A DNA stretch of 54,044 nt from Methanoculleus sp. Lineage in GTDB: Archaea > Halobacteriota > Methanomicrobia > Methanomicrobiales > Methanomicrobiaceae. This document shows positions 1-54,044 of the stretch, in pieces (within the stretch, counting starts at the first letter, position 1; the number at the start of each line of letters is the position of its first letter). Where the stretch lies: assembly GCA_011048835.1 (NCBI GenBank), contig DSDF01000018.1:1-54044 (forward strand), written 5' to 3'. The notes beneath the pieces are model-generated. The model was not told where the DNA came from. It saw only the letters and a list, made by a program, of their open reading frames with translations, and searched no databases. The translations under genes and the position numbers were made by a program.

Positions 1-1168
1 AGTACTCCGCAAGCGGGGGTATCTTTGCTAGGGACGCGTTCAGGACCCTGAGGTCTCTCGGCCCGGCATTGCCGTAGCTGATCCTGCCGGCGATGCGCTC
101 CACATCGGCACACCGGTGGAGCAGCGAGCGCGCGCCGTTGCGGATGAGGGGACTGTCTGCGAAGAACGCCACTGCATCGAGCCGGGCATTGATCGCCCTG
201 GGATCGATGAGGGGTGAGGTGATCCATGCACGCAGGAGCCTTCCTCCCATTGGCGTCATCGTCTCGTCGAGCACCCGGACCAGCGTGGCATCATCCCCGT
301 TTTTCCTGATATTGTGGCAGATCTCCAGGTTTCTCAGGGTGATGGCGTCGAGCGCCATGGTCTGCGTGGTGATCCGCGTCTGGAGGCGGTTGATATGGGC
401 GAGATCGGTCATCTGCGTCTCTTTTGCGTATGCCAGGCAGGCTCCCGCCGCGGCAATGCCCGCGTGCATCCCCTCGCACCCGAAGCCGTCGAGCGAGGAG
501 ACGGAGAACTGTTCGATGAGGAGAGACGTTGCCTTCTCCTCATCGAACGCATCGTGCCTGAACACGGTCACAAGGACGTCCGCATTCTCCATGCGCTGGA
601 CGATGTCCGCGGGAAATCCCGGCGGAATGATACATTCTGAAGGCCGGTTGCGCGCGATCTCCGAGTAGACGTCGACTGCGCCGTTGGCGGCACGGCACTG
701 CTCGACAAAAAAATCCCCCGTGGATATATCCAAAAACGCCATGCCGATCGATCCGTCCCGCCGGTCCGGCGTCGCCGCCATGAGATAGGTGCTGTGTGTC
801 GAACCGATCATGCCCGAATCGATCACGGTCCCGGGCGTCACCACCCGCACCACGTCACGCCTGACCACGCCCTTTGCGGTTTTCGAATCCTCGATCTGGT
901 CGCAGATGGCGACGCGGTAGCCCTTCTGGATCAGCCTTGCCACGTAGGTGTCGCCCGCGTGAATGGGGACGCCGGCGAGCGGCATCCGGTCGCCATTCTT
1001 ATCCCTGCCCCGTGCGGTGAGGGTGATGTCAAGCTCACGTGCCACCAGCTCTGCATCCTCGCCGAAGGTTTCGTAAAAGTCCCCCATCTGGAAAAAGAGA
1101 ACGCAGTCCGGATATCGTGATTTCATCTCGTAAAACTGTTTCATCGCGGGGGTGGGTCCTGTGCTCAT
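1..1168 (-). CDS. mutS: DNA mismatch repair protein MutS, N-terminal part (runs off window)
   Basis: MutS binds mismatched or looped DNA and starts repair. About 389 codons are present on the minus strand from an ATG at 1168, and the gene continues beyond position 1. The N-terminus carries the mismatch-reading motif GDFYETFGEDA, whose Phe-x-Glu stacks on the mismatch, followed by the connector and the start of the lever/core domain. The ATPase and dimerisation parts lie outside the window. The gene diverges from the leuC-type gene, and a CATATATG box 30 bp upstream of the start would give a very short leader. No frame break is seen in the visible part. Bacterial-type MutS in a methanogen is well known. 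Whether a mutL follows cannot be seen. Confidence 0.95.
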   Translation of the reverse strand, partial: MSTGPTPAMKQFYEMKSRYPDCVLFFQMGDFYETFGEDAELVARELDITLTARGRDKNGDRMPLAGVPIHAGDTYVARLIQKGYRVAICDQIEDSKTAKGVVRRDVVRVVTPGTVIDSGMIGSTHSTYLMAATPDRRDGSIGMAFLDISTGDFFVEQCRAANGAVDVYSEIARNRPSECIIPPGFPADIVQRMENADVLVTVFRHDAFDEEKATSLLIEQFSVSSLDGFGCEGMHAGIAAAGACLAYAKETQMTDLAHINRLQTRITTQTMALDAITLRNLEICHNIRKNGDDATLVRVLDETMTPMGGRLLRAWITSPLIDPRAINARLDAVAFFADSPLIRNGARSLLHRCADVERIAGRISYGNAGPRDLRVLNASLAKIPPLAEY

Positions 1169-1197
1169 CGCTTCGATAGACGTTGTATCCCGGAGGG

Positions 1198-1205
1198 CAT
1201 ATATG
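1198..1205. promoter_or_regulatory. Shared TATA-like box between mutS and leuC-type gene
   Basis: A perfect 8-bp palindrome CATATATG sits in the 104-bp divergent gap. It lies 30 bp upstream of the mutS ATG (near-leaderless spacing) and about 68 bp upstream of the leuC-type start. Being symmetric it could in principle serve both directions, but this is inferred from position only. Confidence 0.35.
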
Positions 1206-1272
1206 TTACATCCTTCTCATTTCTCCCCCCAAAATACAAGATGTCCCACGACGTATGCCTCTATGATTGTCA

Positions 1273-2526
1273 ATGGCGGCAACGATCACGGAAAAGATCT
1301 TTTCCCGCACCTGCGGAAAGGATGTCCATGCAGGCGATGTTATGATGGTCCCGGTCGACGGGGCGATGATCCATGACATCACCGGCCCCCTCGCCATCCG
1401 CGTCTTTCAGCAGATGGGGGGGAAGCAGGTTTTCGATCCGGAACGGGTGATCATGCTCTTTGACCACCAGGTTCCGGCCGATTCGATACCCGCAGCAGAG
1501 AACCAGGCGTATATGCGGCAGTTCGCCCGCGAGCAGGGGATCCACAACTACGACATTCACGAGGGCGTCTGCCACCAGGTGGTGATGGAGAAAGGAAGGG
1601 CGGGGCCCGGCGAGATCGTCGTGGGCACGGACTCCCATACCTGCACCTACGGGGCGGCGGGGGCCTTCGCAACCGGCATCGGGTCCACCGACATGGGATT
1701 TGTGCTGCGGTTCGGTGCGCTCTATTTCAGGGTCCCCGAGACCATCCGCATCGAGGTGAACGGGGAGTTCGCTCCTTTCGTAGGAGCAAAAGACCTTATC
1801 CTTGCCATCACGGGGGATATCGGGGCCGACGGCGCCACCTATAAGGCGCTGGAATTCGGGGGGGAGACGATCGCCGCCATGTCGATGGCAGGGAGGATGA
1901 CCTGCTGCAACATGGCCATTGAAATGGGCGCGAAAGCGGGCCTCGTCCCGCCCGATGCGCGTACATGGAAGTACATGGAAGAGAGCCGAGCCGTTTCCCC
2001 CTTCCGTTTGCTGAGCGATGCCGACGCCGAATTCTGCGAGGTGCGGGAGTACGATGCCGCCGATCTGGTGCCGAAAGTGGCGGTGCCCCATAATGTCGAC
2101 CATGTGGTGGATGTCACGGAGGTCGCCGGTACGCGCGTCGACCAGGTATTCATCGGGTCCTGTACGAACGGGCGTTACGAGGATTTTTTTGCGGCGGCGG
2201 AGGTCCTCGGCGACCGCTCGTTCTCTCCCGATGTGCGCGTGATCATGATTCCCGCGTCCCGCGAGGAGTACCTGAAGGTGTTGCGCGCCGGGCTGATCGA
2301 GCGTTTCGTGGAAGCGGGAGCGCTTGTGGAGGCTCCCTGCTGCGGCCCCTGCATGGGCGGGTCGTTCGGGCTGCTGGCGCCGGGCGAGGTCTCGCTATCC
2401 ACCTCGAATCGGAATTTCCGGGGCAGGCAGGGAAGCACCGGAGCGGAGGTCTACCTCTCCTCGCCGGCAACGGCGGCGGCGAGTGCGATCGCAGGAGAGA
2501 TCTGCGATCCGAGGGAGGTGGGCTGA
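1273..2526 (+). CDS. leuC: 3-isopropylmalate dehydratase / homoaconitase large subunit
   Basis: Large subunit of an aconitase-family isomerase that moves a hydroxyl group on 2-isopropylmalate (leucine) or on homocitrate-type acids (coenzyme B side chain). The 417-residue protein has the family's three iron-sulfur cysteines: C297 in GSCTNG, and C357 and C360 in CCGPCMG. GTDSHTCTYGA near residue 118 and STSNRNFRGRQG near the end are further family motifs. The ATG at 1273 is preferred; an in-frame TTG lies two codons upstream, and no strong ribosome-binding site marks either. Its stop shares one base with the start of the small subunit gene, so the two are translationally coupled. Substrate choice cannot be read from this subunit. 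Confidence 0.93.
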   Translation: MAATITEKIFSRTCGKDVHAGDVMMVPVDGAMIHDITGPLAIRVFQQMGGKQVFDPERVIMLFDHQVPADSIPAAENQAYMRQFAREQGIHNYDIHEGVCHQVVMEKGRAGPGEIVVGTDSHTCTYGAAGAFATGIGSTDMGFVLRFGALYFRVPETIRIEVNGEFAPFVGAKDLILAITGDIGADGATYKALEFGGETIAAMSMAGRMTCCNMAIEMGAKAGLVPPDARTWKYMEESRAVSPFRLLSDADAEFCEVREYDAADLVPKVAVPHNVDHVVDVTEVAGTRVDQVFIGSCTNGRYEDFFAAAEVLGDRSFSPDVRVIMIPASREEYLKVLRAGLIERFVEAGALVEAPCCGPCMGGSFGLLAPGEVSLSTSNRNFRGRQGSTGAEVYLSSPATAAASAIAGEICDPREVG

Positions 2527-3023
2527 TGCGGGTGTGGAAGTTCGGCGACGACATCGACACCGATGCCATCATCCCGGGCCGGTTCCTGACCATCTACGAT
2601 CCCGGGGAGCTGGCCCGCCATGTGTTCGAGGGGACGCGGGATGATTTTGCCGCGCAGGCGGCGCCGGGCGACGTGATCGTCGCCGGCAGGAATTTCGGGT
2701 GCGGGTCGTCCCGCGAGCACGCCCCCCTCGCCCTGAAGGGTGCGGGCATCGAGATGGTGATCGCGCGATCGTTTGCACGCATTTTTTACCGGAATGCCAT
2801 CAATACGGGCCTGCTCCCCCTGATCTGCGAGGAGGCGGATACCATCGAGGAAGGAAGCGAGGTGCGGATCGACCTCGAGGAGGGCGTGATCGAGGCGGCG
2901 GGACGGCGCTGTTCCATCGAGCCGGTGCCCGGATTCTTCCGCGAGATCGCCGATGCGGGCGGGCTGGTCGCATGGGCGCGCACACTGGAGGAGGTGGAGC
3001 TGTGCACCGGGTCGCGGTCATAG
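2526..3023 (+). CDS. leuD: 3-isopropylmalate dehydratase / homoaconitase small subunit
   Basis: Small (swivel) subunit that completes the active site of the preceding large subunit. It is 165 residues, with [12 protein letters not shown] near residue 12 and [14 protein letters not shown] near residue 59, both diagnostic. In methanogen enzymes the loop after IIPG sets specificity: from memory, homoaconitase has YLRT and isopropylmalate isomerase YLVY. Here the loop reads FLTI, matching neither, so the substrate is open. The start overlaps the leuC stop by one base, and the leuB-type gene begins 22 bases before this gene's stop, so three genes are packed into one operon. Confidence 0.92.
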
Positions 3024-4117
3024 GCGGTGACGGGATCGGCCCGGAGATCATCGCGGCCGGTACGCGCGTCCTCGATGCCGCCGGCGAGAGGTTCGGGTTC
3101 AATATCGAGTGGCAGGCCTTCGACATCGGCGCCGAGCGCTACCTGGAGTCGGGCGTGCTGCTCACCGAAGACGACCTCGCAGACCTGGCCCGTTATCCGG
3201 CGATCTACTTCGGCGCCATCGGTGACAACCGTGTGAAACCGGGGGTTCTCGAAAAGGGGATCCTCCTGGCGATGCGCTTCGCCTTTGACCAGTACATCAA
3301 CCTGCGCCCCATCCGCCTGCTGCGCGGGGTGCAGACCCCGCTCGCGCAGAAAGGCCCCGGGGACATCGACTTCGTGGTCGTACGGGAAAATACCGAGGAT
3401 TTCTACGTCGGGATCGGTTCCCGACTGCAGGGAAAGGAACGAAGAGAGCTCGAGGTGATCCGCAACCTCTACTCGGTCCGCTTCGGTCTGGATGTGGAGA
3501 GCGACGCCGACGAGATCGCCTACCAGATCGGGGTGGTGTCCCGGGAGGGATCCGAGCGAGCCATCCGCTACGCCTTCGAGTGTGCGGCGCGCCGTCGCAA
3601 AAAGGTGACGTCGGTGGACAAGGCAAACGTCCTCACCGACGTCTATGGTCTCTGGCGGGACGTATTCTCCGGCGTCGCCGCCGACTATCCGGACGTGGAG
3701 CATGAGTTCAATTTCGTCGACGCGGTAACGATGTGGTTTGTGAAAAACCCTGAATGGTTTGACGTCGTGGTCACCCCCAACATGTTCGGCGACATCATCA
3801 CCGACCTGGGTGCGATGATCCAGGGGGGGCTCGGCCTCGCCCCGGGCGGGAACATCAACCCGAACGGGACGTCCATGTTCGAGCCTATCCACGGATCGGC
3901 CCCCAAGTACCGCGGGCTGGGGGTGGCCAACCCGGTGGCAACGATATGGGCGGGATCACTGCTCCTCGATCACCTTGGCGAGCAGGAGGCCGCCGCTGCC
4001 GTGCTCTCGGCGATCGAGAGAAGCATCGCAGACGGGGTTGTCACGAAGGATATGGGAGGGTCGGCCGGGACCATGGCCGTGGCAGAACACATCGCCGCCA
4101 CGATCCTCTCCTCCTGA
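3002..4117 (+). CDS. leuB: 3-isopropylmalate dehydrogenase / homoisocitrate-type dehydrogenase
   Basis: NAD(P)-dependent beta-decarboxylating dehydrogenase for the third step of 2-oxoacid elongation. The 371-residue protein starts with [16 protein letters not shown] after a GTG at 3002. It has [15 protein letters not shown] near residue 125, the catalytic lysine in VTSVDKANV, and the metal and cofactor segment [17 protein letters not shown] followed by FEPIHGSAP. The start overlaps the leuD stop by 22 bases. Full length, with no damage. The leucine (LeuB) and coenzyme B (AksF) paralogues are hard to separate by eye; having all three enzymes in one operon without a 2-isopropylmalate or homocitrate synthase here leaves both options. 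Confidence 0.9.
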
Positions 4118-4138
4118 TTCTTTTTTATCGTGTTTGTT
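4118..4138 (+). terminator. T-rich terminator after the leuCDB-type operon
   Basis: Directly after the TGA of the last gene the plus strand runs through two T tracts (TTCTTTTTTA and TGTTTGTT). This is the usual form of an intrinsic archaeal terminator, which needs no hairpin. The following 170 bases up to the sensor gene hold no gene; an AATGTATATGTAG stretch near 4171 could be its promoter. Confidence 0.5.
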
Positions 4139-4312
4139 ACCGGGTTCCGGAGGATCTCCGGGTTATTTCATAATGTATATGTAGTCCTGGACGGCAGAGC
4201 ATTGTATAGCCGCACGAGGAGTGCATCCGCATGTCCTGTTGGGTATCCGTCCTCTGCCCGGGACATGGTGTGCCATTAAACCTGCCGTTCTTTTCGGCCT
4301 GAGGCTGGATAC

Positions 4313-6055
4313 GTGAAGATCTACCAGATAACCGGCGTGATCATACTGGCGACACTGCTTGGTCTCCTGATTATTCTGTATGCGGCGTCGACAAGTATTC
4401 TGCTTGGCGGCTTCGCCCGGATAGAAGAGGAGATCGCCGTGCAGGACTGCGATCGCATGGTGTGCGCCCTGGTAGACGACATCACCATGCTCGATGCAGT
4501 GGTCTATGAGTGGGCTTCCCGGGACGAGACGCGTGCATACGTGAGTGGGTATTCCTCTATGGGAGGGTTTTCCCACCTCAATGATCGGATCCTCGAGCGA
4601 CTGGGCATCAATGTCGTCCTCGTCGTGAGTGGCGGCGGCCGGATTCTCGACAGCAGGGGCTATGACTTCGGGGAGGGGGCGTCCATCGAGGTGCCCGAAA
4701 GCCTGAAGGGGCATATCGGCCCCGGGCTCCCCCTCAGCACCCATGAAGGTCCGGATTCTACGCTCACGGGGATTGTCATGCTCCCACAAGGACCCATGCT
4801 GGTGGCATCCCGCCCTGTGCTGGCCCCCGTTTCCGACGAAGTGGCTGGATCATTTGTCATGGGGCGTTTTTTTGATGATGCGGAAGTCACCCGTATCTCC
4901 ACCATGGTCTCCCTGCCCGTCGAGCTCATCACCACCGAGGTTGTGCTCGCGCACCCCGAATACGACACGATCTTCCGGCAGAGCGATCTCACTTCCCGGC
5001 CATTTATCGGCAGGAATGAAGACGACCTCGTTGCAGTCGACGCCCCGGTGAAGATCCAACCGCTCGGTGAGAAGCACCTTGCAGGCTATAGTCTGGTCAA
5101 GGATATTTATGGATCGCCGGCGCTGATGATGAGGACAACCCTTCCCCGGGATATCTATACGCAGGGAAAGGTGAGTACTTTCTATTTCCTTGTGTTTCTC
5201 CTTGGCGGAGGGTTGATCATCATGGTGCTGATCATCCTGACGCTGGAACGATCGGTCCTCTCGCGCCTCTCATTCCTCAGTGCGCGCGTCCATGCGATCG
5301 GCTCGCGCAAGGATTTCTCCGACCGCCTCTCGGTCGATGGGGATGACGAAGTATCCACACTCGCATCGGCTATCAACGGCATGCTCGCCGAGCTTGAATC
5401 CACCCAGCTCGCCCTTCACGATCGCCTGTACGCCACCGAGGAACGGTACCGGGTCTTTTTCAATACAGGCACGGATGCCCTGCTCGTACATGGTATCCGG
5501 CGCGACGGAACGCCGGGCACCTTTATCGAGGCGAACGAGGCGGCCTGCGGCCAGCTGGGATATTTTCGCCACGAAATGCTGAGAATCACCCCCTTCGAAC
5601 TCCTCGCCGCCGGCGAAGAAGAGAAATACCCGCGGATCATGCGGGATCTGCTCGACCACGAGCATAGCCTCTACGAGACCGTCTATACGAGCTATGACGG
5701 GGCGCTCATTCCAATGGAGGTCAATGCACATCTCTTTGAGCATATGGGGGACGCGGCGGTCCTCCTGGTTGCCCGGAATATCAGCGAGCGCAGGGAGACG
5801 GAACGACTCAAATTTGAGGCGTTCAAACAGATCGAGAAGAACATGGAGCAGTTTGCCATTCTCAACGACCATCTCCGGAACCCCCTTCAGGTGATCGTGG
5901 GTCTCACCCTGCTGCATCTGGAAGATGAGCAAATGGCGGAGAACATTCTTGAACAGGCCGGGATCATTAACAATATCGTCCACCAGCTCGACCGGGGGTG
6001 GATCGAATCGGAAAAGATCCGCGACTGGCTGAGAAAGTATTATGAATTCGATTGA
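4313..6055 (+). CDS. Membrane sensor: CHASE4-HAMP-PAS with lone H-box, no ATPase domain
   Basis: A 580-residue signal sensor starting at GTG 4313. A first membrane helix (residues 7-29) is followed by an extracytoplasmic CHASE4-like domain (about 45-270, with EWASRDETRAYV typical of the family). Then come a second helix (288-312), HAMP (310-363), PAS (about 370-490) and a short helical end. That end holds the methanogen histidine-kinase H-box NDHLRNPLQV with candidate phospho-acceptor His520. The protein stops about 60 residues later, so the HATPase_c catalytic domain is missing. The stop is followed by a T-rich stretch, not by a continued frame, so this looks like a designed end. It may be phosphorylated by another kinase or signal by contact. 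Convergent with the nitrogenase-like operon. Confidence 0.82.
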   Translation: MKIYQITGVIILATLLGLLIILYAASTSILLGGFARIEEEIAVQDCDRMVCALVDDITMLDAVVYEWASRDETRAYVSGYSSMGGFSHLNDRILERLGINVVLVVSGGGRILDSRGYDFGEGASIEVPESLKGHIGPGLPLSTHEGPDSTLTGIVMLPQGPMLVASRPVLAPVSDEVAGSFVMGRFFDDAEVTRISTMVSLPVELITTEVVLAHPEYDTIFRQSDLTSRPFIGRNEDDLVAVDAPVKIQPLGEKHLAGYSLVKDIYGSPALMMRTTLPRDIYTQGKVSTFYFLVFLLGGGLIIMVLIILTLERSVLSRLSFLSARVHAIGSRKDFSDRLSVDGDDEVSTLASAINGMLAELESTQLALHDRLYATEERYRVFFNTGTDALLVHGIRRDGTPGTFIEANEAACGQLGYFRHEMLRITPFELLAAGEEEKYPRIMRDLLDHEHSLYETVYTSYDGALIPMEVNAHLFEHMGDAAVLLVARNISERRETERLKFEAFKQIEKNMEQFAILNDHLRNPLQVIVGLTLLHLEDEQMAENILEQAGIINNIVHQLDRGWIESEKIRDWLRKYYEFD

Positions 6056-6068
6056 ACGCTCCCAGATA

Positions 6069-7205
6069 TCATCTATTTCTTCTTTTTTTGTCCACGCAGG
6101 CATTGAGCACGGATTCCATGATCCCGAGGGCGCCCTCCGTTCCCGCGAAGGGGCGGTGGGCGAGGATGATCCGGCCCCGCATGGGCAGCGTGAGCGGGAC
6201 GAACGCCGCACCTCCCGCAACCGTTTCCTCATAGGCCGATCCGATGACCAGATCCGGGGCGTGGCGCGCGATCAGGTCGGCGATATGGTCGAGATCCCGG
6301 GTCTCTTCCACCGGGAACGCCGACGGACCGGGCCGGTTCCGCGACCCGATCACCGCGATCTCGGCATCGAGGTAATCGCGCAGCATGGTCGCCACCGCGT
6401 CGGCCTGGCCGAACCCTGAAAAAATTGCGGCTGCGGGCGGGTCGAAACGGCGGAGGTGACGGTCGCAGGCATGGACGATCCGCTCCTCGGCTTCGTCGAT
6501 CGCCTCCATGACGGGACCGACATCCGCGTCACCGCAGAGCGCGGCGATCCTTGAAAAACAGAATTTGAGGGGGTTGATACCCACGAGCGACCCCGCCTCC
6601 GTTCCCACCCCAGAGCGGAAATCAGGGTTTGCCGCAACCGAGACCGGCGCTGCGCGGTATGCCGCTCCGAGCGTATCCGCACAAAACCGCGTTGCGGGGG
6701 GAATACCCGCCATGGCGAGGAGGCGCTCCGCCTCCGTCCTGTTGCCGTAGTAGAAGGGATCGGCGGAGAACAGCCCGTCGATATTGACGCCCTGCCGCTG
6801 CTCGTCGACTTTCGGTGCAAGGGTGTCGATGGCGTTCTTCCAGCCGTCCTCAAGGTGCCCCAAAAAGCCGGGGGCGTCGACGATCATCACGTCGTACTCC
6901 TCCAGAAACTGGCGCATGTCCTCGCCTATCACCGAGGGAACACAGGTGTTGACGACGGCAACCCTCGAATACATCGCCGCGAGATCCCCCACCACCTCCC
7001 GGAGCCGCTGCTCCGCGCCGAAGATCACCTCCTCTTCGACCAGGAAGGTGGAGTGGACAGGAACGGGGACGAGCGTCTCGGTGTAGTAGTAGCAGCCGGA
7101 CGAGCCGTGTACGATCACGCCGAGGTCGGCAAATCCTGCAAGGCATGCCACCGCTCCGGTCATGGCGCAGGGCCAGAGGGGGTTGATGCAGCCCGCATTA
7201 TGCAT
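6069..7205 (-). CDS. Nitrogenase component 1-like protein, second (NifK-type) subunit
   Basis: A 378-residue member of the NifD/NifK/NifE/NifN/CfbD/BchN superfamily and last gene of the H-D-K-like operon. Cysteines expected to bind the interface iron-sulfur cluster are C13 (WPCAMTGAV), C38 (GSSGCYYY) and C88 (VNTCVPSVIGED). The rest has the typical repeated Rossmann-like subdomains. The protein is much shorter than NifK (over 450 residues), and no cofactor-binding Cys/His pair of NifD type is evident. The ATG at 7205 overlaps the end of the NifD-like gene by 8 bases, arguing for coupled translation and a 1:1 complex. Substrate unknown. Being distinct from its partner, it suggests a heteromeric component 1, unlike homodimeric CfbD of F430 synthesis. 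Confidence 0.85.
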   Translation of the reverse strand: MHNAGCINPLWPCAMTGAVACLAGFADLGVIVHGSSGCYYYTETLVPVPVHSTFLVEEEVIFGAEQRLREVVGDLAAMYSRVAVVNTCVPSVIGEDMRQFLEEYDVMIVDAPGFLGHLEDGWKNAIDTLAPKVDEQRQGVNIDGLFSADPFYYGNRTEAERLLAMAGIPPATRFCADTLGAAYRAAPVSVAANPDFRSGVGTEAGSLVGINPLKFCFSRIAALCGDADVGPVMEAIDEAEERIVHACDRHLRRFDPPAAAIFSGFGQADAVATMLRDYLDAEIAVIGSRNRPGPSAFPVEETRDLDHIADLIARHAPDLVIGSAYEETVAGGAAFVPLTLPMRGRIILAHRPFAGTEGALGIMESVLNACVDKKRRNR

Positions 7206-8241
7206 GGAGAAACCGCCTCCACTGGTGCAGCATCCGCCGTATCCCCGTCGTTCCCACCGGCGCCCCGAAGGGGACCGGGATTTCCGTTCCTTCCGGATCA
7301 ATGCGCAGGCCGACTGCTTCGGCAACCTCCGAGAGAAGGGAGAACTCCGGGCACTGGAACCCGAACGGGGAGAGGCTGATCGCCTCGCCTTCGAGATCCG
7401 CAAACTCGGCAGCGAGTTCATCCTGCAGGCTTTCCTCTGCGGCGATTGCCTCGTCCGCCGCACTGCCGCAGGCCTCCCCGACCGCCCGGAGAAACTCCCG
7501 CGTTCCCTGCAGCCCGACGGGAAAGCCGGAGAGATAGGGCTGGCCGAACGCCTCGAAAAAATGCCTCCCGATCGGTTCGAGCGCAGGTTCGCGCAGGATA
7601 TTGAGGCATCCCTCGGAAAAAAGGGAGATATCATCCACCGTTTCGTTGCGCACGAACCGCACATTGACGTCCAGATCCAGCATTCCCAGCAGTCTCGCAA
7701 CTTCTTCGAAGTTTTCTTCCACCTCGAACTCCAGGTTCTTCTCGCCGACGATATTGATGCCCCCGTCCTGCGTCTTTGCCGGGGGTACCAGGCCGGCAAC
7801 CCGTTTCAGGGCATTGACAAACCCCTCGTTGAAAGACCCCCCCAGAAATCCCGAACTGTGGAGGTGGATTACCGGAACCCCCCAGTCGCGGCTACAGACC
7901 GCATCCGTATCATCGCCGATGGTCTCGGTGATGCAGGTACTGATCACGCATACCGCCCGGGGTTCGCGCTCCAGCGCCCGCTCGATAGTCCGCTCCAGTG
8001 CGTCCTCCCCCCCGAAAATGATATCGCGTTCGCCAAGCCCGGTGGAGAAGACCGGGGGGAGGAAAAGCCGGTCATGCTGGAGGAGTGTTGCGTGCAGGAG
8101 CGAGAGGTTGTGGTGGGCGCACCCGGCGGGACCGTGCACCACCGTCAGCGCATCGGGGATGAACGCGCTGACAGCGAGCGCGCCGGTGATGGTGCAGCCT
8201 TCGTATCTAGACAAATTCAAGTGCGAGGGATTCAAGTTCAT
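7198..8241 (-). CDS. Nitrogenase component 1-like protein, first (NifD-type) subunit
   Basis: A 347-residue nitrogenase-superfamily component 1 subunit. The three cluster-ligand cysteines are C16 (YEGCTITGA), C41 (HGPAGCAHH) and C103 ([12 protein letters not shown]), the same spacing class as NifD and CfbD. There is no clear equivalent of the FeMo-cofactor cysteine and histidine ligands, and the protein is about 130 residues shorter than NifD, so dinitrogen reduction is unlikely. The ATG at 8241 is preferred over a TTG three codons upstream; it lies inside the end of the NifH-like gene (35-base overlap). No cofactor genes (nifB, nifE, nifN) lie nearby. Likely receives electrons from the NifH-like protein; the substrate cannot be read from sequence. 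Confidence 0.86.
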
Positions 8242-9019
8242 CCATCTCAAGTGGTGTGGGGATGGTCAGGCCGGTGTTCTCGAGCACGCCCGCGGCAAGG
8301 GCGCGATACACGCCTGCCTGCGCGGAGTCCGGCGCGTACTCGATGACCGTCTGGCGATTGATCTCTGCCACCTGCACGATCCGGTCCCGGGGGACGTAGG
8401 CTATCATGCGGGAGTTGATCCTGCGGGCGAACTCTTCCACGAGGGCCTGTTCCTCGGCAATGTTTGCCGAATTGCAGATCACGCCGCCGAGGGCGCACTT
8501 GCTCCGCACTCTCCGGGAGAGGCGCGCGATTGCCTTGCAGATGTTGTTGGCTGCATAGAGCGACATGAGTTCTCCCGACGTGACCAGGTAGATCTCCTGC
8601 GCGTAGCCCTCCCGCATGGGCATGGCAAATCCGCCGCAGACCACGTCGCCGAGCACGTCATAGACGATCACGTCGCCGCGGAGGGCATCGAGCCGCTCGA
8701 GCAGCTGGAAGGTGGCGATGATCCCCCGCCCGGCGCACCCGACCCCCGGTTCAGGGCCGCCCGCCTCCACGCAGCGAATGCCGCGGTAGCCCTCGAACAC
8801 CACCTGCTCGGCAGATATGCTTTCATCCCCTTTCTCCCTGACCAGGTCGAGCACGGTCGGTATCCACGTCCCGTGCATGAGCATCCGCGTGCTGTCATGT
8901 TTGGGATCGCAGCCGATCTGCATGATATCAAGGCCCCTATCCGCGAGTGCGGCGGATAGGTTTGCCGATGTGGTTGACTTGCCTATGCCACCCTTCCCGT
9001 AGAGGGCAATCTGCTTCAT
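8207..9019 (-). CDS. NifH-like ATP-dependent reductase (nitrogenase superfamily)
   Basis: A 270-residue homologue of the nitrogenase iron protein, which passes single low-potential electrons to a component 1 partner while hydrolysing ATP. The P-loop [14 protein letters not shown] is at residues 8-21. Cluster cysteines are C95 (GVGCAGRGI, with Arg98 where NifH can be ADP-ribosylated) and C128 ([11 protein letters not shown]). It is first in a three-gene operon with two distinct component 1 genes. The family also includes CfbC of F430 synthesis, BchL and Mar proteins; F430 service cannot be fully excluded, but CfbC pairs with a single CfbD. An inverted repeat lies 21-42 bp before the ATG at 9019. 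Confidence 0.92.
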
Positions 9020-9039
9020 TGCATTACAGGTACGATGTG

Positions 9040-9061
9040 CATCAATATTATCTCATTGATG
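9040..9061. promoter_or_regulatory. Inverted repeat upstream of the NifH-like gene
   Basis: CATCAAT and ATTGATG form perfect 7-bp arms separated by 8 bases, 21-42 bp before the ATG of the NifH-like gene. This is where an archaeal repressor would cover the transcription start. The arms differ from the NrpR nitrogen operator types I recall (GGAA-N6-TTCC or GGTA-N6-TACC). Confidence 0.4.
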
Positions 9062-9115
9062 TCAACGCAATTTTTGTGGTGTTCGGGGGTGGTCCCAAAA
9101 AAATGCACCGCAGTG

Positions 9116-9304
9116 GTAATCATCGCCGTACCGTTCGGCAATCAGTGCGATCACCGGGATGACCCCGAGCCGGCCAACCCTCATGGTGATGATGGAACAA
9201 AGTTGCACCGGATCTGCCATGCCCGGGGAGGTGTCTGCGGTGGTGATCCCCCCAGTGCATATCCCCGACACGATTGCAAAGAGGATCGTACCTGTACCAA
9301 ACAC
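9116..9304 (-). pseudogene. Decayed C-terminal fragment of a TrkH-type potassium transporter
   Basis: Between the NifH-like gene and trkH, the minus strand encodes VSGICTGGITTADTSPGMAD followed by a stretch ending MRVGRLGVIPVIALI. This lines up with the last pore loop and helix of the neighbouring intact TrkH (VSAMCNNGISTGYVSPDM, then MWIGRLEVMAVIVFF). Upstream in a second frame, to about 9468, is a further hydrophobic stretch (RTIEYTLMIAVLDVQ), so the remnant is frameshifted. No start, no N-terminal three quarters and no stop in place are seen. It is a paralogue rather than a copy, since identity is only partial. The whole gap 9020-9492 holds only this remnant and the upstream region of the nitrogenase-like operon. 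Confidence 0.7.
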
Positions 9305-9492
9305 CTGCTGCTGCACATGCAGGACGGCATTCTTTGGACATGGGCGAGACCGCAAGGGACAGATCGATCCTGCACATCGAGGACGGCTATCATCAGGGTG
9401 TATTCTATGGTTCGTAAGGCCGCACCATTCGTCACGGTTCGGGCATATATGTCCAGTATTGGCTCCATTATCCAAAAAGCGGCAATATTTAA

Positions 9493-10953
9493 TTACCTGT
9501 CAAAACCACGCAACAGGCCCATAAAGAAGACGATGACCGCCATCACCTCGAGCCTGCCGATCCACATCACCAGGATGAAGGCGATCTTGGTCAACGGCGT
9601 CATATCCGGGCTGACATAGCCCGTGGAAATCCCGTTGTTGCACATGGCCGAGACCACTTCCATGATCACGTTGCTCGAGTCGAGGGGGCTGGGATCGAAG
9701 TGCATCACCACCACGCTGGTGATGAAGATGGTCAGCAAAAAAAGCATGATGGTGAGCATATTCTTGGAGACTTCGAGTTCGGCAATGTTTTTGGGGATGA
9801 CCTTTCCTTCGTACTTGAAAGGAACGAGCGCCTTGCCGGAGACAAAGACGCGGCGGAACCACCACTTGAGCCCGCGGTACCCGAGGGCAACACGGGAGAG
9901 CTTGATCCCTCCTGCGGTGCTCCCCGACGAGCCCCCTATCAGCATCAGGAGGATCAACGAAAGCACGGTGACGTTGGCCCATGTATGCGGGGAGGTGACC
10001 TGGAACCCGGTGCTCGTCACCGCAGCGACGGTCATGAAAATCCCGTGGCGGATTGCCGTGGGAATGTCGAGCTGGTTGATGGTGACGAGGTCGAAGGTGA
10101 GCACGCAGAACCCGGCGAAAATGAGGACGAATAGCAGGCGCGCCTGCGCGTCCACGAACAGGCTCGGCCATTTCCTGCGCCATGAGAGGTAGTAGAGCTT
10201 GAACGGCAGGGCTCCTGCGATCATGACCGGGACGATGAGCATCTCGAGCAGGGGGTTGTTGTAGTAGGGGATCCCCTCGGCGTGCACGGAGAAGCCTCCC
10301 GTGGCGATGGCCACCAGCGCGATATTGAGTGCGTCCCAGAGGGGGATGCCGGAGAGCTTGATGAGCAGGATGGAGCAGAGGGTGAGGATGACATAGATCT
10401 TCCACATCTGGAACCCGGTGGCAACCACGCTGGGCATGAAGGCTTCGGTCCTGCCTTCCGAGCGGTAGAGCCTCGATGGGGTGAGCCCCGAACGGGTGGC
10501 CATGGCGATGGTGAAAGCGACGATCCCGATCCCCCCCAGCCACTGCATGAGCGATCGCCAGATGAGAAGAGTTTTGGGCATATCGTCGATCGAGGGGCTG
10601 AGGGTCATCCCGGTGTCCGTCCACCCCGACATCGCCTCAAACACGCTGTCGAGGTACGGCATGCCCCACCCGAGGGTGAACGGGATGGCTCCTATGAGCG
10701 CACAGATCAGCCAGATCAGTGCGACCGCAAAAAGGGCCTGGCTCAGACGGGCTTCTTTTCCGCTGGAGGGAACCATCAGCAGCAGGGTTCCCAGCACGAA
10801 GAGCGTGACCGGCACTGTTGCCATGGGAACGAACATCTCCCATTCACCGTAAATGATGGTGATAATGAGAGGGAGGCAGGTGCCAATGCTGATAAACCTG
10901 AGGATATTCCCAATATCATCTGCAATGATCGAGAACTGCTCGATCCTATCCAT
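9493..10953 (-). CDS. trkH: TrkH/KtrB-family potassium uptake channel subunit
   Basis: A 486-residue membrane protein of the Trk/Ktr/HKT superfamily that moves potassium through four pseudo-repeated pore loops. The four filter segments are visible: GWTDTGMT (about 110), IATGGFSV (about 216), TSTGFQVT (about 315) and CNNGISTG near the C-terminus. GGSSGSTAGGIK, a typical TrkH signature, precedes the last third. It starts at ATG 10953 and ends at 9493, full length. No TrkA gating subunit is in the window, so it must be supplied elsewhere. A damaged paralogue fragment lies directly downstream. Gene order suggests it is transcribed alone. Confidence 0.93.
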   Translation of the reverse strand: MDRIEQFSIIADDIGNILRFISIGTCLPLIITIIYGEWEMFVPMATVPVTLFVLGTLLLMVPSSGKEARLSQALFAVALIWLICALIGAIPFTLGWGMPYLDSVFEAMSGWTDTGMTLSPSIDDMPKTLLIWRSLMQWLGGIGIVAFTIAMATRSGLTPSRLYRSEGRTEAFMPSVVATGFQMWKIYVILTLCSILLIKLSGIPLWDALNIALVAIATGGFSVHAEGIPYYNNPLLEMLIVPVMIAGALPFKLYYLSWRRKWPSLFVDAQARLLFVLIFAGFCVLTFDLVTINQLDIPTAIRHGIFMTVAAVTSTGFQVTSPHTWANVTVLSLILLMLIGGSSGSTAGGIKLSRVALGYRGLKWWFRRVFVSGKALVPFKYEGKVIPKNIAELEVSKNMLTIMLFLLTIFITSVVVMHFDPSPLDSSNVIMEVVSAMCNNGISTGYVSPDMTPLTKIAFILVMWIGRLEVMAVIVFFMGLLRGFDR

Positions 10954-11022
10954 TATTACTCAATACACTGCGCCGCTATTATGGTTTGTTCATTGGCACC
11001 TTTCTCGCGGGGATGAGGGGGA

Positions 11023-12291
11023 TCAAAAGGGATCGCAGACAAATGCGGTGGAAGAGATGGTATCGCCGAGTCCTGCTGTTTTTCTGACCGGAACTGAGAG
11101 CAATGCCGGAACAATCAGGACCATGCGCTCCCCGTCGTCGTATATCCCCGGCAATACTGGAGGGGGGAGCGACTCTGCGGCATTCCTGAGGATATCGCCA
11201 ATCCTGGGGAGCAGAATCCTCCGGTCGCCTCCCGCCCGGGCGCACGCGGCGCGCGCTGCCGCCATCAGTGCGTCGCGTGCGCCTGCCGGGTGACTGATGG
11301 GGAGGGAATGGACAAGCACCGAAAGGCCGTAGGTATGCAGGTGGAGGCGTTGCACCCCCAGGGAGCGGTGTGCGGTCAGGGCGCCTTCCACGAGGCCCGG
11401 GGGGTCGAAGTGGCCGCCACCGGGGGGCGGGGCAGGTTCCCTGCCGAGCGATGTAAGGATAAGCCCAAGTTCCTGTTCATTGCACCCCACACTGTGGGCT
11501 TCGGGGAGCACCCGCCGCGTGAGCATCGCCAGCACCTCCTCGTGATCGATGGTGACGCATTCGATGTGACTGCGAAAGGAAGAAAAGGCCCGGTGCATGG
11601 CGCGCAGCTGGTTGCGCGCTTCAAGAAATTCCTCCTCCGTGGTGAGATACTGGTAGCCGGAGAAAAATCCCCGTGTGCAGGGGATAACCAGTGACGGGAG
11701 CCTTGCAAGGGCATGTGCATCAAACAGTGGTTTTCCCGGATGCGTCTTTGGCGAGGCAATAAAGCGGTTGGCCCTGCGTGCCGCGTCGATGCGTTTCTCG
11801 TCCCCCCCATATTCGAATACCAGGTGAGTATGTCGCTCGTCACAGGGAGGAGGGGCTGTCCCGTCGAGGGGCACGACTCCCCTCTTCTGCAGCATTGTGG
11901 CGCATTCCCTGCATATCCCCGGGACAAAGCAGCGGACATGGGGCACGCCCATGCCGGCGAGATGGACCGAGGCGATCCCCGCCTGTCCGCCGATCTCGGT
12001 CTGCCCGTGTGCGTCGAATGCTGCGACCGCCCTGCGATAGAATGCAGGGTCGTCCACGAACCATTCCTGTGCGGCCCTGCGCTCCATCGACGTCTCCAGC
12101 TTCCGGCGCAACAGGTTGCCGCCCTGAAAGGAAAAGGCGCCGGGAGGGAGATCGTCGACCCTGATGATACGGTCGATGTTGGCGTTGAACCCGACGAATA
12201 CATATTCCGGGAGACGCGCCCGGGCTCTCTCATAGAGGATGCGCCAGGTCTGCTCTTCCCCGGCGTGGAGGGGTGTCTCCCGCTCATTCAC
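11023..12291 (-). CDS. pfkC: ADP-dependent sugar kinase (phosphofructokinase/glucokinase family)
   Basis: A ribokinase-fold enzyme that phosphorylates fructose 6-phosphate or glucose with ADP as donor, used in archaeal sugar metabolism. The 422-residue protein shows FVGFNANIDRI near the N-terminus, GGQAGIA for substrate binding, and the GxGD catalytic motif as AGLGDTISS close to the C-terminus. It is somewhat short for the family (about 450-490). The GTG at 12291 lies 8 bases inside the end of the phosphoribulokinase gene, so the two are co-translated. Pairing with phosphoribulokinase suggests a place in C6/C5 sugar phosphate interconversion. Sugar specificity is not determined by eye. Confidence 0.85.
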   Translation of the reverse strand: MNERETPLHAGEEQTWRILYERARARLPEYVFVGFNANIDRIIRVDDLPPGAFSFQGGNLLRRKLETSMERRAAQEWFVDDPAFYRRAVAAFDAHGQTEIGGQAGIASVHLAGMGVPHVRCFVPGICRECATMLQKRGVVPLDGTAPPPCDERHTHLVFEYGGDEKRIDAARRANRFIASPKTHPGKPLFDAHALARLPSLVIPCTRGFFSGYQYLTTEEEFLEARNQLRAMHRAFSSFRSHIECVTIDHEEVLAMLTRRVLPEAHSVGCNEQELGLILTSLGREPAPPPGGGHFDPPGLVEGALTAHRSLGVQRLHLHTYGLSVLVHSLPISHPAGARDALMAAARAACARAGGDRRILLPRIGDILRNAAESLPPPVLPGIYDDGERMVLIVPALLSVPVRKTAGLGDTISSTAFVCDPF

Positions 12292-13282
12292 CTTCCGCGT
12301 CACCCCGCATCGCGATATAGATGCGTTTGTTGATGATCCGCCACGAGAGAATGAGCTGGATGACGTCGGACGCATTGACGTACGAACGCCCGGCGAACAT
12401 GGAGACGGGGTGCACGCCGGTCTGCTCTTCCACGGTGCGCTCCAGCCGGTGTATCACCCCGTACTGCAGTTCCCCGTCGAAGGTGATTGCCCCCATCCTC
12501 CGCCCGTCAAGGTATTGCTCGCGGAATTCGAGGAGAAAATCCCGGTCCGAGAGTGAGCACATGGAGAAGAGATCAAAGGTGAGACTGATATTCTCGATCG
12601 TCCGGTCCTGTTTTTCCTGCAGCAGGGTCACCGCATAGATGTTGTCGCTGTCCCCCTTCTCCCGGCCGTACCGGGAAAACGCGATGGAGATGATCGCATC
12701 GGCCACCCCGCGCTGGGGCGCGACATACGCCCGGTAATCCGGCTCCCGGACCTCCATCTCCCTGAGAACCTCTTCTTTTGCATACCCCCGCCGTCGCATG
12801 TCCCGCGCCAGTTTCCAGGACGCTTTCACCTCATCCGCGGGATCCACGAAAATGGTGAAGTCGAGAAGCCTGCGAAGCGCCGGTGTGGCGAATGTGTGGA
12901 GCCCCTCGAGAATGAGGATCTTTGTGGGGGTAAAAGGGACCGGCGGCTCGATGGTGCCGGTGGTGTGGTTGTAGACCGGTTTTTCGATGGTCTTTCCCTG
13001 TTTGAGATCGGCGAGGTGTTTGACGAGCAGGTCGAAGTCGTTGGCCTGCGGCGAGAGGGGGGTGATGTTTCGTTCCCGCCGCTGGGTGCGGTCGTAGATA
13101 TGGTAGTCATCGAGAGAGATGGTCGAGGTCAGCCCTTCACCGAATATTTCGCGGATCACGCGTGTAAACGTGGTCTTGCCCGAGCCGCTGTCGCCGGCGA
13201 CCCCTATGGCGAAGATCACGGGCGAGGTTGCTATGACATCCTTGAAATTCAATTGCTCCGTCATGGTCTTCGGTAGTGTCAT
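12284..13282 (-). CDS. prk: Archaeal phosphoribulokinase
   Basis: A P-loop kinase of the phosphoribulokinase/uridine kinase family, 332 residues from ATG 13282 (a second ATG, at 13264, would give 326). GVAGDSGSGKTTFTR at residues 27-41 is the Walker A region; SLDDYHIYDR and LILEGLHTF follow as in plant and cyanobacterial phosphoribulokinase. The length and the C-terminal extension (VIHRLERTVEEQTG onward) set it apart from the roughly 210-residue uridine kinases. They fit the enzyme shown in Methanospirillum hungatei to make ribulose 1,5-bisphosphate for form III RuBisCO. It overlaps the ADP-dependent kinase gene by 8 bases. RuBisCO itself is not in this window. Confidence 0.85.
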   Translation of the reverse strand: MTLPKTMTEQLNFKDVIATSPVIFAIGVAGDSGSGKTTFTRVIREIFGEGLTSTISLDDYHIYDRTQRRERNITPLSPQANDFDLLVKHLADLKQGKTIEKPVYNHTTGTIEPPVPFTPTKILILEGLHTFATPALRRLLDFTIFVDPADEVKASWKLARDMRRRGYAKEEVLREMEVREPDYRAYVAPQRGVADAIISIAFSRYGREKGDSDNIYAVTLLQEKQDRTIENISLTFDLFSMCSLSDRDFLLEFREQYLDGRRMGAITFDGELQYGVIHRLERTVEEQTGVHPVSMFAGRSYVNASDVIQLILSWRIINKRIYIAMRGDAEGE

Positions 13283-13553
13283 GGCATATGCGGGTGGTTG
13301 CCGGGGCGGCTCTGCAGGGTGCAGGGGCCGGATGGGTGCAGGTGCAGCCAGCCGGTTCGCTGCCAGCAGGGCACGGGATTTCCCGGGGAGTGTGCGTGAG
13401 TCCCGGGCTATCCTCCCGCCGGTTGTTCCTCGATGGTTTCCGTCGCACGCCGAAGACGGCAAGGCTCCCTCCGCTCGCGCAGCAGCATCATCGCAGCGCT
13501 CGCGTTCGGGGCAGTGGAAATTTCGAGGACTCGGTCCCTGATTTTTCTGTGGT

Positions 13554-14738
13554 TCAGACGATGGTGTAGTCGTGATGTCGTTTAAGAATTTCGTCGGCGA
13601 GATGCTCGAGCTGGCGCATATCCTCCTCCATTGCCTGTCCCCTGATGTACACCGGGTCGAGCATGTCGGCCTTGAGGTTGGAAAGCATGTCGGTGATTGC
13701 CTGAACGGTCTTGCCCCCCCACCCAAATGAGCCGATGATACCGACACTCCGCGTCTTGGGTTTGAGCATATTGACCAGGAAGGCTGCATACACGATTTTC
13801 GGGTGCGGGCCGAACAGGACGGTGGGGGAGGCGATGACCACAGTTGCCGCGTCCACGAGGGCCATGGCGATACTGCCGGTGTCCGCAGAGGCGAGGTTGA
13901 AAGGCTTCACCCGCACCCCCCGCTCGATCAGCGCTTCGGTGAGGTATTCGACCATCTGCTGGGTGCTCCCGTGCATCGAGATATACGGGATGAGCACCAT
14001 GTTCTTGACCTCGTCGCTCACCCAGTGCCGGTAGATGTCAAGGATGCGCCCGGGGTTGTCATGGATCGGCCCGTGGCTGGGGGCGATCAGCGTGGGATTG
14101 AGCCCCTCGACCCGGTCGATATAGTTCCCGATCACGTGGCGAAACGGCATCATGATCTCCGCGAAATACCGTTTCGCTGATTGTTCGATGGCATGGTCGT
14201 CCTGCACGTAGAGGTCGCTTGTGGCGAGGTGCGAGCCGAAGAGATCGCAGGAGAAGAGGATGCCGTCTTCACGCAGGTAGGTGAGCATGGTGTCGGGCCA
14301 GTGCACCCATGGCGCATGCAGGAATTCAAGCGTTCTGTCACCGAGCGAAATGGTGGCCCCGTCCTCCACCACCTGCACCCGCTCCTCCGGGATCAGGAGG
14401 AGACTGCAAATCAGTTCCTTCCCCTTTTCGGTGGCGAGCACCGTCGCCATGGGAAAGAGCTCGAGGAGGATGGGGAGTGAGCCGGAGTGGTCCTGCTCGG
14501 CATGATTGATGATCACGTAATCAATGCAGCCCACGCCGAGACGGGCGATATTGGTGATGAATTCTTCTTCATACGATGGATCGGCCGTATCGATGAGGGC
14601 GGTCTTCTCACCGCCCTGCACCAGGTAGGCGTTGTAGGTCGTGCCGTCGGGGGTAGGGATGAGTTCATCAAACACCTGCCGGTCCCAGTCGATCACCCCG
14701 AGGGCATGGACGTGGTCGTTGATCTCTCTCGCCGCCAT
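13554..14738 (-). CDS. fprA: F420H2 oxidase (flavodiiron protein FprA)
   Basis: A cytoplasmic flavodiiron enzyme that reduces oxygen to water, in methanogens with F420H2 as donor. The 394-residue protein has a metallo-beta-lactamase domain with diiron ligands HAEQDHSG (H79, E81, D83, H84) and further histidines around HAPWVHWPDT and SHGPIH. A flavodoxin domain follows (SMHGSTQQM near residue 256). The start is the ATG at 14738, because upstream in-frame codons belong to rubredoxin DNA. It is the last gene after two rubredoxin genes, separated by one base from the nearer one. The operon fits oxygen detoxification, with rubredoxin as possible electron carrier. Confidence 0.93.
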   Translation of the reverse strand: MAAREINDHVHALGVIDWDRQVFDELIPTPDGTTYNAYLVQGGEKTALIDTADPSYEEEFITNIARLGVGCIDYVIINHAEQDHSGSLPILLELFPMATVLATEKGKELICSLLLIPEERVQVVEDGATISLGDRTLEFLHAPWVHWPDTMLTYLREDGILFSCDLFGSHLATSDLYVQDDHAIEQSAKRYFAEIMMPFRHVIGNYIDRVEGLNPTLIAPSHGPIHDNPGRILDIYRHWVSDEVKNMVLIPYISMHGSTQQMVEYLTEALIERGVRVKPFNLASADTGSIAMALVDAATVVIASPTVLFGPHPKIVYAAFLVNMLKPKTRSVGIIGSFGWGGKTVQAITDMLSNLKADMLDPVYIRGQAMEEDMRQLEHLADEILKRHHDYTIV

Positions 14739-14739
14739 A

Positions 14740-14904
14740 TCACGCGACCTCCGTAAACTTCGATTTGTCCGCGGCGCAAACCGGGCAGACCCAGGTATCG
14801 GGGAGATCCTCAAACGGCGTTCCGGGCTCAATGCCTCCTTCCCCTTTGTCAGGATTATAGATGTGGCCACAGATCTGGCACCGCATCGTTCGGTATGCGC
14901 TCAT
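14740..14904 (-). CDS. Rubredoxin (54 residues)
   Basis: A small one-iron electron carrier. The 54-residue frame starts at ATG 14904 and reads [16 protein letters not shown] at its N-terminus. The four iron ligands are in CQICG and [11 protein letters not shown], with [14 protein letters not shown] between, as in classical rubredoxins. Its ATG overlaps the stop of the preceding rubredoxin gene (ATGA), and its stop ends one base before fprA starts. The gene is easily missed because of its size. It probably feeds FprA or a peroxide or superoxide reductase encoded elsewhere. Confidence 0.95.
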
Positions 14905-15074
14905 GATCCTTCAATCTCCATCTTTACAAACCGCCTTTTCGACGCACCGCACCGGGGACAGGCCCATGCCTGTGGGAGATCCTCAAACGGCGTTCCCTTG
15001 GAGATGCCGGATGAGGCATCGCCGATCCGTGCATCATAGACATATCCGCATTTTTCGCATTTCCAGACTTCCAT
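14901..15074 (-). CDS. Rubredoxin (57 residues)
   Basis: Second rubredoxin, first gene of the rubredoxin-rubredoxin-fprA operon. The 57-residue protein has CEKCGYVYD and [11 protein letters not shown] iron-ligand pairs around [14 protein letters not shown]. The ATG at 15074 follows a good ribosome-binding site (AGGTGGAG, about 4 bases before); a GTG three codons upstream is less likely. The C-terminus adds a short tail after the standard fold. It overlaps the next rubredoxin by four bases. The two share the core but differ elsewhere, so this is an old duplication and not a repeat artefact. Confidence 0.95.
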
Positions 15075-15238
15075 GCACTCCACCTGTGGGGGTTTTTTCG
15101 TTCATTCATGCGTGCATCCCGTGCCGGTCTGGAGAGGGATGCGCTCCCGGCCGTCCTCGAGGTGAGATCACCGATTGCCGCCCCGAGGAGGATGCAGTGC
15201 GGAAAAATTGATATTTGTATATTTATGTATTGGGGTGG

Positions 15239-15469
15239 TTATTCGTCGATTCTATAGGCGTCTCTCTCACGGTTTCGCTGGAGAAAGTAATGGCAGAACT
15301 CTTCTGCCTCCCCCGAATCGATGAGATCCTGCTTTTCCCTCATGAGGTCTTCAATCTCCTCATAGAGTTCCAGGATGTCCTCTTTCGCAAGCTCTATCCG
15401 TCGTTCGACCTCGTCGATCCTGGTCACGCAGTCGTCAAAATACTGGTCATAATAAAACTTTTTTTTCAC
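15239..15469 (-). CDS. Small coiled-coil protein of unknown function
   Basis: A 76-residue, strongly charged protein starting at GTG 15469. Residues 10-55 form heptad-rich helix (RIDEVERRIELAKEDILELY), followed by MREKQDLIDSGEAEEFCHYF. No known domain is recognised. A longer frame upstream to 15574 exists, but its extra 35 residues look like non-coding DNA. It stands alone between the rubredoxin operon (15074) and the damaged gdh. The flanking gaps 15075-15238 and 15470-15623 show nothing else. Confidence 0.55.
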   Translation of the reverse strand: MKKKFYYDQYFDDCVTRIDEVERRIELAKEDILELYEEIEDLMREKQDLIDSGEAEEFCHYFLQRNRERDAYRIDE

Positions 15470-15623
15470 GCTTTCACCCGGAGCTCTCCTTTCTGCGTTT
15501 GTTCGCAGTGCGTAATGAATGTAGCACCATGCCGGCATGGCCGGGGTGGAATGCCGATCCTGCCGGATTTTCATCGAAGGATGCCCGGATGCCGGGATAC
15601 CGCTCTCGCCACCGCAGTGTCGT

Positions 15624-16752
15624 TCACGGATGGGTGGGGAGGCACTGTTCTGTCCCTATCCATCCCCGGTAGTCCATCGCACCGCCCGTCCGCTCGACGG
15701 CGAGCGTAGGGGTTGCCTGCCGCATCGGCACCCACCAGGTTCGGGAGAAGTCTGTGACCGCCCGGTATGCGGCGGTCACCTTTTCACCGGGCCGGCGGAA
15801 TACCTCGGCTTCGGACCAGTGGTCCAGTGTGCGGTTCTGGATCATCTCGATGCAGGAGACGATCACCCCGCCGCCGTTGCAGAGAAAATCGGGAACAATG
15901 TGAATGCCGCTCTGGTCGAGCATTTCATCGGTTTCTGTCGTCGTCGGGCCGTTCGCGAGGTCCGCAACGATTCTTGCCCCGACCCGTTCGGCGTTCTCTA
16001 TGGTGATGACATTCTCAACCGCCGCCGGGTCGGGCCGGTCTATCGCGCCGTTGCCGTCGCTTACGGCCACGACCTCCGCGTCGTAGTGCGCCGCCCCCGG
16101 AGATGCTGCCGAATGCCTGACGTTGCCGAATCCCCGGATGACCACCGTTGCGGCGGCGAGGTCCATTCCCATGCCCGCTGCCGCTTCCCTGACGGTTATC
16201 AATCCGCCCCGCGCCGTAGCATCGTGGCGCCCTTCCGATCCCCCGAGGCTGACCGGCTTTCCGGTGGCGCCCGTGACATGTGCGTATTCGTCCAGCATCC
16301 ATGCCATGACGGTCGGGGTGGTGGAGACGTCCGGTGCGGGGATGGTTGCACTCCTGGCCGATAAACCGGCACATCGACTGCATATACGGCCTGCTCAGGC
16401 GTTCGCGTTCGGCCTCCGAGAGCTCCTTCGGGTTGCAGATCACCCCGCCATTGCTCCGCCGAGTGGCAGGTCGTGCAGCGCGCATTTCCAGGTCATGATG
16501 GCGGCAAGGCCGCTCTGGTATCGATGGTTTCGTCGGGATGGAACCTGATGCCGTCCCTGGTCGGGCCCCGGGCTTGGTGCACTGCACCCTGAATCCCTGG
16601 TACGGCCGGATTGAACCGTCGTCCAAGCTCACCGGGATCCACAGGTGCACCTCCCGCATGGGCATCTTCAGGATGCCCTCCACATCAGGGCTCTGGTTCA
16701 GCCCGAGAGCGAAGTTGCAGATCTGACGCTTTACGACGCCAAAGAAATCCAT
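15624..16752 (-). pseudogene. gdhA: Glutamate dehydrogenase pseudogene
   Basis: Recognisable Glu/Leu/Phe/Val dehydrogenase broken across frames. From ATG 16752 one frame gives ILKMPMREVHLWIPVSLDDG and GFRVQCTKPGARPGT. The expected GIRFHPDETID, then LAAIMTWKCALHDLPLGGAM, then GGVICNPKELSEAE each sit in a different frame. After IGQECNHP the frame changes again to MAWMLDEYAHVTGATGKPVS and runs to 15624. The catalytic region is thus interrupted by at least four shifts. About 40-50 residues are also missing between VVAVSDGNGAIDRPDP and AAVENVITIENA. The C-terminus (AMDYRGWI) is near the natural end. Ammonia assimilation must rely on other enzymes, such as glutamine synthetase with glutamate synthase. 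Confidence 0.88.
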
Positions 16753-16851
16753 CGCCGCTCCCACGCTCCTTCAATGGAATAGTATGGGGGAGGGGGGCAT
16801 CGACCAACCGGTGGATCTGCAAGGCCTCGTGTCCCTTCCCCGATACAATAT

Positions 16852-16861
16852 GCTATATAGC
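16852..16861 (+). promoter_or_regulatory. TATA-like box upstream of the U32-family gene
   Basis: GCTATATAGC, a perfect 10-bp palindrome containing a TATA core, lies about 61 bp before the ATG at 16922 in the 169-bp gap after the gdh pseudogene start. Spacing would give a leader of roughly 35 bases. No other candidate is seen in the gap. Confidence 0.4.
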
Positions 16862-16921
16862 CACTTCTCCCACCTCTGATGCAACAGTGCCGTCCGTTCC
16901 GGCGGCGGTACGGAGCCTTTC

Positions 16922-19510
16922 ATGCACGATGCAACCCCTGAACTTCTTGCGCCGGCAGGGTCGTTCGATGTCCTCCGGACCGCTGTCGCCGCAGGCGCCG
17001 ATGCGGTCTACCTGAGCGGGAAGAGGTTCGGTGCCCGCCGGTACGCGGTAAATTTCGACGATGAGGAGCTCTGCCGGGCGATCGCCTTCTGCCATCTGCG
17101 GGGGGTGCGGGTCTATGTCACACTGAACGTGCTGGTCACGGACGACGAGCTGGCGGAGGTGGCGCGGCGCCTGCTCTGGCTCTACCGCATCGGGGTGGAC
17201 GCAGTGCTCGTGCAGGATGCAGGGGTTGCCGTCCTCGCCCGCAGTATTGTGCCGGGCCTGCCGGTGCATGCCTCCACCCAGATGACCGTTCTCTCCCGGG
17301 AGGGTGCGCTCCGGGCCGCGCAGCTGGGGATGCGACGGGTGGTGCTCGCCCGAGAGCTGCCCCTCGAGGAGATACATGCTATCGCCGCTCACCTCCCCCT
17401 CGACCGGATCGGCCTCGAGATATTCGTGCACGGCGCCCTCTGCTACTGCTACTCCGGCCAGTGCCTCTTTTCTTCAATGGTCGGGGGGAGGAGCGGCAAC
17501 CGCGGCATGTGCGCCCAGCCCTGCCGCAAGCCCTATCGCCTGGTACGGGGCTCGATCGACGCATTCGGCCGCCCCGTCCACCTCCGCACGATCCGGACCC
17601 GGGGGCGCTACCTGCTCTCGCCGCGGGATCTTGCGGTCTACCCCCGGCTCGACCGGCTTGCCCGTGCGCCGGTGGAGTCGTTCAAGATCGAGGGGAGGAT
17701 GCGATCGGAAGCCTACGTGGGAACGGTGGTCGATGTCTACCGGCGTGCACTCGACGCCATCGGGCAGGGCGCATGGACACCTTCCGAAGATGACGAGCTT
17801 GCCCTGCTCCTTGCCTTCAACCGCAACTTTACCTGCGGCTACCTGCTCGGCGATCGTGGTGGTGCGCTGATGGGGCCCGACCGCCCTGACCACCGAGGGG
17901 TGCGCATCGGCACGGTGACCGGCTATGACGGGCGAACGCACAGGGCGCTTATCAGGGTCAAAGGAAATCTCACCCCGGAGCCTGGCGACGGCATCGTGAT
18001 CGAGGGGGGGACGGGCGGACGCGAGGTGGGCATGGTTGTGCGCAGGGTGGAGACCGCCGGAGACGAGATCGTGGCAATCCGGGTCCCGAAGGCGGTTGCG
18101 GCGGGATCGGCGGTCTCGCTCACCCGGCGCGAGTCCCTCACCCGGCGCGCTCCTTCACCCCGCAACCCCCTTTCTGTCGATCTCTCGTTCTCGCTTCGCG
18201 ACGGGGTGCCGGTGGTGGGGGCGCGGACTTCCGCGGCAGGAGGAACGGAGGTGGCCGTGTGCGTCGAAGGCTCGCTTCCCATGGAACCGGCCCGGACGCG
18301 CCCGATCGCCGCGGGCCGCATCGAGGAGCTGCTCAGGCGAAGCGGAGACTCGCCCCTTGCGGTGCGGGAGGTGGCGATGCATTATTCCGGGGGGCTGTTT
18401 GCCCCGATCAGCGAGATTACCGGACTGCGCCGGGCGGCGATGGCGTCGCTGGAGGCCGCGATTGTGGAGACCTGGCAGCCGGGCGACACTGATGTCGCAG
18501 GTGCGGAGGAGCGCTGCCGGGTGTGGACCGCACGCCTCGAGGGGCCCGCTGCGCACCCAGCACCACGCCGGGCAGCACCCCTGCTCTCCGCATACGCGGA
18601 CAGCATCGACGCCCTTTGCGGTGCGGCGGAAGGCGGGTGCAGGCGCATCTACTTCGAACCCACCCTGCAGGCGGACGGGTGCGCTCTCTTCTCCTCGCCC
18701 GAAACGTTTCTGGCGACGATCGCCGATGCGGCGGAGCGGTGCGGGGCTGATGGCGCAGAACTCGTGTGGAAATGGCCGCGCATCTGCCGGCGCGCCTTTC
18801 TCGACCGCGCGGTTCCGCTGCTCGAGCCTGTCCGCGAGGCGGGGGTTTCCGGGATCATGGTGGAGGAGGCGGGGGCGGCGACGGCGATACGGTTGAGCGG
18901 GTGCGCCATCCTCCTCCATGGCTCGGTGGGGCTGAATGTATGGAACCACCTCGCCGCAGGGGGATACCGCGATCTGTTTTCCACCCTCACCCTCTCGCCC
19001 GAGCTCGACCGGGCACGCCTCCACGCCCTCGTGTCCCGGGTACGGGCTGCAGGACGGCATCTTGCGCTGGAGTACCTCGTGCAGGGCCCGGCGGAGCTCA
19101 TGGTGACGGAGGACGCGCTTGTGAGGAGTGCGGCGGGGCGGAACAGCGATGATGACGGGCAGACTGAGCCGGTGTGGTGGGGCGTGCAGGACGAGCGCGG
19201 CTACACCTTCCCCGTGCGTGCCGACTGCGAGGGCCGGACGCATATCTTCAATGCGGTGGAAACCTGCCTGGTGGATTCTATGCCGGCGCTGCTCGAAATA
19301 GGGTTTGATTCCCTCGCCATCGACGCCCGCGGCAGGACCGCCGCCTATGCCCGCGATATGGCGTCCCTCTATACGGATGCGATCGATGCGGTTCTCAGGG
19401 AGGGTGATGGGGCTTCCGGCCGTCTTGCGGCGCTGAAAGCGCGCATCCGGGAGCGGGCGATAGGGGGGATCACCACCGGTCACTTCCTGAGAGGCCCGCT
19501 TGATGCTTGA
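16922..19510 (+). CDS. Peptidase U32-family protein with DUF3656 (RlhA-like, 862 residues)
   Basis: A large protein of the U32 peptidase family. Members include RlhA/TrhP-type enzymes for RNA hydroxylation as well as supposed collagenases. The N-terminal half is a barrel starting ELLAPAGSFDVLRTAVAAG with ADAVYLSGKRFGARRYA. The family cysteine cluster lies at about residues 173-202 (CYCYSGQCLFSS, then RGMCAQPCRKPY). A DUF3656-like middle (about 330-480) precedes a second barrel-like half that includes VEEAGAATAIRLS. At 862 residues it is longer than bacterial RlhA (about 650) and like the long two-barrel form. It is monocistronic, with a TATA-like palindrome upstream. RNA modification is more likely than proteolysis, but the substrate is unknown. 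Confidence 0.85.
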   Translation: MHDATPELLAPAGSFDVLRTAVAAGADAVYLSGKRFGARRYAVNFDDEELCRAIAFCHLRGVRVYVTLNVLVTDDELAEVARRLLWLYRIGVDAVLVQDAGVAVLARSIVPGLPVHASTQMTVLSREGALRAAQLGMRRVVLARELPLEEIHAIAAHLPLDRIGLEIFVHGALCYCYSGQCLFSSMVGGRSGNRGMCAQPCRKPYRLVRGSIDAFGRPVHLRTIRTRGRYLLSPRDLAVYPRLDRLARAPVESFKIEGRMRSEAYVGTVVDVYRRALDAIGQGAWTPSEDDELALLLAFNRNFTCGYLLGDRGGALMGPDRPDHRGVRIGTVTGYDGRTHRALIRVKGNLTPEPGDGIVIEGGTGGREVGMVVRRVETAGDEIVAIRVPKAVAAGSAVSLTRRESLTRRAPSPRNPLSVDLSFSLRDGVPVVGARTSAAGGTEVAVCVEGSLPMEPARTRPIAAGRIEELLRRSGDSPLAVREVAMHYSGGLFAPISEITGLRRAAMASLEAAIVETWQPGDTDVAGAEERCRVWTARLEGPAAHPAPRRAAPLLSAYADSIDALCGAAEGGCRRIYFEPTLQADGCALFSSPETFLATIADAAERCGADGAELVWKWPRICRRAFLDRAVPLLEPVREAGVSGIMVEEAGAATAIRLSGCAILLHGSVGLNVWNHLAAGGYRDLFSTLTLSPELDRARLHALVSRVRAAGRHLALEYLVQGPAELMVTEDALVRSAAGRNSDDDGQTEPVWWGVQDERGYTFPVRADCEGRTHIFNAVETCLVDSMPALLEIGFDSLAIDARGRTAAYARDMASLYTDAIDAVLREGDGASGRLAALKARIRERAIGGITTGHFLRGPLDA

Positions 19511-19525
19511 GCTGATCCTGCCGGT

Positions 19526-19810
19526 TCACCGGACTCGTTTCCCGCGTTTCCTGAGGCTTTCGATCTCCTCTCCCCCAACGACGCGCAGGAGAAATGTGCC
19601 GTGGCAGGGTTTGGTGTAGGGAAAGATGATATGCTCCCCCTCGACGCCCACGAGAATGGGGGGCACCCCGATGATGTGGACGTCGAAGATCCTGAACCCG
19701 GGGGGCACCTCATAGTATTCGGGGGTGTTTTTTCGGATGTACTCCGCCGCCTCCCGGAACGAGCAGTGGCGGATGAGCACTTCGTAGTTCAGTTTTTCAA
19801 CGCAACCCAT
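19526..19810 (-). CDS. DUF1894 family protein (methanogen-specific)
   Basis: A 94-residue protein starting MGCVEKLNYEVLIRHCSF and containing YYEVPPGFRIFD, IIGVPPILV and FPYTKPCHGTF. These are hallmarks of DUF1894, a family I know only from methanogens and of unknown role. One conserved cysteine lies in KPCHGT and another in RHCSF. It is the last gene of an operon after fdhD and DUF1890, with a 22-base overlap with DUF1890. The tight overlap with a formate dehydrogenase maturation gene suggests a link with molybdenum/tungsten or formate enzymes, which is inference only. Confidence 0.88.
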   Translation of the reverse strand: MGCVEKLNYEVLIRHCSFREAAEYIRKNTPEYYEVPPGFRIFDVHIIGVPPILVGVEGEHIIFPYTKPCHGTFLLRVVGGEEIESLRKRGKRVR

Positions 19811-20286
19811 GCGACCACCTCCCTGAGTGTCCGTTTCATGGGGAGGGGATTGTGCCCGCCCCTGATGATGTGCTTTTCGCACCGGATGCCTTCCAGCCCC
19901 GACGCCAGTTCCTCCGCGTGCTCCCCGAAGATGAGGGCGATGGTCGCCCCCCCCGAGATCGAGGCGAGGGTCGCGGCGTAGGCAACCCCGGCATCGTTGT
20001 GAATGAAGACAAAGCAAAAATCGTAATCCTGCTCCCCTTCGGCAAGTTCTGCGATGCATTCGTCGATGTCCATGTGCGCCCCGAGGTAATGGCCTGCGGG
20101 GTCCGCCACCGCGAGGTGGGCGCAGGCCGACGGCGTCCCCGCCACCATTGCATCAATGCCGCAGGCCGCCAATTCGTTGAGCAGAAAGAGCGCCCCGCTC
20201 GTCTGCGCGCAGAGCTGCGGGCAGCCGAGCATCACCAGCGCGGTGCGGGGCGTGCCACCCCCACCGCCCTCATGTGCGGATATCAT
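19789..20286 (-). CDS. DUF1890 family protein (methanogen-specific)
   Basis: A 165-residue protein with a Rossmann-like look: TALVMLGCPQLCAQTSGALF near the start, then VADPAGHYLGAHMDIDECIAE, FVFIHNDAGVAYAATL and IRGGHNPLPMKRTLREVV. It matches my memory of DUF1890, found in methanogens next to DUF1894. The cysteines in GCPQLCAQ could bind metal or sulfur. Its ATG at 20286 overlaps the fdhD stop by four bases and its end overlaps DUF1894 by 22. The first 12 residues (glycine-rich) are poorly conserved in style, so the start may be slightly further in. Confidence 0.88.
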   Translation of the reverse strand: MISAHEGGGGGTPRTALVMLGCPQLCAQTSGALFLLNELAACGIDAMVAGTPSACAHLAVADPAGHYLGAHMDIDECIAELAEGEQDYDFCFVFIHNDAGVAYAATLASISGGATIALIFGEHAEELASGLEGIRCEKHIIRGGHNPLPMKRTLREVVAWVALKN

Positions 20287-21044
20287 AGCTTTTCGTCCTC
20301 TCGGGGTTCTCGCACTGCCCGCACAATGCCCTCGATCCGCTGCGGGTTGGTGTAGATGGTGAACCGGTTCTGCCGTGAAAAGCAGATGAGCGTGATCCCG
20401 GTCTGGTCCGCGGTGAGGATTCCGGCGCTGGTGGAGGCGGCCCTGGAGACGATGATGGGGATGCCGGCATTGGCCGACTTCGCCACCATGCCCGCAGGCT
20501 GCCTCCCGGTACAGCCGATGAAACAGTTGCCCCGGTCGATTCCCTGCAGTTCGGCATGGCCCACGACCTTATCCACCGTATTGTGCCGCCCGATATCGCA
20601 GCTCTTGACCACCAGCCCTTCGTCAGAGAAGAGCACCGAGCAGTGCACCCCGCCGGTCTTCTTCCAGGTCTCCGACTCGATTTCCCGGGTGATCCGGCGG
20701 ACCTGCTCCGGGCTGATACAGAGGGACGAGTGCACCGGTTTCGGCACCCCGCGGATGCCGCACCCCCCGCCCGACCGGAACTCGCGTTCGATCCCGAGCC
20801 TGCTCTCCGCCTCGACCCAGATCTCGTTTCTGTCGACACTCACTCCTTCCACATGTTCGGCGAGCCCCTCGCAGATGACGAACCCCGCGCCGAGTTCCTC
20901 CCGCTGGTCGGGACTGGCGATCTGTTCGGCGAGGAGCTGGTCGTTCAGGTAGATCAGGTACCGCTCCTCGCGGATCACCGGTTCGGTGATCCGCACAACC
21001 TCATCTCCGTCGACCCGGATCGCCGGGAGCATATCCATGACCAT
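20283..21044 (-). CDS. fdhD: Formate dehydrogenase accessory sulfurtransferase FdhD
   Basis: FdhD carries sulfur from a cysteine desulfurase to the molybdenum or tungsten bis-pterin cofactor of formate dehydrogenase. The 253-residue protein starts at ATG 21044 after a strong GGAGGAGG site. The active loop reads SGGGCGIRG (C95); in E. coli the loop has two cysteines (CxxC), and here the second is arginine. Downstream are GGVHCSVLF, CDIGRHNTVDKV, GCTGRQPAGMVAK and IVSRAASTSAGI, all typical. It heads an operon with DUF1890 and DUF1894. Formate dehydrogenase itself is not in this window. Confidence 0.93.
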   Translation of the reverse strand: MVMDMLPAIRVDGDEVVRITEPVIREERYLIYLNDQLLAEQIASPDQREELGAGFVICEGLAEHVEGVSVDRNEIWVEAESRLGIEREFRSGGGCGIRGVPKPVHSSLCISPEQVRRITREIESETWKKTGGVHCSVLFSDEGLVVKSCDIGRHNTVDKVVGHAELQGIDRGNCFIGCTGRQPAGMVAKSANAGIPIIVSRAASTSAGILTADQTGITLICFSRQNRFTIYTNPQRIEGIVRAVREPREDEKL

Positions 21045-21163
21045 GCACACCCTCCTCCTTCTCTGGTGATATGGTCTCCTGAGGGTCATAAATGACGCGG
21101 GCCCGCACCGGCCCGGTGAACCGTGTGTGATATTAATGAGAGGGCGGGGGTAATAGATCACCA

Positions 21164-22312
21164 ATGTACGCCAGACGACTTGACCATCTTCCACCCTATC
21201 TTTTCGCACGCATCGATGAACTGAAGGCGGAGAAGCAGCGCCAGGGAGTCGACGTCATCGATTTCGGGGTGGGGGACCCCGACCTGCCCACGCCCGCCCA
21301 TATCGTGGAGTCCCTCTGTGAAGCGGCGCGGGACCCCGCCACGCACCACTACCCGAACTACGCGGGGATGCTCCCCTACCGGCAGGCGGTTGCCGACTGG
21401 TACGCATCCCGGTTCGGCGTCTCCCTCGACCCGGTCTCCGAGGTGCTCGCCCTCATCGGGTCCAAGGAGGGCATCGCCCATATTCCCGAGGCGTTTGTCA
21501 ACCCCGGCGACTACGTGCTCGCCACCGATCCCGGCTACCCGGTCTACAAGACATCCACGCTCTTTGCCGAAGGCAACGTGCACGAGATGCCGCTCCGTGA
21601 GGAGCATGATTTCCTGCCGGTGTTTGACGAGATCCCCGCGGCGGTTCTCGAACGGGCGAGATTGATGTTTCTGGGCTACCCCAACAACCCCACCGGGGCG
21701 GTGGCTTCCCGGTCGTTCTTCGAGGAGGTGGTCGGGTTCGCGCGGGAGCACGAGATCATCGTCGTCCACGACAACGCCTACTCGGAGATCGCCTTCGACG
21801 GCTACCGCCCCCTCTCGTTTCTGGAGGTGGACGGGGCGAGGGAGGTGGGCATCGAGATGCACTCCCTCTCGAAGACCTACAACATGACCGGGTGGCGCAT
21901 CGGGATGGCATGCGGAAACGAAAGCGTTATTGCCGGATTGGGACGGGTCAAGACCAATGTGGACTCCGGCGCCTTTGATGCCATCCAGCGTGCGGCCATC
22001 ACGGCCCTTTCGGGCCCGCAGGACTGCGTCGAGGAATCGTGCCGGGTCTACCGGGAGCGGCGCGATGTCCTCGTCGCGGGCCTGCGCGATCTCGGGTTCG
22101 AGGCGACCGCGCCGAAGGCCACCTTCTACGTCTGGTTCAAAGTGGACGACAGCATGGCATTTGCAACAACGATGCTCAATGACGCGGGCATTGTCGTCAC
22201 CCCCGGAATCGGGTTCGGGGCGAACGGCGAAGGCTATGTCCGGTTCGCCATCACCCGCTCGGTGGCGCGGATCAAAGAGGCGATCGAGCGCATGAGGGGG
22301 CTATTTTCGTGA
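21164..22312 (+). CDS. dapL: LL-diaminopimelate aminotransferase
   Basis: A class I PLP aminotransferase that makes LL-diaminopimelate from tetrahydrodipicolinate in one step, the lysine route common in methanogens. The 382-residue protein has IDFGVGDPDLPTP near the start, YPNNPTGAV for PLP and substrate contact, and SLSKTYNMTGWRIG with the PLP lysine. The start at ATG 21164 gives the family's usual N-terminus (RLDHLPPYLFARIDELK). It overlaps lysA by four bases (GTGA), so the two lysine genes are coupled, which strongly supports DapL over other class I aminotransferases. Full length. Confidence 0.92.
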   Translation: MYARRLDHLPPYLFARIDELKAEKQRQGVDVIDFGVGDPDLPTPAHIVESLCEAARDPATHHYPNYAGMLPYRQAVADWYASRFGVSLDPVSEVLALIGSKEGIAHIPEAFVNPGDYVLATDPGYPVYKTSTLFAEGNVHEMPLREEHDFLPVFDEIPAAVLERARLMFLGYPNNPTGAVASRSFFEEVVGFAREHEIIVVHDNAYSEIAFDGYRPLSFLEVDGAREVGIEMHSLSKTYNMTGWRIGMACGNESVIAGLGRVKTNVDSGAFDAIQRAAITALSGPQDCVEESCRVYRERRDVLVAGLRDLGFEATAPKATFYVWFKVDDSMAFATTMLNDAGIVVTPGIGFGANGEGYVRFAITRSVARIKEAIERMRGLFS

Positions 22313-23610
22313 ATCTCCCCTCTCATATGCAGGTCCGGGACGGGCACCTGTACATCGGGGCGCATGACTGCACGAGCCTGGCGGCCGAGTTCGGCACCCC
22401 CCTGTATGTCACCGACGAGGGACGGATTCAGGAGAATTTCCGCCGGGTCCGCGCCGCGCTCGCCCGGTACTCGTCTGCGTTCCGCATCCTCTACGCAGCA
22501 AAGGCCAACGGCAACCTCTCCGTGCTGCAGACGCTGGCGCGGGAGGGTGCAGGTGCCGACGTCTTCTCCGCGGGAGAAGTCCAGCTGGCCCTTCTCGCGG
22601 GCATGCGGCCCGAATATCTTCTTTTCAACGGCAGCTCCAAAAGCCGCGCCGATCTCGCGCTCGCCGTGGAGAGGGGCATCCGCGTCTCGGTCGACTCCTT
22701 CGACGAACTGCGGCAGCTGGATGCGGTCGCGGGGGACGCGGGACGCGAGGTGGAGATCTCCTTCCGCGTGAACCCGGCTCTCGAGGTGCCCACGCACCCC
22801 AAGATCGCCACCGGGCTCGCCACCACCAAGTTCGGCATCCCTGCAGGGCAGATCCTCGATGCCTACCGGGAAGCGCTCAGCTGCGCGTATGTGCGCCCCG
22901 TGGGCCTGCACTGCCATATCGGGTCGCAGATCCTTGATGTGGAGCCCTTCGCCCGCGCTGCGGAGGTGATGGTGCGGGTGGCCGGCGCTGTTACCGATAT
23001 CGGGGTGGACCTTTCGTTTCTTGATATCGGCGGAGGGCTTGGCATCCCTTACCGGCGGGACGCGGATAGTGCGCCGGGGTTCGAGGAGTATGCCGATGCG
23101 GTCATGCCGGTGGTCCTGGAGGGACTGGCGGAGCTGGGCATTTCGCCCGAGCTGTGGGTCGAGCCGGGGCGCTCCCTTGTCGCAGACTCCACAGTGCTGC
23201 TCACCGGCGTCAACTCGGTCAAATCGGCGCATAAGAGGTTCGTCAACGTGGACGCGGGGTTCAACCTCCTGCTCCGCCCGGCGATGTACGATTCCTACCA
23301 CGAAGTGGTCGTGGCGAACAGGGCCGACGCCCCGCCGGTGCAGGAGTACACAATCGCCGGCCCCATCTGCGAAACCGGCGATATCCTCGCGACAGACCGC
23401 ATGCTCCCCGCCGTGGAGGAGGGGGACGTGATCGCCATGCTCGATGCCGGTGCCTACGGGTTTTCCATGTCCTCCCAGTACAACAGCAGGCCTCGCTGTC
23501 CTGAAGTCATGGTCAGCGGTGAGAGAAAGGCGCTGATGCGCCGCGGGGAGACGGTCGACGACCTTCTCGCCACCATGGAACCCCTCCCATGGCACCAGGG
23601 AGCACCGTGA
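22309..23610 (+). CDS. lysA: Diaminopimelate decarboxylase
   Basis: A fold-type III PLP enzyme that decarboxylates meso-diaminopimelate to lysine. The 433-residue protein starts at GTG 22309, overlapping the dapL stop. It has YAAKANGNLSVL with the PLP lysine, GLHCHIGSQI, the phosphate loop DIGGGLGIPY, and CETGDILATDR with the cysteine from the partner subunit. WVEPGRSLVAD is also typical. Complete. It is followed after 13 bases by the RPA gene, so a three-gene transcript is likely. Confidence 0.96.
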   Translation: MNLPSHMQVRDGHLYIGAHDCTSLAAEFGTPLYVTDEGRIQENFRRVRAALARYSSAFRILYAAKANGNLSVLQTLAREGAGADVFSAGEVQLALLAGMRPEYLLFNGSSKSRADLALAVERGIRVSVDSFDELRQLDAVAGDAGREVEISFRVNPALEVPTHPKIATGLATTKFGIPAGQILDAYREALSCAYVRPVGLHCHIGSQILDVEPFARAAEVMVRVAGAVTDIGVDLSFLDIGGGLGIPYRRDADSAPGFEEYADAVMPVVLEGLAELGISPELWVEPGRSLVADSTVLLTGVNSVKSAHKRFVNVDAGFNLLLRPAMYDSYHEVVVANRADAPPVQEYTIAGPICETGDILATDRMLPAVEEGDVIAMLDAGAYGFSMSSQYNSRPRCPEVMVSGERKALMRRGETVDDLLATMEPLPWHQGAP

Positions 23611-23623
23611 GGTACCCGTTCGT

Positions 23624-24919
23624 ATGCGGATGCACTACGCCCTTGTGGACGATCTGCTCTCCCCCGAAGAGTTCGAGCGGCGGGTGGCAGAGACCATCGC
23701 AAAGGCCGGCGACCTGATCGACGAGCATACGGCAGCCGTTATGGTGGTCCGGGAGGCGGGCCGCCAGCACGTGAAGATCCGGGACGTTCCGGCACGCGCC
23801 ACCCTGACCTGTTTTTTCGGCAAAATCCTGGGCATTGAGGGGCCGAAACACTTTGAACGCAGGGGTGGAGATTGCGGGCAGGTGTCTTCGCTCATGGTGG
23901 GCGATGATTCCGGCGAGATCCGGGCAGTTCTCTGGGACGATGCCGCAACTGCAGTGACCGAGCTCGAGGTCGGGGAGGTGCTCGAGATTTTCGGTCGTCC
24001 CAAACAGTCCGGCGCCGCCGAGGTGCACGTGCTTGATATGCGCAGGACGCCCTGCGACATCGCCACACGTGAAGAGGGCGCACGGGTGCGGGCGTCCGGC
24101 GAGGTCGCCGCCGAGACGCTGGAGGTCAGGGTCGTGCATATCGAAAAACCACGACGTTTCGTGCGCAGGGACGGAACCGAGGGAGAACTGGTCGAAGCGG
24201 TGGTGGGAAACGAGGAGGGGACGGCGCGGCTTGTCTGCTGGTACCCGCCGCTGCTCGACGGAGTAATCCCGAAAAGCAGCCTGCACATCGAGGGGGCACG
24301 CCCCAATCCCCGCGCCCGGCAGCGCGAGTATACGGTGGGGGAACTAGCAGCCATCCGTCCCGCAGAACGAGACGTCACCGTCCCGTTCTCTGCACTTGCC
24401 GAAGTGGAGGAGGGGAGTATCTGTGCGGTCTGCGGGCAGGTGGCGGCGATCGATCCCCCCCGGCGCTTCACCACACGAAAAGGGGAGGAGTCATGGGTGA
24501 GAAACGGGGTGCTGGCGGACGAATCGGGAACCCTCAGAGTCGTGTTCTGGGGTGACCTTGCAAAGGAGGACCTCGTCCCCCGCGAGGGCGTGGAACTCTA
24601 TCACGCAGTGGGAAGGCGGGGAAGGGACGGTGAGATGGAACTCCATGCGGGGTGGGGAAGTGCTCTGGTGATCGCGTTGCCGGAACCGGAAGAGATCTCC
24701 GTGCGAGGGACGGTGATCGATACTGCGTTCGGGCGGTGCATCGACGACGGCAGGACAAGCTACCTCCTCGACGGCGATCTTATGCTGGGGGCGGAGGTGA
24801 AGATACGGGGGACGCTCACCGGTCGGCGTCTGCGCCCCATTACGTGGGAACCGGTAATGCCGGATGCGGCGTCTCTCAAGGGGCGTGCAATGCACCTGAT
24901 CCGCCCATCCCTGCCATAG
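23624..24919 (+). CDS. Multi-OB-fold single-stranded DNA-binding protein (RPA-like)
   Basis: A 431-residue replication protein A homologue protecting single-stranded DNA in replication and repair. Three OB-fold repeats can be seen by recurring signatures: SLMVGDDSGEIRAVLWDD (about 90), VVGNEEGTARLVCWYPP (about 195) and VLADESGTLRVVFWGDL (about 300). A weaker C-terminal OB-like part follows. No zinc finger is evident, since the CAVCGQV stretch lacks the paired cysteines. The start at ATG 23624 or two codons later is uncertain. It lies close behind lysA, which is unrelated in function. Confidence 0.85.
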   Translation: MRMHYALVDDLLSPEEFERRVAETIAKAGDLIDEHTAAVMVVREAGRQHVKIRDVPARATLTCFFGKILGIEGPKHFERRGGDCGQVSSLMVGDDSGEIRAVLWDDAATAVTELEVGEVLEIFGRPKQSGAAEVHVLDMRRTPCDIATREEGARVRASGEVAAETLEVRVVHIEKPRRFVRRDGTEGELVEAVVGNEEGTARLVCWYPPLLDGVIPKSSLHIEGARPNPRARQREYTVGELAAIRPAERDVTVPFSALAEVEEGSICAVCGQVAAIDPPRRFTTRKGEESWVRNGVLADESGTLRVVFWGDLAKEDLVPREGVELYHAVGRRGRDGEMELHAGWGSALVIALPEPEEISVRGTVIDTAFGRCIDDGRTSYLLDGDLMLGAEVKIRGTLTGRRLRPITWEPVMPDAASLKGRAMHLIRPSLP

Positions 24920-24961
24920 CGTCCCGTCTCCGGCTGCCCGTGGTGCATGCGGGCATCCCTT

Positions 24962-25468
24962 TCAGATGTGGGGGCGTACGAATCCGCGTTTCTGGAGATA
25001 GCGCTGGTGGTACTCTTCCGCAGGGTAAAATGTGGAGGCCGGCACGATCTCGGTGACGATAGGGCGCCTGTATTGTTGTGATCGTTCCAGCCACGCTCTG
25101 GACGCCTCCGCCGCCTCTTTCTGCTGATCATCATGGTAGAAGATCGCCGAGCGGTACTGGGAGCCGATATCCGGCCCCTGCCTGTTGCGTGTCGTCGGGT
25201 CGTGGACCTCCCAGAAGATGTCGAGCAGTTCCTCGTAGCTCACCACCCGGGGATCGAAGATTACCTCCACCGATTCCGCATGGCCTGTCCTGCCCGTGGA
25301 GACCTGCTCATAGCCGGGATTGTCCGTCTCGCCGCCCGTATAACCGACACTGGTCGACACCACGCCCTTGACGCCGCGAAATGCCTCTTCCACGCCCCAG
25401 AAACAGCCTGCGGCAAAGGTTGCTGTTTCATAGGCCCTGTGTTTCTCCTTCTTTGACGGTTCTGCCAT
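24962..25468 (-). CDS. msrA: Peptide methionine-S-sulfoxide reductase MsrA
   Basis: Repairs oxidised methionine in proteins. The 168-residue protein has the catalytic motif [10 protein letters not shown] (C22), [23 protein letters not shown] and [11 protein letters not shown], all diagnostic. ATG 25468 follows a GGAGGAAG ribosome site, and the 9 codons upstream are not coding-like. No resolving cysteine pair is visible at the C-terminus, so recycling may use another route. Together with FprA and the rubredoxins it adds to the oxidative stress set in this region. Confidence 0.95.
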
Positions 25469-25605
25469 CGGTACTTCCTCCGCCCTGTGAGACAACAGGA
25501 CAGGCGTTCTTCCTTAAAATAGTTGTGGTCACCCGCCCCAGCCCGCCCATCGCCGCTCAAAGGTTCATGTAGGTTTGCGCACATACTTCCTGTACGGTGA
25601 GGGCG

Positions 25606-25875
25606 ATGGATTTCAACTTTGTGCGCTATGAACGCAACGAGGATAAATGCCGGACTGAAATCGATTTTGTGGCAACATATACCGGCCCGGTGCCCTCGAG
25701 AAAAGAACTTCTCGGGCAGCTGGCTCTCTTCTACAGCTTTGCCGAGGACACCGCCGTGCTTGACCGGCTGCGGAGCCGTGCCGGCAGGGGCGGGGTGCGG
25801 GGAAGCCTGCGGGTCTATGACGATGCGGCGAGCCTGAAGCGGTACGAACGGGCAGAGAAAAAGAGGCGCCGGTGA
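25606..25875 (+). CDS. Ribosomal protein S24e-like protein (stand-alone, divergent)
   Basis: An 89-residue protein resembling archaeal ribosomal protein S24e: N-terminal MDFNFVRYERN, central GPVPSRKELLGQLA (S24e has PSRKE at this place), then GVRGSLRVYDDAASLKRYE and a basic tail. ATG 25606 follows GGTGA; a GTG three codons earlier is possible. Real S24e genes normally sit beside S27ae and have a conserved GxxxxxGxAxxY segment that is altered here. This could be the only S24e or a paralogue with another RNA-related role. The family call is by eye. Confidence 0.6.
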   Translation: MDFNFVRYERNEDKCRTEIDFVATYTGPVPSRKELLGQLALFYSFAEDTAVLDRLRSRAGRGGVRGSLRVYDDAASLKRYERAEKKRRR

Positions 25876-25974
25876 GTTCCGATCCATATGATTCACTTTC
25901 ACCCTGCGCGCCATCTGTTCGTATATGCCGGTTAGGAAAGTGATATGTGATCCCATAGAAAGAGTTACATTATC

Positions 25975-26949
25975 ATGTCAGAACTGGATCTCGAGGACAT
26001 TCCCGGCGTCGGACCGACAACGGCCGAAAAACTGCGTGATGCGGGCTATGCCACCATTGAGAGCATCGCAACTGCATCCCCTTCAGATCTCGCCGAGGCC
26101 GCGGAAATCGGCGAAGCATCTGCAAAAAAAATGGTGAAAGCAGCCCGTGAGATGGCTGATATCGGGGGATTCAAGACCGGAAAAGTCGTGCTGGAGGAGC
26201 GAAAAGAGGTCCGCAAGCTCACGACGCTCGTTCCCGAGTTCGATGAATTGCTGGGCGGCGGCCTGGAGACCAAATCGATCACCGAGTTTTACGGGGAGTT
26301 CGGTTCAGGAAAAAGCCAGATCGCCCACCAGATGGCGGTGAACGTCCAGCTGTCCGAGGAGTACGGCGGGCTGAACGGATCCGCCGTCTACATCGACACG
26401 GAAAACACCTTCCGCCCCGAGCGCATCGCCCAGATGGTCGAAGGACTGGAACTCGATACCGATATCCCCGATACCGAAACCTTCCTCGAGCATATCCACG
26501 TGGCAAAGGGATACACCTCCGACCACCAGATGCTTCTCATCGACAGTGCCCGGGAGCTCGCCGCGAGTCTCAAGGAATCCGGCAAACCGGTGAAGCTCTT
26601 TGTGATCGATTCGCTGACCGCGCACTTCAGGGCGGAGTACGCGGGCAGGGGGACGCTCTCCGTGCGGCAGCAGAAACTGAACAAGCACATGTACGACATC
26701 GCCAAACTCGCCGAGGAGCACAACGCCGTGGCCCTCGTCACCAACCAGGTGCAGTCCAATCCTGCGGTGTTCTTCGGTGATCCCACCAAACCGGTGGGAG
26801 GCAACATCGTCGGCCACGCCTCCAAATTCCGCGTTTACCTGCGAAAGAGCAAGGGAGGAAAGCGGCTCGCAAAACTCGTCGACAGTCCCAGCCTTCCCGA
26901 GGGTGAGGCGCCGTTTATCGTGGAAGAAAGCGGCCTCAAATCGGTCTGA
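25975..26949 (+). CDS. radA: DNA repair and recombination protein RadA
   Basis: Archaeal RecA/Rad51 recombinase that forms filaments on single-stranded DNA and drives strand exchange. The 324-residue protein has a helix-hairpin-helix N-domain ([17 protein letters not shown], residues 9-25), Walker [10 protein letters not shown] (107-115), Walker [13 protein letters not shown] and the L2 region ([16 protein letters not shown]). It uses [14 protein letters not shown] as the linker to the polymerisation motif. ATG 25975. No intein is present, although archaeal radA genes sometimes carry one. It is followed 14 bases later by a phosphatase gene. Confidence 0.98.
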
Positions 26950-26963
26950 CCAGGACTTGACCG

Positions 26964-27683
26964 ATGCCTCCCAATCCTACGGTATCCCCCACCGCGCTGG
27001 TGTGCGATGTCGACGGCACCATCACCGATGAGCGCCGCCGGATCAATCTCGAGGCGGTGCGCGTCCTGCGGACGCTGATCGACGCCGGCGTTCCCGTGGT
27101 GCTTGCAAGCGGCAACACGGTCTGCGCCATGGATGTCCTGTGCAAGATGATCGGGACCGACGGGACGATCATCTCGGAAAACGGCGGGGTGTACCGGGTG
27201 ACATACCAGGGCGAGCGGCATGTCTGTGCCGATCGCTCGCTCGCCTGGGATGCATACCGCACGCTCGAACGACACTTCGAGGCGAAGGGACAAGCGCTTG
27301 AGTTGTATTCCGCCGAGTACCGGTTTGCCGATGTCGCGTTCGCGCGAACCGTGGACGTGGACGAGGTGCGGGACGTTCTTGCGGGCAGTCGTGTACGGGT
27401 GCTGGACACGCAGTTTGCGATTCATCTGGTAGCAAAGGATGTGAACAAAGGGACGGCGTTCATGCATCTCGTTGGGGATATGGGCCTTTCTCCCGCAGAT
27501 TTCATGGCAATCGGCGACTCGGAAAATGACGTGGAGATGATACGCGCCGCGGGAGTCGGTGTTGCCGTCGGAAACGGGTGCCCTGCCACAAAGGCTGCAG
27601 CGGACTGGGTTGCTCAAAAAAAGTATGGGGGAGGCTTCGTTGAAGCAGTGAAGACCTTTTTTCCCTATTTCTTCGACAGGTAG
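26964..27683 (+). CDS. Archaeal phosphoglycolate phosphatase (HAD family)
   Basis: A HAD-type phosphatase of 239 residues, related to the Thermoplasma TA0175 enzyme, that clears 2-phosphoglycolate. Motif I is DVDGTITDE (residues 14-22), motif II SGNTV, and motifs III and IV KGTAF and GDSENDVEM. It lies 14 bases behind radA, and its 3' end overlaps the convergent PRC-barrel gene by 19 bases. A role beside RuBisCO is sensible: oxygenation makes phosphoglycolate, and a phosphoribulokinase gene lies in this window. A broader sugar-phosphate phosphatase activity cannot be excluded. Confidence 0.82.
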   Translation: MPPNPTVSPTALVCDVDGTITDERRRINLEAVRVLRTLIDAGVPVVLASGNTVCAMDVLCKMIGTDGTIISENGGVYRVTYQGERHVCADRSLAWDAYRTLERHFEAKGQALELYSAEYRFADVAFARTVDVDEVRDVLAGSRVRVLDTQFAIHLVAKDVNKGTAFMHLVGDMGLSPADFMAIGDSENDVEMIRAAGVGVAVGNGCPATKAAADWVAQKKYGGGFVEAVKTFFPYFFDR

Positions 27684-27916
27684 CGGTCGACCACGATATA
27701 GTCCTTGATGTCCCTGACAGCCTCGAAGGGGACGAACATCCGGTCCGCCTCCACCGCATATCCCGCCGTTTCGAAGTTCTGGTCGGGCTTGACGACCAGA
27801 TCAATGACCTGCCCCGTGTGCAGATCAAACGTAATGTTTTTAATCGTTCCCATGACCATACCGTCGGTACTCATGATCTGTTTTTTGGAGAGAGCACGAG
27901 CAAAGGTTTTTTTCAT
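27665..27916 (-). CDS. PRC-barrel domain protein
   Basis: A small 83-residue PRC-barrel protein (MKKTFARALSKKQIMSTDG, then GTIKNITFDLHTGQVIDLVV). The PRC fold is shared with photosynthetic reaction centre H subunit and RimM. In archaea, such one-domain proteins have been linked to ribosome or division-site complexes, but no role is established for this one. ATG 27916 has no clear ribosome site (the upstream is CTCC and T-rich), so a leaderless or weak start is likely. It ends 19 bases inside the convergent phosphatase gene. Confidence 0.85.
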   Translation of the reverse strand: MKKTFARALSKKQIMSTDGMVMGTIKNITFDLHTGQVIDLVVKPDQNFETAGYAVEADRMFVPFEAVRDIKDYIVVDRYLSKK

Positions 27917-28055
27917 AAAAAAAAGGAGTTCATGATAGTATTTAAATTGTTCCAAATCCGGAAAAACCGGTATATCCCCGATTTTCACCCTCCTTCCTCC
28001 ATGCATGCTGCGGGCAGTGCCGCACCTTCGCATGCACGCTGCCGGCAGAGCAGCA

Positions 28056-28934
28056 TCAGAGCGAGGGGAACACACGAATGATGTCTGATTGTGTGATAAT
28101 ACCGACCGGCTTTCCGTTTTCGATCACCACGAGCCGACCGATTTCACGCTCTTTGAACCTGCTGATAACCTCGTAGAGTTTGATGTGTGCCGGGGCGATG
28201 ACCACGTCTCGCGTCATGATATCCACGACGCGCATCTCGATTGAAAGGCCTTGATCGATTGCCCTGGCAACATCGCTCAACGTGATGATGCCCAGCAGGC
28301 GTTCATCACCCACCACCGGTGCGCCATGGATGTGGCGTTTTGTAAAAAGTCGTATCGCATCCGCAATCGTGGCATCGGTGCTGAGGGTGTAGAGCGGAGC
28401 GCTCATGTAATCCCGGATTGGTTTCTTGGGAAGGGAGGTCATCTCCGAGATCGTGATGAGCAACGCCTGCTGCACCTCGTCTTTTCCGTAAATCTCTCCT
28501 TTTATCACCAGTTTGTTGACCGGTGTCGGGCCGACGGTGATCATCTCGCCCACTTCGAAGGATTTCACGCTCCCGAGCAGCCTCACCACTGCATGGCAGA
28601 GGTCGGGGTGGCAGAGCGTGGTGAAATCGATCTCCCGGACGTTGACACCCTTGATATGGTCTCCTCCCCGGCTGATAGGGACGACGGATTCCTGCTCCGA
28701 TATCGTCAGGTTGAGCTCGTTGTATGCCTGTGCGGTGGGGTGGTACCCCCCCTTCGGGCCGGGAATGCCATCGACGAGACCGAGGGCTTTGAGTGCCTGC
28801 ATCTGGTTGCGCACCGTCCCGGGGTTGCGCCGTAGCACCTGGGCAATTTCCTCTCCCTTGATCGCGTGGGAATGCTGGTGATAGAGGCTGATAAGGGTGA
28901 TCAGGATATCTTTTTGGATGAGCGAGAGATCCAT
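28056..28934 (-). CDS. Winged-helix and CBS-domain transcription regulator
   Basis: A 292-residue regulator. Residues 1-65 form a winged helix (QKDILITLISLYHQHSHAIK, then RRNPGTVRNQMQALKALGLV). Residues 66-165 are a family-specific middle (HPDLCHAVVRLLGS, with cysteines). A tandem CBS pair follows (170-292: RDYMSAPLYTLSTDATIADA, and DIMTRDVVIAPAHIKLYEVI). CBS pairs usually bind adenosyl nucleotides, so the protein may sense energy or S-adenosylmethionine state. ATG 28934 starts two bases from a perfect 12-bp palindrome, a likely site for its own control. It is divergent from the NOG1-like gene. Confidence 0.9.
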   Translation of the reverse strand: MDLSLIQKDILITLISLYHQHSHAIKGEEIAQVLRRNPGTVRNQMQALKALGLVDGIPGPKGGYHPTAQAYNELNLTISEQESVVPISRGGDHIKGVNVREIDFTTLCHPDLCHAVVRLLGSVKSFEVGEMITVGPTPVNKLVIKGEIYGKDEVQQALLITISEMTSLPKKPIRDYMSAPLYTLSTDATIADAIRLFTKRHIHGAPVVGDERLLGIITLSDVARAIDQGLSIEMRVVDIMTRDVVIAPAHIKLYEVISRFKEREIGRLVVIENGKPVGIITQSDIIRVFPSL

Positions 28935-28935
28935 A

Positions 28936-28947
28936 ATGATTAATCAT
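28936..28947. promoter_or_regulatory. Perfect 12-bp palindrome between regulator and NOG1-like gene
   Basis: ATGATTAATCAT begins two bases upstream of the HTH-CBS gene start, in a 47-bp divergent gap. AT-rich TATA-like stretches (GAATAAATAG and its complement) lie about 25 bp from each start codon, so both genes look leaderless and the palindrome would cover the regulator's transcription start. A repressor operator is the natural reading. Confidence 0.55.
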
Positions 28948-28981
28948 AAGAAATTGAATAAATAGATTTGGTAGTACATTC

Positions 28982-29929
28982 GTGGAATTTGAAACAATAC
29001 CTACTATTCCTACTGCAGATGAAATTATGGACCGTTCGCTGAGACGAGCAGCGAAGGCTATGCGGGAGAAAAGAAACCGGGACCGTGCCAATGAGGAGTT
29101 CGTGCGTGCCATCGCCAGTTCCGTCTATGATAAACTCAGTGATCTGGTGACCAAATTTCCGTCTTTCGATTCTCTGCCCCCATTTTACCGGGAAACGGTG
29201 CAGATCCTCTTCAATGTCGACCGTATGAGGAAATCGCTCGGCGCGCTCTCCTGGGCGGCAGCGCAGTCCCGCGAAGTGGGCTACGGGTATGCCCGCGAGA
29301 TGCGCCACGCCCCGGATACCGCGAGCGCCCGCAAACAGGCGACGGCGAGAATTTCCTCGATCGTTCACCAGGTGGACGGGGATCTGCGCTTCCTCAACGA
29401 AGCCCGCAATGTGTTGCGGAAACTGCCTCATATAGGGGACGAGTTTACGGTGGTGGTGGCAGGGTATCCCAATGTCGGCAAATCATCATTTATCAGGCTC
29501 GCCTCGTCGGCCGAACCCGAGGTGGCCGGGTATCCCTTTACCACCAAGCAGATCGTGGTGGGCCACAGGGAGATCGGCAGAAGGGAGCGCATGCAGTTCG
29601 TGGATACGCCAGGCATCCTTGATCGCCCGGAAGAGGAGCGCAACCCTATCGAGCAGCAGGCGCTCGCCGCGATCGCGAACGTCGCCGACGTGGTGCTCTT
29701 CATTCTCGATCCGAGCGAGGCGTGCGGGTATACGCTGGCGGACCAGCTTCACCTTCTGGATGATATCCGGGAAAAAATGGATCTCGTGCCGGTGGAGGTT
29801 GCCGTGAACAAGGCGGATCTCCAGTCGCTCGAAGGCTATGCAAATATGTCCACGATGACCGGAGCGGGTGTTGAAGACGTGGTTGCACGCCTTCTCACAC
29901 ACCGGGGATCCAGCCCCAGATCCCCGTGA
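28982..29929 (+). CDS. NOG1-like GTP-binding protein
   Basis: A 315-residue GTPase of the Obg/NOG1 group involved in large ribosomal subunit assembly. A helical N-domain (residues 1-150, with VRAIASSVYDKLSDLVTKFP) precedes the G domain: G1 GYPNVGKSSF (161-170), G2 and switch region PFTTKQI, G3 FVDTPGILDRPEEERN, and G4 VNKADL. The start is GTG 28982 at near-leaderless spacing from a TATA-like box. Its last 35 bases overlap the convergent presenilin gene. It is shorter than eukaryotic NOG1, as usual in archaea. Confidence 0.92.
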   Translation: MEFETIPTIPTADEIMDRSLRRAAKAMREKRNRDRANEEFVRAIASSVYDKLSDLVTKFPSFDSLPPFYRETVQILFNVDRMRKSLGALSWAAAQSREVGYGYAREMRHAPDTASARKQATARISSIVHQVDGDLRFLNEARNVLRKLPHIGDEFTVVVAGYPNVGKSSFIRLASSAEPEVAGYPFTTKQIVVGHREIGRRERMQFVDTPGILDRPEEERNPIEQQALAAIANVADVVLFILDPSEACGYTLADQLHLLDDIREKMDLVPVEVAVNKADLQSLEGYANMSTMTGAGVEDVVARLLTHRGSSPRSP

Positions 29930-30800
29930 GTGCGCAGGCGATCAAAAATCCCGCAATCGCGCCACCATTGAGCGCAGGCAGCCCCGCCTGTGGATTTCCC
30001 CTGTTGACGAAGTACATCAGCACGCCGAGCCCGACGAAGGTCCCGATCATCGCGCCGAGCGCCGGAGCGCCCGTAAATCCAGCAATGAGAGGTGCGTCGA
30101 TAAATACATGTGCTGAAACGGCCAGAATGGTGGGCATGATCAGGTCGCCAAGCCCCATCACGAATGCCCCCCTCTCCCCGCCTTCCATGGACAGTCCCTG
30201 CCTGATGTAGGAGTAGGACCGTGTTTTCGGGATCACGACGAGGATGGGGGTCTTGAGCTCGATAATGCCTTCAGCGAGGGAGATCATGTGCTTGGTCCTG
30301 TACACCGAGATGGCGTCGTAGATAGCCAGAAGGACGAGCAGGATGATGACCGGAATGATTTCAAGGGAAATGCCGAATATCGAGGCGATTCCCGCGGCGA
30401 TCAGAACGCCGATGACATCGATGACGTACCACTCCGGATAGAGGTGGAGAAGCGCGGTTGCCAGCACGGCGGAGGCGAGCGTAATTCCTCCCGCGATGAG
30501 GGTGAACCCGAAGAAATAGGTACTGATCGCGGAGAAGATATAGATCAGGCTGAAGAATATCGATACGGCGATGAGAACCGCCATGAGGTGTTTGCTCCCC
30601 CGTTTGATCAGGAAAAGCATGAGGAGGGTGAATATGAGTAATATCCCGATGAAAATAATTGGATTCGCCGCCGACGAGGGGTCCTCGAATGCCGCCACTC
30701 CCGCCTCCTGCATCCGCGGCGAGAGGAGGATCGCCCCCACCTGAACGAGCAGCAGCATCAGCGGCATCCCGACGAATGGTGCACTATTTCTGATATCCAT
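29895..30800 (-). CDS. Presenilin homologue, intramembrane aspartyl protease (A22 family)
   Basis: A 301-residue, nine-helix membrane protease. The two catalytic aspartates are in AIYDAISVY (D162) and VMGLGDLIMP (D219), and the third signature is the C-terminal LPALNGG (PAL motif). Length and aspartate positions nearly equal those I recall for the crystallised presenilin homologue of Methanoculleus marisnigri (D162, D220), which supports a close relative. Natural substrates of archaeal presenilins are not known. It starts at ATG 30800 and is divergent from a small membrane protein gene 57 bases away. It overlaps the convergent GTPase gene by 35 bases. Confidence 0.93.
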   Translation of the reverse strand: MDIRNSAPFVGMPLMLLLVQVGAILLSPRMQEAGVAAFEDPSSAANPIIFIGILLIFTLLMLFLIKRGSKHLMAVLIAVSIFFSLIYIFSAISTYFFGFTLIAGGITLASAVLATALLHLYPEWYVIDVIGVLIAAGIASIFGISLEIIPVIILLVLLAIYDAISVYRTKHMISLAEGIIELKTPILVVIPKTRSYSYIRQGLSMEGGERGAFVMGLGDLIMPTILAVSAHVFIDAPLIAGFTGAPALGAMIGTFVGLGVLMYFVNRGNPQAGLPALNGGAIAGFLIACALTGIWGWIPGV

Positions 30801-30857
30801 AATGGTTCTCCATGAATTATAGGTAGATTAATTAGTGGTTCGTTATTATGTAAAAGC

Positions 30858-31172
30858 ATGGATATTCGGGATTACATGGTTGATATTGTGCTCACCTTCG
30901 TTCTCGTCGTATCAACCCTCGTGCTGGTCATGCGGCTATGGCAGGATCTGATCATCGCGTTTTCCGCAACGTTCATGATGCTTGCATTCGGGGGACTGTT
31001 CATCTCCCTTGCCATGAAGATCCGGCATCTCGATGAGAGTGTCATTTCCCGCGAACACACGATGCGGGTTAATCTGGAGGATATTTCGAACCGGATGAGC
31101 CAGAAATACGACAACTCGATCTCGCACATCGACGACGTGGTCAACGAACTCTCCCGGCGGATGTACCGCTGA
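30858..31172 (+). CDS. Small membrane protein with two N-terminal helices and coiled-coil tail
   Basis: A 104-residue protein of unknown function from ATG 30858. Two membrane helices (about residues 8-26 and 31-51) are followed by a charged helical tail (REHTMRVNLEDISNRMSQKY, then HIDDVVNELSRRMYR) that looks able to form a coiled coil in the cytoplasm. It starts 57 bases from the divergent presenilin gene and has no ribosome-binding site, so it may be leaderless. The divergent layout hints at shared control, nothing more. Confidence 0.72.
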   Translation: MDIRDYMVDIVLTFVLVVSTLVLVMRLWQDLIIAFSATFMMLAFGGLFISLAMKIRHLDESVISREHTMRVNLEDISNRMSQKYDNSISHIDDVVNELSRRMYR

Positions 31173-31291
31173 GTGGTCAACTCCCATTTGTATTTTTTAA
31201 TGCACCAAGCGTTTATGTGGCCGGCCAGGACCCCGCGTGATTGCCGGTCAAAAAACCTTTGTTCTCTGAACGATGACATGGAGTGATCCGC

Positions 31292-32293
31292 GTGGGCGTT
31301 GCGATACGTGATATTCTGGCTGATTTCAAGTCGACGGTGGAGTGGGAGTCGCTGGCGGGTGTGGCGGCGGTCGATGCCCACAATGCCCTCTACCAGTTTC
31401 TGAGCATCATCCGCCAGCCCGACGGCACGCCGCTGATGGACCGGGAGGGAAGGGTGACGTCCCACCTCTCCGGCCTGTTCTTCCGGACGGTCAATTTCAT
31501 CGAGAAAGGGATACGGCCGGTGTATATCTTCGACGGTCCGCCCCCGGCATTCAAGACCGCAACCATCCTGCAGCGAAGGGAAACAAGGCGTGCTGCAGGG
31601 GAAAAATGGCAGGAAGCGCTGAAGGTCGGCGACCTCGAGGAAGCCTACAAGCAGGCCCGTTCTTCGTCGCGCGTGGACGATGCGGTGATCGCGAGCGCGA
31701 AATCCCTGCTCGCTCTCATGGGAATCCCCATCGTGGACGCACCGAGCGAGGGAGAGGCGCAGGCCGCGTTCATGGCGGCCCGGGGGGATGTCGCCTACCC
31801 GGTGTCGCAGGATTATGACTCGCTGCTCTTCGGCGCGCCGGTGCTGGTCCGGAACCTCACGGTGAGCGGCAAACGGAAGTTCCGGAACAGGACACTGACC
31901 ATCAGGCCCGAGAGGATCGTGCTCAAAGACGTCCTCGAGGGCCTCGAAATCTCGCGGGAACAGCTCGTCGAGATCGGCATCCTGATCGGTACCGACTTCA
32001 ACGAGGGCATCAGGGGTGTGGGGCCAAGGACTGCGTTAAAGCTCGTGCAGCAGGATGCATTTGACGTCACCGTGGAAGAGAAGATGGCCGGTTTCGACCC
32101 GGAACCGGTCAGGGACTTCTTCCTGCACCCGCCGGTCACCGGACGATATGATCTCGCCTGGGCCTCTCCCGACGGGGGGGGTATCCTCGAGCTGCTGTGC
32201 GAGGGCTATGATTTTTCGCCCGAACGGGTCTCCGGATCTCTGGAAAAGATCATGAAAACAAGCGGCCAGAAGACGCTCGACCAGTGGTTCTGA
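31292..32293 (+). CDS. fen: Flap endonuclease FEN1
   Basis: A structure-specific nuclease that removes 5' flaps in Okazaki fragment maturation and repair. The 333-residue protein begins VGVAIRDIL after GTG 31292, preceded at 8 bases by GGAG; another GTG three codons earlier is less likely because family N-termini start MGVxxRD. Metal ligands lie in AAVDAHNALYQFL, IFDGPPP, DAPSEGEAQAAFMA, QDYDSLLFGAP and IGTDFNEG. The C-terminus QKTLDQWF is a good PCNA-binding box. Complete, with no intein. Confidence 0.96.
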   Translation: MGVAIRDILADFKSTVEWESLAGVAAVDAHNALYQFLSIIRQPDGTPLMDREGRVTSHLSGLFFRTVNFIEKGIRPVYIFDGPPPAFKTATILQRRETRRAAGEKWQEALKVGDLEEAYKQARSSSRVDDAVIASAKSLLALMGIPIVDAPSEGEAQAAFMAARGDVAYPVSQDYDSLLFGAPVLVRNLTVSGKRKFRNRTLTIRPERIVLKDVLEGLEISREQLVEIGILIGTDFNEGIRGVGPRTALKLVQQDAFDVTVEEKMAGFDPEPVRDFFLHPPVTGRYDLAWASPDGGGILELLCEGYDFSPERVSGSLEKIMKTSGQKTLDQWF

Positions 32294-32308
32294 CCGGCTC
32301 CGGCAGGG

Positions 32309-33076
32309 GTGATGAAGGCGCATGCCCAGGCCGGCGTCACGCGTGTCGGATCGCCGGACCGAGCTGCGCCGGAAAGTCGACGGTGGCCGAAGACCACAGA
32401 AAACGCGTTTCTTTCTCTCTTGTCCCGCTGGACCCTTTTTTCCGGAAATCCCCGCGAGCAGCGCGCATGGATTTTCCGACAGGGATATCGGGGAATCGCG
32501 GATGCCCGACCGGCTGGCATGATGCCCTCGGGAGCTGAAGCAGGGCAGGCCCGTGCGGATCCCTCGTGCCACGTGGATCGCGGACTTTTTCCGGGGGTGG
32601 AACCCGTCGCGCTGGTACCCGTGGAGGGTTATCTCCGCTTTATCTGCTGTGAGACCTGCGATCAGGTTGATTGCAGGGTGTTTCTCGATATCCCGGAGGG
32701 GAGCAGCTGCGCCGACGATGCAGGCGTGAACGAAACCCTGATCCCCGCGTCTATCGAGGAGCTCGTGATACCCTCCTTTTGCCGCTACCGTCCGCTCCTT
32801 CTTCACAACAGCAATGGGGTGATCGATGATGCGCGACCGCTCGACGAGGTGGTGGAAGCAGTGCTCCGCGCGGTTCCGTGCGTGCACCCGCTCAGGCGCA
32901 CCCGCCGGGAGATGTGGCACAATGTCCCGGCTGCAATGAATCCTGTGCCGCACGCCTGGTGCGTGGATCCGCCGACGATGCTGCCCGCAGCACGGCATCC
33001 TTTGCCCTGTCTGTGCCGATCTGCAGGAGCGCCACTGCGGCGCGGTGGCGCACGTCATCTTCCTGATCCTCCATAA
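32309..33076 (+). other. Uncertain coding stretch, possibly a decaying gene
   Basis: The 598-base gap between FEN1 and the HEAT-repeat gene holds an open plus frame that runs on into the end of the HEAT-repeat gene. Residues encoded from about GTG 32573 to 32890 look protein-like (EPVALVPVEGYLRFICCETC, and GVIDDARPLDEVVEAVLRAV), with several cysteines. The part before 32573 and the part after 32891 look like random translation. That pattern fits either a gene that has lost its proper ends or chance in high-GC DNA. No family is recognised. Confidence 0.35.
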
Positions 33077-34157
33077 GCACCTGTTCCAGTGCAGGAACAG
33101 CCGCGGGGTCGCGTATCCGTCCCAGCGATCCCGCCGCCCGGATGCGGACGTACTTGGCGTGGTCACGAAGAGCCGCGAGAAGCTGATCGGTCACCCCGCC
33201 GTTTGCGAGCCTTCCGAGTGATTTTGCACTCTCTCCACGCACATAGGGGCTTTCATCACGCAGGAGGCGGACAAATTCGGGCACCAGATCGTCTCCCCCG
33301 ATAATGCGCAGCGCGATGACCGCCCCCATGCGGACATGCCAGTCTTCATCCCGAAGAGTATCGAGCAGCCGCGACCGTGCCGGTCTGCCAATGCTGGCAA
33401 GCGCCTGGGACGCCGCCTCGCGGACTCTTCTGTCTTCGTCTTTCAATGCCGCGATAAGGGGCTCGATTCCCCTTGTATCCCCGATGATTCCGAGTGTCCG
33501 TGCCGCCGCATCCCTCGTGCTCGAGCACGTATCATTCAGCGTAACGATGAGCGGCTCGACTGCCGGTTCGCCGATTGCATTCAGCGTCTGCATCGCCCGT
33601 GCGCGTTCCTGGCTGTCCGGCGAACGGAATGCATTGATGATCCCGCAGATGTATTCCCGCGATTTCCTGACGATCTGCTGTTCTTTTATTCCGGGTCCGG
33701 ACATCACGGCAGTCTCTCCCTGAAGACCATAGGTGCTTTCGTCTATGGCAGCAGGGGGTGTCGCAATGCGCGGGTCTCTCAGCGCCATGGACGTAGCGGC
33801 GACCACCCAGAGATACAAGGCGGCGGTAAAGGCGGAGGAGACGAAATCGATGGCTGCGCCGCTCATCATGAAATAGAACATGAACAGGATATAGACGATC
33901 ATGATCAGGACGGAGAAGAGCAGTGTTCGACGGGGGTACCAGATGGTCATCAGCACGATGGGAATATAGTACAGATGCGGGCTGAACGCCGCAAGCGAGG
34001 GAAATGCCTCGTGGATGGAGGGTTCGAGCGAGTAGATGGAAATGAGAAGGGAGACCATGACGAAGGCCGCGATCACCCAGAGTTTCACGACATCACTCTC
34101 CTCGAACCGCGGGAGATGGCATGACGGTACGTGTATCGGGGACGACATTGGGATCAC
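32892..34157 (-). CDS. Membrane-anchored HEAT-repeat protein
   Basis: A 421-residue protein with an N-terminal membrane part of about four helices (VVKLWVIAAFVMVSLLISIY at about 23-42, then FSPHLYYIPIVLMTIWY, LFSVLIMIVYILFMFYF and a fourth to about residue 126). A cytoplasmic array of HEAT or PBS-lyase-type repeats follows (about 165-405). Each repeat is about 31 residues, such as AARTLGIIGDTRGIEPLIAA and AAGSLGRIRDPAAVPALEQV. Such repeats bind other proteins. GTG 34157 has GGTGA at good spacing; ATG 34148 is an alternative. It is divergent from nothing close and appears monocistronic. Partner unknown. Confidence 0.85.
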   Translation of the reverse strand: MIPMSSPIHVPSCHLPRFEESDVVKLWVIAAFVMVSLLISIYSLEPSIHEAFPSLAAFSPHLYYIPIVLMTIWYPRRTLLFSVLIMIVYILFMFYFMMSGAAIDFVSSAFTAALYLWVVAATSMALRDPRIATPPAAIDESTYGLQGETAVMSGPGIKEQQIVRKSREYICGIINAFRSPDSQERARAMQTLNAIGEPAVEPLIVTLNDTCSSTRDAAARTLGIIGDTRGIEPLIAALKDEDRRVREAASQALASIGRPARSRLLDTLRDEDWHVRMGAVIALRIIGGDDLVPEFVRLLRDESPYVRGESAKSLGRLANGGVTDQLLAALRDHAKYVRIRAAGSLGRIRDPAAVPALEQVLMEDQEDDVRHRAAVALLQIGTDRAKDAVLRAASSADPRTRRAAQDSLQPGHCATSPGGCA

Positions 34158-34324
34158 ACAACTTTCACCGCTGTACCCATTTATACCTTCCTTTCGACGC
34201 CGGATTTTGCGCAGAATAGTCCGGATGCGTTTTAATGTATCGGTTTTCCTCGTTGTAACAATCCTTCCGCAGAAAAAGTGCGAGTGGCGGATTTGCCACC
34301 GGCGCCGGTGAATCAGGAGCGTTT

Positions 34325-34936
34325 TTACGGGGATTCGGCCTCATCCATCTGCTTCCAGACATGGACGAACCGCTGGATAGCGGTATAATTGCCCAGCACC
34401 CCGAAAATGACCAGAAGCCACCCGAGGTACGGCATCCCCAGTACCCCGCCCGGAATGAGGACATCCAATATGCCGGCGATCATGAGCAGCAGCAGTCTGT
34501 CCGCCCTGCCCATGATCCCCCCGTAAAACCGGCCCACACCCACCGCCTGCGCCTGTGTTCCCAGGTAGGAGGACATCAGGACACCGGTGAGCGCAAAGAC
34601 GCCCACCTGCCATGATGCGGCACCACCGGCGAAGACGCCGGTGATGATGAAAATATCCGCGTAGCGGTCGAGCACATGGTCCAGAAAATCTCCTTTTTTA
34701 CTGTCAACGCCCAGTTCCCTGGCAATCGCCCCGTCCATTGCGTCAAAAACCGCATTTGCAGCGACGAGAACCACTCCGGGCAGGATCTCGCCAAGGGAGA
34801 AAGCGATGCCTGCTCCGAGGGCTCCAAGCAGGGAGATGACGGAGCAGGTATTGGGCGTCAGTCCTGCACGAAGGGAAATCCTGACAAGAGGGGCAAAGAG
34901 TACTTTCCCGTGGGGGCGAAGCCGGTCGAGTGTCAT
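34325..34936 (-). CDS. CDP-alcohol phosphatidyltransferase family (archaetidylinositol phosphate synthase-like)
   Basis: A 203-residue membrane enzyme that joins a CDP-activated ether lipid with an alcohol to make a polar head group. The family motif D-G-x2-A-R-x8-G-x3-D-x3-D is complete as DAMDGAIARELGV followed by KGDFLDHVLDRYAD. Around it are about six membrane helices. The ATG at 34936 overlaps the stop of the kinase gene by four bases. In methanogens this short form is often annotated as archaetidylinositol phosphate synthase; archaetidylserine or glycerol-type synthases are alternatives. It is the last gene of the pyrG operon. Confidence 0.82.
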   Translation of the reverse strand: MTLDRLRPHGKVLFAPLVRISLRAGLTPNTCSVISLLGALGAGIAFSLGEILPGVVLVAANAVFDAMDGAIARELGVDSKKGDFLDHVLDRYADIFIITGVFAGGAASWQVGVFALTGVLMSSYLGTQAQAVGVGRFYGGIMGRADRLLLLMIAGILDVLIPGGVLGMPYLGWLLVIFGVLGNYTAIQRFVHVWKQMDEAESP

Positions 34937-35445
34937 ACCAGTTGTTCCAGAAATTCCGACCAATCGGTTGTTCCATGAGACGGTGGGAGCTTGTCGTGAA
35001 TAAAATCCTCGATCCTGTCGGCGGTCCCGGCGATCGACCGGTAGGTGGTATCGAGCTCGAGAATGTGCTCAGGAGGGTGCTCCTCGAGCGCCTCGATGAG
35101 AATGACATCCAGCGCCTCGGCTTCGAGATTCTCGCGGATTTTATCCGGGGCGTACTGGCGTTTGCCGAGCCTCAGGGCGAGGACGTCGGGCCGGCAGCGG
35201 AGCACCACCACCCGGTCACAGGGCAGGAGGTGCGCAAGGTGCCCTTCTACAAACCCTGAAAACGGGGGAAGTTCCGCGACCCACCGTTCTTCATCTATGA
35301 TGGCCGTATGCCGTTTGGCATCCTGGTCGATAACGTAGGGCGCGGTCGTTTCCGAGAGGTGGAGGACGGGATGGCCGCGGGCTGCAAGTTCATCAGCAAG
35401 AGACGATTTCCCCGTTCCCGGTGTCCCGGTGATGCCCCACATCAT
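34933..35445 (-). CDS. Adenylate kinase 6 / Fap7-type NMP kinase
   Basis: A 170-residue P-loop nucleotide kinase like Fap7/AK6, which in eukaryotes and archaea also helps final maturation of the small ribosomal subunit with uS11. The Walker A loop is GITGTPGTGKSSLADEL. The lid and nucleotide-binding segment includes VVLRCRPDVLALRL and KIRENLEAEALDV. It starts with ATG ATG at 35445/35442, overlapping the hisC stop. It sits in an operon of nucleotide and amino-acid genes, which fits either role. Confidence 0.9.
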   Translation of the reverse strand: MMWGITGTPGTGKSSLADELAARGHPVLHLSETTAPYVIDQDAKRHTAIIDEERWVAELPPFSGFVEGHLAHLLPCDRVVVLRCRPDVLALRLGKRQYAPDKIRENLEAEALDVILIEALEEHPPEHILELDTTYRSIAGTADRIEDFIHDKLPPSHGTTDWSEFLEQLV

Positions 35446-36497
35446 AGCACCTGCAGCTCCTCGAGCAATCGTTCATTTTCCCAATCATCACCGATACTCA
35501 CCCTTATATAGTGGTCGCCGAGCCCGGGGAACCCAGCGGCCGATCGCACCACCACGCCCCGCCGTGCAAGCGCCTCTACTGCCTCGTCGCCGGTCAGGGG
35601 GGCAACGTCGACGAGCACGAAGTTGGCGTCACTCGGCAGGACGGGGAAGGGGATCTCTGCGGCAAACCGCCTGCGCCATGCGGTTACGTGCGCCACGATG
35701 CGCCGAACGTGTTCGGGGTCGGCAAGGGCGCCCATTGCTGCCGCCGCGGAGACCGCGTTCAATGCGAAGGGGGTCTGTGCACGCCGGAACACGGGCTCGA
35801 ACCACGAGGGCACGCATGCGAACCCCACCCTGAGCCCCGCGAGTGCATAGGCCTTGGAGAACGTGCGGCCGATAATCAGGTTGTCGAACCTGTGCAGGAG
35901 CGGCAGGTAGTCCAGCGCGGCAAATTCCACGTAGGCGTTGTCAAGAAAGAGCATCCCTTCAATCCCGTCGCAAATTTCCCCGATCACCTCCGGGGGCGTC
36001 GCATTCCCCGTGGGATTGTTGGGTGTGCAGAGGAAGGTGATCGTCGCCCCGCGGCTTTCCTCGATCACCCGTCCGGCATCGACGGCAAAATCGCGGTCCC
36101 GCGGGATCGGGTGCGGGATCCCTCCCTGGGCGCGTGCGGCGATGCCGTAGAACGAGAAGGTGGGGGTGCTGATCGCAACCCTGTCCCCTGCATCGACAGT
36201 TGCGCGGATCACCGTCTCGATCACCCCGTCCATCCCTGCGCCGGTGACGAACGCATGGTCGCCGAATGCGCGCCTCAGGGCGTCCACCAGTGACCCCATG
36301 TGCTCGTCGGGGTAGCGGTTCGCCGAGGCGAGGGCTTCGGTGGCCCGGGCGATGGCGAGGGGAGAGGGAGGGTAGGGACTCTCGTTGCTGCCAAGGCGGG
36401 CTACCCGGTCCCACCCGCAGGTGCGGGCGATATCAAAGGCGCCGCTCGCAAACCGGTATCCTTGACCCCGAAAGCAGTCCCTAACCAAGTGCTGCAT
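35442..36497 (-). CDS. hisC: Histidinol-phosphate aminotransferase
   Basis: A class I/II PLP aminotransferase in histidine synthesis, 351 residues from ATG 36497. It has RLGSNESPYPPSP, NRYPDEHMGSLVDAL, CTPNNPTGNATP for the PLP ring, the PLP lysine in RTFSKAYALAGLRVGF, and SDANFVLVD. The start lies 17 bases inside the end of argD, and the stop overlaps the AK6 start. hisD is also in this window at 49589-50845 but in another operon. It could also act on aromatic oxoacids, as many archaeal HisC homologues may. Confidence 0.92.
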   Translation of the reverse strand: MQHLVRDCFRGQGYRFASGAFDIARTCGWDRVARLGSNESPYPPSPLAIARATEALASANRYPDEHMGSLVDALRRAFGDHAFVTGAGMDGVIETVIRATVDAGDRVAISTPTFSFYGIAARAQGGIPHPIPRDRDFAVDAGRVIEESRGATITFLCTPNNPTGNATPPEVIGEICDGIEGMLFLDNAYVEFAALDYLPLLHRFDNLIIGRTFSKAYALAGLRVGFACVPSWFEPVFRRAQTPFALNAVSAAAAMGALADPEHVRRIVAHVTAWRRRFAAEIPFPVLPSDANFVLVDVAPLTGDEAVEALARRGVVVRSAAGFPGLGDHYIRVSIGDDWENERLLEELQVL

Positions 36498-37611
36498 GGA
36501 GAACCTCGATTGCCCGGTCGATTTCCTCCTCGGTGATGGTGAGCGGCGGGACAAGCCGCAGGTTGCCGTGGGCCGCGCAGTTGACAAGCACTCCCCGGTC
36601 GGCACAGGCCGTCTGCACCTCCGGGCACCTATCGCCCACCGGGATGCCGACCATCAGGCCGATGACACGGGGGTTGTATGCTGCGAGACCTTCGGCAAAC
36701 CGTTTTCCTTTTGCTGCCACACCGGGGAGCACCTCTTCGATCACCCTGATGGTGGCGAGCGCGGCTGCACAGGCGAGGGGGCCGCCTGCAAACGTGCTCC
36801 CGTGCTGGCCTGCGGTAAATGCAAGTCCTTCGCGGGCGACAATGGCGCCGACGGGAAATCCGCTTGCCATTCCCTTGGCGAGGCTGACGATATCGGGCTG
36901 CACGCCGTGCTGGTGCATTGCGAGCCATGTACCGGTTCTTCCCATGCCGGTCTGCACCTCATCGGCGATCATGAGCGCTCCTGTTTCATCACAGATCTCC
37001 CGCACCTCCCCGAGGAACCCCTCGGGCGGCAGGATGACCCCCGCCTCCCCCTGGACCGCCTCCACGAACACCCCTGCGGTGGTCTCGTCGACCGCGTTCC
37101 GGAGCGCATCGGCATCGCCGTAGTCGACGAAGGTGCACTTCGGTTCGAGCGGCTCGAACGGCTCCCTGATGGCTGGCTTGTGGGTGACGGCCAGCGATCC
37201 CATGGTGCGCCCGTGGAAGCAGTCACGGAAGGCGACAAACTGTTTCCGGCCTGTAGCGACCCGTGCCAGCTTGATCGCCGCTTCATTGGCCTCGGCACCC
37301 GAATTGACGAGGAAGGCCCGGGAAAGCCCGGTGATTTCTGCCAGTTTTCGAGCGAGTTCCGCCTGGTGGGGGACGTGGTAGAGGTTCGAGCAGTGGATAA
37401 GCTCATGCGCCTGCTCGCAGATGGCCTTTACCACCGCCGGGTGGCAATGGCCCGTGCTGCAGACTGCGATTCCCGCCACGCAGTCAATATACTCGTTTCC
37501 CTCCGCGTCCCATACCTTCGATCCGGCGCCTTTCACGATCAGCATCGTCCGGGAAAATGCCGGCATGTAGTACCGGGCATCGAGTTCCCGGTAGTGCGCA
37601 TGTTCCTCCAT
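36481..37611 (-). CDS. argD: Acetylornithine aminotransferase
   Basis: A class III PLP aminotransferase, 376 residues, in arginine synthesis (and possibly lysine side reactions). Motifs include DCVAGIAVCSTGHCHP, FLVNSGAEANEAAIKLAR, FHGRTMGSLAVTHK, ALMIADEVQTGMGRTG and the PLP lysine in SLAKGMASGFPVGA. The ATG at 37611 follows the guaAb stop by 19 bases. Its end overlaps the hisC start by 17 bases. Full length and intact. Confidence 0.94.
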   Translation of the reverse strand: MEEHAHYRELDARYYMPAFSRTMLIVKGAGSKVWDAEGNEYIDCVAGIAVCSTGHCHPAVVKAICEQAHELIHCSNLYHVPHQAELARKLAEITGLSRAFLVNSGAEANEAAIKLARVATGRKQFVAFRDCFHGRTMGSLAVTHKPAIREPFEPLEPKCTFVDYGDADALRNAVDETTAGVFVEAVQGEAGVILPPEGFLGEVREICDETGALMIADEVQTGMGRTGTWLAMHQHGVQPDIVSLAKGMASGFPVGAIVAREGLAFTAGQHGSTFAGGPLACAAALATIRVIEEVLPGVAAKGKRFAEGLAAYNPRVIGLMVGIPVGDRCPEVQTACADRGVLVNCAAHGNLRLVPPLTITEEEIDRAIEVLHAALG

Positions 37612-37630
37612 GTAATCCTGTCCTTTGCAC

Positions 37631-38548
37631 CTATTCGTATTCAATCGTGGCCGGGGGTTTGGGGGTGATATCGTACACCACCCGGGCAACCCCCGGAATC
37701 TCCGCGGTGATCCTCGATGCGATGGCACGGAGGGTCTCCCAGGGAAGTTCGATCGGGTCTGCGGTCATGGCATCCCGTGAATGGACCGCCCTCACGGCGA
37801 TGATCCACCCGTGCAGGCGCACATCGCCCTTGACTCCCGTGCCGAGGCCGAGCATGGCGGCGAAGCACTGCCAGGGGCCAAAGGCCTCGACCAGTTCCTC
37901 CTCGGCGATTGCGTTTGCCTCACGGACGATGGCGATCTTATCCGGTGTCACCTCTCCCAGGCAGCGGACGGCAAGGCCCGGGCCGGGGAACGGCATTCTG
38001 TGCTGGATCTCGAGGGGCAGATCCAGCCCGGCGGCAACCTGCCTTACTTCATCCTTGTAGAGGTCCTCGAGTGGCTCGATGATGGTCTCGAACTCGATAT
38101 GGAGCGGCATCCCTCCCACATTGTGGTGGCTCTTGATGCCCCCCTCGCTCTCGATGCGGTCGGGATAGATCGTCCCCTGCAGCAGGTGTTTTGCACCGGT
38201 CTTTTTCGCTTCCCGCTCAAAGATCCTGATGAACTTCTCGCCGATGGCCTTGCGTTTCTCCTCGGGGTCGGTGATACCCCGGAGCGCCGCGAAGAACTCG
38301 TCCGCGGCGTCGACCATCGTGAGGTTGTAGTCACAGAAGAGTTCGCAGATCCGCTCGCTCTCCCCTTTTCGCATGAGCCCGGTATCCACGTAGATGGGCT
38401 TGAGGCGGTCGCCGATGGCCCGGTGGGCGAGTTCCGCACAGACCGAGCTGTCGACGCCTCCCGAGAGGGCCATGACTACGCAATCGTTCCCTGCTTTTTC
38501 CTGTATGCTCGCAATTGCGGCTTCGATAAACCGTTCAACATTCACCAT
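37631..38548 (-). CDS. guaAB: GMP synthase subunit B (ATP-pyrophosphatase subunit)
   Basis: Amidates XMP to GMP using ammonia delivered by a separate glutaminase subunit, as in archaea with split GMP synthase. The 305-residue protein has the PP-loop [47 protein letters not shown] and the C-terminal dimerisation domain with [13 protein letters not shown]. The ATG is at 38548, 19 bases after pyrG. The glutaminase subunit (GuaAa) is not in this window. Confidence 0.96.
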
Positions 38549-38567
38549 GATAGTGTTCCACCGATGT

Positions 38568-40151
38568 CTAACTCTCTCTGTTTCTTTCCTCTCTGCAAGC
38601 TGTCACGAATCCCAGATAGGGCGGCGATGCCCGGGTAGGGCGCGAAGTGAACTCCGGATGGAACTGGGTCGCCAGGAAGAAGGGGTGGTCGGGCAGCTCG
38701 CACACCTCCATCCTGTTCCCGCACCTTCCCGAAAAGACCAGGCCCGCTGCTTCGAGGTCGGCGATCATGGAAGGTGTTACCTCGTAGCGATGACGGTGCC
38801 GCTCGGTGATCCCGGTGTTTTCATAGAGTCGTGCGACCAGGGTATTCTCCCCGAGATCGATCGCGTATTCGCCGAGCCGCATCGTTCCCCCGAGACCCTC
38901 CACCTCCTCCTGTTCGGGGAGGATGGCAATCACATGAAGGCCCGGCCCCATCTCTTCGCTCGTGGCGTCCGCCAATCCAAGGACATTTTTCGCATACTCG
39001 ATGACGGCGAGCTGGAATCCGAGACAGAGGCCAAGGTATGGTTTTTTCTGCTCGCGGGCAAACCGGATCGCCCGCAGCTTTCCCTCGATGCCCCGTTTGC
39101 CGAACCCTCCCGGGACCAGGATTCCGTCGACGTCCGCCAGTTCGGCGGTATCGAAGGTCTCGGCGTCAAGCCACCTGATATCGACCTCGGTCGAGAGCGC
39201 ACGCCCTGCATGTTTCAGGGCTTCCTTGATGCTGATGTAGACATCCTCGATGCCGTACTTGCTCACGATGGCGACCGTGACCCTGTTGGTGTACTCCCTG
39301 CTGACCAGGTGGTACCACTCGGTGTCGGGGGTGCGTTTTTCGAGGTCGAGGTATTCCAGAACCACGTCGGCAACCCCTTCCTTTTCCATCTCCATCGGAA
39401 CGTGGTAGATGTCGGGCACGGTCGCCATGCTGATGACCGCTCTCGGGGGCACGTCGCAGAACGCGGAGATCTTCTTTTTCGTCCCGCCCGAAATGACGCA
39501 TTCGCTCCTGCCCACGATGATGTCGGGGTGCAGACCCAGTTCGCGCAACGCCTTGACCGAATGCTGGGTGGGTTTGGTCTTGTGGTCTCCCATGTTATCG
39601 ACCGGCACAAGGGTCACGTGCACGAGCACCATATCGTGCGCTTCCAGCTCCCCGTGCATCTGGCGCACCGCCTCCAGAAAGGGCATGCTCTCGATATCGC
39701 CGACCGTGCCTCCCACCTCGACGAGGCAGACGTCGGCATGGGTTTTGTTGTCGAGTTCCTCTTCGGCGGCGTGCCGGATGCATGTCTTGATCTGGTCGGT
39801 GATATGGGGGATGATCTGGACGGTCCCGCCGAGGAAATCGCCGCGCCGCTCTTTTTCGATCACCGTCTGGTAGACTTTCCCTGTTGTGATATTGTGATCC
39901 GAGCTCAAACTGATATCCAGGAATCGCTCGTAGTTGCCGAGATCGAGATCAACCTCGCCTCCATCACGGAGCACGAACACCTCCCCGTGCTGTGCCGGGT
40001 TCATCGTCCCTGCATCGATATTGAGATAGGGATCGATCTTGACGGCGGTGATCCGGTACCCGCGGTTTTTCAGGAGCCGGCCGATGGAAGCGGTGGTGAT
40101 GCCCTTCCCCAGACCGCTCATTACGCCTCCGGTGACTACAATAAACTTCAA
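38568..40151 (-). CDS. pyrG: CTP synthase
   Basis: Makes CTP from UTP with ammonia from its own glutaminase domain. The 527-residue protein starts at TTG 40151 with [21 protein letters not shown] after a GGAGAGGG ribosome site. The N-terminal synthetase half is followed by a class I glutamine amidotransferase domain with the nucleophile cysteine in [11 protein letters not shown] and the His-Glu pair in [12 protein letters not shown]. It is first in the six-gene operon pyrG-guaAb-argD-hisC-AK6-CDP-alcohol phosphotransferase, with gaps of 19 bases or overlaps. The TTG start may limit its expression. Confidence 0.97.
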
Positions 40152-40189
40152 AACGCCCTCTCCTGCTGCTGATCAGATTGTTCTGCCAT

Positions 40190-40203
40190 CCATATTATAT
40201 GTA
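40190..40203 (-). promoter_or_regulatory. TATA-like box of the pyrG operon
   Basis: On the minus strand CTACATATAATATG lies about 40-52 bases before the TTG start of pyrG in the 131-bp gap after the hotdog gene. It is the only AT-rich element there and would give a leader of about 15-25 bases holding the GGAGAGGG ribosome site. Confidence 0.5.
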
Positions 40204-40282
40204 GCACTCAGGCATTATCATTGGGTTTTCGCGCTCCCCATGCGGAGGAGCATGTGGCCCTGGGGCAGGCTGCCGATCCCGC

Positions 40283-40705
40283 TCAGTTCCTCCTGATCAC
40301 CGCAAAGGAGGCGGCGGTCTGGGAGAGGAGGGGGGCGCCCGCACCCTGCATGCGCACCTCGCCCTCGGTGAAGGCGACCCTTCGGCCTTTCCGGATCACC
40401 CTGCCGCGGGCGACGATGGTCCCCTCCCGCACGCCCCGCAGAAACGAGGTTGACTCGGAGATGGTGGCGATGGATTCCCTCTCATCGAGGACGGTACAGA
40501 GCGCAAGCGCCATCGCCTCGTCGCAGAGGGCGGCAAAGACACCTCCCTGCAGCCACCCGTCGCCGTTGAGCATGTCGGTCCTGACCTGCATGGAGAGTTC
40601 GGCGCACCCATCGCCATAGGCTCTCACATCAATGCCCATAAGGCCAAAGAACGGGTTCGCATCCCGCCCCCTCGTGCGGAGCTCCTCAAGATACCTGACG
40701 GTCAT
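40283..40705 (-). CDS. Hotdog-fold thioesterase (PaaI family)
   Basis: A 140-residue hotdog-fold protein, probably an acyl-CoA or aromatic acyl thioesterase. Family motifs are NPFFGLMGID near the start, DGWLQGGVFAALCDEAMALA (PaaI proteins have a catalytic Asp/Glu here) and TIVARGRVIRKGRRVAFTEG. Start ATG 40705. It lies upstream of the pyrG operon on the same strand with a 131-bp gap, and divergent from a small hypothetical gene. Substrate unknown. Confidence 0.87.
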   Translation of the reverse strand: MTVRYLEELRTRGRDANPFFGLMGIDVRAYGDGCAELSMQVRTDMLNGDGWLQGGVFAALCDEAMALALCTVLDERESIATISESTSFLRGVREGTIVARGRVIRKGRRVAFTEGEVRMQGAGAPLLSQTAASFAVIRRN

Positions 40706-40827
40706 GCGATTAACGGATACGGGGCGCGCCAATTTAGCCCTTGCGGCATGGGGCGGCCGGCAGGAAAGCCTCCGGCGATCCCGGCAAACCGAAATCGCAA
40801 TGGGCGTTCGCATCCCCGGATATATGT

Positions 40828-41061
40828 ATGAATGCGGATGAAGAACTCAAATGCATGCTCAAAGACCTTCTCTGGCTGAACTCCCTCATCGCCACCGAGC
40901 TCATCCAGCTCACCGAAAACACCTCGGCCATCCTCCGCGACGGCAACATCCCCCCAACCTGCCTCGAGGAACACGCCAAACTCCGGGCCGTGGCGCTCGA
41001 TATCGCCGACCGCTACCTGCCGGGGACGGAACTGCGAAAGCACGTGGAGAAGCACCAGTGA
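40828..41061 (+). CDS. Small helical protein of unknown function
   Basis: A 77-residue mostly helical protein (MNADEELKCMLKDLLWLNSL, then ATELIQLTENTSAILRDG, and LRAVALDIADRYLPGTELRK). No domain is recognised. ATG 40828 fits; TATATGTATG just before it could be a promoter if the message is leaderless. It has plausible codon use and ends just before a GTG-initiated 60-codon frame (41058-41240, VIGAYGGIPCGVYCG) that overlaps the stop. That second frame loses protein-like character quickly and is not called. Confidence 0.55.
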   Translation: MNADEELKCMLKDLLWLNSLIATELIQLTENTSAILRDGNIPPTCLEEHAKLRAVALDIADRYLPGTELRKHVEKHQ

Positions 41062-41210
41062 TCGGAGCATATGGCGGGATACCCTGCGGCGTGTATTGCG
41101 GCAAGGAGCCTCCGGTACCATCCGGAGTGAACGCGGCTGGGAAAAAATTGCGCATCGGGGCGCCGGGGAATGCATGCCGCCCCGCCGGTCCCGGCGAAAT
41201 GAGTGTAAAA

Positions 41211-41226
41211 GGCCCGTTGATGGGCC
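41211..41226 (+). terminator. Hairpin with AT-rich tail in the 41062-41456 gap
   Basis: GGCCC-GTTGAT-GGGCC forms a short GC stem followed by ATTTAATT, about 150 bases after the small helical gene. It may end transcription from that gene. The remaining gap to 41456 shows no convincing gene or other signal. Confidence 0.3.
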
Positions 41227-41456
41227 ATTTAATTCCTTGACCCCGGTCGCATCAGAGCGCACGATGCGCCCTGTGAGAACCCGAAGCGCACATCATCGAA
41301 GGCTCTCCTCGATTTTTCACGAAGACCTGCACTATTGTGATACGGCGACTCCCTCACAGCCTGCAGGACAGGAAGATAAGGCATTTCTGCCGTATACCCA
41401 TGTTCGAACGACGGCATCATCGACCAGATTGGAGCATGGAAAAAGAGAGGGGATGA

Positions 41457-43211
41457 TTACCTCCTGCGTTCATCGTCGTCCCTGTCATCGTCGTCCCTGT
41501 CATCATCCTCCCTGTCATCATCGTCCCTGACATCATCGTCCCTGACATCATCGTCCCTGTCATCGTCGTCCCTGTCATCGTCATCATCGCCGATCACGCC
41601 GGGCGAGACATGGATCAGGCCTGCGTCCCATGTGTTATCCGTTTCGTTCCCGGCGAGATTGATCGGTCCAGCCCTGCCGTTGGTGATGTTCGCATCGCTG
41701 TCGAGGGCTGGGTCATCTCCCTGCTTCTCGAGTGTGAACACGTACCCCTCCGGCCTGATGAATCGAAGCGAATAGGTGCCTGCTTTTAGGTTATGAAAAC
41801 TGTAGTGGCCTCCAGCGTCAGTCGACCTCGACCGAAGCCTGTTCCCCTCGCTGTCGTAGAGGATGATCTCGACGCCTCCTATGCCGGGCTCCCCTTCATC
41901 CTGGATGCCGTTGCGGTTCACATCCTCCCAGACAAAATCACCGATCTTGCCCGTGGAAATCGGTACCGGCGCTGGAATTGGTCCGGGAGCGGGTTCGATC
42001 ACCTCGTCCAGCCTGACCGCCCAGGCGTCACAGTGGGGCGGTTGCTCCTTGGGCGTTGCGTTGAACACGCCCGCAAAGACATAGGATGTCTCGGAGGTGC
42101 GGATGATCGACCTGGCAAGATCCTGGTTTGATCCTCCCAGGGTCCCGTTCCACTCCTCCTCGCCGCCTGCATCGAGTTTGATCAACCACGCGTCGGTATT
42201 GCCCGACCCGTAGTTCTCAATGCTCCCGGCGAGCAGAAGCCCTCCGTCGGGCGTGTCCACGGCTGAATACGCCGTGGCGTTGACGTCACCGCCGCCGAGG
42301 GTCGTCTCCCGCACCATGGCTCCCGTTTCATTGAACCGCAGGTACCAGGCATCGGTGTCCGTCCTGTTGTCGGCGGAGAAGAAGGTGGTCGTGCCGATAA
42401 ACGAGAAGTTCTGCGTAGTTTCCTGAAAAACCTTCTGCGCCCTGTCGTCTCCGGCGCCACCGTAGGTCGCATTCCAGAGTTCCGCGCCCGTGCTGTCCGT
42501 CTTCAGCACCCATGCGTCAGCTTCCCCGTCACCGTACGATTCCGTGGCTCCGGCGCACAGGAATCCGCCTTCTGCATCTTCGATCACCGAATATGCAGTG
42601 TCGTTCTCCTCCTCGCCGAAGCGGCTGTTCCACTCCTCGCCGCCTGAGGCATTGAGCTTCACCAGCCACGCATCGGTGCTCCCCGAGGCATACCCCTCGA
42701 TGATCCCCGCGACCAGGTAGCCGCCGTCGGTGGTCTGGATGATCGAGTAGGCGGTGGCATTCACCTCGGGCCCGCCGAAGGTCAGGTTCAGCACCTCATC
42801 TCCCGTGGCGTTGATCCCGACCACCCATGCATCGGAATGGGATCGATCGGCCCCGAGCGGGAGGGCAATCGAGCCTGCGAAGACGATCCCGCCGTCTTCT
42901 ACCGGGATGATGTCGAACGCGGTGTCGTCCAGCGTGGATCCGTAAGGCGCGTCCGAGATCAGCGCTCCGTCTTCTTCATCGAGCACCCCCAGCCATGTGT
43001 CGGCCAGCCCGGCCCCGTTTGTATCCGTATCGCCCGCGAAGACCAGGCTCGCGTTCTCCGTTTGAATGATTGCATACGCAGATTCGTTGGTTCCCACACC
43101 ACCGTAGGTCTGGTTCCAGACGACCGAGAGGTCGAATGCCGCGGCGCTTCCCGCGCCGAAGCACATCATTGCAAGGACAATGAGAACGACCCCTTTCGAA
43201 CATTGCAGCAT
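41457..43211 (-). CDS. Secreted repeat protein A: propeller-like repeats, SdrD-B domain, Asp-Arg tail
   Basis: A 584-residue exported protein. The signal peptide (about residues 1-26, VVLIVLAMMCFGAGSAAAF) is followed by about seven repeats of some 50 residues, each ending like AWLVKLNASGGEEWN and holding YSIIQTTDGGYLVAGI, probably a beta propeller. An SdrD-B-like domain follows (KIGDFVWEDVNRNGIQDEGE, and GTYSLRFIRPEGYVFTL). The last 45 residues are a near-perfect Asp-Asp-Asp-Arg repeat. Many N-x-S/T glycosylation sites occur. There is no membrane anchor. ATG 43211 has a GGGGGTAG site upstream; a TTG six codons earlier is less likely. A clear paralogue of the next upstream gene. Confidence 0.85.
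   Translation of the reverse strand: MLQCSKGVVLIVLAMMCFGAGSAAAFDLSVVWNQTYGGVGTNESAYAIIQTENASLVFAGDTDTNGAGLADTWLGVLDEEDGALISDAPYGSTLDDTAFDIIPVEDGGIVFAGSIALPLGADRSHSDAWVVGINATGDEVLNLTFGGPEVNATAYSIIQTTDGGYLVAGIIEGYASGSTDAWLVKLNASGGEEWNSRFGEEENDTAYSVIEDAEGGFLCAGATESYGDGEADAWVLKTDSTGAELWNATYGGAGDDRAQKVFQETTQNFSFIGTTTFFSADNRTDTDAWYLRFNETGAMVRETTLGGGDVNATAYSAVDTPDGGLLLAGSIENYGSGNTDAWLIKLDAGGEEEWNGTLGGSNQDLARSIIRTSETSYVFAGVFNATPKEQPPHCDAWAVRLDEVIEPAPGPIPAPVPISTGKIGDFVWEDVNRNGIQDEGEPGIGGVEIILYDSEGNRLRSRSTDAGGHYSFHNLKAGTYSLRFIRPEGYVFTLEKQGDDPALDSDANITNGRAGPINLAGNETDNTWDAGLIHVSPGVIGDDDDDRDDDDRDDDVRDDDVRDDDDREDDDRDDDDRDDDERRR
41465..41593. repeat. 15-bp tandem repeat encoding the Asp-Arg tail
   Basis: The unit CATCGTCGTCCCTGT (with CATCATCGTCCCTGA and CATCATCCTCCCTGT variants) is repeated about eight times in frame at the 3' end of secreted protein A. 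The copies are nearly identical at DNA level, which fits recent expansion or contraction by slippage. Confidence 0.9.
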
Positions 43212-43415
43212 CGTGTATTCTACCCCCAATTCTATGTGAAATCCCGTTTCGCCCGTAGTGCTGGATGCTTCGGGTGATATCTGCGGTCCGATGACCCGCG
43301 GCAGCTCGCTCGTTCTTTCTCGCAGTCCTCAGGATCGGGCATGCCGGAAATCCGGTTCACGCATCGTCCCGACAACACTGGCGGAGAGGGATCAGGGGTG
43401 GAGTGGTGTATTCAA

Positions 43416-43443
43416 CCATAAAAATGTAAGTGTGTAAATAATT
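43416..43443 (-). promoter_or_regulatory. Conserved 28-bp element about 205 bp upstream of secreted protein A
   Basis: Read on the plus strand it is CCATAAAAAT-N10-AAATAATT. The same arms with the same 10-base spacing occur at 48153-48180, upstream of secreted protein B, at almost the same distance (about 201 bp). It is AT-rich and TATA-like in otherwise GC-rich DNA, so a promoter with a long leader is likely. The rest of the 550-base gap 43212-43761 shows no gene. Confidence 0.6.
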
Positions 43444-43761
43444 TCTGTCCGGCAGGAATCTTCAGGAATAGGATGGTGCTCCGGTCCTTTTTAATGCGAG
43501 GGATGGCTACCGGGGTGGTTCGGCACCGCGGCCCTGCACAAACTGCACAACCCGCATGGCAGAGCGCGAGATGACTGAGACGCCTGCAGTGCTTCGCCGT
43601 CATGAGGAAACGGCGAAGGGTGTCTCCTGTGCAACTATCCGGATCCATCGCGGCGAAAAAAAGTGAAGTGGGCCGGATTGCAGGCATGAATTCTCTCATT
43701 TCCGGGAGAGAATGCGCCCGCGGGAGAGCGGGGATCCGGGGTTGATAGGATGACGCGTGGG

Positions 43762-46700
43762 TTACAGTATCGTTCCCCCTCCCCCGTTGACAGGCTCTCC
43801 ATCCTCGCCATTGACCGGTTCCCCGTTTTCCTCATCGACCGGCTCACTGTCCTCACCATTGGCCGGTTCCCCGTTTTCCTCATCGACCGGCTCACCGTCC
43901 TCGCCGTTGACCGGTTCCCCGTTATCCTCATCGACCGGCTCACCGTTCTCGCCGTTGACCGGTTCCCCGTTTTCTCCATCGACCGGCTCACCGTCCTCAC
44001 CGTCGAACGGTTCTCCGTTTTCTTCATCGACACCCTGATCTTCCACGACACCGGTGTAGTAGACAGTCTGGCTGTCGCTCACCTCAGAGCCTTCCGGATC
44101 CTCCGCGCTAACCGAGGCATCGATCTGCTGCGTTCCCTCGACTGCGTCCACCGACGTCTCGAAGCCCCACGTTTCGCCCGGATCGAGGATGTCGTTGCCG
44201 TCGTCGCCCTCGCCGGTGCCCGAAGCGGTAAAGCCGTCAGCACTGAGGGCTATACTGGTGAGGCCGACCTCACCGGTGTTGGTGACGTAGAAGAACAGCG
44301 AAACCGGCTCGTCTACCGGCACATCCGGCCCCGGCGATGCTGGATTGGTCTCGCCATCCACCTGCACTTCAAGGCCGATGGCGGGGACGCCACCCGCCTC
44401 CGGCCCGGTCCAGTATGCCACGTCGGTGTCGTTCACCTCGATGAAGCGATGCGTCCAGATCGAATCATAGTACTGAGCGGACACCGTGGCGGTGTTCATA
44501 TGCTCGCCGGTCCCCGCTGTCGGTTCATCCCCCGGCCGCACGCGGTAATTCCATGTTTCTCCTGAACTCAGGAAGCCATCGCCATCACCATCGAGGGGGC
44601 CCTCGACTGTCACCATGGGATCAGATAGCACCACATTTGAGAGATACCTGTTGCCCGTGTTTTCCACGGTGTAGGTGATAATGACCGTGTCATTCGCATT
44701 TTCGAAGATGACCCCCGGGGGGTCGTCTGCATCCACTCCGTTGACGTACTTCTCGAGTTCGATGGCCGCCCACGGGGGCCCGGTCCAGTATGCTACGTCG
44801 GTGTCGGTCACCTCATTGCCTGCCGGATCTCGTGCGGTCACGGTGGCGGTGTTCATGTGCTCGTCGTGCCCCGAATCGGGGTCCTCCCCTATCGGCACAT
44901 CGTAGTGCCATGTTTCTCCCGGACCAAGAACACTATCAAGCACATCGTTGCCATCTTCATCCTTTGGGCCGGATATCACCACATAGCTGTCTTTAAGCTC
45001 CACGTCAGAGAGGTCGACGTCGCCCGTGTTGGTCACGGTGAAGGTGTGGACGACTGACAGATCGTCGGTTTCGAAGACGACACCCGGCGGTTCGTCGGCT
45101 TCGACGTATTCTCGGGATGCAGGGTCAAAGATGTACTTCTCCAGATCGATAGAAGCTGCTCCTCCCGCCTCCGGCCCGGTCCAGTACGCCACATCGGTGT
45201 CGTTCACCTCGTTGCCCTGATAATCACGTGCGGTCACCGTAGCGGTGTTCATGTGCTCGCCGGTCCCCGCTGTCGGTTCCTCCCCCGGCCGCACGCGGTA
45301 ATTCCATGTTTCAAAATGACCCAGTACGCCATCGCCATTATCATTGAGGGGCCCCTCGACGGTCACCATGGGATCGGTGAGTACTACATTCTCGAGTGAA
45401 TATTCACCGATGTTGGTCACGGTGTAGGTGATGTTGACCGTGTCATTCGCATTTTCGAAGATAACCCCCGGCGGCTCGTCCGCATCCTCACCGTTGGCGT
45501 ACTTTTCCAGATCGATGGCTGCACACGGAGGCAGGGTATAATATGCCACGTCGGTGTCGGTCACCACATTGCCTGCCGGATCCTGTGCGGTTACATTAGC
45601 TGTCCATATTCGTAATCTCTCTCCGTATACGCAATCAGCATCGGGCCCCCTCTCGGGATACTGGTATTCCCATGTTTCTCCCGGGCTCAGGATGCTATCA
45701 TCTCCAATGTCCCCAAAGGGGCCGACTGTTTTGGCCCAATCGCTCGGATCTCCATATCCAACCTCGTAAGCGAGTTCATCGATTTCCACGTTGATGAGGT
45801 CGACGTCGCCGGTATTGGTCACGGAATAATAAGGTTGGATGTCCGGCCCCGTCCTCGTGAATACGACTCCCGGCGGTTCATTGGCTTCGAGATAGATGCC
45901 GGACACAGGGTCCTGGATGTACACTTCAAGCTCTATCCTCGCCTCGAATGCCCCGGTGCCGTTGTAGTGGCTCGGGTCCGAGTTATCCACTTGTGCCGTG
46001 GAGAAAGTGCCGCTCGCCGTGGCGTTGTTTGCATACTGACCCGCGTCGGCGGTGCCGTTGGCCTCGTAGACCCACGTCTCTCCAACCTCGAGGATGCCGT
46101 CGGCGTCATCGCCGCTCGCCGGGCCGCTGATAGAGCCGATCACATCATCGAGCAGCTCGATCTCGAAGAGCGGCACAAGCCCGGTGTTGGTGACGTTGTA
46201 GGTCCAGTTCACCGTGGCGTTGACGGGGATCGACGGGCCCGGCGGCTCGTCCGCATCCTCGCCGTTCGTTGCCTTCTCGACATCGATTCCGATGGTCGAG
46301 ACGTTCACCAGGCCTGCGTCCCATGTTCTATCTTTCTCGTTCTCGGAAAGTTCAATCGGCCCCGTCCTGCCGGTGGTGGTGTCCGCGTCGCTGTCGAGGG
46401 CCGGGTTTGCGCCCTGCTCCTCGAGGGTGAATACATAGCCTTCCGGCCGGATGAACCGGAGCGAATAGGTGCCCGCTTTCAGGCTGCAGAAGCAGTAGCG
46501 GCCCTCGGAATCCGTGGTTCTCGACCTGATCTGTACGTCCTCGGCATCGTAGAGGATGACCTTGACCCCCTTGATGCCGGGCTCGCCGCTCTCCTGGATG
46601 CCGTTGCCGTTGCGGTCCTCCCAGACGAAGTCGCCGATCTTGGCCCTGGGAACCGGTTTCGGGACCGGCGTGGGTTTGGGCGTTGGTACAGGCGCAGGGC

Positions 46701-47952
46701 CGGGCGTCGGTCCGGGCGAAGGTGCCGGCGCCGGTTCGATCACCTCGTCCAGCCTGACCGCCCAGGCGTCCGGGGAGGGCGGCTGCTCATCCGCGGTCAC
46801 ATTGAACACGCCGGCAAACACGTAAGCAGTCTCGGAGATGCGGATGATCGACCGGGCGAGATCCTGGTTTGATCCTCCCAGTGCACCATTCCACTCCTCC
46901 TCGCCGCTCGGATCGAGTTTGATCAGCCACGCGTCGACGTTGCCGGATCCGTAGTCCTCGATGCTCCCGGCGACCAGAAGGCCTCCATCGGGAGTATCTG
47001 CGGCGGAGCGTGCCGTGGCATTGACATCAGGCCCGCCGTAGGTTGCTTCGAGCAGGGGAGCTCCCGTGGCGTTGAACCGCAGGTACCACGCATCGGTGTC
47101 GGTACGGTTCTCGCCGGTGAAGAAGGTGGTGGTGACGACAAACGAGAAGTTCTGGGCATTTTCCTGGAATATATCCCATCCCGTGTCGTTTCCTGCGCCG
47201 CCGAAGGTCGCATTCCAGAGCTCCATGCCGGTGCTGTTCGTCTTCACCACCCAGCCGTCGGCTTCTTCGGCCTCAAACGACTCGGTGGAGCCCGCAAGCA
47301 GGAAATTCCCCTCCTCGTCTTCGATCACCGAAAAGGCGGTGTCGTTCCTCTCCCCGCCGAAGCGGCTGTTCCATTCCTCTTCGCCGGTGGCATTGATCTT
47401 CACCATCCACGCATCGGTGTTTTCGGATTCGTAGCCCTCGATACTGCCCACGAAGAGGTACCCCCCGTCACCGGTCTGGATGATCGTGTATGCCGAGGCA
47501 TTGACCTCGGGCCCGCCGAAGGTCCGGTTCAGCACCTCATCTCCCGTGGCGTTGATCCCGACCACCCATGCATCGGTGTGGTACAGGTCGCCCTCGAGCG
47601 GCAGGGCCGTGCTTCCAGCGAAGACGATGCTGCCGTCATCGCTCTGGATGACGTCGAATGCGGTGTCGTTCAGGAGCGTTCCATACGCCGCGTCCGAGAG
47701 CAGCGCCCCGTCATCTGCATCGAGCAGCACGAGCCACGCGTCGGCCAGCCCGGCGCCCTGCGCATCCGTGTCTCCCGCGAAGATCAGGCTCGCATTCTCT
47801 GCTTGAATAATCGAATATGCCGATTCGTTTGTCTCCTCATCGCCGTAGGTGGTGTTCCATACGACCGAGAGTTCGAACGCCGCCGCGGTTCCACATCCGA
47901 GGCACATCATCACCAGGACGATGAGGGCGGCACCTTTCAATACTCGTTGCAT
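43762..47952 (-). CDS. Secreted repeat protein B: propeller-like repeats, SdrD-B and DUF11-like domains, acidic tail
   Basis: A 1396-residue paralogue of secreted protein A. After a signal peptide (residues 1-25, ALIVLVMMCLGCGTAAAF) come about seven 50-residue propeller-like repeats, a proline-rich linker (PTPKPTPVPKPVPRAK) and an SdrD-B domain (KIGDFVWEDRNGNGIQESGE). Then follow about six immunoglobulin-like repeats of roughly 115 residues (DUF11/CARDB type: EKYANGEDADEPPGVIFENA, TYTVTNIGEYSLENVVLTDP). The tail (about 1310-1396) repeats GEPVNGEDGEPVDEEN. Neighbouring repeats are near-identical at DNA level. There is no transmembrane anchor at the end. Probably cell-surface or matrix protein; ligand unknown. 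Confidence 0.87.
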   Translation of the reverse strand: MQRVLKGAALIVLVMMCLGCGTAAAFELSVVWNTTYGDEETNESAYSIIQAENASLIFAGDTDAQGAGLADAWLVLLDADDGALLSDAAYGTLLNDTAFDVIQSDDGSIVFAGSTALPLEGDLYHTDAWVVGINATGDEVLNRTFGGPEVNASAYTIIQTGDGGYLFVGSIEGYESENTDAWMVKINATGEEEWNSRFGGERNDTAFSVIEDEEGNFLLAGSTESFEAEEADGWVVKTNSTGMELWNATFGGAGNDTGWDIFQENAQNFSFVVTTTFFTGENRTDTDAWYLRFNATGAPLLEATYGGPDVNATARSAADTPDGGLLVAGSIEDYGSGNVDAWLIKLDPSGEEEWNGALGGSNQDLARSIIRISETAYVFAGVFNVTADEQPPSPDAWAVRLDEVIEPAPAPSPGPTPGPAPVPTPKPTPVPKPVPRAKIGDFVWEDRNGNGIQESGEPGIKGVKVILYDAEDVQIRSRTTDSEGRYCFCSLKAGTYSLRFIRPEGYVFTLEEQGANPALDSDADTTTGRTGPIELSENEKDRTWDAGLVNVSTIGIDVEKATNGEDADEPPGPSIPVNATVNWTYNVTNTGLVPLFEIELLDDVIGSISGPASGDDADGILEVGETWVYEANGTADAGQYANNATASGTFSTAQVDNSDPSHYNGTGAFEARIELEVYIQDPVSGIYLEANEPPGVVFTRTGPDIQPYYSVTNTGDVDLINVEIDELAYEVGYGDPSDWAKTVGPFGDIGDDSILSPGETWEYQYPERGPDADCVYGERLRIWTANVTAQDPAGNVVTDTDVAYYTLPPCAAIDLEKYANGEDADEPPGVIFENANDTVNITYTVTNIGEYSLENVVLTDPMVTVEGPLNDNGDGVLGHFETWNYRVRPGEEPTAGTGEHMNTATVTARDYQGNEVNDTDVAYWTGPEAGGAASIDLEKYIFDPASREYVEADEPPGVVFETDDLSVVHTFTVTNTGDVDLSDVELKDSYVVISGPKDEDGNDVLDSVLGPGETWHYDVPIGEDPDSGHDEHMNTATVTARDPAGNEVTDTDVAYWTGPPWAAIELEKYVNGVDADDPPGVIFENANDTVIITYTVENTGNRYLSNVVLSDPMVTVEGPLDGDGDGFLSSGETWNYRVRPGDEPTAGTGEHMNTATVSAQYYDSIWTHRFIEVNDTDVAYWTGPEAGGVPAIGLEVQVDGETNPASPGPDVPVDEPVSLFFYVTNTGEVGLTSIALSADGFTASGTGEGDDGNDILDPGETWGFETSVDAVEGTQQIDASVSAEDPEGSEVSDSQTVYYTGVVEDQGVDEENGEPFDGEDGEPVDGENGEPVNGENGEPVDEDNGEPVNGEDGEPVDEENGEPANGEDSEPVDEENGEPVNGEDGEPVNGGGGTIL
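43785..44038. repeat. 30-bp tandem repeats encoding the Gly-Glu-Pro-Val tail
   Basis: Blocks such as GACCGGTTCCCCGTTTTCCT and GACCGGCTCACCGTCCTC alternate about eight times in frame at the 3' end of secreted protein B, each half coding for about ten residues (NGEPVNGEDG type). The reading frame is kept throughout. Copy number probably varies between strains. Confidence 0.88.
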
Positions 47953-48134
47953 TCGTCAACTTCCCCCTGTCATTCGTAACTATCCCTCTCGCGCGGTGGG
48001 TGTGTGCTCGGTGGCTTCCCTGCATTCGTGCATGCAGCAAGCTCACGCGATTATGGCGGTCTCAGCTGCGATGTACAGGTATTCTGGCTATGATACATCG
48101 CAGGCTCGCGGTCTTTCTGCGAATGGGGACGGGG

Positions 48135-48154
48135 GGTAGTATTACTATACTGCC
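48135..48154. promoter_or_regulatory. Inverted repeat upstream of secreted protein B
   Basis: Arms GGTAGTAT and ATACTGCC, separated by TACT, match at 7 of 8 positions (the eighth is a G-T pair in RNA). They abut the conserved 28-bp element. It lies in the 333-bp gap between secreted protein B and the divergent DJ-1 gene, otherwise empty. No counterpart is present before secreted protein A. Confidence 0.45.
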
Positions 48155-48180
48155 ATAAAAATATTTGCAGGAAAATAATT
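48153..48180 (-). promoter_or_regulatory. Conserved 28-bp element about 201 bp upstream of secreted protein B
   Basis: CCATAAAAAT-N10-AAATAATT on the plus strand, matching the element before secreted protein A in arms, spacing and distance to the start codon. The 10-base spacers differ, so the match is not due to a recent long duplication alone. Confidence 0.6.
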
Positions 48181-48285
48181 CATGATCAGAATCGCATGAT
48201 CCCGGGGTGAGGTTCCCCTCTCTTCTTCTCCGGTGCGCAGGAGAAGAGCGGTAGAGTTTTTGTACCTCTGCATCCACACTGTTGC

Positions 48286-48801
48286 ATGAAACTGCTGCTG
48301 GTCATCGCACCCGAGAATTTCAGGGATGAGGAACTTGAAGTACCTCGTTCCGTATTCGATCGCCACGGCATTGGCTATGATATCGCGTCCACAAAGACCG
48401 GGATATGTTCGGGGATGCTGGGTGCAACCGCCGAAGCCACCCTTGCGCTGGACAAGGTCGTTTCTGATGAGTATGCGGGCATCGTGATCGTGGGCGGGAT
48501 AGGAGCGCAGGACCATCTCTGGGACAATGCAGCGCTGCAGGACCTCGTCAGGACATTCTTTGAGTCAGGAAGTGTGGTCGCCGCGATCTGTCTCTCCCCG
48601 GTCGTGCTCGCGAAAGCCGGCATCCTCAAGGGCCGGGAGGCGACGGTATTTCGGAGTCCTGCCTCCGTGAAGGAAATGAAAAAGGGCGGTACTGTGCTCG
48701 TCGACATTCCGGTGGTTGCAGACATGGACCTGATTACGGCGGCGGGCCCTTCGGTGGCAGAAGCGTTTGCTGAAGCGATCGTGGATAAACTGGTGTGCTG
48801 A
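48286..48801 (+). CDS. DJ-1/PfpI family protein
   Basis: A 171-residue member of the DJ-1/PfpI superfamily, which includes glyoxalase, deglycase and chaperone-like proteins. The nucleophile elbow is AAICLSPVVLA with C102, and E16 (FRDEELEVPRS) is the usual partner acid. PfpI proteases have Cys-His at the elbow; here it is Cys-Leu, so peptidase activity is doubtful. Start ATG 48286. It is followed 20 bases later by a glycosyltransferase gene and is divergent from secreted protein B. Confidence 0.88.
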   Translation: MKLLLVIAPENFRDEELEVPRSVFDRHGIGYDIASTKTGICSGMLGATAEATLALDKVVSDEYAGIVIVGGIGAQDHLWDNAALQDLVRTFFESGSVVAAICLSPVVLAKAGILKGREATVFRSPASVKEMKKGGTVLVDIPVVADMDLITAAGPSVAEAFAEAIVDKLVC

Positions 48802-48821
48802 ATCCCGGGTGAAGAGCGACC

Positions 48822-49529
48822 GTGGTCAGTTGGGATCAGTGCACCATCGTTGTCCCCGCCTATAATGAAGCGGAGCGCATCGACCGGCTCTTAAACGATC
48901 TGGGTGGTTTCGAAGGACATCTGGTGTTTGTGTGCGACGGAAACGATGCCACCGCCGAAACCATCCGCAGGTTCGCGGATCGCCATCCCGAACTCTCGCT
49001 CCTCTGCCTTGAGTTCGGGTATCGCCTTGGCAAAGGCGGAGGCGTTCTGGAGGGCATAAAGGCGGCAGATACGCCCTTCGTGGGATTCATGGATGCCGAC
49101 GGATCGACCCCGCTCGGGGAGATGATGAAGCTCTTTGCGATGCTCGAGGGGGCCGAGGCAGCCATCGGCTCACGCTGGCTGCAAGGTTCGAAGATCGTGA
49201 TCGCCCAGGGGTGGTGGCGCCGTCTGCAAAGCAGGATATTCAACGCCTTGGTGCGGGTGCTCTTCGGACTGGACTTCCGGGACACCCAGTGCGGGGCGAA
49301 AGCGTTTCGCAGGGATCCCCTCGATGTGGTGCTACCATCGATGGTCTCGAAGGGCTTCGAATTCGACGTGGAACTCCTCTGGCGCCTGCAGAATGCCGGG
49401 TGCAGGATCGAGGAGGTGCCCATACGGTGGATCAACCGCGGAGACTCCCGCGTGGGGGGTGCGGATGGGCTGGGCATGATCATTGCGCTCGTCCGCCTGC
49501 GATGCAATCCCTCCGGGGCACCGGAATGA
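48822..49529 (+). CDS. Family 2 glycosyltransferase (dolichol-phosphate sugar synthase-like)
   Basis: A 235-residue GT-A fold enzyme starting at GTG 48822. It shows IVVPAYNEAERIDRLL, the metal-binding FMDADGSTPLGEM, and DTQCGAKAFRRD followed by GFEFDVELLWRLQ. These are typical of dolichyl-phosphate mannose or glucose synthases, which load sugars on lipid carriers for protein glycosylation. No membrane helix is visible. Its place near two secreted proteins rich in glycosylation sites is suggestive only. It is co-oriented with the DJ-1 gene. Confidence 0.88.
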   Translation: MVSWDQCTIVVPAYNEAERIDRLLNDLGGFEGHLVFVCDGNDATAETIRRFADRHPELSLLCLEFGYRLGKGGGVLEGIKAADTPFVGFMDADGSTPLGEMMKLFAMLEGAEAAIGSRWLQGSKIVIAQGWWRRLQSRIFNALVRVLFGLDFRDTQCGAKAFRRDPLDVVLPSMVSKGFEFDVELLWRLQNAGCRIEEVPIRWINRGDSRVGGADGLGMIIALVRLRCNPSGAPE

Positions 49530-49588
49530 GAGGGGACGGGAAAACGTATCAAAGCCGGAGTGCCGGGTACCGCTTCCCGTGAACAAAG

Positions 49589-50845
49589 TTAATCGGGACT
49601 GGTGCGCCTGATGCGCACCGATTCGGCGTGGGCATGCAGCCCCTCCGCATCGGCGAGCGCCTCGACCACGTCGCCGATGGCCTCGAGTCCGCCCCGGTCG
49701 ATGATCTGGACGGTCGAGGTTTTACAGAAGTGGCGCACGTCGAGGCCCGAGTAGAGTGCGGCATAACCCGCCGTGGGAAGGACGTGATTGGTCCCCGAGG
49801 CGTAATCGCCGCAGGCCACCGGCGCGAACGGGCCGACGAAGATCGATCCCGCATTGCGCACTCTGGTCAGGACGGCGAGGGTGTCCGCCACCTGGATGGA
49901 GAGGTGTTCGGGGGCGATTGCGTCGATTGCCTCGACGCCGGCGGCGAGGTCGTCCACGATGATATAGCCGGAATTGCCCAGTGCCTGGTCGATGATATCC
50001 TTTCTCGGTGCATTCGCGGAAAGCCGGACCACCTCTGCCCCCACCGCGCCGGCGAGATCGGGGTCGGTGGTGACGAGGACGCAGGCGGCATGGGGGTCAT
50101 GCTCCGCCTGGGCGAGAATGTCCGCGGCGATGAAGGTGGGGTTGGCGCTCCCGTCGGCGATGATGCCGATCTCGCTGGGGCCCGCGGGGAAATCGATCTC
50201 CGCGTGGTCGCGCAGGAGCATCTTTGCCGCTGTGACATAGACGTTTCCGGGCCCCACGATCTTCTGTACCGGTGCGATGGTTTCCGTGCCCAGCGCCATG
50301 GCGCCGATCGCCTGTGCGCCGCCCACCCGGTAGATCTCGTCGACGCCGGCGATGTCAAGGGCGAGGATGGTGAGCGGGTGAATCGGTGGCGGGGAGCAGC
50401 AGCATATTTCCGCGACGCCTGCCACACGTGCGGGAACGGCGGTCATCAATGCGGTCGAGGGGTACGCCGCCCGCCCGCCGGGCACATAGCAGCCGATCCG
50501 GTGCAGGGGCGTGGTCTTGACCCCGAGGGTGATGCCCGGTTCCACCTCCTGCAGCCAGAGATCATCCGGCTTCTGCAGCTCGTGGAACCGGGTGATGCGC
50601 GCTTCCGCCTCGATGAGGCTCTCGGTGAGGCGGTAGTCGACATCCTCGAAGGCCTGGTCGCGCTCTTCCTCGGTGACCGCGAGCTGCTCGAGGTCGATTC
50701 CGTCAAACTGCCGGGTAAGCGCGAACAGTGCGGCGTCGCCCTCGCTCTTCACCCTGCCGATGATCTCCCCCACGGCAGGCCGTACTTCGTCGAGGCTCGA
50801 CCGCCGGGTGGCCGTCCAGTCATCAATCTCCAGCGCCTTCCACAT
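49589..50845 (-). CDS. hisD: Histidinol dehydrogenase
   Basis: Zinc enzyme that oxidises histidinol to histidine in two NAD-dependent steps. The 418-residue protein has YVPGGRAAYPSTALM, KIVGPGNVYVTAAK, FPAGPSEIGIIAD, ALAQAEHDPHA-like zinc-site sequence (LAQAEHDPHAACVLV) and GTNHVLPTAGYA. ATG 50845. It is convergent with the glycosyltransferase gene and divergent from wtpA, with a 161-bp AT-rich gap on that side. Full length. Other his genes are not adjacent, except hisC in the pyrG operon. Confidence 0.97.
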   Translation of the reverse strand: MWKALEIDDWTATRRSSLDEVRPAVGEIIGRVKSEGDAALFALTRQFDGIDLEQLAVTEEERDQAFEDVDYRLTESLIEAEARITRFHELQKPDDLWLQEVEPGITLGVKTTPLHRIGCYVPGGRAAYPSTALMTAVPARVAGVAEICCCSPPPIHPLTILALDIAGVDEIYRVGGAQAIGAMALGTETIAPVQKIVGPGNVYVTAAKMLLRDHAEIDFPAGPSEIGIIADGSANPTFIAADILAQAEHDPHAACVLVTTDPDLAGAVGAEVVRLSANAPRKDIIDQALGNSGYIIVDDLAAGVEAIDAIAPEHLSIQVADTLAVLTRVRNAGSIFVGPFAPVACGDYASGTNHVLPTAGYAALYSGLDVRHFCKTSTVQIIDRGGLEAIGDVVEALADAEGLHAHAESVRIRRTSPD

Positions 50846-50917
50846 AGCGGAAAAAAAATCGGTGTCTGAGGGGTTATGGGTTTCGGCATCCTGGGGGGCT
50901 TCACCCTGACCTTCTTA

Positions 50918-50931
50918 CGTTCCTGAGAACG
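50918..50931. promoter_or_regulatory. CGTTC-N4-GAACG palindrome upstream of wtpA
   Basis: Perfect 5-bp arms, 76-89 bases before the wtpA start. The outer CGTT and AACG echo half-sites of molybdate/tungstate ModE-type operators, but the AT core of those sites is absent. It could be an operator for wtpA or for the divergent hisD. Confidence 0.35.
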
Positions 50932-50967
50932 GCCCCGTCCTGAAGTAAATAGTATTAATTTAACATA

Positions 50968-50994
50968 TTTTAAATGTAAACAATAAAATGTAAA
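50968..50994 (+). promoter_or_regulatory. wtpA promoter with direct repeats
   Basis: A TTTTAAAT TATA-like box at 50968-50975 lies about 32-39 bases before ATG 51007, which has no ribosome-binding site, so wtpA is probably leaderless or nearly so. Two direct repeats AAATGTAAA (50972-50980 and 50986-50994) overlap and follow the box, in a position to control transcription. Confidence 0.5.
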
Positions 50995-51006
50995 ACTTTA
51001 TGCAGA

Positions 51007-52062
51007 ATGGCAATGAATATGTGTTCCATGGAACTCACGCATGTCATTCCTGTGCTTACTGCGGTGCTCTGCGCCGCAGTTTTTTTGTGCGGGTGCACGG
51101 GCACGGAGACGGATCAGGTCCCGCAGAACACCGGGGCGAAGACTCTCGTAATATTCCATGCCGGCAGCCTGACCAGCCCCTTCGAAAAGATGGAAGCGGA
51201 GTTTGAGGCAGCCTACCCGCATGTGGATGTACAGCTCCGCCCCGGCGGGAGCACGGCGATAATCAAGGAGGTCGTCGAGCTTGACAAGCGCGCCGACGTC
51301 CTCGCATCGGCGGATTATGCCCTCATCCCCACGCTCATGGTGCCCGAGGATGCGACCTGGTATGCTACCTTCGCCAAGAATACAATGGTGTTGACCTACA
51401 CCGACCAGAGCCTGTATGCCGATGAGATCAACGCCGACAACTGGTACGAGATCCTGGCCCGCGATAATGTGCGCTGGGCGTTCTCCGACCCGAACCTCGA
51501 CCCCTGCGGCTACCGCACACCCATGGTCATCCAGCTCGCTGAACTGCACTACGGCGACGATCAGATCTTCGAGAACACTATCGGCAAGAACAGCAAGATC
51601 ACGGTGACCGAGGAAGACGGGGTCTTCCTGATCGACGCCAGTAACCCCGAGCCCACCGGCCAGCTCTCGATCCGGCCCAAGAGCGTGGAGCTCGTGCAGA
51701 TGGTGCAGTCCGGCGGCATCGATTATGCGTGGGAGTACCGCAGCGTGGCCGTCCAGAACGATCTGAAATTCGTGGAGCTTCCCGAGCCGATCGACCTCTC
51801 CTCGATCGCGTATGCCGATACCTATGCTCGGGTGAAGGAGGAGTGCGGAGGTGTGACCCAGACGGCGAGCCCCATCGTCTACGGCGTCACCGTGCCGTCG
51901 AATGCCGACAATCCTGAGCTCGGTCTCGCCTTTGTGGAGATGCTGATCGGTCAGACAGGACAGAGGATTATGGAAGAGGATGGACAGCCGCCCATCGTTC
52001 CGGCGGGAGGCTACCTTGATGTTCCTGGGGATCTTGGTCTCCTTGTCGAGCAACAATCCTAA
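51007..52062 (+). CDS. wtpA: Tungstate/molybdate ABC transporter substrate-binding protein
   Basis: A 351-residue lipoprotein that captures tungstate or molybdate outside the cell. The signal ends in a lipobox LCGC with C30 as lipid anchor. The mature domain starts LVIFHAGSLTSPFEKMEAEF, followed by RPGGSTAIIKEVVELDKRADV and WYATFAKNTMVLTYTD, as in archaeal WtpA/ModA. FDPNLDPCGYRTPM-type oxyanion contact is present (SDPNLDPCGYRTP). The upstream region is AT-rich with a TATA-like box and no ribosome site. It is followed 106 bases later by the permease and ATPase genes. Confidence 0.95.
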   Translation: MAMNMCSMELTHVIPVLTAVLCAAVFLCGCTGTETDQVPQNTGAKTLVIFHAGSLTSPFEKMEAEFEAAYPHVDVQLRPGGSTAIIKEVVELDKRADVLASADYALIPTLMVPEDATWYATFAKNTMVLTYTDQSLYADEINADNWYEILARDNVRWAFSDPNLDPCGYRTPMVIQLAELHYGDDQIFENTIGKNSKITVTEEDGVFLIDASNPEPTGQLSIRPKSVELVQMVQSGGIDYAWEYRSVAVQNDLKFVELPEPIDLSSIAYADTYARVKEECGGVTQTASPIVYGVTVPSNADNPELGLAFVEMLIGQTGQRIMEEDGQPPIVPAGGYLDVPGDLGLLVEQQS

Positions 52063-52127
52063 TTCTTTTCATTTCCATGCCCGAATGTTTAACGGCAATA
52101 GTTGAAATTTGAATCAGCGATACTTTC

Positions 52128-52136
52128 GTATAAAAA
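52128..52136 (+). promoter_or_regulatory. Possible separate promoter for wtpBC
   Basis: GTATAAAAA, preceded by a BRE-like ACTTTC, lies 33-41 bases before the wtpB start in the 106-bp gap after wtpA. T-rich DNA just behind the wtpA stop (ATTCTTTTCATTTCC) may end the wtpA message. Permease and ATPase could thus be expressed apart from the binding protein. Confidence 0.45.
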
Positions 52137-52168
52137 CTAGAAAATTCAGAATATTTCAGTGATATGCC

Positions 52169-52981
52169 ATGCGCACCACCTCCCGTCTACCTGATCCCTG
52201 TATCATCTCGTTTTCCCTGATCGGCGGGCTTATTATCGGGCTGACCGTGCTCGCGCTGCTCAATGTGGCGGCAACGCAGCTGTCCGATATCCCGTTTCTC
52301 ATTGCGACGGCAACGGACAGCGGCGTGATCAATGCAATCGCGGTGACCATGGGGGCAGGGCTGAATGCCGTTTTCATCCTCATGATTGTCGGCACTCCGC
52401 TCGCCTACGTCCTTGCACGCACCGATTTCCGTGGCAAAGGAGTGGTGGAGGGCCTTGTGGACATTCCCATCATGCTCCCCCACACCGTCGCCGGCATCCT
52501 GGTCTACCTCCTGTTCATGCGGAGGGGGCTTCTGGGGGCGCCGCTCTATGAGATGGGGATATCTTTCGAAGATGCCTATCCGGGCATCGTTGTAGCCATG
52601 CTCTTTGTTTCGGCGCCCTATTACGTCAACTCGGTGCGGGAGGGGTTTGAAAAGGTCCCGGTACACCTCGAGAACGTGGCGAGGACGCTGGGAGCCACCC
52701 GGTTCCAGACCTTCACACGCGTGGTGCTCCCCCTGAGCGTGCGCCATATTTTCAACGGAAGTATCCTTGCCTGGGGCAGGGCCATCGGCGAGTTCGCTGC
52801 CATTATCATGATCGCCTACTACCCATTCGTGATCTCGACCCTCATCTATTACACCTTCACTACCAGCGGTATCAAGGCAAGCAGCACCGTTGCGTTCGTG
52901 ATGATCCTCGCCTGCTTTGCGGCTTTTATTATCCTGCGCCTTCTCACGCGCTACACGGGGAGGTACGATGATCGAGTTTGA
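52169..52981 (+). CDS. wtpB: Tungstate/molybdate ABC transporter permease
   Basis: A 270-residue inner membrane permease with about six helices, the first being CIISFSLIGGLIIGLTVLAL. The cytoplasmic EAA loop, which contacts the ATPase, is present as NVARTLGATRFQTFTRVVLP with AWGRAIGEFAAI after it. MLPHTVAGILVYLLFMRRG is typical of ModB/WtpB. ATG 52169. It overlaps wtpC by 14 bases. Confidence 0.94.
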   Translation: MRTTSRLPDPCIISFSLIGGLIIGLTVLALLNVAATQLSDIPFLIATATDSGVINAIAVTMGAGLNAVFILMIVGTPLAYVLARTDFRGKGVVEGLVDIPIMLPHTVAGILVYLLFMRRGLLGAPLYEMGISFEDAYPGIVVAMLFVSAPYYVNSVREGFEKVPVHLENVARTLGATRFQTFTRVVLPLSVRHIFNGSILAWGRAIGEFAAIIMIAYYPFVISTLIYYTFTTSGIKASSTVAFVMILACFAAFIILRLLTRYTGRYDDRV

Positions 52982-54029
52982 CCACGTCTCCCTGCGGCTG
53001 GGGAACTTCTCCCTCAGGGATGTCTCATTCAAGATTCGACAGGGTGACTTCTACTTTATCCTCGGCCCGTCCGGTGCGGGAAAAACGGTGCTTCTCGAGG
53101 GAATCGCCGGCCTCCACTCGCCGCAATCCGGGCGCATCCTCCTGCGCGGCGAGAATGTTGTCGGTATCCCTCCCGAATACAGGCGCGTATCCCTGGTCTA
53201 TCAGGATTATTCCCTGTTTCCGCACATGACCGTTGCCAAAAATATCGCCTTCGGGCTGAAGATGCAGGGAGTGGACCGCCACACCATTGAACAAAAAGTT
53301 GAGGATCTCCTTGCGGCCTTCAACATCGGAACGCTCCGCGATCGACATCCCCTTACCCTCTCGGGCGGGGAGCAGCAGCGGGTGGCGATCGCCCGTGCAC
53401 TGGCCGTGGATCCTGATATTCTCCTTCTGGACGAGCCGTTCTCAGCGCTCGACCCCCTGACCAAAGAAAAATTCATCGAGGATCTGCGGGAGATACACCG
53501 GACGCGCGATCTCACCATTGTCCAGGTGACGCACGCCCGTGATGAGGCCATGCGCCTTGCCACCCGCGTGGCGGTCATCATCGAGGGAAAGCTCGCTGCC
53601 GAGAACGATGTGGAGCGGATTTTCAACGCACCGGAGACCTGTGAGGTGGCGCGGTTTGTGGGCATCGAAAATGTCCTTGAGGGCAGGATCGTCTCCAGCA
53701 GCGATCACGTGGTGAGAGTTGAGACTGGGGCGGCGACGATCATTGCCGTCTCTGACCTTCCGGAGGGAGAGGAGGTTGCCGCCTGTTTCCGCGCGGAAGA
53801 TGTGACCCTGGCGCCGCCCTCAAGCGCGCGGTCGAGCGCCCGGAATGCATTCGAGGGGATTATCACCCGGTTCACGCCCATGGGCCCTCTGATGCGGGTC
53901 TCCATCGACTGCGGGTTTCCCCTCGTCGCCACGGTTCTACGAGACACGGTGAAAGAGATGGGGCTCACCCCGGGATCGAGCGTCCGGGCTTCTGTCAAGG
54001 CGAGCATCGTCCACCTTACGGTAAGATAA
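52968..54029 (+). CDS. wtpC: Tungstate/molybdate ABC transporter ATPase
   Basis: A 353-residue ABC ATPase powering oxyanion uptake. Walker A is GPSGAGKTVLLEG, the Q-loop is YQDYSLFPHMTV, the signature is LSGGEQQRVAIARAL, Walker B is DILLLDEPFSALDP, and the H-loop is VTHARDEAM. The C-terminal 120 residues form a TOBE/MOP-type domain (residues about 235-353) that may bind oxyanion and give feedback inhibition. ATG 52968 follows GGGGAGG. The 14-base overlap with wtpB shows coupling. Complete, ending 15 bases before the window edge. Confidence 0.95.
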   Translation: MIEFDHVSLRLGNFSLRDVSFKIRQGDFYFILGPSGAGKTVLLEGIAGLHSPQSGRILLRGENVVGIPPEYRRVSLVYQDYSLFPHMTVAKNIAFGLKMQGVDRHTIEQKVEDLLAAFNIGTLRDRHPLTLSGGEQQRVAIARALAVDPDILLLDEPFSALDPLTKEKFIEDLREIHRTRDLTIVQVTHARDEAMRLATRVAVIIEGKLAAENDVERIFNAPETCEVARFVGIENVLEGRIVSSSDHVVRVETGAATIIAVSDLPEGEEVAACFRAEDVTLAPPSSARSSARNAFEGIITRFTPMGPLMRVSIDCGFPLVATVLRDTVKEMGLTPGSSVRASVKASIVHLTVR

Positions 54030-54044
54030 CAGGTAATGACAAAG

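Follow-up and report, generated by a model that had tools for sequence, protein, structure and literature searches.

An fdhD-DUF1890-DUF1894 operon of Methanomicrobiales and the candidate role of its DUF pair in sulfur delivery

In the window (the whole 54,044-nucleotide stretch of Methanoculleus sp. DNA that was analysed), a gene of the FdhD family is followed, each overlapping the next, by two genes for proteins of the families DUF1890 and DUF1894, to which no function is assigned. The locus raises the question of what these two proteins do beside an FdhD. The first-pass annotation had read the three genes as fused by overlap and suggested that the DUF proteins act in sulfur transfer or in the maturation of molybdenum or tungsten enzymes.

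The operon and its distribution

All three genes lie on the minus strand. The first is fdhD (20283..21044), which encodes a protein of 253 aa assigned to the subfamily FdhD2 described below; it is followed by the genes for a DUF1890 protein of 165 aa (19789..20286) and a DUF1894 protein of 94 aa (19526..19810). As the coordinates confirm, the overlaps are exactly 4 bases (fdhD/DUF1890) and 22 bases (DUF1890/DUF1894), so that overlap was correctly described, while the talk of fusion was loose, these being three separate genes. A purine-rich ribosome-binding site precedes each start (AGGAGGAGG, GAGAGGA and GGGAGGTGG), and for fdhD it was placed at 21051..21058 on the minus strand (GGAGGAGG), 5' of the ATG at 21044. 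The identities given earlier also stand. The FdhD matches PF02634 with 183 bits (cut-off 27.2) and TIGR00129 with 161 bits (cut-off 140.9), and the DUF proteins match PF09001 (149 bits) and PF08979 (128 bits), respectively, both above the curated Pfam cut-offs. Divergent genes for an aminotransferase, LysA and an OB-fold protein lie upstream of the operon, and a convergent U32 peptidase gene lies downstream.

We surveyed 197 genomes of the phylum and 61 genomes of the order Methanomicrobiales (60 with DUF1890), together with 14 control genomes, through which alone the Methanobacteria and Methanococci are represented. Family codes (f1-f30), genome codes (G) and locus codes (L) are labels of this survey, and the lineage names Methanosarcina, Methanothrix, Methanocella and, in some cases, Methanoculleus are those that we take certain surveyed genomes to carry. 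Among the 197 phylum genomes, FdhD was found in 146, DUF1894 in 90 and DUF1890 in 67. Within the phylum, the two DUF families occur in methanogens and in families resembling ANME archaea, and M. jannaschii and M. acetivorans, both methanogens, are the only controls with either one; M. acetivorans has both. The earlier label of the families as methanogen-only was thus nearly right, the ANME-like families being the exception.

In Methanomicrobiales, 35 of the 60 DUF1890-bearing genomes, from five of six families, have fdhD as the codirectional gene directly 5' of DUF1890 (4/11 genomes in f1, 10/10 in f2, 7/10 in f3, 0/10 in f4, 5/10 in f5 and 9/10 in f6; one of the ten f3 genomes is without DUF1890). 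The arrangement is therefore not due to chance, and fdhD-DUF1890-DUF1894 is a real, conserved operon. Outside the order, a codirectional adjacent fdhD was found in none of about 33 DUF1890 genomes, and in two genomes of f10 fdhD and the DUF pair are convergent. The first-pass annotation had staked its proposal on the pair not lying mostly away from fdhD; such separation is the rule outside Methanomicrobiales and not within it. The locus also varies inside the order: moeB is inserted between fdhD and DUF1890 in the tenth f6 genome, the pair is separated from fdhD2 in f4 with neither lost, and in other genera of f1 a second DUF1894 copy stands 5' of fdhD2 (L043-L045, L109-L111). The same flanking genes recur across the order, and therefore the operon there probably goes back to a single ancestral arrangement rather than to many independent ones.

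Several further DUF1894 layouts were observed. The window's own genome has a second, divergent DUF1894 at a contig end (L002 1501-1767; G000:C96:4884-5150). Tandem DUF1894 domains occupy a single open frame at L055 (9137-9820, G009) and in G039:C212, both f14 genomes without DUF1890. At four f8 loci (L048, L049, L121, L122), in genomes that we take to be Methanosarcina, DUF1890-DUF1894 is divergent from another DUF1894; the neighbours are aspartokinase and PurM-like genes and an unannotated c21 protein, and sulfur-transfer genes are lacking nearby. DUF1894 alone is retained in other genera of f8.

An FdhD subfamily with an altered loop

We coined the name FdhD2 for the clade that holds all DUF1890-linked FdhDs. 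In a maximum-likelihood tree, 22 linked and 7 unlinked FdhDs, all from Methanomicrobiales, form one clade (support 98/95) that excludes the ordinary FdhDs with SGCGG found in this order. When aligned with E. coli FdhD (4pde), 2pw9 and methanogen FdhDs, the linked proteins show a two-residue gap in the sulfur-transfer loop, where Cys-Gly is missing (SGCGG to SG-G), and in none of the 22 tabulated is the canonical loop position, C121 of the E. coli CxxC, occupied by Cys. A CxxxC-TGRQP signature is present in 21 of these 22 and absent from the loop-Cys FdhDs; in the window it comprises Cys174 and Cys178 (20511..20525, minus strand). The window protein has a single Cys in the loop, Cys95 of RSGGGCGIRG (20760..20762, minus strand), which lies off the canonical Cys in multiple alignments, yet is aligned to it by pairwise HMMER. 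By treating this FdhD as a plain sulfurtransferase, the first-pass annotation overlooked the loss of the loop cysteine in its subfamily.

Loss of the motif is itself not new, since published work describes CXXC as unconserved, and often absent, in FdhD group III and the cysteines of R. capsulatus FdsC as not essential (PMC6239281). It follows from these reports that loss of the loop Cys need not require a new partner. The new element is the link of a loop-Cys-less FdhD subfamily to DUF1890-DUF1894.

In seven genomes (G074, G091, G116, G140, G149, G169 and G173), the sole detected FdhD is FdhD2 and a full-length formate dehydrogenase match is present, so that FdhD2 is likely sufficient for this enzyme there; for G149 and two genomes without a fetched sequence, the FdhD2 assignment comes from score and place. 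The window's own assembly (96% complete) contains two formylmethanofuran dehydrogenase B genes, and no full formate dehydrogenase was found in it; the module may therefore serve formylmethanofuran dehydrogenase in this genome.

The 116 FdhDs of the order have two kinds of partner. DUF1890 adjoins 35 of them and a class-V aminotransferase of the cysteine-desulfurase kind adjoins 26, and none of the 116 adjoins both within 400 bases (chance 2e-5 assuming independence, which does not hold for related genomes). Ordinary FdhDs have as neighbours SufS-like cysteine desulfurase, LarE, NifS-IscU, NadA, MoeB, MoaD and MoaE; these were read by eye from open reading frames, and LarE, the SufS-like protein, MoeB and MoaD were confirmed on relatives. 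In f2 (Methanoculleus), the operon runs nifS-cutA-fdhD2-DUF1890-DUF1894, with nifS first and its product matching TIGR03402 at 608 bits (cut-off 531). The presence of nifS makes a plain replacement of cysteine desulfurase by the DUF pair less likely, and the pair is therefore considered here as a substitute for the desulfurase or an extension of it.

Two other forms of FdhD were seen in the survey. In f4, a single frame of about 515 aa encodes two fused FdhD2 domains (L100 1767-3314 in G136; L101 7382-8932 in G164), and the fused gene at L100 is divergent from ycaO-tfuA-moeB. A further FdhD group with varied loop residues is sister to FdhD2 (93/76; L104 7627-8463 in G188, L102 8088-8870, L107 7110-7859), and its G188 member adjoins formate dehydrogenase genes.

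Contexts away from fdhD and features of the DUF proteins

Independent support for a role in sulfur transfer, as had been suggested, comes from loci away from fdhD, where the pair often adjoins ycaO-tfuA, moeB, moaD/SAMP, ncs6, thiI, O-acetylhomoserine sulfhydrylase, cysteine synthase or nifS genes. It follows ycaO-tfuA in f10 and f22 (L059, L060, L063, L124), with the order moeB-ycaO-tfuA-DUF1890-DUF1894 at L124, and the YcaO-TfuA members at these four loci match McrA-thioamidation equivalogs above cut-off. For the known YcaO-TfuA McrA thioamidation locus (eLife 2017, PMC5589413), the passages searched report moaD, moaE, moeB, thiF and sufS nearby and do not name the DUF pair. Carrier genes flank the pair at L127 of f22 (moeB-DUF1890-DUF1894-moaD) and at L119 of f6 (fdhD2-moeB-DUF1890-DUF1894-moaD), while in part of f4 it lies beside an Ncs6-like ATPase, a SAMP2/ThiS-like protein and MoeB. 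A second copy of the pair stands directly before thiI at L030, L031 and L041; at L030 and L041 this copy comes right after metX and O-acetylhomoserine sulfhydrylase, and cysteine synthase is near in L041. In f14, DUF1894 occurs alone, about 1.2-2.5 kb from ycaO.

We compared the occurrence of eleven sulfur-transfer families in 90 DUF1890 intervals of up to 12.4 kb with that in 39 randomly placed intervals from the same order and neighbouring families. Sulfur-transfer genes lie near 58 of the 90 DUF1890 loci vs 2 of 39 random intervals and, with FdhD left out, near 38 of 90 vs 2 of 39 (Fisher 9e-6); the gene list was drawn up after some loci had been seen, and the genomes are not phylogenetically independent. 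At the level of families, the association is present in 8 of 12 and absent from Methanosarcina, parts of f1, f3 and f4, f7 and f30. About a third of the DUF1890 loci, including all those of Methanosarcina, have no listed sulfur gene within 6 kb.

The more specific suggestion of Mo/W enzyme maturation finds support within Methanomicrobiales alone. The YcaO-TfuA, ThiI and sulfhydrylase neighbours are foreign to Mo/W enzymes, and hence such maturation would be only one of several destinations.

Both proteins have conserved cysteines, as first noted from the window alone. No variation was seen in 53 DUF1890 sequences at Cys22 of a Gly-Cys-Pro motif (20221..20223, minus strand), Gln28, Asp62, Tyr67 or His145, and very little at His96 and Asp98. 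DUF1894 has Cys3 (19802..19804, minus strand) in 82 of 82 sequences and Cys69, in Lys-Pro-Cys-x-Gly (19604..19606, minus strand), in 80 of 81. Their nearest PDB relatives are 1kjn (MTH0777; phmmer 4e-21) for DUF1890 and 1z9v (MTH0776; phmmer 2.4e-14) for DUF1894, two Methanothermobacter structural-genomics entries of the same families. These entries carry no assigned function and no relation to fdhD is known from them. Their consecutive numbers make it probable that the two genes are neighbours in Methanothermobacter as well. A literature search for DUF1890, DUF1894 and MTH777 returned no paper naming either family, and other PDB and MTH terms led to unrelated or structure-benchmark papers only.

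The AF2 model of DUF1890 (pLDDT 82) superposes on 1kjn with a VIA Z of 21.8 and an rmsd of 1.8 over 148 residues. Its other fold matches are generic Rossmann folds; a DUF1890 fold pointing to DsrE/TusD or XdhC was considered and set aside, 1kjn being the only clear match. The fold matches listed include no DsrE-like chain, an absence that is uninformative. In the model, Cys22, His96 and His145 follow strands, which suggests a common edge, so that Cys22 and the conserved His and Asp residues probably lie at one edge of the sheet. The DUF1894 model (pLDDT 40, from six sequences) was too poor for use.

Proposed sulfur delivery and the alternatives to it

The contexts described above are best explained if DUF1890-DUF1894 is a putative sulfur-delivery pair of methanogens and ANME archaea, dedicated in Methanomicrobiales mainly to FdhD2 and bis-MGD (Mo/W) enzymes. 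For this operon, we give an even chance to the pair delivering sulfur with FdhD2 as the acceptor, for the benefit of Mo/W bis-MGD enzymes. Delivery to FdhD2 by the two DUF proteins is proposed because the subfamily has lost the loop Cys that in ordinary FdhD takes persulfide from a cysteine desulfurase. Sulfur from cysteine via NifS, or from sulfide, would be taken up on the DUF1890 and DUF1894 cysteines. DUF1890, which is Rossmann-like with an invariant Gly-Cys-Pro, His and Asp, would be the thiol-active protein, and DUF1894, with its invariant Cys3 and near-invariant Cys69, a small partner handing on persulfide or sulfide, perhaps to the CxxxC of FdhD2. By analogy with FdhD, FdhD2 would hold the bis-MGD cofactor and its sulfido ligand site, and would then supply the sulfido ligand of the bis-MGD enzymes. 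In other lineages, the same pair may serve other acceptors, such as the MoeB/MoaD carriers, YcaO-TfuA (McrA thioglycine) and ThiI/Ncs6 (tRNA). From gene context we infer the sulfur chemistry, the direction of transfer, the physical interaction of the partners, and the replacement or extension of a desulfurase step by the pair. The loci without sulfur genes, the separation in f4, the loop Cys of the window FdhD itself, the published dispensability of loop cysteines and the nifS gene in the operon all count against sulfur delivery, although the nifS linkage is also counted in its favour.

Known systems offer partial parallels. FdhD or FdsC with IscS (E. coli, R. capsulatus) shares with the present module the FdhD family, above curated cut-offs, the same presumed bis-MGD job and, in Methanoculleus, a nifS gene in the operon; FdhD2 differs in the deleted loop CxxC/C, in having CxxxC-TGRQP instead, and in its apparent co-transcription with DUF1890 and DUF1894. 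The TusA-TusBCD-TusE and DsrEFH-DsrC relays would be comparable in working only, in that small Cys proteins link a desulfurase to several acceptors, and no sequence relation of the DUF pair to them was found.

A wider possibility, which we consider less likely, is a general sulfur-distribution hub in which one relay would load FdhD2, MoaD/SAMP, YcaO-TfuA (McrA thioglycine) and ThiI/Ncs6 (tRNA), possibly from free sulfide. If true, such a hub would let an FdhD subfamily work without its own catalytic-loop cysteine, and two protein families known so far from structures alone would acquire a function open to test. Confinement of the pair to Mo/W-pterin enzyme maturation, through metal handling or cofactor insertion, is unlikely in our view. 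FdhD2, MoeB and MoaD are all molybdopterin genes, formylmethanofuran dehydrogenase B was present in 7 of 7 genomes tested, and the nearest non-self folds of the DUF1890 model include the Mo-enzyme chaperone family XdhC (2we7, Z 12.7; 3on5, Z 11.4). However, the XdhC matches are tied with unrelated Rossmann folds (UbiX, malonyl-CoA reductase) and so carry no weight, and this explanation must dismiss the YcaO, ThiI and sulfhydrylase neighbours as incidental, although the contiguous ycaO-tfuA of f10 and f22, the DUF1894 near ycaO in f14 and the DUF1890-DUF1894-thiI order in f2, f3 and f5 are unrelated to pterin.

We give still less credence to the pair being no carrier but a regulator or a redox sensor, of sulfide for instance, that is peculiar to methanogens and co-transcribed with sulfur genes. 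Scattered contexts, small cysteine-containing proteins and the frequent lack of an enzyme partner in the operon (Methanosarcina, Methanothrix) would suit a sensor, but there is no DNA-binding or known ligand domain, conservation is centred on one Cys plus His/Asp in the manner of an enzyme site, and the close translational overlap of the pair with FdhD2 and ThiI points to a stoichiometric partnership. Equally improbable is that Methanomicrobiales inherited the fdhD linkage as one ancestral gene order and have retained it with no bearing on function. In favour of this, the locus has constant neighbours across the order (OB-fold protein, lysA, aminotransferase), and either fdhD2 or the pair is able to move away; the second DUF1894 that directly precedes fdhD2 in other f1 genera indicates, however, that the association was kept with a different copy, and the convergent fdhD in f10 and the recurrence of the sulfur-gene association in eight families also speak against it. 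Under the sulfur-delivery reading, one FdhD subfamily is predicted to work by a changed mechanism, and the candidate pair has solved structures, invariant cysteines and definite acceptors, which makes it testable by knock-out in a genetically tractable species.

Two gene fusions were encountered in the course of the survey. At L081 (10327-12993), a PAPS-reductase-like domain is fused to a SufS-type cysteine desulfurase (about 880 aa), near a loop-Cys fdhD and a second DUF1894 and beside a PHO4/Pit-type transporter; homologous long open reading frames occur in L046 and L080. In the window's genus, a candidate fusion of a Mo-pterin oxidoreductase with a C-terminal cysteine desulfurase lies beside a histidine-methyltransferase-like gene at L207 (6957-10391, G188) and at L208 (7259-10730) in the window's own genome (G000), where it is split over two overlapping frames and is therefore broken or mis-assembled. 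We set aside the idea that this fusion is novel, its layout and its methyltransferase-like neighbour being those of the metallopterin-dependent ergothioneine synthase (PMC9516567).
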